This document shows positions 1 through 34,485 of a DNA stretch of 34,485 nucleotides, piece after piece. The notes below the pieces were generated by a model, which did not search any database, had not been told where the DNA came from, and saw nothing but the letters and a program-made list of their open reading frames with translations. Both the position numbers and the translations under genes were made by a program. The number at the start of each line of letters is the position of its first letter. Positions within the stretch are counted from its first letter, which is position 1. This DNA is from Sulfurospirillum sp. (GTDB taxonomy: Bacteria > Campylobacterota > Campylobacteria > Campylobacterales > Sulfurospirillaceae), in NCBI GenBank assembly GCA_014859685.1, contig JACUTU010000012.1, forward strand, positions 1-34,485, written 5' to 3'.

Positions 1-28
1 ACTATATCAAATAAATTTAATTTTTTAG

Positions 29-547
29 GTTTACACAGTTAGATTTACGCTCTCAAAAGGTATTATAGAGTATGGAAATGATTATTTTGTTGAAATCTCA
101 GGATATAGTGAAGCTGAATTAATAGGCAAGCCACATAGCATCATACGCCATCCTGATATGCCAAAAATCGCGTTTAAGCTTATGTGGGATAGAATTAATA
201 AAGCGGAGAACTTTATAGCGATTGTCAAAAACCTCGCAAAAGACGGAAGTTATTATTGGGTTGTAACAGATTTTGAACCAAAAGTTGACCCGATTACAAA
301 TGAAATAATTTCACATTCCGCATTTAGAAAAGCAGCATCTCAAAATGCAATAAATACAATAACACCTTTATACCAAAAACTTTTAGAGATAGAAAAAGAA
401 GGAGGCATGGAAGCCAGTGAAAAGTATCTTCGTTCACTTTTAGAAGATAAACATATCACTTATGATGAGTTTATTAATGATGTTGTCGGCAATCATGGCA
501 TGTTTAAAATATTTTTTGCAGCTATGAAAAAAGTGTTTTCTTGGTAA
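29..547 (+). pseudogene. PAS-domain protein lacking a start codon
   Basis: The frame encodes a PAS sensor domain of the Aer-like type common in Campylobacterota: I-I-E-Y-G-N-D-Y-F, then S-G-Y-S-E-A-E-L-I-G-K-P-H, then I-R-H-P-D-M-P. These motifs lie before the first ATG at 158, so that ATG cannot be the true start. Reading back in frame gives coherent PAS sequence to about codon 29, then TAG at 26-28, with no ATG, GTG or TTG between. The gene is therefore missing its start, through a 5' lesion or rearrangement, or uses a rare start. The C-terminal 60 residues are a helical tail, so it would be a stand-alone PAS protein rather than a chemoreceptor. A REP-like repeat lies just after the stop. 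PAS identity is sure; the broken state is probable. Confidence 0.6.
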
Positions 548-562
548 ATTTTGATAATGTAT

Positions 563-583
563 AAAATGGGGACAGGCTACTTT
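563..583 (+). repeat. REP-like 21-bp repeat, copy 1
   Basis: This copy contains the core ATGGGGACAGGCTACTTT, found again at 5501-5524, 5534-5557 (inverted), 7490-7514 (inverted) and 22243-22267. It sits between the convergent PAS gene and the oxidase gene. Similar strings accompany REP-associated tyrosine transposases in my recollection; a transposase remnant lies near the last copy. Confidence 0.75.
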
Positions 584-585
584 AA

Positions 586-1785
586 TTAGTGTTGGTTTTT
601 TTGTATGTGATTTTCTACTACCCAATTTGCAAAAGGAATGGACGAGGTGAATGCGGGGCTTACGGCGTTGAGTACATGTACGCTCTGTGCATCGCTTTGT
701 ACTACAAAATCTTGTACAAGTTTCAGTGTGTCTGTGTTGAGCAATTGCGCTCTGATACCGGGGGCTGACCACTCTTGGTAGCCGCTATGATCCATCTTCC
801 ATGTAAGTTTTTTGGCAAGCTTTATGAGGTGGGACTTGAGATATTTTCTCATCTCGCTTAGAGCAAGTTTACGAAAACCAAAGGCGTTTGTGTAAAAAAG
901 TTTGGCTTCAAAAAAGAGTATTTCTCGCATCTCTTCTTGGGAAAAATTTTGGAAGCCTTTGTAATTTTCTCTCCAAAATGCAGGGATTGCTGTTGGTCCT
1001 ATTTTGGCTTCATTGTGTATGGTAAGCGTGTAGTGTACGCCCAAAAATGGGTTCGCTAGATTTGGTACAGGATAGATATTTGTTTGTAGGTTGCTTTTAT
1101 TTGCTTTGTCTTTGAGATAAATGCCCTTAAATGGAATGATGATGAAATTTTTTGCAAAACCGTACTCTTTGGCTATCTTATCTGCGTATAATCCAGCACA
1201 ATTGATCACTTTTTTGCAACGAATAACACCTTGATTTGTGAGAATTTCTTCGTGATTTATCTTTTTTTCATAGCGCGTGTTTGTGAGTATTACTATGCCG
1301 ATTTCACTTGCAAGTTTGGCAAATTCGCGCGTCAATTCTTTTGGATCGACGCTTGCGGTGGTAGGAGAGAAAAGTGCTTTTTTGTGTGTTTTGACATTTG
1401 GATATCTGCTTGCAAGCTCTTCTTCACTAAGCCATACAAGTTTGACGCCATTTGTATTGCCTCTTTTTTTAAGCTCATCAAGACCAGCAAGCTCCTCTTC
1501 GTTTGTAGCAACGATAACTTTGCCACATTGATTGATCGCAACGCCTCTTTTTTTGCAAAATTCTCGCATAAGTTTGTTGCCATCGCGGGTAAATCTTGCT
1601 TTGAGTGAATCTGCTGAATAGTAAAATCCAGCATGCAGTACTCCAGAGTTTCTCCCGCTACTGTGCAGAGCAATATCGCGTTCTTTTTCAATCAAGATTA
1701 CCTTACATGTAGGCTCTTTTTGTTTGAGTGTGATTGCGATATTGAGTCCTATAATGCCCCCACCAATAACGAGATAATCATACAT
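586..1785 (-). CDS. lhgO: LhgO-like L-2-hydroxyglutarate oxidase (FAD)
   Basis: This is an FAD-dependent oxidoreductase of the DAO family that most resembles LhgO, which oxidises L-2-hydroxyglutarate to 2-oxoglutarate and passes electrons to the membrane pool. The N-terminus has the dinucleotide-binding motif V-I-G-G-G-I-I-G. It is followed by the family signature H-S-S-G-R-N-S-G-V-L-H-A-G near residue 42. The length of about 399 residues is normal. I place the start at the ATG at 1785, which overlaps the stop of the upstream LUD gene in a TGATG; a TTG one codon earlier is also possible. It is the last gene of a minus-strand set with the LUD protein and TRAP transporter, suggesting uptake and oxidation of a 2-hydroxy acid. 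The exact substrate is inferred from the family. Confidence 0.82.
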   Translation of the reverse strand: MYDYLVIGGGIIGLNIAITLKQKEPTCKVILIEKERDIALHSSGRNSGVLHAGFYYSADSLKARFTRDGNKLMREFCKKRGVAINQCGKVIVATNEEELAGLDELKKRGNTNGVKLVWLSEEELASRYPNVKTHKKALFSPTTASVDPKELTREFAKLASEIGIVILTNTRYEKKINHEEILTNQGVIRCKKVINCAGLYADKIAKEYGFAKNFIIIPFKGIYLKDKANKSNLQTNIYPVPNLANPFLGVHYTLTIHNEAKIGPTAIPAFWRENYKGFQNFSQEEMREILFFEAKLFYTNAFGFRKLALSEMRKYLKSHLIKLAKKLTWKMDHSGYQEWSAPGIRAQLLNTDTLKLVQDFVVQSDAQSVHVLNAVSPAFTSSIPFANWVVENHIQKNQH

Positions 1786-2381
1786 CAATAGCCCAATTCT
1801 TCATCTATGAGAATGATAGTTGTGCGTCCCTTTTCATCACCATTTATGTAGGTAAATTTATTGCCAATATTGTCTTGATTGTAGTGAGGTTCTTTACCCA
1901 TTTCGATGGCTTTTGCATTCATACGCTCTATATTTTTTGCAGCAGCCACGGTTTTAATACGCTCAAAACCCTCTTGAATATTTTTGACTATCTTGTTTTT
2001 ACCTACTAAAATGAGTACTTTTTTAGGGCCAAATATCTGCGCAGCTACTCTGTTGCCACTCCCATCAGCATTGATAAGTTCGCCATTTTCGCTGATAGCA
2101 TTTGAACTACAGATAAAAAGATCACTCAGCATGCCTTCTCTTCTGCGTTTTGTGTTCTCTTGCATACTGATGCCAGTTTCATATTGGTTAAAAAGCGTGA
2201 TACCTTTATGGTTTATCACAAAATCAAGTAATCCCACTTGCAAAACTGTGGTTGAACCGCCTAGTCCTACACGCATTCCTTCTTTTACAAATGTTTTACT
2301 AACTTCTAAAGCTTCCTCTTTTGTGGCAACTTCTATGACTTCAAATCCATTTTTTTCTAAATTTTCGATGAGTTTACTCAA
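1785..2381 (-). CDS. LUD-domain protein (LutC/YkgG-like, DUF162)
   Basis: This 198-residue protein is a stand-alone LUD domain. Visible hallmarks are V-G-L-G-G-S-T-T near residue 40, the central S-N-A-I-S-E-N-G-E-L-I-N-A-D-G-S-G-N-R-V block, and V-L-I-L-V-G-K-N-K-I. LUD proteins are linked to lactate and related hydroxy-acid use, but small stand-alone forms like this have no firm reaction assigned. The start is TTG at 2381, supported by an AGGA ribosome site about 8 bases before it. It lies 22 bases downstream of the TRAP permease gene and touches lhgO, so it is very likely co-transcribed with them. A role in hydroxy-acid metabolism is inferred from this context. Confidence 0.82.
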   Translation of the reverse strand: MSKLIENLEKNGFEVIEVATKEEALEVSKTFVKEGMRVGLGGSTTVLQVGLLDFVINHKGITLFNQYETGISMQENTKRRREGMLSDLFICSSNAISENGELINADGSGNRVAAQIFGPKKVLILVGKNKIVKNIQEGFERIKTVAAAKNIERMNAKAIEMGKEPHYNQDNIGNKFTYINGDEKGRTTIILIDEELGY

Positions 2382-2403
2382 GCTTTTTCCTTTCTAGCTG
2401 ATG

Positions 2404-4356
2404 TTACGCACTAAAACCAACGCGTCCGTTTTTAATTTTATGTAAAATCATGGCACAAGAAAACAAAATAACTCCTAAAAGATGGGTATTTGCTACAAAA
2501 TCAAACTGACTCTTCCAGCCCAAATGATCATCATGGGCAAAAAGCAAAAATGTAGCGACGATAAATAATGCGTGTTGAGAAATTGAGAGTTTTCTATCCC
2601 AAAACCTTTCAACACTGATCGCAAATGATGCGATACCAATTATCGCGAAAAAAAACACCTCAAATCGTTCGCCCCAATCACCAGTAACTAATGGGGTAAA
2701 AGCAAAAAGTAACGGCACGATATACAAACCTTTGCCTAGTTTCCATGATTCAAGCCCCGTTCGCATAGGTGGCGTTCCTGCAATGCCAGCTGCTGCAAAT
2801 GCTGCTAAGCAAACAGGTGGAGTGAGATTTGAGTCTTGAGAGAGCCAAAAGATGATGAGATGTGCTGAAAGCAGATACATAGTCGCATCTGGTACTTCAA
2901 TGCCCATATTGACAAGTGCTGCCATTTGGGGGGAAAGCATAAGTCCTACAAGTGCGGGTGCACATAAAACCGCCAAAACAACATAAGAAGCGGTAACAGG
3001 AAGCCCCATGCCAAGAATTAAAGAGGCAATTGCCACTAAAATTAAAGCGATGATGAGCTGATTGTCTGACCATTCCATGATGAGTTGTGAAAAAGTTATG
3101 CCAATTCCTGAGATATTGATAGAACCCACAATGATACCAACACCGACGAGCAAAACACCTGTAACAACCATATTTTGCGCCCCAAGTGCCAATGCGTCAA
3201 AGATGTCTTTTATGCTCATCCGCTTGTTTTTTGTAAGGTAAGAAGCAAAGATGATAGCAAGTATAGAGATGCCGGCCGCATAAGTTGGCGTAAAACCATA
3301 AATTAGCAAAGAAATAAGTGAAACCAAGGGTATGATAAAGTGAAAACCTTCCCTTATAATCGGCCAAAGATTTACTTTTTCACCATCTGCGTCTATGTGA
3401 TATTTTTTTGCATGGATATGGATATAAACATTGATAGAAGCAAAATAGATGATAGCTGGCAAGATGGAGACAAGTATGATGGTTACAAAGGGAATTTGTG
3501 TAATTTGTGCCATGATAAATGCTCCAGCTCCCATGATGGGAGGCATAATCTGCCCGCCCGTACTCGCCGCTGTTTCAACACCTGCTGCAAAAACTGCTTT
3601 GAAGCCATTTTTTTTCATCATCGGAATGGTTATCGAGCCCGTGGAAACGGTATTTGCTACAGCACTTCCTGAGATAGTTCCCATGAGAGCGGAGCTAAAA
3701 ACTGCTACATGCCCAGCACCTCCTTTAAATCTTGAAGTGATAGCTCTTGAGAGATCCACGATAAAATCCCCAGCACCACTTTTGAGCAAAAAAGCTGCAA
3801 AGAGGATAAACATAAAAACATAAGTTGAAGAGATAGTTGCAATGGAGCCGAAAAGTCCCTCGTCGGTAAAGTACATACGGTATAAAAATCGCTCAACGCT
3901 CATGCCGCCAAAAGCAAAAACACCGCTCAGAAATTGCCCATAATACACGATGTATCCTATGGCTGCGAGCATGATAAAAGGTATGATGTAACCTGTTGTT
4001 CTGCGGGTAATTTCAAGCGATAAGATGATGGTAAGCATCGCTATATTAACATCCCAATAACGCATATTGCCATTGGCTATCGCATAGAGAGACTCTTCAA
4101 AAAACACAAGATAGAAAAATGGAATCAACACCAATACAGACAGAAAAATATCTATTATTGATATAAATTCACCGTTTTGAGTATCTGCGCTTTTGTAACT
4201 CAAAAATCCAAGACTCGCTAGAAAGGAAAAGTGTGCTGCATTAAACCACAAATCGCTCATGCCACCTTGTATATTGACATAGAAGTGAAACACGGAGATA
4301 AATATGGCGTAAAGAAATACAAATTTCTTTACGCTAGCTTTTTTGATAGCAAGCAT
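2404..4356 (-). CDS. TRAP transporter fused permease (DctQM fusion)
   Basis: This 650-residue polytopic membrane protein fuses the small and large TRAP permease subunits, the type paired with TAXI binding proteins. The region from about residue 120 to 550 holds the DctM-like core, with G-T-I-S-G-S-A-V-A-N-T, T-A-A-S-T-G-G-Q-I-M-P-P-I-M-G and I-L-G-M-G-L-P-V-T-A-S-Y-V. It would import an organic anion using an ion gradient. The gene follows the TAXI gene by 4 bases and precedes the LUD gene by 22. The C-terminal 100 residues add further membrane helices typical of the fused form. Neighbouring oxidase genes point to a hydroxy or dicarboxylic acid as substrate, which is inference. Confidence 0.93.
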   Translation of the reverse strand: MLAIKKASVKKFVFLYAIFISVFHFYVNIQGGMSDLWFNAAHFSFLASLGFLSYKSADTQNGEFISIIDIFLSVLVLIPFFYLVFFEESLYAIANGNMRYWDVNIAMLTIILSLEITRRTTGYIIPFIMLAAIGYIVYYGQFLSGVFAFGGMSVERFLYRMYFTDEGLFGSIATISSTYVFMFILFAAFLLKSGAGDFIVDLSRAITSRFKGGAGHVAVFSSALMGTISGSAVANTVSTGSITIPMMKKNGFKAVFAAGVETAASTGGQIMPPIMGAGAFIMAQITQIPFVTIILVSILPAIIYFASINVYIHIHAKKYHIDADGEKVNLWPIIREGFHFIIPLVSLISLLIYGFTPTYAAGISILAIIFASYLTKNKRMSIKDIFDALALGAQNMVVTGVLLVGVGIIVGSINISGIGITFSQLIMEWSDNQLIIALILVAIASLILGMGLPVTASYVVLAVLCAPALVGLMLSPQMAALVNMGIEVPDATMYLLSAHLIIFWLSQDSNLTPPVCLAAFAAAGIAGTPPMRTGLESWKLGKGLYIVPLLFAFTPLVTGDWGERFEVFFFAIIGIASFAISVERFWDRKLSISQHALFIVATFLLFAHDDHLGWKSQFDFVANTHLLGVILFSCAMILHKIKNGRVGFSA

Positions 4357-4360
4357 CCCA

Positions 4361-5380
4361 TTACTCTGCTATGAGTCTTTGCGGAATGGCGATGCCTTGT
4401 TCTTTATAATATTTTGCCGCACCTGAATGCAATGGCATTGGGAGTCCATCGATCGCTTTTTTGATGTCCATCGCTTTTGTTGCCTTATGCACTGTGTTGA
4501 GAAAAGCAAGATTTTCATACATAGTTTTAGTCAAAAGATACACAGTTTCCTCTGGAGTGTCGGCCGTTACTACAAGTAAATTTGGTTGTGCTATAGTGTT
4601 GATAGCCGCTTTTTGTCCTGGATAAGTCTCTTTTGGGATGACAAATCGTGTCCAAACAGGATAGGACTCTGCTATCTGTGCGATATTTGCATCGCTAAAT
4701 TCTAAGTGTTTAATCTTATCTGCACCAATCGTTGCATAAGCGTTGGTGATCGCACTTGTTGGGATACCTGATGGGATATTCATACCATCAATTTTTCCAT
4801 CTTGCATCGCTGTCGAACTGGGTCCATAACCCAAATATTGCATATCCATCTTTGCAATATCAATACCAAGTGCACCGAGGATAGATTCACCTGAGACTAG
4901 CGTTCCTGAGCCTCTACCGCCTATAGCAAACTTCTTACCATAGAGATTTGTCATATCCATGATATTGCCACTTTTTGCTATTTCATTAGTCACAACAAAT
5001 TGCTCAACATTTTGCCATAACATACTAATAGAGCGAAGATTTTTCTTTGGAGCATCGGCGTATTTTGCTTTTCCTTGCCATGCCATTGAGCCAAAAAGTG
5101 CCTGAATGATAGAAAAATTAACTTCGCCTTTTTCCATCATATCAATATTTTCTCCACTTCCTGCACTTGAGATTGCAGAGAAAGTCATCTTGTGATCTTT
5201 TGCAAGTTTTAAACTGGCAATAGTAGCGATACCAACGCCTACTGGGTAAAATGTACCACCAGTACTAGCGGTTGCTATGATATACTTTTGCTCTTTTGGC
5301 GCTGCGTGAAGAGTGCTTAAGAGTGCGAGTGAAAGGACTGAAGTGGATAGAATTTTTTTAAGAAAATTCTGTTTTTTCAT
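4361..5380 (-). CDS. TAXI-family TRAP solute-binding protein
   Basis: This is a periplasmic receptor for the TRAP transporter encoded immediately downstream. It has a clear Sec signal peptide (K-K-I-L-S-T-S-V-L-S-L-A-L-L ending near A-A-P-K at residue 28). The mature N-terminus reads I-A-T-A-S-T-G-G-T-F-Y-P-V-G, the hallmark of the TAXI family, and the ligand-binding core includes G-G-R-G-S-G-T. The length of 339 residues is usual. Four bases separate it from the permease gene, so the two form one transcript. The substrate cannot be read from the sequence; glutamate-like or 2-hydroxy acids are plausible given lhgO. Confidence 0.93.
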   Translation of the reverse strand: MKKQNFLKKILSTSVLSLALLSTLHAAPKEQKYIIATASTGGTFYPVGVGIATIASLKLAKDHKMTFSAISSAGSGENIDMMEKGEVNFSIIQALFGSMAWQGKAKYADAPKKNLRSISMLWQNVEQFVVTNEIAKSGNIMDMTNLYGKKFAIGGRGSGTLVSGESILGALGIDIAKMDMQYLGYGPSSTAMQDGKIDGMNIPSGIPTSAITNAYATIGADKIKHLEFSDANIAQIAESYPVWTRFVIPKETYPGQKAAINTIAQPNLLVVTADTPEETVYLLTKTMYENLAFLNTVHKATKAMDIKKAIDGLPMPLHSGAAKYYKEQGIAIPQRLIAE

Positions 5381-5419
5381 CTGATGCTCCTTAGAAATTT
5401 TATATAAGAATCATATAGT

Positions 5420-5441
5420 AAAATTGCAATAAAATTGCAAT
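5420..5441. repeat. 11-bp tandem repeat upstream of the TAXI gene
   Basis: AAAATTGCAAT occurs twice in direct succession about 40 bases upstream of the TAXI gene start. It could be an operator or curved-DNA element for the transporter operon. The sequence is AT-rich, so chance is not excluded. Confidence 0.45.
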
Positions 5442-5500
5442 AAAGTTCTTGATTTTTCTGAAATAATTTGAAAGTGTTACTTTTCTATAATGATAAATGT

Positions 5501-5557
5501 GAAAATGGGGACAGGCTACTTTTTTGATTTCATAAAAAGTAGCCTGTCCCCATTTTC
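5501..5557. repeat. Inverted pair of REP-like repeats (REPIN-like palindrome)
   Basis: Two perfect 24-base arms (5501-5524 and 5534-5557) carrying the ATGGGGACAGGCTACTTT core face each other across a 9-base loop. They would form a long hairpin in DNA or RNA. The arrangement matches that of REPINs, which are mobilised in trans by RAYT transposases. It lies between sorB and the TAXI gene and may also block read-through. Confidence 0.8.
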
Positions 5558-5568
5558 TAAATAAATTT

Positions 5569-5598
5569 AGAAAAGCCTTAAAATATTAAGGCTTTTCT
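5569..5598 (-). terminator. Hairpin at the end of sorAB
   Basis: A perfect 12-base stem (AGAAAAGCCTTA with its complement) and 6-base loop overlap the sorB stop codon. On the minus strand a T-rich stretch follows. It is a likely terminator for sorAB. Confidence 0.6.
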
Positions 5599-5953
5599 AT
5601 TTGCTGTAAGGATTAGGGGGTAGGGCTGTAAGTTTAAGATTTGGTCGTCTTGAAGCTTTAGTTGGTGGATAATTGGTTGAGAGATAAGTAAGTATAGTAT
5701 CTTCCAGCTTTGGCTCAAACTTCCAGAGTCCTTGTGTTTTTTGCATCCATCTTATCATGGATAACCACGAATCACGATCGCCTTTTTGCAGTGTTATAAA
5801 CTTTGCAGAATGGCACACCGTACAATTTGTTTTAACATCTTCAAAGCCAGGGGCTATTATCAACCCTGTTTCTGCATCAAATTTTTGAGCAGCATGTAGC
5901 GTCGCAAAACTCAAAAATATACCAAAACTTAATCTAAGAAGTGTCTTTTTCAT
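5597..5953 (-). CDS. sorB: SorB-like monoheme cytochrome c, electron acceptor of SorA
   Basis: This small periplasmic c-type cytochrome has a Sec signal peptide ending near L-H-A-A and a single heme motif, C-T-V-C-H, about 45 residues in. It corresponds to the cytochrome subunit of sulfite:cytochrome c oxidoreductase, such as Cj0004 of Campylobacter jejuni. It takes electrons from the molybdenum subunit and passes them to the respiratory chain. An ATG repeated in tandem makes the start ambiguous (5956 or 5953); the second has better spacing from the AGGAG site. The gene follows sorA by about 10 bases. The Pro-rich C-terminus has no known role. Confidence 0.85.
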   Translation of the reverse strand: MKKTLLRLSFGIFLSFATLHAAQKFDAETGLIIAPGFEDVKTNCTVCHSAKFITLQKGDRDSWLSMIRWMQKTQGLWKFEPKLEDTILTYLSTNYPPTKASRRPNLKLTALPPNPYSK

Positions 5954-5965
5954 CATCACTCCTTT

Positions 5966-7291
5966 CTATACAACTTGAACAGCTATGCGATGACACGCAT
6001 TATTTAAATAACCTCTAGGGTTCCAGCCTGGAACTATTATTGGTTGTGCTTTTCCATTGGTATCTGTAGCGCGTGCCCAAACTTCATAGTATCCTTTTTT
6101 AGGGAATTTTGTGCTTGCTTCCCACTCCTGCCAAGCAAGCCTATTGACCGGTTTTTTTAGAACAGCTTTTTGCCAAGTTGCACCAAAATCTATAGATATA
6201 TCCATATCGCTCACCGACAAATCCCCTGCCCATGCTTTACCCCTAAAGGCAAAAACTTCTCCAAGAGCATGTGTAACGCCAGATTTTGGATAAGTAATTA
6301 TTGATTTTACGGGCATAGATTCAATAATACACATATCTTCATTCGGTACTTTTGAGCCAGGTGCAACAGGATTGCATGGAACTCTGTATGATTGACCTGT
6401 CATTTTTTCACCATCATGTTCTTTGTTTCTGATAACAATCTTTGTTAACCATTTTCCACTTACAGATGCTGGAAAACCACCCGCTATTAAGCGTAAAGGA
6501 AAACCATTGTAATGAGGTATATCTTCCCCTTCATAAGACCAAGCTATAAGAGTTTCATCTTCAAGTGCTTTACTCATAGGAACACCTCTAGATATAACAA
6601 CCCTCGAAGGATCTCCGCTTAGATGAACATCTGCCCCATAATAACCAACATAAACAGCATCATCTTTTATGCCACAAGCATTAAGAACATCTTTGAGTTT
6701 CACACCAGTCCATCTTCCACATCCTATAGCGCCAACCGTCCATTGATTTCCTTTTGCAGGAGGACTCACTTCACTCCGTCCGTTGCCACCACACTCAAGT
6801 TGCAGTGCATATGTATGGTGTTTAAACTTTGATTTAAGATCAGCTATACTAAAAGATTGAGGATTTAAACAACTCTCGCCAGAAATTTCAAGACGCCAAG
6901 CATTTACATCTATACTTGACTCTTCAGGCGGCACGCCATTGTTTCTTATGAAAAAGTGCTTTGCTGGAGTAAACATATCATCTAGCAAATGTGGCGGGGT
7001 TTCTGCATTTACGGGGCGATCATTAAGATAAACCAAACCGTCTTTTCCGGCTATTTTAAAAGGAGTCGTTGTGTCTGCAAGTAGCGCAGGTATTAGACCT
7101 CCTGGCATCTGATTTGCAAAAGGTATGTTTGATCCGACAATTGCTGCCATTGCGAGCAAAGAACTCTTCTTTAAAAATCCTCTTCTAGTCGTAGGATTTA
7201 CTTCTCGTCCGAAGATAGATTTATCTGCTTCGCTAGGATCAATAAAATAGGCTTCATGTAAACCAATTTCTTTTTTTTCATTTTTTTTCAT
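5966..7291 (-). CDS. sorA: SorA-like sulfite:cytochrome c oxidoreductase, molybdopterin subunit
   Basis: This 441-residue molybdoenzyme oxidises sulfite to sulfate in the periplasm. A twin-arginine signal (T-T-R-R-G-F-L-K-K-S, near residue 37) exports it folded with its cofactor. The sulfite-oxidase molybdopterin domain follows, with the molybdenum-binding cysteine in L-E-C-G-G-N-G-R-S. After it comes the dimerisation domain at about residues 310-440 (S-G-V-T-H-A-L-G and S-I-D-F-G-A-T-W). It is paired with the monoheme cytochrome gene downstream, as in C. jejuni Cj0005-Cj0004. Sulfite removal or energy conservation from sulfite is the expected role. Confidence 0.9.
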   Translation of the reverse strand: MKKNEKKEIGLHEAYFIDPSEADKSIFGREVNPTTRRGFLKKSSLLAMAAIVGSNIPFANQMPGGLIPALLADTTTPFKIAGKDGLVYLNDRPVNAETPPHLLDDMFTPAKHFFIRNNGVPPEESSIDVNAWRLEISGESCLNPQSFSIADLKSKFKHHTYALQLECGGNGRSEVSPPAKGNQWTVGAIGCGRWTGVKLKDVLNACGIKDDAVYVGYYGADVHLSGDPSRVVISRGVPMSKALEDETLIAWSYEGEDIPHYNGFPLRLIAGGFPASVSGKWLTKIVIRNKEHDGEKMTGQSYRVPCNPVAPGSKVPNEDMCIIESMPVKSIITYPKSGVTHALGEVFAFRGKAWAGDLSVSDMDISIDFGATWQKAVLKKPVNRLAWQEWEASTKFPKKGYYEVWARATDTNGKAQPIIVPGWNPRGYLNNACHRIAVQVV

Positions 7292-7607
7292 TTTCGCCTC
7301 CAGAATGATTTATTTGTGACTTTATCAGCTAATGTAACTTTTTTTGGTAAACATGACAAGGCATAGGAGTAAGTGTATTTTACTTTTTGTAAATATTGTT
7401 ACTTTTTGTAAATATTGTTGTTTCAAGCCTTAAATCGCAATAAAACACTTTTAATTACGCTTTTACTATAAATAAATTTTATTTTCAATAAAAAAGTAGC
7501 CTGTCCCCATTTTCAAGTATGAAAGATTTATTACTTAAGAGATACTAGCGAATTTTTAAACTATTTTTTGGTAAAATCAAGTATTTTTAAGAATAAAAGG
7601 TTTCATT
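7292..7607. promoter_or_regulatory. Divergent intergenic region between sorA and leuC
   Basis: This 316-base region contains no gene. It holds a 19-base unit (TTACTTTTTGTAAATATTG) repeated in tandem at 7380-7398 and 7399-7417, and an inverted solo REP-like copy at 7490-7514. A plausible leuC -10 box (TAAAAT, 7572-7577) is followed by an AAAAGG ribosome site. The tandem unit is a candidate operator for sorA. Confidence 0.5.
7490..7514 (-). repeat. REP-like repeat, inverted solo copy
   Basis: The copy is AAAAAAGTAGCCTGTCCCC followed by ATTTTC, the reverse complement of the repeat at 5501. It sits between sorA and leuC. Confidence 0.75.
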
Positions 7608-8873
7608 ATGGCTCAAACTATTACAGAAAAGATATTTAGTGCGCATGTCGGTCGCGAAGTTAGGGCGGGGGAGATTATCAAATGTCCTATCGATATGATT
7701 ATTGGCAATGACATCACAACGCCTATCTCTATCCGTGCTTTTGAAGAGAGTGGCGCGGCTAAACTAGCAAATCCAGATGGTTTTTCTATCGTTATGGATC
7801 ACTTTATCCCTGCAAAAGATATTGCGAGTGCAAATCAAGCTCGTATTAGTCGTGATTTTGCATATAAACACGATCTCAAATACTTTTTTGATGAAAAAGA
7901 TATGGGTATCGAGCATGCACTTTTACCAGAAAAAGGGCTTGTAGGACCTGGTGATGTGATCATCGGTGCAGATAGCCATACATGTACGCACGGCGCACTT
8001 GGAGCATTTTCAACCGGAATGGGAAGTACAGATCTTGCATTTGCTATGATTACAGGTGAGAATTGGTTTAAAGTTCCAGAGGCTATCAAGGTAGTTTTTA
8101 GCGGCAAACCAGCGCCATTTATCTATGGAAAAGATCTTATTCTTGAGGTTATCCGCATACTAGGCGTCGATGGTGCGCTGTATAAAACTTTGGAATTTTG
8201 TGGTGACACTATCGGTTATCTTGGAATGGATGATCGTTTTTCTTTGTGCAATATGGCGATCGAAGCGGGTGCAAAAAATGGTATCATCGCAGTTGATGCA
8301 ATCACAAAAGAGTTTTTGAGTGACAAAAATCTTGCAAGAGAAGCAAAAGAATTCTACTCCGATACTGACGCATACTACACGCAAACGATTCATATCGATG
8401 TTTCCAAACTAGATCCCGTGATTGCATACCCACACTTACCATCAAATGGAAAACCAATCACTCAAGCCGTGAGCGATGATCTTGCACTCGATCAAGTTTT
8501 TATCGGTAGTTGTACAAATGGTAGGCTTGAAGATCTTCGTATCGCAGCTAAGATACTCAAAGGCAAAAAAGTAGCGCGAAAAACAAGACTCATCATAACT
8601 CCAGCGACACAAAAGATCTCAATGCAAGCGCAAAAAGAGGGGCTTGTTGATATCTTTATTCACGCAGGAGCGGTGTTTTCAAACCCTACATGTGGTGCTT
8701 GTTTGGGTGGCTATATGGGAATTTTAGGGCAAAAAGAGCGATGTCTTGCCACCACAAATAGAAACTTCATTGGTCGCATGGGCGATCGTACTTCAGAGAT
8801 CTATCTTGCAAATTCAGCAGTAGCTGCGGCAAGTGCGATTGCTGGAAAGATAGCGGATCCTAGAAGTTTATAG
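7608..8873 (+). CDS. leuC: 3-isopropylmalate dehydratase large subunit
   Basis: This is the large subunit of isopropylmalate isomerase, which converts 2- to 3-isopropylmalate in leucine synthesis using a [4Fe-4S] cluster. Cluster ligands are visible in G-S-C-T-N-G-R and in P-T-C-G-A-C-L-G-G, and the early motif G-A-D-S-H-T-C-T-H-G-A-L-G is typical of the aconitase superfamily. The 421-residue length fits the short archaeal/epsilonproteobacterial type. A -10 box and AAAAGG site precede the ATG. leuD is not in the window. The mobA-like gene begins one base after the stop. Confidence 0.92.
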   Translation: MAQTITEKIFSAHVGREVRAGEIIKCPIDMIIGNDITTPISIRAFEESGAAKLANPDGFSIVMDHFIPAKDIASANQARISRDFAYKHDLKYFFDEKDMGIEHALLPEKGLVGPGDVIIGADSHTCTHGALGAFSTGMGSTDLAFAMITGENWFKVPEAIKVVFSGKPAPFIYGKDLILEVIRILGVDGALYKTLEFCGDTIGYLGMDDRFSLCNMAIEAGAKNGIIAVDAITKEFLSDKNLAREAKEFYSDTDAYYTQTIHIDVSKLDPVIAYPHLPSNGKPITQAVSDDLALDQVFIGSCTNGRLEDLRIAAKILKGKKVARKTRLIITPATQKISMQAQKEGLVDIFIHAGAVFSNPTCGACLGGYMGILGQKERCLATTNRNFIGRMGDRTSEIYLANSAVAAASAIAGKIADPRSL

Positions 8874-8874
8874 T

Positions 8875-9450
8875 ATGCAGACAGTTTTTCCAATCCCCTG
8901 CATCATTGTAGCAGGGGGCAAAAGTTCTCGCATGGGAAGTGATAAAGCTCTATTGCATTTTGGCGGTACTACACTCACCCAATACCAACTAGCAAGGCTC
9001 AAGGGGCTATTTTCATCCCTACATGTAAGCTGTAAAACATGCGATAAATTTGATTTTGAAGCCTCTTATATCAAAGATACACAAGAGTTTACAGCCTTTT
9101 CTCCACTCGTGGCACTTTACTCTATCCTTATCAAGTTTGATACGCCTGTTTTTATCCTTAGCGTAGATACGCCTTTTGTAGATGAGCATATTTTTGCAAA
9201 ACTTTACGCAGCACTTGATGAAAAAACAGATGTGCTTATAGCCCGCTCACCTTTTGGAAGCCACCAGTTGTGCGGTATCTACAAGCCTCGCATCGCAGAG
9301 CAAATCAAACTTCAGATAGAAAAAAATGAACATAAAATACGGGCTTTGTATGAATATTTGTGCGTAAATTTTGTTGATTTTACAGATGATTCGCCATTTT
9401 TCAATATGAATTTTATAAGTGATTATGAACACGCAAAGAGGCTTGTATGA
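8875..9450 (+). CDS. mobA: MobA-like molybdenum cofactor guanylyltransferase
   Basis: This 191-residue protein is a nucleotidyltransferase with the MobA signature V-A-G-G-K-S-S-R-M-G-S-D-K-A at residue 13 and a metal-binding S-V-D-T-P-F near residue 98. MobA attaches GMP to molybdopterin to make the guanine dinucleotide cofactor of DMSO-reductase-family enzymes. SorA does not use this form, so its clients lie elsewhere. It follows leuC by one base and overlaps the next gene by 4 bases (ATGA), giving a three-gene transcript of unrelated functions. Confidence 0.88.
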   Translation: MQTVFPIPCIIVAGGKSSRMGSDKALLHFGGTTLTQYQLARLKGLFSSLHVSCKTCDKFDFEASYIKDTQEFTAFSPLVALYSILIKFDTPVFILSVDTPFVDEHIFAKLYAALDEKTDVLIARSPFGSHQLCGIYKPRIAEQIKLQIEKNEHKIRALYEYLCVNFVDFTDDSPFFNMNFISDYEHAKRLV

Positions 9451-10598
9451 TCGATACACTCACACAAATTCCTAACATAAAATACCTCAATGAACGGCTT
9501 ACAACAGCAAAATATCCAAATCTTTTTATTATCGATATCAAAGATTTTAAAATACTCAATCACACATACGGCGACAACGCTGGTAACAGCATCCTTACAA
9601 ATCTAGCCAATTCGCTTGAGGGTTTTGCACATAAGTATAAAATGGAGCATTTTAGAATTGAAAACGATAGCTTTGCATTGTTACTTGATCAATCTTTTGA
9701 GCTTTCTAGCATGGAAAGAATTGTGGCAAATATCGGCGATTTTTTGCAAGAACAAAGTTGCAGTTTTGAGAATGAAACCATCAAAATACAAGCACATGTA
9801 GGTATAAGTTTTGACCATTTTTATCCGCTTGAAAAAGCACTCAAGGCACTTGAAATTGCAAAAAAACACGATAGAGCCTTTATGACATATTCTGAATTTG
9901 CCAACAATCTTTTGCACCAATCACATGAAGAAATTTTTCAAAGTATTCAAAAAGCAGTAGATGAACAAAAAATTCTTCCTTATTACCAACCCATAGTTGA
10001 TAAAAAAAATAAAATTCTGTATGAAGAGGTGCTGATGCGAATCGATGGCGAAAAAGGAATCATTTCGCCTAAGATTTTTTTAGACATTGCCAAAGAAAAA
10101 AAAGTATATTTTCAAGTTGTACAAGCATTTTGCAAGCAACTGCAAACCGTGCAAAAACCAAAAGGGATCAATCTCTCTTTTGCTGATTTTGAAGATGAGA
10201 CGCTTTTTGCTTACCTTGTCGAAACATTTGCCCATACCAACACTATCTTTGAAATCCAAAATGACGCATCGCTCAAACAAGTGAAAAATATCACAAAAAT
10301 CAAAAAGATACGAGAGCACGGCATCGGCATTTGCATTGATAATGTTACATGTATAGAAGATTTGGAAGAATTTGCACAAGGTGATATCGATTTTGTGAAA
10401 GTGCATGGTAATCTTGTCCGCTTATTGCATTTAGTTGGCATCGAATACCTTACATGTAAAGAGATTCTTGAGGCATGTGAACGGCTTACATGTAAAGTCA
10501 TAGCTACACAGATCAATGCACAAGAGAGTTTTGAAGCATCTAAAGAGATAGGTTTTAAGTATTTTCAGGGATTTTTACTCGCTGAGCCTACGCGTTAG
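9447..10598 (+). CDS. Degenerate GGDEF-EAL protein
   Basis: The 383-residue cytosolic protein joins a diguanylate-cyclase fold (about 1-150) to an EAL phosphodiesterase fold (about 170-380). Both look catalytically broken. The GGDEF site reads R-I-E-N-D-S-F. The EAL motif reads E-E-V, the D-D-F-G-T-G loop is I-D-N-V-T-C, and the late V-A-E-G-V-E reads I-A-T-Q-I-N. The fold markers F-Q-G-F-L-L-A-E-P and D-F-V-K remain. It probably acts as a c-di-GMP receptor or a protein-interaction regulator rather than an enzyme. Its 3' end overlaps the convergent exporter gene by 11 bases. It contains three TACATGTA palindromes. Confidence 0.8.
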   Translation: MIDTLTQIPNIKYLNERLTTAKYPNLFIIDIKDFKILNHTYGDNAGNSILTNLANSLEGFAHKYKMEHFRIENDSFALLLDQSFELSSMERIVANIGDFLQEQSCSFENETIKIQAHVGISFDHFYPLEKALKALEIAKKHDRAFMTYSEFANNLLHQSHEEIFQSIQKAVDEQKILPYYQPIVDKKNKILYEEVLMRIDGEKGIISPKIFLDIAKEKKVYFQVVQAFCKQLQTVQKPKGINLSFADFEDETLFAYLVETFAHTNTIFEIQNDASLKQVKNITKIKKIREHGIGICIDNVTCIEDLEEFAQGDIDFVKVHGNLVRLLHLVGIEYLTCKEILEACERLTCKVIATQINAQESFEASKEIGFKYFQGFLLAEPTR

Positions 10599-11478
10599 TT
10601 TTTCTGTAATACTGCTGTAAAAAGAGTCCGACGATGATGAGAAAAAGTGCAAATATTGTCGATGGCAATATTTGCTCGCCCACAAAAAAATGGATAAAAA
10701 CAAGCGATAAAAAGGGTGATAAAAAGATAAGATTGGATATCTTTGCAACACTGTAAGTTAAATTTATCGCCTTGAGCCAAAATACAAATGTTATACCCAT
10801 CTCAAAAAAACCAACATAAACAGCCGCTAAACTCGCCTCAAAACTAGGTAGAGCAATGCCTCCTACGAAAATCACATACAATCCTATACACAAGACTCCT
10901 GTTAGAAAATTGCAAAAGAGTCCCACGATAGGATCGCCTTTTGTTTTGGAATTTACTATCCAGTATATAGCCCACAAAAAAGTGCTTAAAAGTGCTAAAA
11001 AAACTCCATAGACATTGGAAAATTCTAAGCTAAAAGGTGATCCTTTTGTAGCAATGATCAAAACGCCACCATAGCAAATGATCCCCGCAATTATATCTGC
11101 AAAACTCAACTTTTGATTCAAGAAAACTACGCCCAAGTAGGCCAACATTAACGCCCAAGTATAGTTGATAGCCTGAGCTTCTTGTGCCGGCAAAAGATCG
11201 TACGCCCTAAATAATACCAGATAATACACAAAAGGATTGATGATACCAAGACTCAAAACTCGAAGCGGTTGGGTCCTTACATGTAAGAAAATCTGCGGCA
11301 ATTTTTTTTGATACATAAGGATAATTCCAAGCACAAAAAGTGAACTCAAAGAGGAGTAAAAAACGAGTTCCAAAGGACTCATCATACGCAAAGCGATTTT
11401 AAAAGCACTCGCAACACTTGACCACAAAAGAACCGCTACTAGAGCATACTGATAAGCTAAAGATTGGTTTTTTTTCAA
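10588..11478 (-). CDS. EamA/DMT-family membrane exporter
   Basis: This 296-residue protein has about ten hydrophobic helices in two EamA repeats (about 1-140 and 155-290) and the family pattern of small residues in the helices. Members of the drug/metabolite transporter superfamily usually export amino acids or other metabolites; the substrate cannot be told here. The gene is monocistronic and convergent with the GGDEF-EAL gene. Confidence 0.87.
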   Translation of the reverse strand: MKKNQSLAYQYALVAVLLWSSVASAFKIALRMMSPLELVFYSSLSSLFVLGIILMYQKKLPQIFLHVRTQPLRVLSLGIINPFVYYLVLFRAYDLLPAQEAQAINYTWALMLAYLGVVFLNQKLSFADIIAGIICYGGVLIIATKGSPFSLEFSNVYGVFLALLSTFLWAIYWIVNSKTKGDPIVGLFCNFLTGVLCIGLYVIFVGGIALPSFEASLAAVYVGFFEMGITFVFWLKAINLTYSVAKISNLIFLSPFLSLVFIHFFVGEQILPSTIFALFLIIVGLFLQQYYRKTNA

Positions 11479-11543
11479 GAATTCCTCTTTTTATAACGCA
11501 TATATAACTGTAAAAATTATAGAGAAAACAAACTAAATAGGCT

Positions 11544-12011
11544 CTAAATCCCTCGCAGCAGCACTCCAGCTAGAATTGCTAGTAAGCCCAAGAAGATATT
11601 TAGCGGTAGTAGCACGGTTGGCAATGATTTTACCATCTCTTTGGCTTGTGCAATCTCGCCCTTTGCAAAAAATCTCTCTGCCTTGCGTCTTTTGGCGTAC
11701 ATGTAAGCATAATTGAGTGTCATAATTGTCCAGATAGCCTCTTTGGTATGGATTAAAGCACCGCTATATCCAAATCCTTTAAACATAAAAACACCACAAA
11801 TTACGCTTATAATTACAAAAGGCATAACAAGATTAAAAAGCCTGCCAACGATTTGTAGGGTTTTGCCCAAGCGTACTTGAGGTTCCTCGATACCCTGCAA
11901 CACAGGATGTACAGCAAATTTGATGGCGATCATACCGCCAACCCAAACGACAGCTGAGAGTATGTGCAAAAAGATGATTGCACTTGCGTAATTGTAAAAA
12001 ATTTCTTGCAT
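11544..12011 (-). CDS. Four-helix membrane protein, CopD-like
   Basis: The 155-residue integral membrane protein has four predicted helices, including I-F-L-H-I-L-S-A-V-V-W-V-G-G-M near residue 14. That H-x-x-x-x-x-x-W-x-G-G pattern is found in CopD-like and related small membrane proteins, where the His may bind metal or heme. A charged stretch (A-K-R-R-K-A-E-R) lies before the last two helices. Function is unknown. Confidence 0.75.
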   Translation of the reverse strand: MQEIFYNYASAIIFLHILSAVVWVGGMIAIKFAVHPVLQGIEEPQVRLGKTLQIVGRLFNLVMPFVIISVICGVFMFKGFGYSGALIHTKEAIWTIMTLNYAYMYAKRRKAERFFAKGEIAQAKEMVKSLPTVLLPLNIFLGLLAILAGVLLRGI

Positions 12012-12140
12012 GTAAACTCCTCTTAAAAAATATTATTATACTCAATAAAAGAAAATATATGTTTTGAAAATGGTATCGTTTTCATAGAAATCTCACAAAA
12101 TTACAGTACAATTGTTTTTATATCAAAAAAAGGAAATTCC

Positions 12141-12428
12141 ATGGTAAAACATATTGTATTTTTTAAATTTGAAGACAATTCGGCCGAACATAAGCAACTT
12201 GTGCATGATAAAATTATGTTCTTAAAAGACAAGATCACTGTTCTTAAACATCTTGAAGTGGGTATCAATTTTAGTCCAGAAGAACGGGCATTTGACCTTG
12301 CACTCATAAGCGATTTTGCAAGCAAAGAAGATTTGGCATCATACGCCATTCATCCCTTACATGTAGAACTTGTAACCTACCTCAAATCAGTCAATACAAT
12401 CACAAAAGTAGTTGATTACGAATATTAA
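12141..12428 (+). CDS. Dabb (stress-responsive alpha-beta barrel) protein
   Basis: This 95-residue protein opens with M-V-K-H-I-V-F-F-K-F and contains the Y-A-I-H-P-L-H-V-E-L-V segment typical of the Dabb dimeric ferredoxin-fold family. Reactions are known only for a few plant and fungal members, so no function is assigned. A TACAAT -10 box (12107-12112) and AAGGAA site precede the ATG. Confidence 0.88.
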   Translation: MVKHIVFFKFEDNSAEHKQLVHDKIMFLKDKITVLKHLEVGINFSPEERAFDLALISDFASKEDLASYAIHPLHVELVTYLKSVNTITKVVDYEY

Positions 12429-12434
12429 AAAGTC

Positions 12435-12463
12435 GGTTATCGCTGTTTTTCATAACGATAACC
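12435..12463 (+). terminator. Hairpin after the Dabb gene
   Basis: GGTTATCG pairs with CGATAACC across a 13-base loop just after the stop. No T-run follows, so termination is uncertain. Confidence 0.35.
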
Positions 12464-12469
12464 CACACA

Positions 12470-12502
12470 AAAAAAGTGAGTGCCAAATCACTTTGGCACT
12501 CA
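12470..12502 (-). terminator. Intrinsic terminator of the octaheme cytochrome operon
   Basis: GAGTGCCAAA and its perfect complement enclose a 4-base loop (12478-12501). On the minus strand the stem is followed by a run of seven T, giving a textbook terminator just after the last gene of the operon. Confidence 0.85.
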
Positions 12503-12517
12503 TCAAAAGAGAGAAGA

Positions 12518-14017
12518 TTATTTTTTCGCCTTGATAGCGTTTATGAGTTTTTTGTATTTGGCTCCTTGTTTACCAGCGTTCGCAACTTCTTGCACTTTTG
12601 GTAAAAATTGTGAGTAAAATATGCGTGAAACTTCATGAAATCCTTCCCAATATTCGTATCTTGGAGATTGCATTGCAGCACCATTTCTTGCTGCTTTTCC
12701 AGCTTTGTGCCAAATTCCAAACCAAAGATACGCAAGTTCTCCATCTTCAAAACCTTTATCTTTGTAGAGTCCGTCTTTTTTCAACTCTTCTAGCAAAGCA
12801 AGCGCTGGTTTGGCGTATTTTTCATTGTAAGTGTTAACTGAAGCATCAAATTGCTTATAAAAGTTATCAACTCGTGAGCTACTGTGACAACTTGCACAAA
12901 CGCCCTTCATCGCTTCTTGTCTTTTTTCTGGCGTAATGATTTTTGCTACTTCTTTAAGGGTGGCTATTTTTTTCATTTTATCGCCATCTTTTACGAAGTT
13001 TACATATTCATACTCTTCTTCAACTTCTGGAATTTTATCACCATCGTTGATGTCTGTCATTGTTTTATCTGTGAAAACAACCCGTGTGCGTTTTTTGGAA
13101 ACTTCATCTTTAAGTGACCATGCTATTCTATCACCAACATTGTGTGTGGCTTTGACTACGCCTCCGGTTGATTTTCTGTATGATCCCATATGGCAAGTGG
13201 CACAAGTTGGTGCTTCGTTATAATCAGCAGCCAAAGTCCATTCACCTTTTTTGTAGATATTCATACCACTGTTGCCTTCTCCTTTTGGTGAAGAAGCATA
13301 TGCGATGGCATGTTTGGAACTATCATAAGCGCCTGCTTGTGGATGATCATCTCCAGAGTGACATTTTGCACAATTTTCAGGCTGTCTCGCTCTGCTTGCG
13401 CTGAAATTGTGTCCTGAGTGGCAAGAATTACAACTTCCAACTGAACCATCTGGGTTTACTCGTCCTGCTCCAGAATTTGGCCATGTGCTGAAATCTGTGA
13501 TAGGTGCGCCTGCTTTATTGTGTACAAATTTGCCTTCTTTGTCTTTCTCAAAAGCAATCACAGAACCGTGGCATTCAGTACAACTTGCAAATTCTTTCTT
13601 ATCACCATGCGGTGATGCGACCATTGAAGCAAGTGTTCCATCATTTGAATACATAACGCTCGCAGCACTTGCATGTTTTGAAGCGGTAGTTTCTTGTACT
13701 ATTTTGCTGTGACAAAAAGCACAATCATTTGGTGAAATGATAGTCTTGATAAAAGCGCCTTCATGTTCATATCCGATAGGATCATCACTCTTTGCTGCGT
13801 GGCAAGTGTAACAACTTACTTGTTCAACTGAGTGTGTTGAATTTTCCCACTGTGTGACGATGGATTTGTCTTCTTTAAGATGGCAAGTGATACATTTGTT
13901 GCTTTTATCTACAACATCTTCACTACTCACTTTCATCGATTCCTTTGTGGTAGCAAAAACGCTACATGTAAGCCCAAATACACATATCAATGCTACTATA
14001 AATTTGCCCCTTAGCAT
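12518..14017 (-). CDS. HAO-family octaheme cytochrome c
   Basis: This 499-residue secreted cytochrome has a signal peptide (to about residue 22) and exactly eight C-x-x-C-H motifs: CITCH, CYTCH, CAFCH, CTECH, CNSCH, CAKCH, CATCH and CASCH. The stretch A-R-Q-P-E-N-C-A-K-C-H-S-G-D-D-H-P-Q and the following S-K-H-A-I-A-Y match the hydroxylamine oxidoreductase family, as does the late W-H-K-A-G-K-A-A-R-N-G-A region. Campylobacterota homologues (epsilon-HAO) are thought to reduce nitrite or hydroxylamine rather than oxidise it. Whether the P460-type tyrosine crosslink exists cannot be seen. Its ATG directly follows the NrfD stop. The NrfCD partner suggests it receives electrons from quinol, so a reductase role is favoured. 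Confidence 0.82.
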   Translation of the reverse strand: MLRGKFIVALICVFGLTCSVFATTKESMKVSSEDVVDKSNKCITCHLKEDKSIVTQWENSTHSVEQVSCYTCHAAKSDDPIGYEHEGAFIKTIISPNDCAFCHSKIVQETTASKHASAASVMYSNDGTLASMVASPHGDKKEFASCTECHGSVIAFEKDKEGKFVHNKAGAPITDFSTWPNSGAGRVNPDGSVGSCNSCHSGHNFSASRARQPENCAKCHSGDDHPQAGAYDSSKHAIAYASSPKGEGNSGMNIYKKGEWTLAADYNEAPTCATCHMGSYRKSTGGVVKATHNVGDRIAWSLKDEVSKKRTRVVFTDKTMTDINDGDKIPEVEEEYEYVNFVKDGDKMKKIATLKEVAKIITPEKRQEAMKGVCASCHSSSRVDNFYKQFDASVNTYNEKYAKPALALLEELKKDGLYKDKGFEDGELAYLWFGIWHKAGKAARNGAAMQSPRYEYWEGFHEVSRIFYSQFLPKVQEVANAGKQGAKYKKLINAIKAKK

Positions 14018-15193
14018 CTAAAACTCCTTATCTATTTTTGATTCCCAAAGTGGGAATATCTTACTCAAAACCCACAATGTTACAATAGGTGCAACGAGCA
14101 TTACGATAGTCACCGCTATACCCTCTTTTTCCCAAAACTGTGGATGAAAAACCGCAAAACCTCTTTCACTTTTTGCCATAACTTGTCCGCCGATAACGAC
14201 ATTCCATCGCATAAAAAGCACTTGCGCAAGGAGCATAAATGATACGATTGGCGCTACAAGCAACAGTGTATTGCGGCTTACATTTTTTAACGATAGTATC
14301 ATCAGCGCTATAAATGGAATAACGGAAAGAATTTTTACTTGCATAGTCCAAAATGAAAAATACAAAGGCCCGCTCAAAGCTGCTTTGATCACATGCCAAC
14401 CCTCTGTTCCACCATACGCATGTACAGCTATCTCAATCATTTCAAAGAGAAAATCAAAGATAAAAAATGCCCAAAGCAACTGCACCATGGTCTTGATCGT
14501 TTCTGTTGGTATCTCATGGATTTTACCTGTAATTTTTTTGATGCCTATGTAAAAAAGAATCATTCCTGCAATTCCAGAAACAGAAGCTGAAAGCAAAAAG
14601 ATGATAGGCATAAGTGGTGTAAACCACCAATCCACAGACTTCACCGCACCAAAGATAAAACCAACATAACCATGTAAAGTACAAGCCAAAGGAATACCAA
14701 TAGCCGCCAATACAAACGCTACCTTATGGTCTCTTTTTCTGCTCTCTTGTGTTGCATCGTTTGTACCAAGCGTAAGTAAATCATAAAGCAATCGTTTTGC
14801 ACCGCTCATAGATTGTTTCATCACGGTTAATTCATAACGGTAAATCACAAGAATTTCAAAAATAAGCAATATAGAATAGCTCATATAAATGTAACCAAAC
14901 CCTGACATCATCGAAGGTCCAACAAAATTTGGTGTAAAAAGCATATTTAAAGCACGCTCAGGATGTCCTAAATGATTAAGCAGTGGTGCTGTTACAAAAA
15001 GTGCCCATGAAAGTGCAAAGATAAGTGCAAATTTGGCAACAGGCTGGAGTGCTTTAACATGAAAAACATGTGCAAGTGCCGAAACGATAAAAGCACCCGC
15101 AACAACGCCTGTGATATATGGATAGATAACGATCATCAAAGACCAGTGCGCATGGATATCATTTGGATAAACATAATTTAAGAGTTCCATCAA
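14018..15193 (-). CDS. NrfD/PsrC-like quinol dehydrogenase membrane subunit
   Basis: The 391-residue protein has about nine to ten membrane helices and the NrfD-family opening, with Y-P-Y-I-T-G-V-V-A-G-A-F in the first helix and N-H-L-G-H-P-E-R-A near residue 72. It would oxidise menaquinol and hand electrons to the Fe-S protein encoded just upstream, with which it overlaps by 4 bases. The octaheme cytochrome gene starts right after its stop, and the ribosome site for that gene (AAGGAG) lies inside its last codons. Confidence 0.88.
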   Translation of the reverse strand: MMELLNYVYPNDIHAHWSLMIVIYPYITGVVAGAFIVSALAHVFHVKALQPVAKFALIFALSWALFVTAPLLNHLGHPERALNMLFTPNFVGPSMMSGFGYIYMSYSILLIFEILVIYRYELTVMKQSMSGAKRLLYDLLTLGTNDATQESRKRDHKVAFVLAAIGIPLACTLHGYVGFIFGAVKSVDWWFTPLMPIIFLLSASVSGIAGMILFYIGIKKITGKIHEIPTETIKTMVQLLWAFFIFDFLFEMIEIAVHAYGGTEGWHVIKAALSGPLYFSFWTMQVKILSVIPFIALMILSLKNVSRNTLLLVAPIVSFMLLAQVLFMRWNVVIGGQVMAKSERGFAVFHPQFWEKEGIAVTIVMLVAPIVTLWVLSKIFPLWESKIDKEF

Positions 15194-16002
15194 ATCACCT
15201 CCTCATTGGCACCAAGATAGTACAGTACAGGCTCATTGCCTAATTGTTTTTTCAATACTTTGAGAATTTTTTTAGAGTTGTAAATTTTTGCAACTTCACT
15301 ATTTGGATCATTAAGATCTCCAAATTTTCTCGCACCTGTTGGGCAAGCATTGACACAAGCCGGTAGCTTTCCTTTACTTACTCGATGGTAACACCATGTG
15401 CATTTATCAGCAGTATGTGTTTCGTTATTGATAAATCGCACGCCATATGGGCAAGCTTGCACGCAGTAGCCACACGCCACACAATGAGTACTATCTACAA
15501 GCACAAATCCATCTGGAGTTTTAAAAGTAGCTGCCACAGGGCAAACTTGTACACAACTTGGTTCTTGACACATATTGCAAAGTTTTGGTACATAAAATGC
15601 GTTTTTGATAGGCTCTTTTATGTCTTCTCGCATATGTGTATAACCATCTTCGCCACCATTTGGGGCATCAACATAGACGGTATTGTAGATATCGATAACA
15701 TATCGCTCAACCCAAGTTCTATAACTACCTTCTGGTACATGGTTTTCTTTTCTATCAGCAACACAACAACTCCCACACCCGATACAAGCGCCAACATCAA
15801 CCATAAAGGCATAATTTTTGCGTGTATCTTTTGGATCGATGAGGCTTATGATTTTATCTTTTTCTTCATTAAGTACTTGTGCAAAAAGATCCGAGTGCAT
15901 AGGTATTAGTAGCAAAAGCGAACCTTTTAATGAGCCACGCAATACCTTTTCGATAAAACCTCGTCTATCTTTGTCTATAAAACCTTGATCAATTTCCACC
16001 AC
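15190..16002 (-). CDS. NrfC/PsrB-like periplasmic four-cluster ferredoxin
   Basis: The 270-residue protein carries four cysteine sets expected to bind [4Fe-4S] clusters: C-I-G-C-G-S-C-C, C-N-M-C-Q-E-P-S-C-V-Q-V-C-P, C-V-A-C-G-Y-C-V-Q-A-C-P, and C-T-W-C with C-V-N-A-C-P. A twin-arginine-like N-terminus (D-R-R-G-F-I-E-K-V-L) with a hydrophobic segment points to export. It would relay electrons from the NrfD-like subunit to the multiheme cytochromes. It overlaps the tetraheme gene by 14 bases and the nrfD-like gene by 4. Confidence 0.9.
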   Translation of the reverse strand: MVEIDQGFIDKDRRGFIEKVLRGSLKGSLLLLIPMHSDLFAQVLNEEKDKIISLIDPKDTRKNYAFMVDVGACIGCGSCCVADRKENHVPEGSYRTWVERYVIDIYNTVYVDAPNGGEDGYTHMREDIKEPIKNAFYVPKLCNMCQEPSCVQVCPVAATFKTPDGFVLVDSTHCVACGYCVQACPYGVRFINNETHTADKCTWCYHRVSKGKLPACVNACPTGARKFGDLNDPNSEVAKIYNSKKILKVLKKQLGNEPVLYYLGANEEVI

Positions 16003-16516
16003 TTACCTCCATCTTCAGCGTTACGCCTTTTGTTCGACCCCGCTCGATATTTTCAAGTGGTGCATGAACTGTGTGACATTGATCACATGTGTGCGTAACT
16101 TTGACATTTTGATCACTTAAATGCTTTGGATACTCAATAACAGGGAATTTTTCAGGTTTTCCCTCTACTTTGATATGGCATTTAAGGCATAAATCAACCT
16201 GCGGTTCACCCAATTTTCTAGGCATATCTGCTATTTTTTCACCATTTTGTGCATGTTCACCAACTGGAGCATGACAAATTTCGCATGAGAGCCTTTGGTG
16301 ATGACCTTGAAGTTTTAGATCATAAATCTCTTTATGACACTCTTTGCAAGAATCATTTGTACCATATACAAGATTTTTTGCAGCTTCCTCGTGGATATAT
16401 GCCCCACGATAATATCCATACTGCCCCCAACTATCTGGTAAAAAGATCATCCTTCCTACAACGATAAGAATGACAATCCCAACCAATAGCAAGACGAGTC
16501 TAAAATAAAACATCAT
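15989..16516 (-). CDS. Membrane-anchored tetraheme cytochrome c
   Basis: The 175-residue protein has one N-terminal membrane helix (V-L-L-L-V-G-I-V-I-L-I-V-V-G) and four heme motifs: CKECH, CEICH, CLKCH and CDQCH. It is not a NapC/NrfH protein by its sequence pattern. It resembles small tetraheme electron carriers found beside NrfCD-type modules. It probably links the Fe-S protein to the octaheme cytochrome. The stop overlaps the start of the ferredoxin gene. Confidence 0.82.
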   Translation of the reverse strand: MMFYFRLVLLLVGIVILIVVGRMIFLPDSWGQYGYYRGAYIHEEAAKNLVYGTNDSCKECHKEIYDLKLQGHHQRLSCEICHAPVGEHAQNGEKIADMPRKLGEPQVDLCLKCHIKVEGKPEKFPVIEYPKHLSDQNVKVTHTCDQCHTVHAPLENIERGRTKGVTLKMEVSGGN

Positions 16517-16597
16517 TCCTCCTCTTGTATTCTATAAAAACGATGATCGTTTTACATGTATGTACAAGAGTGGCGTGAACCACTCTTGAGTTTTAAA

Positions 16598-17305
16598 TTA
16601 TTTTAAGTCTTGTCCGTATGCGAGTATGTCTGTGAGATATTGAACTGGAAGATCATAAAGTTCAGTCATTTTAGCACCTGGGTGGCCAAATCTGAGTTTA
16701 TGCATGATTTCTACAGGATTTGATCGTATAAGTTCTCCTACTAAAACTTCTTTAGAATCTCCATCTACATTGACATTTCTACCTTCAAGTCCATGACAAG
16801 CAACGCAGATGCCATTGTAAAGTTTTGCACCGTGAACTTTGTCACCTTTTGGAGTTTTACCATCAACATAAGTTTTTGGATCAAGTTGTGCTTTTGAGAC
16901 AAAAAGTGCCAAAGCATTTACTTCTTTTTCGCCCAAAAGACCTTTATACGCATGTGTATCGTTTGTGATCACTTTTGCAATTTCTGCAATAGGTTTGCCA
17001 GCGTAATCTTGTAGCCCTTTAATGCCAGTAAAATGTTTGCCTTTTGCATAGCCACCATCTTTACCTTTAAGATCCCAACCATGACACTCTTTACATCTCC
17101 AAGTAGCATTGCCTTTATACTTGCCATCTTGTGGATACGCTGCGTGTGTATCTTTTGGTGTTTTTGCATTTGGTGCAACTTTGAACCATTTGTCATATAG
17201 CTGACCACCATAGATTACTTGCAAGCTCTCCTCTGGTGTTGTATCGCTTGCCACTGCGAATTGAAACGAAAATAAAACAGCTGCCACTAAGAGTAACTTT
17301 TTCAT
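16598..17305 (-). CDS. Diheme cytochrome c, first gene of the octaheme operon
   Basis: This 235-residue periplasmic protein has a signal peptide ending near A-V-A-S and two class-I-like heme motifs, C-K-E-C-H (about residue 72) and C-V-A-C-H (about 168), in two similar halves. Later methionines (G-A-K-M near 211) may serve as axial ligands. It may carry electrons between this operon and other periplasmic enzymes. An AAGGAG site stands 5 bases before the ATG. An 81-base gap containing a TACATGTA palindrome separates it from the tetraheme gene, so it could also be a partly separate unit. Confidence 0.85.
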   Translation of the reverse strand: MKKLLLVAAVLFSFQFAVASDTTPEESLQVIYGGQLYDKWFKVAPNAKTPKDTHAAYPQDGKYKGNATWRCKECHGWDLKGKDGGYAKGKHFTGIKGLQDYAGKPIAEIAKVITNDTHAYKGLLGEKEVNALALFVSKAQLDPKTYVDGKTPKGDKVHGAKLYNGICVACHGLEGRNVNVDGDSKEVLVGELIRSNPVEIMHKLRFGHPGAKMTELYDLPVQYLTDILAYGQDLK

Positions 17306-17417
17306 TTTTTCTCCTTTTTGATTAAAATTTTTATACGGTGTAATTGTCCTCTTTCAATATTAAATCAATATGAACGCAAGATTAATTTTTTTTAATATTG
17401 CTTTATTTAAAACTCGT

Positions 17418-17423
17418 TATAAT
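17418..17423 (+). promoter_or_regulatory. -10 box placing transcription start at the regulator ATG
   Basis: A perfect TATAAT ends 6 bases before the regulator ATG at 17430. No ribosome binding site lies between them (AATTGCCCC precedes the ATG). Transcription from this box would begin on or next to the ATG, predicting a leaderless mRNA. Confidence 0.5.
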
Positions 17424-17429
17424 TGCCCC

Positions 17430-18101
17430 ATGAAATTACTTATTATAGAAGATGATCAAAATATTTTGAGCTACTTAGAAAAAGGCTTCAAGGAAGAGGG
17501 TTATATCGTAGATATCTGCGATAATGGTAGCGAGGGACTTTACCTTGCACAAACTTGTCACTATGATGCTATCATTGCAGATTGGATGCTTCCTGAAATG
17601 AATGGCTTAAATATATGCCTACAATTACGCATACAAAAAATCACTACTCCATTTTTAATCTTAACGGCAAAGTCTGATGTTGAAGACAAAATAAAAGGGC
17701 TTGAATGTGGTGCCGATGATTATCTGACTAAACCTTTTTCTTTTGGTGAATTAGTGGCGCGTGTCCATGCACTCATCAGGCGGCATAATTTTCATGATAG
17801 TGAGATGCTCACGCTTGACACCTTACATGTAAACCTTTTGAAGCGAACAGTCATGCGAGGCAATACTCCCATTGAACTCACTACAAAAGAGTTTGATATC
17901 TTAGTGTTTATGCTGGGCAATCAAAACACTATCATTTCCCATACGATGCTGCAAGAGAAGATCTGGGGGATAAGTGAGATAACTTCATCAAATGTCATCA
18001 ATGTTTTTATCTATCATCTTCGAAAAAAGATAGATATAGCAGGCGAAAAACCGCTTATAAAGACTATACGGGGTTCTGGTTATAAATTATGCTCGAATTG
18101 A
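17430..18101 (+). CDS. OmpR-family response regulator
   Basis: This 223-residue regulator starts M-K-L-L-I-I-E-D-D. A longer frame back to 17370 would add 20 residues absent from the family, so I reject it. The receiver has the acidic pair E-D-D, the phosphoacceptor aspartate in A-D-W-M-L-P-E-M-N-G, the T in L-T-A-K and the K in T-K-P-F. A winged-helix DNA-binding domain follows, ending I-R-G-S-G-Y-K-L. It overlaps the kinase gene by 13 bases. Being divergent from the cytochrome operon, it may control that operon, though pldA downstream is another candidate. Confidence 0.92.
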   Translation: MKLLIIEDDQNILSYLEKGFKEEGYIVDICDNGSEGLYLAQTCHYDAIIADWMLPEMNGLNICLQLRIQKITTPFLILTAKSDVEDKIKGLECGADDYLTKPFSFGELVARVHALIRRHNFHDSEMLTLDTLHVNLLKRTVMRGNTPIELTTKEFDILVFMLGNQNTIISHTMLQEKIWGISEITSSNVINVFIYHLRKKIDIAGEKPLIKTIRGSGYKLCSN

Positions 18102-19486
18102 TACTCTTTTTTTATGGGCTTTTCTTTTTTTCTTTGGGGGTAGTTATCTTTAGTACCTCCCCAAAAGAGAGTAACTTTTTTTATGCTAAAAAAATTTGGC
18201 TTTTGGCTATGTTTGGTTTGACACATGCTTTTGTCGAATGGATATCGCTATATGTCATACTCTATCCTGAGTTTAAAGAAAAACTATTGTGGTTTGAAGT
18301 TTGTTTTTTATTTGCTTCTTTTATCTTTTTGTTTGAATTTTCTCGTTTTATGATGCGTTTTATTTTTGAAAATCAACAATCATTACATTTTGAGTATCAT
18401 TTTTTCTCCCCGTGGGTCATTTATCCCCTCATCTTTGCTATCCTCTTTTTTATGGTATTTCAAGATCCACAACTCAAAGAAAGTATCGTTGCTGTTCGCT
18501 ATACTTTTGGTTTTTGGGGAAGTTTATTGCTGGGTATTGGACTTTACATGTACGGTAAAACACTCAAAAAACTCAACCATGCAAAAGATTTGGAGTATTA
18601 TTTTAAGATATTAGGTATTGTTTTTGTATTTTATGCTTTTTTCAGCGGTATCGTTGTTCCAAGAGTGGAGCATTTTCCCTCAAATCTCATTAATACAGAA
18701 ATTTTCAAAGAAACATTTGGCATTACGCACTACTTTTTTCGCTGTTTGTGTGCTTTTTTAATAGCAATCTTCTCCATTAAAGCACTGAAGATATTTGATT
18801 ATGAAATGATGGAACAACTTGCAGAATCTTCTAGGCAGATTCAAGAGTTTAGTGCAAATGCTTCACACCAACTCAAAACACCGCTCACTTCTATGCAATT
18901 GCAGATAGATGTTATGCTCAACAAGCAACGCAGCGTTGCAGAGTATCAAGAGGTATTAATGACTATAAAAAAAGAGACAATGACTTTGCAAAAACTTGTT
19001 ACAACACTGCTTATGCTTGCCAAAGTGCGTAATTTTCAGATAAAATCTAGCTTTGAGCCTATTGAAATAGACTCGATTATATTGGATATATTAGGTGAAT
19101 ATATGCCAATTGCCAGAATAAAACATATATCCTTACATGTAGAAAACCTTGAAGCAACTCTTTTTTATGGAAGCAAAGAACTTATCCGCATCCTTATAGT
19201 AAACCTGCTTGATAATGCCATCAAATACACTCCAGAGGGCAAAAATATCACGCTATCTTTGAAAGCAAAACGACTCTTTATCAAAGACGAGGGAGAGGGT
19301 ATTCCAAAAGATAAGCACCAGCTCATTTTTGACAAATTTTATCAGGTACACAAAAAAAATTATCAAGGAACAAGTAGTTTTGGGCTAGGTTTGGCGCTTG
19401 CCAAAAAGATAGCAAAAATCCATTCCATAAAGATTGATGTGCAAAACAATAAAGATATCGGCGCTACTTTTAGTGTATACTTTTGA
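18089..19486 (+). CDS. Multi-pass membrane sensor histidine kinase
   Basis: The 465-residue kinase begins with about seven membrane helices (residues 1-235) rather than a periplasmic sensor domain, so it likely senses a membrane or redox state. The phosphoacceptor histidine lies in A-S-H-Q-L-K-T-P-L-T-S. The ATPase domain has N-L-L-D-N-A-I-K-Y (N box), D-E-G-E-G-I-P (G1) and G-L-G-L-A-L-A (G2). It pairs with the overlapping regulator gene. The ligand is unknown. Confidence 0.9.
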   Translation: MLELILFFYGLFFFSLGVVIFSTSPKESNFFYAKKIWLLAMFGLTHAFVEWISLYVILYPEFKEKLLWFEVCFLFASFIFLFEFSRFMMRFIFENQQSLHFEYHFFSPWVIYPLIFAILFFMVFQDPQLKESIVAVRYTFGFWGSLLLGIGLYMYGKTLKKLNHAKDLEYYFKILGIVFVFYAFFSGIVVPRVEHFPSNLINTEIFKETFGITHYFFRCLCAFLIAIFSIKALKIFDYEMMEQLAESSRQIQEFSANASHQLKTPLTSMQLQIDVMLNKQRSVAEYQEVLMTIKKETMTLQKLVTTLLMLAKVRNFQIKSSFEPIEIDSIILDILGEYMPIARIKHISLHVENLEATLFYGSKELIRILIVNLLDNAIKYTPEGKNITLSLKAKRLFIKDEGEGIPKDKHQLIFDKFYQVHKKNYQGTSSFGLGLALAKKIAKIHSIKIDVQNNKDIGATFSVYF

Positions 19487-19511
19487 TACATCTTCACATG
19501 TAAGGCCATTT

Positions 19512-20501
19512 ATGCGAGCAATCATTGTGAGTTTTTTTTTGATTTTTTCCACCTTAAGTTTCGCCGATGAAAATGCCGATATAGCATATCAAACAGCGTT
19601 AAAATATGAAAAAAATGGCAATTTCAAAGAAGCGATGATTTGGTATAAAAAGGCCGCTACAACCACTTTACATGTACCACAAAAACAAGACGATATAATC
19701 AGCTTTGGCAAAAATAGTATAGAAGGCTCTGATGATAACGCTACAAATGATACTCTTGAGCGGATTATCTTTAGCAGTTTTGATATTAAACCTTACAATA
19801 GCAATTATCTTTTGCCTTTTACTTATGATTTTAACACCAAAGGGGGCAGATCAAATAGTGAAACAAAATTTCAACTTAGCTTCAAAAAACAACTTGGTTC
19901 AAACATTTTGGGAATGCATGAAAAACTCTATCTTGGCTACACGCAAATTTCATGGTGGCAAACATCGCAAAGCTCTTCACCTTTTCGAGAAACAAACTAC
20001 CAGCCAGAAATCTTCATAGAATTTCCCTATATCTATGATTATACCGCACTTAAAGGTTATGTTATAGGACTTTTACACGAATCAAATGGTAGGTCTGTGC
20101 CTTATTCTCGTTCGTGGAATCGCGTTTATCTCAAAGCCGCTTTTCAGTATAAGGATAGCTTCATCGTCCCTCGTATTTGGTACCGTCTGCCCGAAAAAAC
20201 TAAATCATCACCCTTGCAAAGTAGTGGCGATGACAACCCTGATATAGATGAATTTTTAGGCTATGGGGATTTGCGGATTGTGTATCCGTATGGGGTAAAT
20301 CTTTTTTCATTGCTTGTAAGAAATAATTTGCGTTTCAATGCACAAAACAAGGGTGCTGTGGAGTTTGATTGGACATTTCCAGTTCGCAGCATTAAAGATA
20401 TGTATGGAAAGCTTTACTATTTTAATGGATATGGCGATAGTTTGATAGATTATGATAAAAAAGTGCAGAGAATTGGGCTTGGATTTGCGATAACGCGATA
20501 A
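19512..20501 (+). CDS. pldA: Outer membrane phospholipase A (PldA/OMPLA)
   Basis: The 329-residue protein is an outer membrane beta-barrel phospholipase. Its catalytic triad is visible in H-E-S-N-G-R-S, followed by S-R-S-W-N-R-V-Y, equivalent to His142, Ser144 and Asn156 of E. coli OMPLA. I start at M-R-A-I-I-V-S because it opens a signal peptide cleaved near S-F-A-D; an upstream frame to 19434 overlaps the kinase and is unlikely. A short TPR/Sel1-like helix pair (A-L-K-Y-E-K-N-G-N-F-K-E-A) sits before the barrel, which E. coli PldA lacks. It begins 25 bases after the kinase gene, so co-transcription is likely. Confidence 0.9.
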   Translation: MRAIIVSFFLIFSTLSFADENADIAYQTALKYEKNGNFKEAMIWYKKAATTTLHVPQKQDDIISFGKNSIEGSDDNATNDTLERIIFSSFDIKPYNSNYLLPFTYDFNTKGGRSNSETKFQLSFKKQLGSNILGMHEKLYLGYTQISWWQTSQSSSPFRETNYQPEIFIEFPYIYDYTALKGYVIGLLHESNGRSVPYSRSWNRVYLKAAFQYKDSFIVPRIWYRLPEKTKSSPLQSSGDDNPDIDEFLGYGDLRIVYPYGVNLFSLLVRNNLRFNAQNKGAVEFDWTFPVRSIKDMYGKLYYFNGYGDSLIDYDKKVQRIGLGFAITR

Positions 20502-20503
20502 AA

Positions 20504-20540
20504 AAAGGGGCAGATGAGAAAAAATCTCACCCACCCCTTT
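20504..20540 (-). terminator. Bidirectional terminator between pldA and the RRM gene
   Basis: AAAGGGG pairs with CCCCTTT, with an inner TGAGA/TCTCA stem. Reading minus, the stem runs into a T-tract; reading plus, a shorter T-run follows. It serves two convergent genes. Confidence 0.75.
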
Positions 20541-20564
20541 GTAATTTTTAGTATTAATTAGTTA

Positions 20565-20837
20565 TTAATATCTAGGAGCTCTTCTAGGGCGCTCTTCTCT
20601 TGGTCTAGCTTCATTAACTCGTAATGTTCTGCCATCAACTTCTTTTTCATTCAATGCTTCGATTGCTTTAGTAGCTTCTGAATCATTTGGCATTTCTACA
20701 AAACCAAATCCTTTAGATCTACCAGTATCTCTGTCACTAATAACTCTTGCACTTGCAACTTCACCAAATGTTGAAAATAACTCTACAAGTTTCTCATCAT
20801 TTGTACCGTAAGAAACATTTCCTACATAAATATTCAT
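20565..20837 (-). CDS. Single-RRM RNA-binding protein
   Basis: This 90-residue protein is one RNA recognition motif. RNP2 is I-Y-V-G-N-V and RNP1 is K-G-F-G-F-V-E-M, followed by an Arg/Pro-rich tail (R-P-R-E-E-R-P-R-R-A-P-R). Bacterial RRM proteins of this kind are probably RNA chaperones, often cold-responsive. It is monocistronic with a strong terminator. Confidence 0.95.
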   Translation of the reverse strand: MNIYVGNVSYGTNDEKLVELFSTFGEVASARVISDRDTGRSKGFGFVEMPNDSEATKAIEALNEKEVDGRTLRVNEARPREERPRRAPRY

Positions 20838-21029
20838 CTAACCGACTCCTTGAAATTTTAAAACCTAAATGAAAATTACAACACTACAAAATGTTTTAAC
20901 GACAAAAAGGCATTTATGAAACGATATTGTAGCATAATAAAAAAGATTTCAACGCAAAAGTTGCTTTTTTTTTATTTTTATTGCTAAAATACGCACGCTC
21001 GCTACAATAATTTACACAAAAGAGAATCC

Positions 21030-21953
21030 ATGCTAACACTTGCAACTGCTTTAGGACTAAAGATTTTACCTCTGTACGCCACTATAGCGTTAGGATATGT
21101 TATCGTGCGGTATTTTGATGCTAGACGGGAAAATATGGCAAGTTTGCTCATCTATATCTTGGGCCCCATTGTCATTTTTATGGCATCATATCGGGTGCAA
21201 CTTGATCTTGCAGTCGTTGTGCTTCCCATCGTGCTTTATCTACTCAACAGCGTACTCTCATTAAGCGCCCTTGGCATTGGCGGGCGATTTTTTCATGATA
21301 ATACAAAAAATATCCTCGCATTTTCAGCAGGTACTGGCAACACGGGCTATTTTGGTATTCCGCTCGCTATCATGCTTTTGGATGAAAGTTTGGTCAACAT
21401 CTACATTTTCACTGTTTTGGCGTCACTACTTTACGAAAATACTGTCGGATTTTTTGTTGTTGCAAAAGGTCACTATAGCATTATCCAAAGTCTCATCAAA
21501 GTTGCAAAACTTCCCTCTATCTATGCAATGATTTTAGGGCTTACATGTAATATCTTGCAAGTAAAACTTGGTGCGGATTTGGCAAATTATCTCGATACTT
21601 TCAAAAGTGCTTATGCGATTTTAGGAATGATGATGATCGGCATGGGTCTATCCGGACTTAAAAATATTGGCATAGACAAGGCATTTATCTCATTTGCTTT
21701 TTTGATGAAATTTCTCATCTATCCGTTGAGCGTTTTGGTTATCATTTGGCTTGATAGAGTATATTTTCACTTTTTTAGCACAGGGTTGTATCAAGTTATG
21801 TTTCTTTTTGCTATCCCTCCAATGGCGGGCAATACAGTAGCTGTAGCATCACTGCTCAATGTTCATCCAGAAAAAGCCTCCCTAGCAGTTGTGTTGAGTA
21901 CCGCTTTTTCAATTTTCACCATTCCACTGATGGTCGCACTCTTTATGCCCTAG
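21030..21953 (+). CDS. AEC-family (auxin efflux carrier-like) transporter
   Basis: The 307-residue protein has about ten membrane helices in two halves, and the AEC features G-T-G-N-T-G-Y-F-G-I-P near residue 97 and P-P-M-A-G-N-T-V in the second half. AEC proteins move organic acids such as malate or malonate; the substrate here is unknown. It contains a perfect TTACATGTAA. Confidence 0.87.
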   Translation: MLTLATALGLKILPLYATIALGYVIVRYFDARRENMASLLIYILGPIVIFMASYRVQLDLAVVVLPIVLYLLNSVLSLSALGIGGRFFHDNTKNILAFSAGTGNTGYFGIPLAIMLLDESLVNIYIFTVLASLLYENTVGFFVVAKGHYSIIQSLIKVAKLPSIYAMILGLTCNILQVKLGADLANYLDTFKSAYAILGMMMIGMGLSGLKNIGIDKAFISFAFLMKFLIYPLSVLVIIWLDRVYFHFFSTGLYQVMFLFAIPPMAGNTVAVASLLNVHPEKASLAVVLSTAFSIFTIPLMVALFMP

Positions 21954-22025
21954 ATTTTTTTGATTGTAAACATCTTTTTTAGATATAATTAAAAACAGAT
22001 ATTTTATAGTTTATGGAGAAAAAAG

Positions 22026-22229
22026 ATGAATTTCAACAAAATCAGATCATTTTGTAGAGTATTTCGCATCATCATAGGCACAACCCTTATCGTAGCTGGT
22101 ATCGCATTTTATGGCACACTCTCCTACGCTCTGTGGTTTTTCTTAGGAATCATCTCACTCATAGCCGGACTCACAAATTTTTGCCCACTTTGTATGATCA
22201 CTAAAAAATGTGATTTGCCACAAAAATAG
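22026..22229 (+). CDS. DUF2892 (YgaP-type membrane domain) protein
   Basis: The 67-residue protein has two membrane helices and ends in a C-P-L-C motif plus a further cysteine, as in the DUF2892 inner membrane domain. Its start has a GGAG site (TTTATGGAGAAAAAAG before the ATG). The role of the stand-alone form is unknown; redox or sulfur chemistry is a guess. Confidence 0.85.
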   Translation: MNFNKIRSFCRVFRIIIGTTLIVAGIAFYGTLSYALWFFLGIISLIAGLTNFCPLCMITKKCDLPQK

Positions 22230-22242
22230 CAAAGTAGAAAAT

Positions 22243-22267
22243 GAAAATGGGGACAGGCTACTTTTTT
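22243..22267 (+). repeat. REP-like repeat next to a transposase remnant
   Basis: GAAAATGGGGACAGGCTACT followed by five more T, identical in core to the other four copies. It lies about 130 bases before the transposase remnant, as expected for a RAYT flanked by its REP sequences. Confidence 0.8.
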
Positions 22268-22398
22268 GATTGTTTTTTGTTACATGCAAAAAATTACACC
22301 CTTGTGAAAGAATATCAAGCGTAGAGGGTGTTTTTGCAAATTTTGAGATGTAACTTTGTTCCATTTTCAACTCCTCGCTTAACACACTCTTCATTTAA

Positions 22399-22557
22399 GA
22401 AAAATATGAACTTTCTACAAAAGTAGATAGAAACTTGACAATACTTAACGCACACCAAGACGGTTACTCTCAAGCAGACATAACAACTTATTTGAATGTG
22501 TCAACATCACTGATAAGTAAAATTATAAAAAGTGCAGATTCATTCATGGGGGTGTAA
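22399..22557 (+). pseudogene. C-terminal remnant of a RAYT/IS200-like transposase
   Basis: An open stretch after TAA at 22396-22398 translates to about 52 residues containing L-N-A-H-Q-D-G-Y-S-Q-A-D-I, then Y-L-N-V-S-T-S-L-I-S-K-I-I-K. This is the helix-turn-helix tail typical of REP-associated tyrosine transposases. The catalytic HUH domain is gone: upstream sequence in this frame has stops. With the nearby REP-like copy it marks an old insertion at the border of the accessory region. The family match is from memory. Confidence 0.6.
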
Positions 22558-22841
22558 TTTCGAACCGTCCCTTTTGATGATATATTGCATACTATTCCTT
22601 TGTGGTTTCGTTTTGAAAATTATAACTCTAAAAAAAATAAATAGTATGACTTATGTCAAAAAATGTGAAAAGTGTTATTTTGTTTTTGTTTTGATATACG
22701 ACATTTTTATGTATGTTATTTGTTGATTTTTAGCGTGTTTTATATATAATGTATAGTCAATAAAAGGGTGTGTCAAATATTCACGATACAAATAATTTAA
22801 TAGAATATATATATAAACTAATATACCAAAGGACAATATTG

Positions 22842-23015
22842 ATGGCATATAAAAAATTACTAATATCAATTCATAATGAATCAGTAAAGAAGAAAAATTA
22901 TTCAAAAAAACTAACTAAAGATATTTTAAATAATATTGAAATACTATCAAACAAATGTTTTAATCAAAAAGGTGTTTTTACTGTTCTAGTAACTATCATC
23001 AAAGGGCGATTTTAG
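22842..23015 (+). pseudogene. 5' fragment of a truncated gene, possibly restriction-related
   Basis: The ATG at 22842 has a good AAAGGA site, so I prefer it over the GTG at 22770. About 51 residues (M-A-Y-K-K-L-L-I-S-I-H to F-T-V-L-V-T) look like the start of a larger protein. The opening recalls a type II restriction protein family, but I hold this weakly. The frame then runs straight into the tail of a DUF4143 ATPase read in another frame, and stops. It looks like a deletion joint. Confidence 0.45.
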
Positions 23016-23166
23016 TGTAGAAGATACTTACATAGTAGAAGTTGGCGGAAAAACCAAAAGCTATAACCAGATAAAAGATATGCCAAAGAGTTATATCGTA
23101 TCTGATGACATAGAAATAGGAAGCGGCAATAAGATACCGCTATGGCTTTTTGGGTTTTTGTATTGA
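22999..23166 (+). pseudogene. 3' fragment of a DUF4143-type ATPase gene
   Basis: From about 22999 the frame reads V-E-V-G-G-K-T-K-S-Y-N-Q-I-K-D and ends N-K-I-P-L-W-L-F-G-F-L-Y. The intact ATPase at 24594-25787 ends with E-V-G-G-K-N-K-K-F-K-Q-I-K-D and N-K-I-P-L-W-L-F-G-F-V-Y, so this is the last 50 or so residues of a paralogue. No start codon or N-terminal domain is present. Confidence 0.8.
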
Positions 23167-23392
23167 AATTAAATATTTAATAAATACAATTTAACTCCAA
23201 AGAGCAGATTAAAAAATCTCTGCCAAAAAAAGATAGTATGTGCCGCTTTTAAGGATAAATTTGAGCATTATTAACAATAGACAAGATGCGTCTAAGCTTT
23301 GAGATATAATAACTACAAGAAATTCAAGGCAATATGTATGGCAACCAAATGATTTTGAGCATATCTATTATAAATTAAGAGGACAAAAACAG
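23167..23392. other. Intergenic stretch before the DUF1848 gene
   Basis: Contains an imperfect hairpin near 23203-23224 (GCAGATT/AATCTCTGC) that could terminate the ATPase fragment. The DUF1848 frame stays open upstream of its ATG to a TGA near 23301, and that part spells Q-Y-V-W-Q-P-N-D-F-E-H; it has no obvious start and may be debris. Confidence 0.35.
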
Positions 23393-24403
23393 ATGCAATG
23401 GAAAAAAGAAACGATTACTCTGCAAGATGACTCAAGGGTTGAAGCGCAAACTCCAATTATCATCTCTGCAAGCAGAGCGACAGATATTCCTGCTTTTTAT
23501 GGCGAATGGTTTATCAAAAGATGGGAAGATGGATATCTCAAATGGACAAATCCTTTCAATGGACAACCTCTTTATGTAAGTTTTAAAAACGCAAGATGTG
23601 TGGTCTTTTGGAGCAAAAATCCACGAGCGATGATGAAACATCTTGATTGGTTGGATGCACATGTGCCAAACTACTACTTCCAGTTTTCACTCAATGACTA
23701 CGACAAAGAGGGCTATGAAGGCAAAATATCTTCAGTTGAGAGTAGAATAAAAACATTTAAAGAGTTGTCCCAAAGGCTAGGTAAAAAAAGAGTTGTTTGG
23801 CGGTTTGACCCGCTTATCCTCACGCAAGAATTAGGCATAGAAGAGCTTTTAAGAAGAGTCAAAAACATCGGCGATGAGCTACATGCGTAAACTGCAAAGT
23901 TGGTTTTTAGCTTTGTGGATATCTCCATCTACAAAAAAGTCCAATCCAACCTAAACAAAGAGCATGTTCCTTACATAGAGTGGACACAACCGCTTATGGA
24001 TACCTTTGCCAAACGCCTCAGCGAACTTAACAAGAAGTGGGGTTTAGAGCTTGCAACATGTACCGAAAAGATAGATCTTGATACTTACGGCATATCGCAC
24101 AACAAATGTATAGATGATGATCTCATGGTAGATCTTTTTTCGCATGACAAAGAGCTGATGGAGTTTTTAGGCGTAGAGATAGAACCTGCGGATCTCTTTA
24201 GCGATGGCAAAGTTGTCAAAACAAAAAAACTAAAAGACAAAGGACAAAGAGAAGATTGTGGCTGTATCATGAGTAAAGACATAGGAGCTTACAACACTTG
24301 CCCACATGAGTGCAACTACTGCTATGCAAACGCTTCTAAAGAGTTAGCAAAGAAAAACTATCAAAAGTACTTAGAAAATCCAAATAGCGAGAGTATAGTT
24401 TAA
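23393..24403 (+). pseudogene. DUF1848 protein interrupted by an in-frame TAA
   Basis: The two halves, 23393-23890 and from about 23891 to 24403, are in the same frame and together form one DUF1848 protein of about 336 codons. The first half opens I-I-S-A-S-R-A-T-D-I-P-A-F-Y, typical of the family. The second ends with a cysteine cluster, C-P-H-E-C-N-Y-C-Y-A, spaced like a radical-SAM Fe-S site (C-x3-C-x2-C). Only a TAA at 23888-23890 (codon 166) breaks it, within D-E-L-H-A-stop-T-A-K-L-V-F-S-F. This is either a recent nonsense mutation or two separately translated halves; a GTG or TTG restart near 23900 is possible. DUF1848 has no established function. Confidence 0.8.
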
Positions 24404-24593
24404 AAAAATATTAATAAAAAGAGTTTTCAACCTTGACTATAGATATGAAAAATAATATAACCATCCTTTTATTTTGGTAAATGGGACAAGATAATTCAAA
24501 TATATTAAACTAGAGTTATATAAAAATAGTATAATATTTAAACTACACTTTAAATATTTACGATAAAATACTATAAAAACATAAAGGTATCTT
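24404..24593 (+). promoter_or_regulatory. Promoter region of the first ATPase with nested inverted repeats
   Basis: AATATTTAAA (24533-24542) and its exact complement (24549-24558) flank a 6-base loop. Outside them ATAGTAT (24526-24532) and ATACTAT (24568-24574) form a second pair. ATAGTAT/ATACTAT recurs before the second ATPase gene. Likely an operator, possibly for autoregulation. Confidence 0.5.
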
Positions 24594-25787
24594 ATGCTTA
24601 AATATATACAAAACAAACAAGTAAGAAATATCAGTAGCATATCCTTAGAGTTTATAAGAGAGCAGTATTTAGAAAAACTCACTTCAAAAAATAGGCTTGT
24701 AGGACTTATAGGGCAAAGAGGTGTAGGCAAAACTACTTTGATGCTTCAGTATCTAAAACAAAACTACAAGCCTTATGAGTATCTCTATTTTAGTGCAGAT
24801 GATATTTACATCATCAACAGTAGCATTTATGATATTGCGGATGAATTTGTTCGTCTTGGTGGAAAAATTATTGTCATAGATGAGATTCATAAGTATCAAA
24901 ACTGGGCGAATGAGATAAAGTCTATCTATGATAGTTTTCCGGAACTCATCATACGATTTAGCGGAAGCTCTATGTTAAATATCTTACATGAGAAATTTGA
25001 CTTAAGCAGACGAGCGGTTATAAGCTATGTGAAGCCTTTAAGTTTTAGAGAGTTTTTAAAACTAGATGCTAAGATAGAACTACCAATACTCACCCTTGAA
25101 GAGATACGCAAAAATCACAATGAAATAAGCTCCACTCTAGCACTAGAACATCCAACTTTATATAAAAACTTTTTAAGATACCTACAAATAGGATATTATC
25201 CATTTTTTATAGAGGATGAAATCGAGTACAAAAACAAACTTTTCAATGCGTGTGAAAAAGTGATAAATGAAGATATTCCATCTTTAAACAAAATAGACTA
25301 CACCCACTTAAGTATCTTCAAAAAGTTTATCGCAAAACTTATCTACTCAAAAGTCCCATTTAAAGTAAACATCGCTGAACTTTGCAGGGAGTTTGAAGTA
25401 TCGCACCCTACACTGGCAACTTACTTGGAGATACTAGAAACCACAAAACTTATAAGGCCTATCAAAAAATACTCAAAAAATATATCGAAAAAACCAGAAA
25501 AACTCCTCTTCTCAAATACAAATTTGCTTTATACTTTTGCTGATGAATTTGGTGTGGAAGTTGATATTGGCACGGTGAGAGAGACATTTTTTGTAAGTTG
25601 TTTTGAGAGTATCTATTATAGTGATGTTGGAGATTTTATTGCAGATGGCATCATTTATGAAGTGGGTGGAAAAAATAAAAAGTTTAAGCAAATCAAAGAT
25701 GTCGAAGATAGTTTTGTGGTAGTTGATACAGACTACTCTATGGAACAAAATAAAATCCCATTGTGGTTGTTCGGGTTTGTGTATTGA
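24594..25787 (+). CDS. AAA-14/DUF4143 ATPase, copy 1
   Basis: The 397-residue protein has a P-loop ATPase domain, with Walker A G-Q-R-G-V-G-K-T-T at about residue 40 and Walker B I-I-V-I-D-E-I-H at about 97. A sensor-like R-F-S-G-S-S follows, then a winged-helix region near 255-300 and the C-terminal DUF4143 domain. This large prokaryotic ATPase family is common in accessory DNA, but its job is not settled. A truncated paralogue tail lies at 22999-23166 and a more distant family member at 32395-33600. Inverted repeats cover its promoter. Confidence 0.9.
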   Translation: MLKYIQNKQVRNISSISLEFIREQYLEKLTSKNRLVGLIGQRGVGKTTLMLQYLKQNYKPYEYLYFSADDIYIINSSIYDIADEFVRLGGKIIVIDEIHKYQNWANEIKSIYDSFPELIIRFSGSSMLNILHEKFDLSRRAVISYVKPLSFREFLKLDAKIELPILTLEEIRKNHNEISSTLALEHPTLYKNFLRYLQIGYYPFFIEDEIEYKNKLFNACEKVINEDIPSLNKIDYTHLSIFKKFIAKLIYSKVPFKVNIAELCREFEVSHPTLATYLEILETTKLIRPIKKYSKNISKKPEKLLFSNTNLLYTFADEFGVEVDIGTVRETFFVSCFESIYYSDVGDFIADGIIYEVGGKNKKFKQIKDVEDSFVVVDTDYSMEQNKIPLWLFGFVY

Positions 25788-25845
25788 AATGGCGGATGTT
25801 TGGTTTGGTAGGATTTGGAATTTTAAAAGGAAAGGATAAAACAAA

Positions 25846-26420
25846 ATGATAGATGAAAAAATACAAGGTATTATAAATTTAATAGCAATAGCAACACCAA
25901 TTGCAACAATGATAATTACATCAATACTTAGAGGAAAAGAATTATCTTTAAAAGAAAAAGAAATCTTACAGAAAATCACACTAAATAAGCAACAAGAGTT
26001 GTTTTCAAAAGAGATAGAGATATATCAACAGTTGTATTTATTGGCAATCGGTTATAATCAACAAAAACATCAAATTGGCTTACAAATTCCTAATGCAAAA
26101 ATCATTCAATATGAAACAGACTATTCTGTATATGTACCTATTGTAAGGCAAATATTTCATGTGATGCAAGAAAATATTTTTTATATGAGCAAAAAATTAG
26201 ATACCGCATATCAAGAGCTTTTTGATTTGTATGAAGCTGAACTTATGCCTTTTAGTGATAGTAGAAGAATGAATTATCACGAGTCGCCAATACTGATGAA
26301 GAAGAGCTTCTTTTAAATGCACAAGAGAGATTTTATACTAAAAATCAAAAAAAGATAGAAGGCTTTATTGAGCTAATAAAAAATGACTTTAAAGAAAAAC
26401 AAGAATTTTTAAAAGGATAA
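25846..26420 (+). pseudogene. Membrane/coiled-coil protein with an apparent frameshift
   Basis: The frame gives one N-terminal membrane helix (I-A-I-A-T-P-I-A-T-M-I-I-T-S-I-L, about residues 14-29) and a helical charged stretch, and as read it stops at 26316. From about 26270 a different frame continues sensibly, R-V-A-N-T-D-E-E-E-L-L-L-N-A-Q-E-R-F-Y, and ends in K-E-K-Q-E-F-L-K-G-stop at 26420, 4 bases before the next ATG. I therefore think one gene of about 190 codons is broken by a one-base shift near 26262-26275. I do not recognise the family. Confidence 0.55.
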
Positions 26421-26424
26421 AAAT

Positions 26425-27252
26425 ATGCCAAAAGAAATAAAATATACTGCATTTATAGATGTACTTGGATTTTCAAACCATATTGAAAATAAAATAACTA
26501 ATGACAAAGAATCACAAGACTTTATGCAAGATTTTGAAAAAGTTATAAACTATTTTGAATATGAAAAAATTTCTTTTCCTAATCAACATGATGAACTTAA
26601 AGATATTCATTACAATTACACTTGGATTTCAGATACATTTGTGATAACAATCGAATATAATGGAAATAGCACAAATAAAAATTTATCTGGTTTATTGATT
26701 TATTTGTTAGCATTAACAATTTCACAGGTTTATCATTTTTTTGCTAGAAAGTATGGGTTGCTTTTGAGAGGTGCTATTACATCAAAATATACTTTTTTAG
26801 ATAAAAATCTTATTTTAGGTAAAGGAATAGTAGAAGCCGCAAAATTGGAAAAAGAGATTGCTATTTACCCTAGAGTAATATTTGCAGAAGATGTCATTAG
26901 TGATGAGATTATTAATTACATAGCATTGGTGCATAATGATAATAATTTAAATATTGTTTCTAAAGATTTTGATGGATGGTATTTTGTAAATTATCTTGCT
27001 TCATTGCAAGATTTGCCGCCGATGATATCTGTAGGAAATGAAACTAAATTAGCTGAAGCCAAATCAGATCAAATGGAAACAGTAAAGATTTATTCTCAGA
27101 TTATTGATAAAGGCTTGAAAGAAAAAAATTTAAAAATAAGAAGTAAATATTTTTGGCTAAAAGAGTATTTTAATAGAGTATTGCCAAGTGATGGCAAAAC
27201 AAATATGTTTGCTTATAATATCATAGGAGATAAATTTGATAAAAAAAGATAG
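26425..27252 (+). CDS. Putative divergent class III nucleotidyl cyclase-like protein
   Basis: This 275-residue soluble protein has the order of motifs of a class III cyclase domain. F-I-D-V-L-G-F-S near residue 10 fits the first metal aspartate (compare F-x-D-I-x-G-F). S-D-T-F-V-I near 70 fits the second. L-L-R-G-A-I-T-S, then G-K-G-I-V-E-A-A-K-L-E near 132-142, fits the R-G-x-I-x-x-G ... G-x-x-V-N-x-A-x-R-L-E region. The catalytic Asn and Arg of that last motif appear replaced by Glu and Lys, so activity may be altered or lost. It may make or sense a nucleotide, as in Pycsar-type defence, but that is inference. An AAAGGA site precedes the ATG, and the gene is tightly packed between its neighbours. 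Confidence 0.5.
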   Translation: MPKEIKYTAFIDVLGFSNHIENKITNDKESQDFMQDFEKVINYFEYEKISFPNQHDELKDIHYNYTWISDTFVITIEYNGNSTNKNLSGLLIYLLALTISQVYHFFARKYGLLLRGAITSKYTFLDKNLILGKGIVEAAKLEKEIAIYPRVIFAEDVISDEIINYIALVHNDNNLNIVSKDFDGWYFVNYLASLQDLPPMISVGNETKLAEAKSDQMETVKIYSQIIDKGLKEKNLKIRSKYFWLKEYFNRVLPSDGKTNMFAYNIIGDKFDKKR

Positions 27253-28189
27253 TTTAAATGAATTGAAATTAAAACTAGTAAAGCACAAGAGAGTCTTGGC
27301 AACATCCGAAGAAACCCATATACAATATGATTTATCAATAACTCTGGTTGATAAATTAATCCATATTATCGATGAATTATTAAATACCAATAATGATTTA
27401 CATAAACTAGCTTCGACAACTAGATATATATTAGAAACATTGATAATTACTAAGCTTTTGCTCAAGGAAGAGAATTACTTTGTTAAGATATATTTTGCTA
27501 TATATAATCAGCAAGAAAATAAAAGTAATCTAATAATTCAACGACTTAAATATGAAATTGAAATTTTAAAAAAATATGCTGAAGAACATTCCGTACAGAC
27601 TACACAAAATAGATCAAAATATTCAACACAATCAAATGACGACGAACAAAGACTTCAAGCAACAAAAAAAATTATGGAAGAAAACGAAAAAACATTTCAA
27701 CAACTAAAAAAAGAAGCACAAAAAGACATAACTATTTTTATGAATCAACTTAATAATTATGGTTTTGATGCTTTATCTATAATGCTCGAAAAAGACACTT
27801 TACCTGAATATGAAAATAAATTGAAAAAAATTAAATCTTTAAAATTAGAAAAAGCAAAACAGTTATCAAAAGAGCAATGGTTTAAAAGTTATTTTGGTAA
27901 AAGAGTCCAACACACACAGATTTTTCAAAAAATGTTAAAAGACATTCGAAGTTGGCAGGAAAAAGCAGAGGCAGTTGGACTAAAAGAAGAGTACAAGTTA
28001 AATTATGAGATGACCAGTGCTTTTTTGCATTTTACATCTTATAGTCTTCTAACTCCAAATATTGCAAGTCAAGATGAAATAGATTATAAGTATAGGCTTA
28101 TTAATCAATATATTGAACAGATAACTACAAATATAAGTATTTTTAGTAGAGTGAATTTATATGATAAACTCAATATTATGTATGTTTGA
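27236..28189 (+). CDS. Helical protein of unknown function (DUF5677-like?)
   Basis: The 317-residue protein starts with TTG and overlaps the cyclase-like gene by 17 bases, which argues for linked translation. It is almost all helix: residues 20-110 contain regular leucine/isoleucine heptads, a charged linker follows, and the C-terminal half has T-S-A-F-L-H-F-T-S-Y-S-L-L-T-P. That last segment recalls DUF5677-type proteins found in accessory and defence regions; the match is weak and from memory. No catalytic motif or membrane helix is evident. Spacing to the WD40 gene is 21 bases. Confidence 0.7.
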   Translation: MIKKDSLNELKLKLVKHKRVLATSEETHIQYDLSITLVDKLIHIIDELLNTNNDLHKLASTTRYILETLIITKLLLKEENYFVKIYFAIYNQQENKSNLIIQRLKYEIEILKKYAEEHSVQTTQNRSKYSTQSNDDEQRLQATKKIMEENEKTFQQLKKEAQKDITIFMNQLNNYGFDALSIMLEKDTLPEYENKLKKIKSLKLEKAKQLSKEQWFKSYFGKRVQHTQIFQKMLKDIRSWQEKAEAVGLKEEYKLNYEMTSAFLHFTSYSLLTPNIASQDEIDYKYRLINQYIEQITTNISIFSRVNLYDKLNIMYV

Positions 28190-28210
28190 AAAAAAAGGAA
28201 ACTTTAAAAA

Positions 28211-29908
28211 ATGAAAAACAACCTCACAACCACAAACAAAAATGCAAAACTAGCACTAACAAAATCAAAAAGTTTACTTAATATTACAAATAGTTTACTA
28301 GCAAATCGTCCAAGTAAAGAGCTAATTGAGAGCTTTGAGAACTTTAGATTTTCATCTGGTTTAGGGCATAGTGGTAATGTAAATTCCGTAGTCATTACCC
28401 AAAATGAGAAATTCGTAGTTAGTGGTAGCTCTGATAAAACCATAAAATTGTGGGATATAAGTAGTGGTAAAGATGTCCGAACTTTTGAAGGGCATAGTGG
28501 CGGTGTAAGTTCTGTAGCTATTACATACTGTGGAAAATACATCGTAAGCGGTGGAAGCTATGATAAAACTATCAAACTATGGGAAATCAATAGTGGCAAG
28601 GAACTACGAACATTTAAAGGGCATAGTAATAGGGTTCTTTCAGTAGCCATAACTCCTGATGGGCAATATATAGTTAGTGGAAGTTGGGATAAAACCATCA
28701 AATTATGGGAGATAAGTAGTGGTAAAGAAGTGCGAACTTTTGAAGGGCATAAGGATAAAGTAACCTCAGTAGTCATGTCTCCAGATGGAAAATACATAGT
28801 TAGCGGAAGTGATGATAAAACTATTAAACTATGGAAAATGAGCAGGGACAAGGAAGTGAGAACATTCAAGTGGCATAAAAGTTATGTAAACTCTGTAACT
28901 ATATCCCCCGATGGGAAGTATATCGTCTCAGGAAGCTTGGATCAAACAGTCAAACTTTGGGAAATAAGTAGTGGAAAATGTTTGCGAACATTTGAGTGGC
29001 ATAGTGGTAGTGTAAACTCAGTAGTAATATCTGCTGATGGAAAATATATAATTAGTGGAAGTTCTGATGAAACTATCAAATTATGGGAGTTAAGTAGTGG
29101 TAAGGAGCTACAAACATTTAAAGGTCATAGGGGCAATATAATTTCTGTAGCTATATCTGCTAATGGGGAAACTATAGTAAGTGGTGAAAGCTATTATAAC
29201 GGTATCAAACTATGGGACATAAGTAGTGGCAAGGAGCTCAAAACATTCAAAGGGCATAGTTGTCGAATGAATTCTGTAGTCATATCCCCAGATGGGAAAT
29301 ATATAGTAAGTGGAAGTCATGATGGAACTATCAAGCTATGGGAGATAAGTTGTGGTAAGAAGGTGCGAACATTTGAGGGGAGTTGGGTATTCTCCGTAGC
29401 TATAACTCCTGATGGGGAATATATAGTATATTGTGCTAGCTATGATGAAAACAACAAACTATGGGAAATTAATAGCGGTAAAGAGTTACTTACATTTGAG
29501 GAATATGATGATTTGGTAAAATCTGAAAACATAACTACAGATAAAAAATATAGAGTAAGTATAATCCAAGATATAATCATCGAACTACGAGAGATAAGTA
29601 GTGACAAGCTCCTTTGCTCTTATGTAACATTTAAAGAAGGTGAATGGCTCTCTTGGACACCAAATGGATATTATAACTGCTCTAATGGGGCTTATCAATA
29701 TTTCTCTTTTGTAGATGATAGCAAAGAGATGCCTGAAGCTGTACCACAAAATCATCCTGTATATAAAGCAAAGAAAAAAGAGATATTACTTAGTGACTAT
29801 ATAGGTGGCACAAATCCATATTCTAAAAATCCACCTCCACAAACAGACATAGGCGAATATGATGCAATACCACAAATAGACATCGACGAAGACGAAATAC
29901 CATTTTAG
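28211..29908 (+). CDS. WD40 propeller protein with N-terminal tag and SSB-like C-terminal tip
   Basis: The 565-residue protein has a short N-terminal tag (T-N-K-N-A-K-L-A-L-T-K-S-K-S-L-L), shared with the DUF1566 protein at 33600. About nine to ten WD40 repeats follow at residues 52-470, most with G-K-Y-I-V-S-G-S-x-D and T-I-K-L-W. The repeats decay toward the end. Next comes E-W-L-S-W-T-P-N-G-Y-Y-N-C-S, a segment I associate with bacterial WD40 conflict proteins. The protein ends in a Pro/polar linker and the acidic tip D-I-D-E-D-E-I-P-F. The tip matches the pattern of the SSB C-terminus (D-D-D-I-P-F in E. coli). No enzyme domain is present, so it is probably a scaffold or sensor. The next gene starts 12 bases after its stop. 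Confidence 0.92.
   Translation: MKNNLTTTNKNAKLALTKSKSLLNITNSLLANRPSKELIESFENFRFSSGLGHSGNVNSVVITQNEKFVVSGSSDKTIKLWDISSGKDVRTFEGHSGGVSSVAITYCGKYIVSGGSYDKTIKLWEINSGKELRTFKGHSNRVLSVAITPDGQYIVSGSWDKTIKLWEISSGKEVRTFEGHKDKVTSVVMSPDGKYIVSGSDDKTIKLWKMSRDKEVRTFKWHKSYVNSVTISPDGKYIVSGSLDQTVKLWEISSGKCLRTFEWHSGSVNSVVISADGKYIISGSSDETIKLWELSSGKELQTFKGHRGNIISVAISANGETIVSGESYYNGIKLWDISSGKELKTFKGHSCRMNSVVISPDGKYIVSGSHDGTIKLWEISCGKKVRTFEGSWVFSVAITPDGEYIVYCASYDENNKLWEINSGKELLTFEEYDDLVKSENITTDKKYRVSIIQDIIIELREISSDKLLCSYVTFKEGEWLSWTPNGYYNCSNGAYQYFSFVDDSKEMPEAVPQNHPVYKAKKKEILLSDYIGGTNPYSKNPPPQTDIGEYDAIPQIDIDEDEIPF
28360..29500 (+). repeat. Tandem WD40 coding repeats, about 126 bases each
   Basis: Eight or nine units of about 126 bases are similar at the DNA level, with near-identical runs such as AAACTATCAAACTATGGGA and GGAAAATACATAGT. 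Such arrays can change copy number by recombination. They also create long open frames on the minus strand that are artefacts. Confidence 0.85.
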
Positions 29909-29920
29909 GAACCAAGCCAA

Positions 29921-32323
29921 ATGACACAAATACTCAAACGATTAGAGATTATAAAATCTAGTATAGCCATAGAAGATGAAGAGGTCATAGATCTTCAAGT
30001 GATGAAACTTCAAAAGCTTGATATTGATGATGATGTAAAAGCTATAGTTACCCACCTTGAAGCCATGAACTATGCGAAAGCTATGAAAGATATAGAAGCT
30101 TATATCTTGAGATATAGCGGTGTGGTGGAGTATGTAGATAGTGAAGTGCAAGGGCTAAAGCTGGAGCTAAAAAGCTTAGAATCCAAACTCCAAGAGCTAG
30201 TAGAACAAAAAACAGAATACCTAAATGACATCGAAGAGTTCAACCGTGAGTACAATCTGCACTTAGGGGAGCTTATCAAAGATATACTCAACCTAAAAAA
30301 AGAGATACTCTACAAAAAAACCATCAAAAAGCAAAAACAAAAAGTAAAATACCAAGAAGATATACAAACTTTCCAAGAGTCAAAAGAGACCATAGATGAA
30401 CTAAAATCTACTATTTCAGAGCTAGAAGATGCACTTGAAACTATAGATGAAGATGATGAAAATTATGATGAACTCTCACATGCATACAACGAACTCAAAG
30501 AGGAGCTTGAAAAGCTAGAAGATGAACTAGAGCTTCAAGAAGAGGAGCTTGAAAAGGCAAAAGAGTTTATAGAAGATGAGAGCATAGAGCAAGAGTATGA
30601 AGAGGTTAAGAGCCATTATGAAGAGTTTGAGAGTGAGTATGAACATATAAAAGAGTCCGTGCAAAACTCCCCAACCCTCAATGATGAAGAGAAAAAAGAG
30701 CTAAAATCACTCTACAAACAAGCAGCAAGACTGTGCCACCCAGACATCGTACCAGATGAGCTAAAAGAAAAAGCTCATGAGCTTATGCAAAAACTCAACG
30801 ATGCCTATAGTAAAAAAGATATATCAAAAGTAAAAGAGATACTCCACTCACTCCAAAATGGCACAAGCTTTGAACTCTCAAGTGAGACCATAGAAGATAA
30901 AGAACTCCTAAAAGCAAAAATCAAAGAGTACCTCAAAAACATCGAAGCCATTAAATCTGAAATAGAAGAGATAAAAGAAGATGAGACATACCAAACTATA
31001 ACCGAGCTTGATGATTGGGATGTGTATTTTGAAGAGTTAAGAGGTGGCTTGGAAGCAGAGAAAGGCAGGCTTAAAGAGGAAGCTAGAGAGGTTTTGGAGG
31101 AGAAAGAGAAAATAGAAGATAATGTATTGATTCAATGGGCAATACAGAACAATATAGATGAGATTCTAGAACATAAAAATCAATTAGAAAATATAAAAAG
31201 GCTTAGATTAAACGATAAGAATCTTACTCATATTCCAAAAGAAATTACTAGTTTATCTAATTTGGCAGAGCTAAAACTTTGGAAAAATAATTTAGTAGAA
31301 TTACCTGAAGAAATAAGCTCAATGAGTTCTTTAGAGGTATTGACTTTATCAAATAACAACCTGATAAAATTACCAAAAAATATAACACAGCTTAAACTAA
31401 AAAAACTACAACTTCGTGATAATAAATCGTTGATTCTAACTAATGAACAAATACAATGGATAAAAAAACTTAAAGAAAATGGTTGTGATTTTGAAATGGA
31501 TAAAGATTTATTGAGTAGGAAAGATATAGAAACTACACAAGAAAAGAAAATATCTAAAAAAACAGGTGTAACGATTGTTAAAAAGAAAAATCAAAAAGAA
31601 AAAGAAAAATCAGCAACCATTACTAAAGAGGATAGCCCATACGCAAAACATATCCACTCTATTGAAAACATCAAATTTGAAAAGATAAGAAAATATTGCG
31701 AAAATCTCTCAAAATCAAATGAAGCCGATGAGATGCAAAAGCAGTTAGGTAAAACCGGGAAGATGTACAAAGCACTTATCTATAGCTCCCTTGAAGTATT
31801 TATAGAATATCTTAATGGTGAAACCATCACATTGTGTGATTGGGGATGTTCTCAAGGGATAGCCTCTATGCTAGTACTTGACTATATCAAAGAAAAACAA
31901 CTAGATATAAAAGTATCTGATGTAATCCTCATAGATGATGACACAAAATCACTCAGCCGTGCCATGGTACAAGTAGAAGCACTCGCACAAGATGATATAA
32001 AATTCACGCCTATAAAAAGTGATGATAATAGTATTTCCGATACAATAAAATCTATTAAAAACAATAAAGTGATAAATCTTTTTGCAAATGATAAGATACC
32101 TACAAACTTTTGGACTATCAATCATGATATTTTTCATGATAGTTATTTGTTGTGTGTATCAAATGAAAACAAAGAATTTGTTAATGAAGTTTATGAAACT
32201 ATAAATATTTTTCTGCATGTACAAGATGTGTCTATAAGAGACGGTAATATTGGTAGGTTTGATAAATATGAGAGGATATTTAGAACTTTAATAGATATAG
32301 ATAGTGATGAGATACCATTTTAG
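29921..32323 (+). CDS. Coiled-coil / J-like / LRR / methyltransferase-like fusion with SSB-like tip
   Basis: This 800-residue protein has several parts. Residues 1-75 are helical. About 75-240 form a long acidic coiled coil. A J-domain-like helical pair around 260-310 bears H-P-D at 273-275 (L-Y-K-Q-A-A-R-L-C-H-P-D). A further coiled coil follows. About three leucine-rich repeats occupy 426-500 (L-R-L-N-D-K-N-L-T-H-I-P). A Lys-rich linker leads to a Rossmann-like domain from about 575, with D-W-G-C-S-Q-G-I-A at 640 resembling the SAM-binding motif I. The C-terminus is D-I-D-S-D-E-I-P-F, nearly identical to that of the WD40 protein upstream. I know of no named family with this order. J-domain and methyltransferase calls rest on short motifs; the coiled coils and LRRs are clear. 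Confidence 0.85.
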   Translation: MTQILKRLEIIKSSIAIEDEEVIDLQVMKLQKLDIDDDVKAIVTHLEAMNYAKAMKDIEAYILRYSGVVEYVDSEVQGLKLELKSLESKLQELVEQKTEYLNDIEEFNREYNLHLGELIKDILNLKKEILYKKTIKKQKQKVKYQEDIQTFQESKETIDELKSTISELEDALETIDEDDENYDELSHAYNELKEELEKLEDELELQEEELEKAKEFIEDESIEQEYEEVKSHYEEFESEYEHIKESVQNSPTLNDEEKKELKSLYKQAARLCHPDIVPDELKEKAHELMQKLNDAYSKKDISKVKEILHSLQNGTSFELSSETIEDKELLKAKIKEYLKNIEAIKSEIEEIKEDETYQTITELDDWDVYFEELRGGLEAEKGRLKEEAREVLEEKEKIEDNVLIQWAIQNNIDEILEHKNQLENIKRLRLNDKNLTHIPKEITSLSNLAELKLWKNNLVELPEEISSMSSLEVLTLSNNNLIKLPKNITQLKLKKLQLRDNKSLILTNEQIQWIKKLKENGCDFEMDKDLLSRKDIETTQEKKISKKTGVTIVKKKNQKEKEKSATITKEDSPYAKHIHSIENIKFEKIRKYCENLSKSNEADEMQKQLGKTGKMYKALIYSSLEVFIEYLNGETITLCDWGCSQGIASMLVLDYIKEKQLDIKVSDVILIDDDTKSLSRAMVQVEALAQDDIKFTPIKSDDNSISDTIKSIKNNKVINLFANDKIPTNFWTINHDIFHDSYLLCVSNENKEFVNEVYETINIFLHVQDVSIRDGNIGRFDKYERIFRTLIDIDSDEIPF

Positions 32324-32355
32324 CAAAAAGCCAAGTATATAAATTATAATTTTAT

Positions 32356-32382
32356 ATAGTATAATGGTAAAAATTATACTAT
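32356..32382. promoter_or_regulatory. Perfect inverted repeat over the second ATPase promoter
   Basis: ATAGTATAAT and its exact complement ATTATACTAT flank a 7-base spacer (GGTAAAA), 13 bases before the ATG at 32395. It contains the likely -10 box (TATAAT), so a bound protein would block transcription. The same ATAGTAT/ATACTAT pair lies before the first ATPase gene. Confidence 0.6.
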
Positions 32383-32394
32383 CAAAGAGATAAA

Positions 32395-33600
32395 ATGAAA
32401 AAAAGAACATTAGAATCTATACTCAAAATCGCCCTTGATACTTTTCCTGTAGTGCTTCTAAACGGTGCTAGACAAGTGGGTAAATCAACTCTTGCACTTG
32501 ATAACTTTCAAAACTATCTTACCTTTGATGATGGGGAGCTTCGACTTTATGCAAAGGAAAATCCAAAAGGTTTTTTAAAAAATCTCGACCTGCCTATTTG
32601 CCTTGATGAGATACAAAAAGTACCGACACTCTTAGAATATATCAAGATGCATATAGACTCAAAAAGAGTAAATGGAGATTTTTTACTTACTGGAAGTTCA
32701 AATGTCCTAGACCATAAAGAGAGTAAAGATACTTTAGCGGGCAGACTTTGTGAACTACGGCTTCATCCACTTAGCTCAAAAGAGAAAAATGATAAGCCAA
32801 ATGAAAATATCATTCAAATGCTATTAAACAGAGATTTTAAACTAGCCAAAAAAGATTATACCGATGAAGTATGTGAGCATATTTTAGATGGTGGGTATCC
32901 TGAGATTTTAGAGCTTGGGGGATTGTCAAAGGATTTATGGTTTACCTCTTATATCGCCACATATATAGAAAGAGATGCAAGAGATTTAGCAGATATAAGA
33001 GATATAGATAGTTTTATAAAGTTTGTAAATGTACTAGCTTCAAGAAGTGCAACGATACTCAATAAATCAAGTCTAAGTAATGATATAGGGACAAAAGATA
33101 TTACTACAGATAACTATCTTTCTATCATAAGTCGTATTTATCAAGCGACACTTCTAAAACCATATTTTGTAAATATCGGCAAACAGTTTATAAAGTCTCC
33201 AAAAGTTTTTTTCAACGATACTGGGGTACTTTGTAGTTTGCTTCGTATTAATTCAAAAGAAAAACTTCTAAGTTCAACATATAGCGGACAAATTTACGAG
33301 ACATATATATTTTGTGAACTTCAAAAACATCTCTCATATTTACAAAAATCGGCACAAATGTTTCACTATAGAACCAATGATAAAAAAGAGATAGACTTCA
33401 TCATAGAGGTTAACAATGAGATATTGGCTATCGAAGTAAAACAAAGTAGTAGCGTAAAAAAAGAGGACTTCAAGCATATTATAGACCTGCAAAATAGATA
33501 TGATGAAAAGAGATGCTTGGGCATAGTGTTTTATAATGGAGAGATGGTGGTTGAGTTTAGTGATGATTTGGTAGCTATACCTTTTGGGATATTTTTGTGA
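32395..33600 (+). CDS. AAA-14/DUF4143 ATPase, copy 2
   Basis: The 401-residue protein has Walker A L-N-G-A-R-Q-V-G-K-S-T near residue 22, Walker B L-P-I-C-L-D-E-I-Q near 62, and L-L-T-G-S-S-N near 98. The C-terminal DUF4143 domain ends with a nuclease-like core, E-I-D-F-I-I-E-V and L-A-I-E-V-K, the D-x(n)-E-x-K arrangement seen in this family. It differs from copy 1 in sequence and subfamily. Its stop overlaps the next start (TGATG), so it is translationally coupled to the DUF1566 gene. Confidence 0.92.
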   Translation: MKKRTLESILKIALDTFPVVLLNGARQVGKSTLALDNFQNYLTFDDGELRLYAKENPKGFLKNLDLPICLDEIQKVPTLLEYIKMHIDSKRVNGDFLLTGSSNVLDHKESKDTLAGRLCELRLHPLSSKEKNDKPNENIIQMLLNRDFKLAKKDYTDEVCEHILDGGYPEILELGGLSKDLWFTSYIATYIERDARDLADIRDIDSFIKFVNVLASRSATILNKSSLSNDIGTKDITTDNYLSIISRIYQATLLKPYFVNIGKQFIKSPKVFFNDTGVLCSLLRINSKEKLLSSTYSGQIYETYIFCELQKHLSYLQKSAQMFHYRTNDKKEIDFIIEVNNEILAIEVKQSSSVKKEDFKHIIDLQNRYDEKRCLGIVFYNGEMVVEFSDDLVAIPFGIFL

Positions 33601-34100
33601 TGGATAAAAGTTTAGTTGCTACCAATCAGAATGCCAAAGTGGCTCTATCTAAGGCAAAAGAGTTATTAAAAAGCAGTAAGTCAATTACAAAGAAATATAT
33701 TGATATTATCAATTTTAAAAATGATATTCAAACATGGAAAGATAAAGATACAGGGTTGATTTGGGAAATAAAATCCAGTAACAATATTGATGAAATATAT
33801 ACATACAATGAAGCCGTAAGTTATGTACAAAATCTTAATATAACAAAATTTGGTGGTATTAACAATTGGAAAATACCGAGTATTAATGATTTAGAAACTT
33901 TATCAACTCAAGAAATAAACAATAATTTATACATAAAAAGAATTTTATCTGAAAATAGCGATTGGGCATATTGGTCATCTAGTGTTGCTGCAGAAAATAA
34001 AAGCTATGTATATTATTATAATTTTGGCGAGAAAAGACTGGAGTTTCAAAATTTTAAATGCTACTTAAGATGTGTCAGCAAAGGAAACTGTGATGAATAA
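33600..34100 (+). CDS. DUF1566 (Lcl C-terminal-like) protein with WD40-type tag
   Basis: The 166-residue protein starts at the ATG at 33600 within the TGATG overlap; a GTG one codon earlier is in frame. Its first 30 residues (T-N-Q-N-A-K-V-A-L-S-K-A-K-E-L-L) repeat the N-terminal tag of the WD40 protein. Residues 48-160 form a DUF1566 domain: W-K-D-K-D-T-G-L-I-W, then N-W-K-I-P-S-I-N-D-L-E-T-L, then Y-W-S-S-S, then L-R-C-V. This fold is related to ligand-binding and sulfatase-modifying-factor-like domains. With no signal peptide it should be cytosolic, unlike Legionella Lcl. It overlaps the next gene by 8 bases. Confidence 0.85.
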   Translation: MDKSLVATNQNAKVALSKAKELLKSSKSITKKYIDIINFKNDIQTWKDKDTGLIWEIKSSNNIDEIYTYNEAVSYVQNLNITKFGGINNWKIPSINDLETLSTQEINNNLYIKRILSENSDWAYWSSSVAAENKSYVYYYNFGEKRLEFQNFKCYLRCVSKGNCDE

Positions 34101-34440
34101 TGAATCTAACTACACTCTTGGAGTAATAAAGTGGTATTCTGATGAAAATAGGTACGGAGTTATTGAAGAGGTAAATACTCACAAAGAAGTATTTTTACAT
34201 TTTAAAAATTGGGTAGATAATTACTCTATTACAAATATAACAATCTCACTAGTTTTAGTATTTGAGGTTGCAGAAGAAAAAAACAAGATTACTGCAAAAA
34301 ATTGCAGATTTTTTGATTATTCAAAAAAAGATTATATGCTACTTTATAAATTGACATTTATGTATGAACACTATCTGTATGTAAAGGGCGAAAACAACAG
34401 AGAAACTAAAATTGTAAATATTTTAAACAATCAAGCGTAA
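34093..34440 (+). CDS. Cold-shock-domain-like small protein
   Basis: I start at the ATG at 34093 (M-N-N-E-S-N-Y-T-L-G); an earlier in-frame start at 34072 lies deeper inside the DUF1566 gene. Residues 6-70 resemble a cold-shock OB-fold: G-V-I-K-W-Y-S-D-E-N-R-Y-G-V-I, then E-V-F-L-H-F, then V-F-E-V-A-E-E-K-N-K-I-T-A-K-N-C. The usual K-G-F-G-F is changed to N-R-Y-G-V, so nucleic acid binding may be altered. The last 45 residues are not part of the fold and match nothing I know. Confidence 0.7.
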   Translation: MNNESNYTLGVIKWYSDENRYGVIEEVNTHKEVFLHFKNWVDNYSITNITISLVLVFEVAEEKNKITAKNCRFFDYSKKDYMLLYKLTFMYEHYLYVKGENNRETKIVNILNNQA

Positions 34441-34485
34441 TACCTAGCATGATATAAGCTGCTATATTTTTAACAACTCTATCAA

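Follow-up and report, generated by a model that had tools for sequence, protein, structure and literature searches.

Why should two neighbouring and otherwise unrelated proteins both end in the peptide that closes single-stranded DNA-binding protein (SSB)? The SSB C-terminal peptide (SSB-Ct) is textbook biology, the hub around which replication and repair are organised in bacteria. In the 34,485-nucleotide stretch of Sulfurospirillum sp. DNA analysed here (the window), an earlier note had read the endings DIDEDEIPF and DIDSDEIPF on a WD40 protein and its downstream neighbour, and both tails are exactly as they were read. We favour, with a rough probability of 0.56, the explanation that both are genuine SSB-Ct mimics on modular proteins of an accessory conflict or defence locus, and that they dock at host SSB-partner pockets.

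Two unrelated proteins and the host SSB

The first protein is a WD40 beta-propeller protein of 565 aa (28211..29908, + strand), described from ORF translation, homologue comparison and an AF2 model. It consists of an N-terminal helical module (TTNxNAKxALxKSKSLLNIT), the propeller, a conserved C-block (GEWLSWTPNGYYNCSNG...LSDYIGG), a Pro-rich linker and the SSB-like tail, in that order. The linker, approximately GGTNPYSKNPPPQTDIGEYDAIPQ (29806..29875, +), is predicted to be disordered from homologue comparison and the model, and the Pro-rich stretch preceding the tail reads NPYSKNPPPQTDIGEYDAIPQ. The tail itself, IDIDEDEIPF (29876..29905, +), with its last nine residues at 29879-29905, was identified by translation, comparison with the host SSB and a genome pattern count; it closes a C-terminus that reads IPQIDIDEDEIPF, or ...NPPPQTDIGEYDAIPQIDIDEDEIPF in its longer form. 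In the AF2 model the propeller is confident, there is an N-terminal helix, and the C-terminal part is unstructured. Confidence is low throughout that part, with the tail at pLDDT <50, because only three sequences were available.

The second protein, of 800 aa (29921..32323, +; ORF translation, profile search, alignment, AF2 and Foldseek), has its ATG at 29921, 12 bases past the WD40 stop, a gap already given in the earlier note. Its previous description as a J/LRR protein captured a J-like HPD region (LCHPDIVPDE) and LRRs, but overlooked a coiled coil and a C-terminal class I methyltransferase-like domain that precedes the SSB-like tail. In the profile search the J domain (PF00226), with its HPD present, scored 19.5 bits, the cut-off being 27.8. 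The methyltransferase-like domain (31628..32290, +; alignment, AF2, Foldseek) carries DWGCSQG as motif I. Its model, with a mean pLDDT of 81.5, has a predicted class I SAM methyltransferase-like, Rossmann-like fold, and Foldseek matches it best to SAM methyltransferases (lowest E 1.7e-5, TM ~0.5); no NPPY-type motif was seen in the alignment of the predicted domain. The protein ends LIDIDSDEIPF (longer form ...FDKYERIFRTLIDIDSDEIPF; tail peptide TLIDIDSDEIPF), with the tail IDIDSDEIPF at 32291..32320 (+; translation, genome pattern count, AF2) and its last nine residues at 32294-32320. The Pro-rich linker that had been noted before the WD40 tail is indeed there, whereas the tail of the 800-aa protein directly follows the last strand of the methyltransferase-like domain, its last eight residues (224-231 of the modelled domain) having pLDDT <50.

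Common ancestry of the two proteins was rejected, since BLASTP aligned only the tail meaningfully (12/25 residues identical at the extreme ends), as expected from the earlier view that they are otherwise unrelated. In the source genome (2.1 Mb in 23 contigs) PF00436 identifies a single SSB (L001), which ends IPDIDIDADEIPF, and the comparison with it that had been proposed shows that the tails match the SSB-Ct almost residue for residue. Given that the host SSB ends ...GNDIPDIDIDADEIPF, the stretch common to all three endings is effectively I-D-I-D-x-D-E-I-P-F, and the WD40 protein and SSB share the longer I-P-x-I-D-I-D-x-D-E-I-P-F. Both tails thus have the features of an SSB-Ct tip, namely an extreme C-terminal position, a run of acidic D/E residues, a terminal I-P-F, predicted disorder in both models (pLDDT <50) and near identity to the end of the host SSB. 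Unlike SSB, their carriers are WD40 and J/LRR/methyltransferase-like proteins without the OB fold, and the profile search showed no PF00436 match for either of them.

Specificity and conservation of the tail

The pattern [DE][DE]IPF-stop occurs exactly three times in the whole 2.1-Mb genome, in SSB, the WD40 protein and the 800-aa protein, against none for the control. For the looser D.[DE].IPF-stop, a control with the pattern reversed gave 16 matches across 399 genomes of the order, or ~0.04 per genome. In IMG/VR, exact IDIDxDEIPF-stop was found on 16 contigs, 15 with an SSB (2 of these 15 being incomplete at the sequence end) and one with a phage DNA helicase (L139; 593 aa, phrog_16, ending MDFPEIDIDMDEIPF). 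Where sampled genomes had extra matches, these lay in SSBs and pieces of SSBs, in L072 (phrog_743, a phage ssDNA-binding protein according to PHROG), in proteins of the present locus, and in a small number of short or incomplete proteins without an assignment. Given that the other carriers are nearly all SSBs or ssDNA enzymes, the motif behaves like a signature of the SSB-Ct that ssDNA enzymes now and then borrow, and the idea of a generic acidic C-terminus was rejected. L072 and L139 resemble the present case in having the same C-terminal motif on something other than a cellular SSB. However, they are replication proteins, whereas the present carriers look like sensor or modifier subunits of a conflict locus.

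Codons differ among the WD40, 800-aa and SSB tails, and thus neither the WD40 tail nor the 800-aa tail was copied recently from the other. The DNA of the WD40 and SSB tails is identical in part (GAAATACCATTTTAG).

Homologous loci are few, in about seven genomes. The methyltransferase-like family, defined by alignment of the C-terminal domain of the 800-aa protein, is rare among several hundred genomes: it was found in the source genome, G001 (same genus), G131 (Sulfurimonas STE_9), G273, G422 (a Sulfurimonas MAG), G434 and G100, with a degenerate copy in G501. With this domain as the query, plasmid tblastn found nothing; the phage collection contained a single weak partial match (25% identity, unannotated record), and IMG/VR two, likewise weak and partial. 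A PDB sequence search with the domain and the ART protein returned nothing convincing.

The tail is kept on methyltransferase-type homologues in three other genomes, G273 (ending TPTIDIDSDAIPF), G001 (LDIYIDEDEIPF, with an adjoining protein ending DINIDDDEILF) and G422 (LDIAEDEIPF). The WD40 homologues in G273 and G421 (Sulfurimonas) end MPEIDIDDDEIPF behind the conserved C-block. The linker between C-block and tail differs in length among WD40 homologues, with a seven-residue gap in G273 and G421 relative to the source genome. Relative to G273, dN/dS is 0.08-0.45 for the WD40 and 800-aa genes (0.25 for the C-block), indicating purifying selection, and synonymous changes occur inside the conserved tails. 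Homologues that keep the domains but lack the tail, which the earlier note regarded as contrary to its proposal, do exist in part. The G131 pair keeps the WD40 and methyltransferase domains with a tail on neither, and in G100 the methyltransferase protein is without a tail, which is found instead on an adjoining LRR protein ending SKIEIDDDEIPF. The G131 pair therefore indicates that the tail is a module and not an obligatory part of these proteins.

A variable, probable conflict locus

Immediately downstream of the tailed pair is an AAA_14/DUF4143 ATPase gene (32395..33600, +; profile search; PADLOC PDC-S01, E 2e-121), and an AAA_14 gene adjoins the pair in G273 as well. It is followed by a gene for an Lcl_C (DUF1566) protein (33597..34100, +), which shares its N-terminal module with the WD40 protein but has no SSB tail. 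Two upstream genes (26425..28189, +; 26425-27252 and 27236-28189, weak DUF5677; ORFs and profile search) are closely spaced with the WD40 gene, and all three could form one transcription unit.

In G273 the gene order is WD40, J/LRR/methyltransferase, AAA_14, LRR, a 362-aa SF1 helicase, a 430-aa 2CompART protein (PF22546), a 639-aa methyltransferase-like protein with DUF4145, and LRR. Because the window contig stops at 34485, we infer from G273 that an ADP-ribosyltransferase module lies beside the window. The source genome has its own 2CompART copy on contig C16 (PF22546, E 3.5e-21). Reverse complemented, C16 opens with the final part of a second AAA_14 gene, after which come the SF1-helicase/2CompART-module genes, and it therefore probably follows the window. 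The ADP-ribosyltransferase/SF1-helicase module of the locus had been overlooked by the earlier note.

PF22546 is rare (5/399 genomes); matches above cut-off beside an SF1 helicase were seen on C16 and in G273, G001, G422, G369 and G074. Two-gene systems of an SF1 helicase and a 2CompART protein are known by this family, and the same pair is present in the homologous loci and on C16. The homologous loci differ in adding WD40, J/LRR/methyltransferase, methyltransferase-DUF4145 and LRR genes, two with an SSB tail, whereas for G369 and G074 the stretch read shows the pair but none of these tailed proteins. The SF1 helicase of the locus matches GajB, NERD-UvrD and Nhi models. Gabija was considered and rejected, given that the match to GajB is only partial and that no GajA-like partner (OLD/TOPRIM nuclease) was noticed among the neighbours read. 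We read this as a variable, horizontally moving conflict locus, probably directed against phages.

What the tails may do

The tails probably dock into host SSB-partner pockets. In this scenario each tail would act as a disordered acidic peptide ending in I-P-F and matching the C-terminus of the cell's own SSB, and the WD40 and J/LRR/methyltransferase-like proteins would be modular subunits of one conflict locus, which in relatives also has genes for an SF1 helicase, a 2CompART ADP-ribosyltransferase and a second methyltransferase-like protein. Through their tails both proteins would dock at host proteins that have an SSB-Ct pocket and assemble on SSB-coated ssDNA (PriA, RecO, RecG, DnaG and the like). 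Sensor or effector proteins would thereby be brought to intermediates of replication and repair, those of invading DNA among them. PriA is encoded in the source genome. SSB-Ct pockets vary among bacteria, and PriA of S. aureus is without one (PMC5531588); given that pocket chemistry varies by species, the identity of the partners is not to be assumed from E. coli.

There are precedents for defence tied to ssDNA or SSB complexes, as AbpAB, Hna, Nhi, Retron-Eco8 and Hachiman are set off by the SSB or the replication complexes of phages (PMC10732053). The present locus resembles these in that its helicase matches the Nhi and GajB models, but within the searchable literature an SSB-Ct mimic has not been reported for any of them. 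Likewise, the openly searchable literature yielded no description of WD40, LRR or J proteins with such a mimic, in line with the earlier note, which knew of no WD40 and J/LRR system with this tip. Nor was any ADP-ribosyltransferase/helicase locus found in that literature whose WD40, LRR and methyltransferase-like proteins have an SSB-Ct.

The alternative that survives best, although we think it improbable, is that the tails bind a receptor encoded within the locus, the SF1 helicase or 2CompART protein, which normally reads the SSB tail, and in this way assemble a complex. In the sampled genomes, every tailed J-methyltransferase protein (source genome, G273, G001, G422) occurs together with the 2CompART/SF1-helicase module, and PF22546 was not found in the G131 genome, home of the tail-less pair, a pattern suggestive of a link between tail and module with a tiny number of cases. 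However, there was no PF22546 match in G100, where an LRR protein has the tail, and the 362-aa helicase is without a known peptide-pocket domain.

Somewhat less probable still is that the tails imitate host SSB as decoys or guards, trapping phage proteins that take hold of the SSB-Ct or of its partners, with capture triggering an effector. Repeats of the WD40 and LRR kinds are typical of sensor scaffolds, and several defence systems react to the SSB or the replication proteins of phages (PMC10732053), but the known cases sense the phage SSB itself and not ligands of the SSB-Ct.

We consider it quite unlikely that the tails are passive relics, ends of SSB genes that recombination brought into a fast-shuffling locus and that are now functionless. 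The locus does shuffle modules (a shared N-terminal module, swapped C-termini), and the partial DNA identity of the WD40 and SSB tails would fit such a capture, but the conserved tails contain synonymous changes, stay constant while linkers vary, and occur with differing codons on several unrelated proteins. Chance similarity of so short a motif is rejected as next to impossible, given that the control counts are too low to make two adjacent matches credible, let alone their repetition at homologous loci.

The preferred reading, docking of SSB-Ct mimics at host pockets, can be taken further only tentatively. The SSB C-terminal peptide might be the common code for docking in an ADP-ribosylating conflict complex of several subunits, in which WD40, LRR and J/methyltransferase subunits compete with SSB or imitate it on its partners, so that the complex reads or hijacks the ssDNA state at the replication forks of invaders. 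If the preferred reading is true, movement of the SSB tail onto sensor or modifier proteins would give a mobile, defence-like locus a direct route to sit on ssDNA, watch it and compete there. It also suggests a rule by which to search for further cases, namely non-SSB proteins whose end equals the host's own SSB-Ct.

Shared N-terminal module and repeated ATPase genes

Locus proteins that are otherwise unlike (WD40, LRR, Lcl_C) have in common an N-terminal helical module of ~30 residues, TTNxNAKxALxKSKSLLNITNxIL, which resembles a homotypic adaptor or sorting tag. It is encoded in the window at 28211-28345 and 33597-33731, and proteins carrying it occur in the compared stretches L057 (6757-7293), L054 (7680-8606 and 13250-14632) and L055 (7337-9448 and 12013-12468). 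The locus also has several AAA_14/DUF4143 ATPases of the PADLOC PDC-S01 type, encoded at 24594-25787 and 32395-33600 in the window and at the beginning of L057 when that stretch is reverse complemented. A near-repeat of one such gene is the probable reason why the assembly breaks off between the window contig and contig C16 of the same genome.

Helicases within and beyond the locus

In several Campylobacterales, genes for an SF1 helicase and a 2CompART protein are grouped in a conserved cassette with those for a methyltransferase+DUF4145 protein of 636-641 aa and a short LRR protein (L054, L039, L057, L102 and L103). In genomes G369 and G074 the helicase and 2CompART genes occur as a pair, accompanied in the stretch read by neither WD40 nor J-methyltransferase genes. 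Separately, a phage DNA helicase (phrog_16; L139 3157-4938, IMGVR_UViG_3300020045_012645) has the C-terminus MDFPEIDIDMDEIPF, by its sequence a natural SSB-Ct mimic on a helicase.

Border and decay of the locus

In relatives, a DUF1848-like gene borders the variable locus, and it is unbroken in genomes G273, G001, G131 and G100. The window copy (23393-24403) has its reading frame broken by a single in-frame stop after residue 165. A degenerate J-methyltransferase relative with many stops lies at about 6298-7579 of G501:C69 (L104), flanked by transposase-like and recombinase-like ORFs, and represents decay of the locus.

What the first reader, a model, noticed from the sequence alone, without database searches (positions are those of the whole stretch)
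29921..32323. Unusual coiled-coil / J-like / LRR / methyltransferase-like fusion
One 800-residue chain joins a long acidic coiled coil, an HPD-bearing J-like helical pair, leucine-rich repeats and a C-terminal Rossmann domain with a D-x-G-C-x-x-G motif. LRRs often act as sensors and J-domains recruit Hsp70, while the C-terminal domain could be the effector. I cannot place this architecture in a named family.
Basis: partly seen in the sequence, partly recalled or inferred. Interest (0 to 1): 0.72.

Follow-up and report, generated by a model that had tools for sequence, protein, structure and literature searches.

The report
Modular island protein copying SSB's tail
A bacterial protein built from a chaperone-recruiting J domain, leucine-rich repeats and a methyltransferase-like domain ends, like its neighbour gene's product, in a near copy of the docking tail of the cell's single-stranded-DNA-binding protein, which suggests that a defence-like gene island borrows the cell's DNA-repair docking signal.

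Summary
In the 2.1-Mb genome only these two genes and ssb end in DEIPF. The tail recurs on relatives in other Campylobacterota, after different linkers and with different codons; in Bacteroidota it is DDLPF/NDLPF on 2 of 14 intact co-encoded helicases, like the SSBs there. The gene lies in a recombining, patchy island with an SF1 helicase, a 2CompART ADP-ribosyltransferase, a methyltransferase-DUF4145 protein, DUF1848, LRR proteins and ATPases. Best reading: a modular conflict-system subunit that docks on SSB-tip pockets of the co-encoded helicase or host repair enzymes. The SSB-tip mimicry is well supported; binding partner, methyl transfer and anti-phage function are inferred. The searches made found no paper on this.

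The parts
29921..32323 (+). Target CDS, 800 aa: helical N-terminus, J domain, LRR, methyltransferase fold, SSB-like tail
29921..30592 (+). Acidic helical N-terminal region, residues 1-224 (coiled coil presumed, not predicted)
   Evidence: sequence; homologues
30593..31105 (+). J-domain module, residues 225-395; HPD at residues 273-275 (30737-30745)
   Evidence: AF2 helices II and III around HPD
31130..31495 (+). Leucine-rich repeats, about residues 404-525
   Evidence: PF13855 1.6e-10; 135 of 135 residues (396-530) identical in G271
31616..32290 (+). Class I methyltransferase-fold domain, residues 566-790; DWGCSQG at 31838-31858
32291..32320 (+). SSB-tip-like tail IDIDSDEIPF, residues 791-800
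28211..29908 (+). Adjacent WD40 protein (565 aa), 12 nt upstream; tail IPQIDIDEDEIPF (last 10 codons 29876-29905)
32395..33600 (+). AAA_14/DUF4143 ATPase of the island
   Evidence: kept beside the orthologue in G271
33597..34100 (+). Lcl_C protein with the N-terminal peptide shared with WD40 and LRR proteins of the island
34072..34440 (+). Cold-shock-domain protein
   Evidence: PF00313 1.7e-8
24594..25787 (+). AAA_14 ATPase at the start of the island
   Evidence: PF13173 2.9e-26
25846..28189 (+). Three genes without confident family (25846-26316, 26425-27252, 27236-28189; the last has a DUF5677 match below cut-off)
23393..24403 (+). DUF1848 gene interrupted by an in-frame TAA at 23888-23890; intact beside relatives

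Best explanation
The protein is a modular subunit of a mobile-looking bacterial conflict (probably anti-phage) island. Shown: a J-domain module, an LRR block and a methyltransferase-fold domain are joined and end in a short disordered peptide that copies the host SSB acidic tip; the upstream WD40 protein carries the same tip; the island's core is an SF1 helicase, a 2CompART ADP-ribosyltransferase and a second methyltransferase-fold protein with a DUF4145 (HEPN-like) end. Inferred: the tail docks in the Pro-Phe pocket that SSB partner proteins use, which brings the LRR/WD40 subunits to an SSB partner (the co-encoded SF1 helicase, or host repair/replication enzymes), tethers or activates it at single-stranded DNA, and couples recognition by LRR/WD40 to the helicase-ADP-ribosyltransferase core. 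The J domain would recruit DnaK to assemble or reset the complex.
For: Only two genes besides ssb end in DEIPF in the whole genome, and they are neighbours (0.04 sites expected). Tails match the host SSB tip. The tail is kept across recombination and linker change in G271, recurs in 6 of 8 close methyltransferase relatives, and is on 10 island proteins among 618 ORFs against 0 of 618 for each of seven altered motifs. In Bacteroidota it is LPF like the SSBs there, on 2 of 14 intact SF1 helicases. A search with the WD40 C-terminus finds SSB C-termini in 5 genomes. Island core. SSB-tip biology: PMC7913777, passages.
Against: No binding data. Two of 8 close relatives (G116, L132 883 aa) and the island of G375 lack the tail, as do 12 of 14 intact Bacteroidota helicases. 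Anti-phage function rests on context only; PADLOC has no model for the set. The J fold search was inconclusive. Methyl transfer is untested. The LRR is identical in G271 (135 of 135), which does not look like a fast-evolving sensor.
Confidence: 0.5

Rival explanations
1. Decoy/guard model: the LRR and WD40 proteins display the SSB tip as bait. Phage proteins that bind or replace host SSB dock on the bait, and this triggers the island.
For: Tails sit on recognition-type subunits (LRR, WD40) and follow the lineage's SSB tip.
Against: The tail is also on stand-alone methyltransferase-fold proteins and on helicases. No phage partner is known here.
Confidence: 0.2
2. Internal assembly: the tail serves only as a contact inside the island's own complex (for instance to the SF1 helicase) and resembles SSB because that helicase also binds SSB.
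For: In L132 and L134 the tailed methyltransferase protein is immediately upstream of the helicase.
Against: In Bacteroidota the helicase itself carries the tail; the target's and WD40 genes are separated from the helicase by other genes; the G083 locus has a tailed LRR protein and no helicase or ART found in the stretch read.
Confidence: 0.15
3. Housekeeping or RNA-modification protein: the methyltransferase domain acts like mitochondrial small-subunit assembly factors, and the acidic tail has no special role.
For: Best structural neighbours include chains of mitochondrial small-subunit assembly intermediates, Z 13.8. J and LRR genes sit in a fixed neighbourhood in three genomes.
Against: Patchy distribution (12 of 398 genomes for the J module; 5 of 398 for the ART); toxin-like neighbours; tail kept with changed codons and linkers.
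Confidence: 0.07
4. The shared tail is an accident of recombination between gene ends (a shared DNA repeat or gene conversion), without selection on the peptide.
For: The island recombines: gene ends are swapped between G000 and G271.
Against: Codons of the shared residues differ between target, WD40 and ssb. The tail survives changed linkers in 6 of 8 relatives. Altered-motif controls gave 0 of 618.
Confidence: 0.05

Closest known systems
SSB C-terminal acidic tip (E. coli SSB-Ct, MDFDDDIPF; PMC7913777 passages)
   Same: Last residues: acidic run then I/L-P-F at the very C-terminus, disordered, matching the host's own SSB
   Different: Carried by proteins without an OB fold (J-LRR-methyltransferase, WD40, LRR, SF1 helicase)
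2CompART/2CompARG ADP-ribosylation systems (Pfam PF22546, PF22545)
   Same: The island holds PF22546 (3.5e-21 in C16); L171 has both PF22546 and PF22545
   Different: Here with SF1 helicase, methyltransferase-fold and DUF4145 proteins, LRR/WD40 subunits and SSB-like tails
DnaJ/J-domain co-chaperones (PF00226)
   Same: HPD-bearing helical pair, invariant in 12 of 12; stand-alone relatives on enterobacterial plasmids are annotated DnaJ
   Different: Embedded between a long acidic helical region and LRR or methyltransferase domains
Class I methyltransferase folds (METTL17/Rsm22 by recall, EgtD, GRAS, GidB)
   Same: Fold: VIA Z 13.8 (rmsd 3.3, 191 aligned) to 8csr_7, 12.5 to EgtD; Foldseek E 7.5e-6 to GidB
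   Different: Sequence identity 8-15%; no PDB sequence found by the profile; activity unknown
UvrD-like defence helicases (GajB, Nhi, AbiO, DRT-associated)
   Same: The co-encoded SF1 helicase resembles these; DUF1848 resembles PADLOC RTasDUF1848
   Different: No GajA, Nhi fusion or reverse transcriptase was seen among the genes scanned (RT not searched for specifically)

Membership tests
J-domain protein (DnaJ, PF00226) | HPD motif between two helices, family profile match | tested here: met
   12 of 12 homologues match PF00226 at E <= 0.1 (best 1.2e-7), LCHPD invariant; all 13 profile hits in PDB are J proteins; the target alone is below Pfam's cut-off
J-domain protein (DnaJ, PF00226) | J fold in structure comparison | tested here: inconclusive
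   model pLDDT 81, pTM 0.41; no J protein among listed matches
J-domain protein (DnaJ, PF00226) | stimulates DnaK ATPase | not testable with these tools
   needs experiment
Class I SAM methyltransferase | Rossmann-like fold of the class | tested here: met
   AF2 88.1, fold matches; relatives match PF13847 weakly, 1.6e-4 and 7.8e-6
Class I SAM methyltransferase | SAM binding and methyl transfer | not testable with these tools
   D, W, C and Q of the DWxCxQ motif are invariant in 7 of 7 of alignment A1, but L134 reads DWGAGQG and L132 883 aa EWGCEQG
LRR protein | repeat profile match above cut-off | tested here: met
   PF13855 41 bits against cut-off 27
SSB protein | acidic C-terminal tip of the host SSB type | tested here: met
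SSB protein | OB-fold DNA-binding domain | tested here: not met
   no PF00436 match in the target or WD40 protein; not an SSB, only its tail
2CompART-type ADP-ribosylation system | PF22546 protein in the same gene cluster | tested here: met
   L007:2474-3766, 3.5e-21; same contig as the target's orthologue in G271
Defence-associated reverse transcriptase (DRT) system | reverse transcriptase gene | not tested
   only the DUF1848 partner resembles a PADLOC DRT accessory

The most novel reading that the evidence does not exclude
The SSB acidic tip is a general docking code that bacterial conflict systems borrow: LRR, WD40, methyltransferase-fold, helicase, DarT and CAP12-TIR proteins independently acquire a C-terminal copy of their own host's SSB tip, either to home on single-stranded DNA processing sites or to act as bait for phage proteins that bind or replace SSB.
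Probability: 0.3. Interest if true: 0.85.

Novelty: new variant of a known kind. Interest (0 to 1): 0.7.

Why it matters
SSB's tip is the hub peptide for replication and repair enzymes. Finding near copies of it on the recognition-type subunits of a defence-like island gives a concrete, testable link between bacterial conflict systems and the host's ssDNA machinery. It also gives a simple sequence handle (a tail of the same type as the host's own SSB tip) for finding more such proteins.

Tried and rejected
Whole-protein family assignment: no model covers the length. PADLOC hits to DruC1, LmuB and JetC and NCBIfam hits to Rad50/ASRP fall on the helical region and are weak: rejected as coiled-coil noise. 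NCBIfam XopAE/XopAC/XopL hits cover the LRR at 40-48 bits against cut-offs of 450-600: rejected. The J-domain fold search gave no J protein among the listed rows; long helices dominate the model, so the J call rests on sequence profiles. A profile search of the methyltransferase domain against PDB sequences found nothing. A viral-contig scan gave 2 weak relatives only; phage and plasmid searches gave LRR matches and J-module matches, no full-length relative. The idea that DarT toxins in general carry the tail was rejected: 2 of 30 sampled places end in [DE][DE]IPF (my frame choice there was crude and one locus gave no frame). The reading of the tail as a shared DNA repeat was rejected on codons. 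The idea that the tail is essential for every such system was rejected: G375 and most Bacteroidota loci lack it. I first noted the window's DUF1848 gene as frameshifted (notebook): wrong, it is an in-frame TAA. Literature: searches listed no paper on SSB-tip copies in defence proteins (a search for the word 2CompART, gave only unrelated papers); the library lacks most subscription papers and bioRxiv.

Full report
OBSERVATION. The ORF 29921-32323 (+) is open over 800 aa. LRR: PF13855 at 1.6e-10. The HPD region matches PF00226 weakly in this protein (0.0011), but 12 of 12 homologues match (best 1.2e-7), LCHPD is invariant in 12 of 12, and all 13 PDB sequences reached by the profile at E <= 0.01 are J proteins such as auxilin, DnaJ 2, DNAJA3 and mL77. 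The J fold search was inconclusive. The C-terminal 241 residues fold as a class I methyltransferase (pLDDT 88.1); best VIA Z 13.8 (rmsd 3.3, 191 aligned) to chain 7 of human mitoribosome small-subunit assembly intermediates (METTL17 by recall), 12.5 to EgtD, 11.7 to GRAS domains; best Foldseek hit GidB, E 7.5e-6. The coiled coil was not tested with a predictor.

THE TAIL. The target ends LIDIDSDEIPF. The WD40 protein 12 nt upstream ends AIPQIDIDEDEIPF. The host's own SSB ends DIPDIDIDADEIPF. A pattern search of the whole 2,096,005-base genome for DEIPF-stop found three sites: these two genes and ssb; the reversed control found none, and 0.04 are expected from the window's base composition. I searched 398 genomes with the last 97 residues of the WD40 protein: 11 genomes had matches at E <= 0.001; in five of them (G215, G205, G237, G303, G314) the hit is the C-terminus of an SSB, all weak (2.4e-4 to 9.1e-4), while the other WD40-type matches (L250, L251, L252, L257, L259) end without the tail; G271's WD40 protein has it. 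Shared residues are written with different codons in the three genes, and the tail is disordered in the model (residues 235-241).

RECURRENCE. The near-syntenic locus of G271 (another family of the order) has the same pair: WD40 ending MPEIDIDDDEIPF and a full-length relative ending PTIDIDSDAIPF. Identity to the target by region is 150/224 (N-terminal), 160/171 (J), 135/135 (LRR), 185/225 (methyltransferase) and 9/10 (tail); the first ~75 residues are unrelated, the end of the methyltransferase domain is diverged, and the linker before the tail is 8 residues longer. So the island recombines while the tail is kept. Among eight close methyltransferase relatives, six carry it: target, G271, G001 452 aa (YIDEDEIPF) and 327 aa (NIDDDEILF), L132 577 aa (IIDIDDDEIPF) and L134 (LDIAEDEIPF); G116 859 aa and L132 883 aa do not. 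An LRR protein in G083 ends IEIDDDEIPF. In Bacteroidota the tail is on the SF1 helicase in 2 of 14 intact cases, EDHDDLPF (L171) and GNNNDLPF (L142), and SSBs of these genomes end DDNDDLPF and DEEDDLPF. SSBs of the L141, L161 and L168 genomes also end in DDLPF although their helicases lack the tail. In 56 loci chosen by domain homology, 11 of 618 complete ORFs of at least 100 aa carry the tail: 10 island proteins and one SSB; seven permuted or altered motifs gave 0 of 618 each.

ISLAND. The window contig ends soon after the target; contig C16 of the same genome has LRR, LRR, a weak TerB match (E 0.013), SF1 helicase, 2CompART (3.5e-21), a methyltransferase-fold protein ending in DUF4145, and LRR. 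In G271 both parts lie on one contig: DUF1848, ATPase, LRR, two small genes, WD40 with tail, target orthologue with tail, ATPase, LRR, SF1 helicase, ART, methyltransferase-DUF4145, LRR. The helicase-ART-methyltransferase order recurs in L132, L134, G001 and many Bacteroidota loci, where the methyltransferase domain can also be fused to a helicase and a PIN domain (L139). DUF1848 is present beside many of these loci. The ART family was found in 5 of 398 genomes of the order, the J module in 12 of 398: rare and patchy, as expected of mobile conflict genes (inference).

MODULARITY. The J module occurs alone beside an LRR gene (L048, L209, L210), fused to LRR (L208, L211), fused to LRR and methyltransferase (target, G271, G116, L132), and fused to the methyltransferase-DUF4145 type protein (L207). 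In G083 and L135 a helical region is fused to the methyltransferase fold; in G083 its similarity to the target skips the HPD region.

MECHANISM. In E. coli the last nine SSB residues, MDFDDDIPF, bind more than 17 partner proteins, the final Pro-Phe sits in a pocket of RecO, and the peptide alone stimulates RecQ unwinding and RadD ATPase (PMC7913777, passages read). I infer that the island's tails use such a pocket: that of the co-encoded SF1 helicase, or of host enzymes. The appearance of the tail on the helicase itself in two Bacteroidota argues for host (or phage) partners over a strictly internal contact. The decoy model remains open. Steps shown: domains, tail identity, recurrence, gene context. 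Steps inferred: binding, activation, anti-phage role, DnaK recruitment, methyl transfer.

SIDE EVIDENCE. In the 149-genome pattern survey (126 genomes with a [DE][DE]IPF-stop site) I read the 30 loci returned by the search and regions for 22 genomes with several listed sites; the list of places was cut, so some genomes (such as G037) were not read. Non-SSB proteins ending this way there included two DarT proteins (E 8.5e-23, 2e-16), a CAP12-TIR protein (1.5e-33), a Phage_GPA-type replication protein (6.9e-16) and a DUF736 protein, besides the island LRR protein of G083, two unassigned proteins (L086, L111) and chance ends.

LITERATURE. Eight searches listed no paper describing SSB-tip copies on defence proteins; PMC9503650 and PMC7159879 were only searched for terms, with no occurrence of DUF1848.

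Noticed in passing
window 28211-29908, 33597-34100; L007:6757-7293; L205:6680-7606, 12250-13632; L132:1809-3233: WD40, LRR and Lcl_C proteins of the island share an N-terminal peptide of the type TNQNAKxALxKSKxLLNIT before unrelated domains; it could be a second docking peptide.
   Followed up: partly
window 23888-23890: The DUF1848 gene is interrupted by an in-frame TAA; the G271 copy is intact and 94.6% identical over 336 residues.
   Followed up: partly
L087:4006-5940; L117:1643-2617: Two DarT-family proteins end in EDEIPF and GEEIPF, SSB-like tails on ssDNA ADP-ribosyltransferases; 2 of 30 sampled DarT places.
   Followed up: partly
L094:4582-5418: A CAP12/Pycsar-type TIR protein ends in NDDIPF.
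   Followed up: no
L106:4797-6062; L095 (170 aa, - strand): A Phage_GPA-type replication protein ends VEEIPF and a DUF736 protein ends PEIDIDEDDIPF.
   Followed up: no
L132 (CAMCYD010000001.1): Record titled Helicobacter pylori PMSS1 holds a complete island with an AbiEii-type pair between the two methyltransferase genes; the organism label was not checked.
   Followed up: no
L048, L209, L210: In three genomes of family f9 a J-module gene and an LRR gene sit side by side in a fixed, apparently housekeeping neighbourhood, a possible source of the fused form.
   Followed up: no
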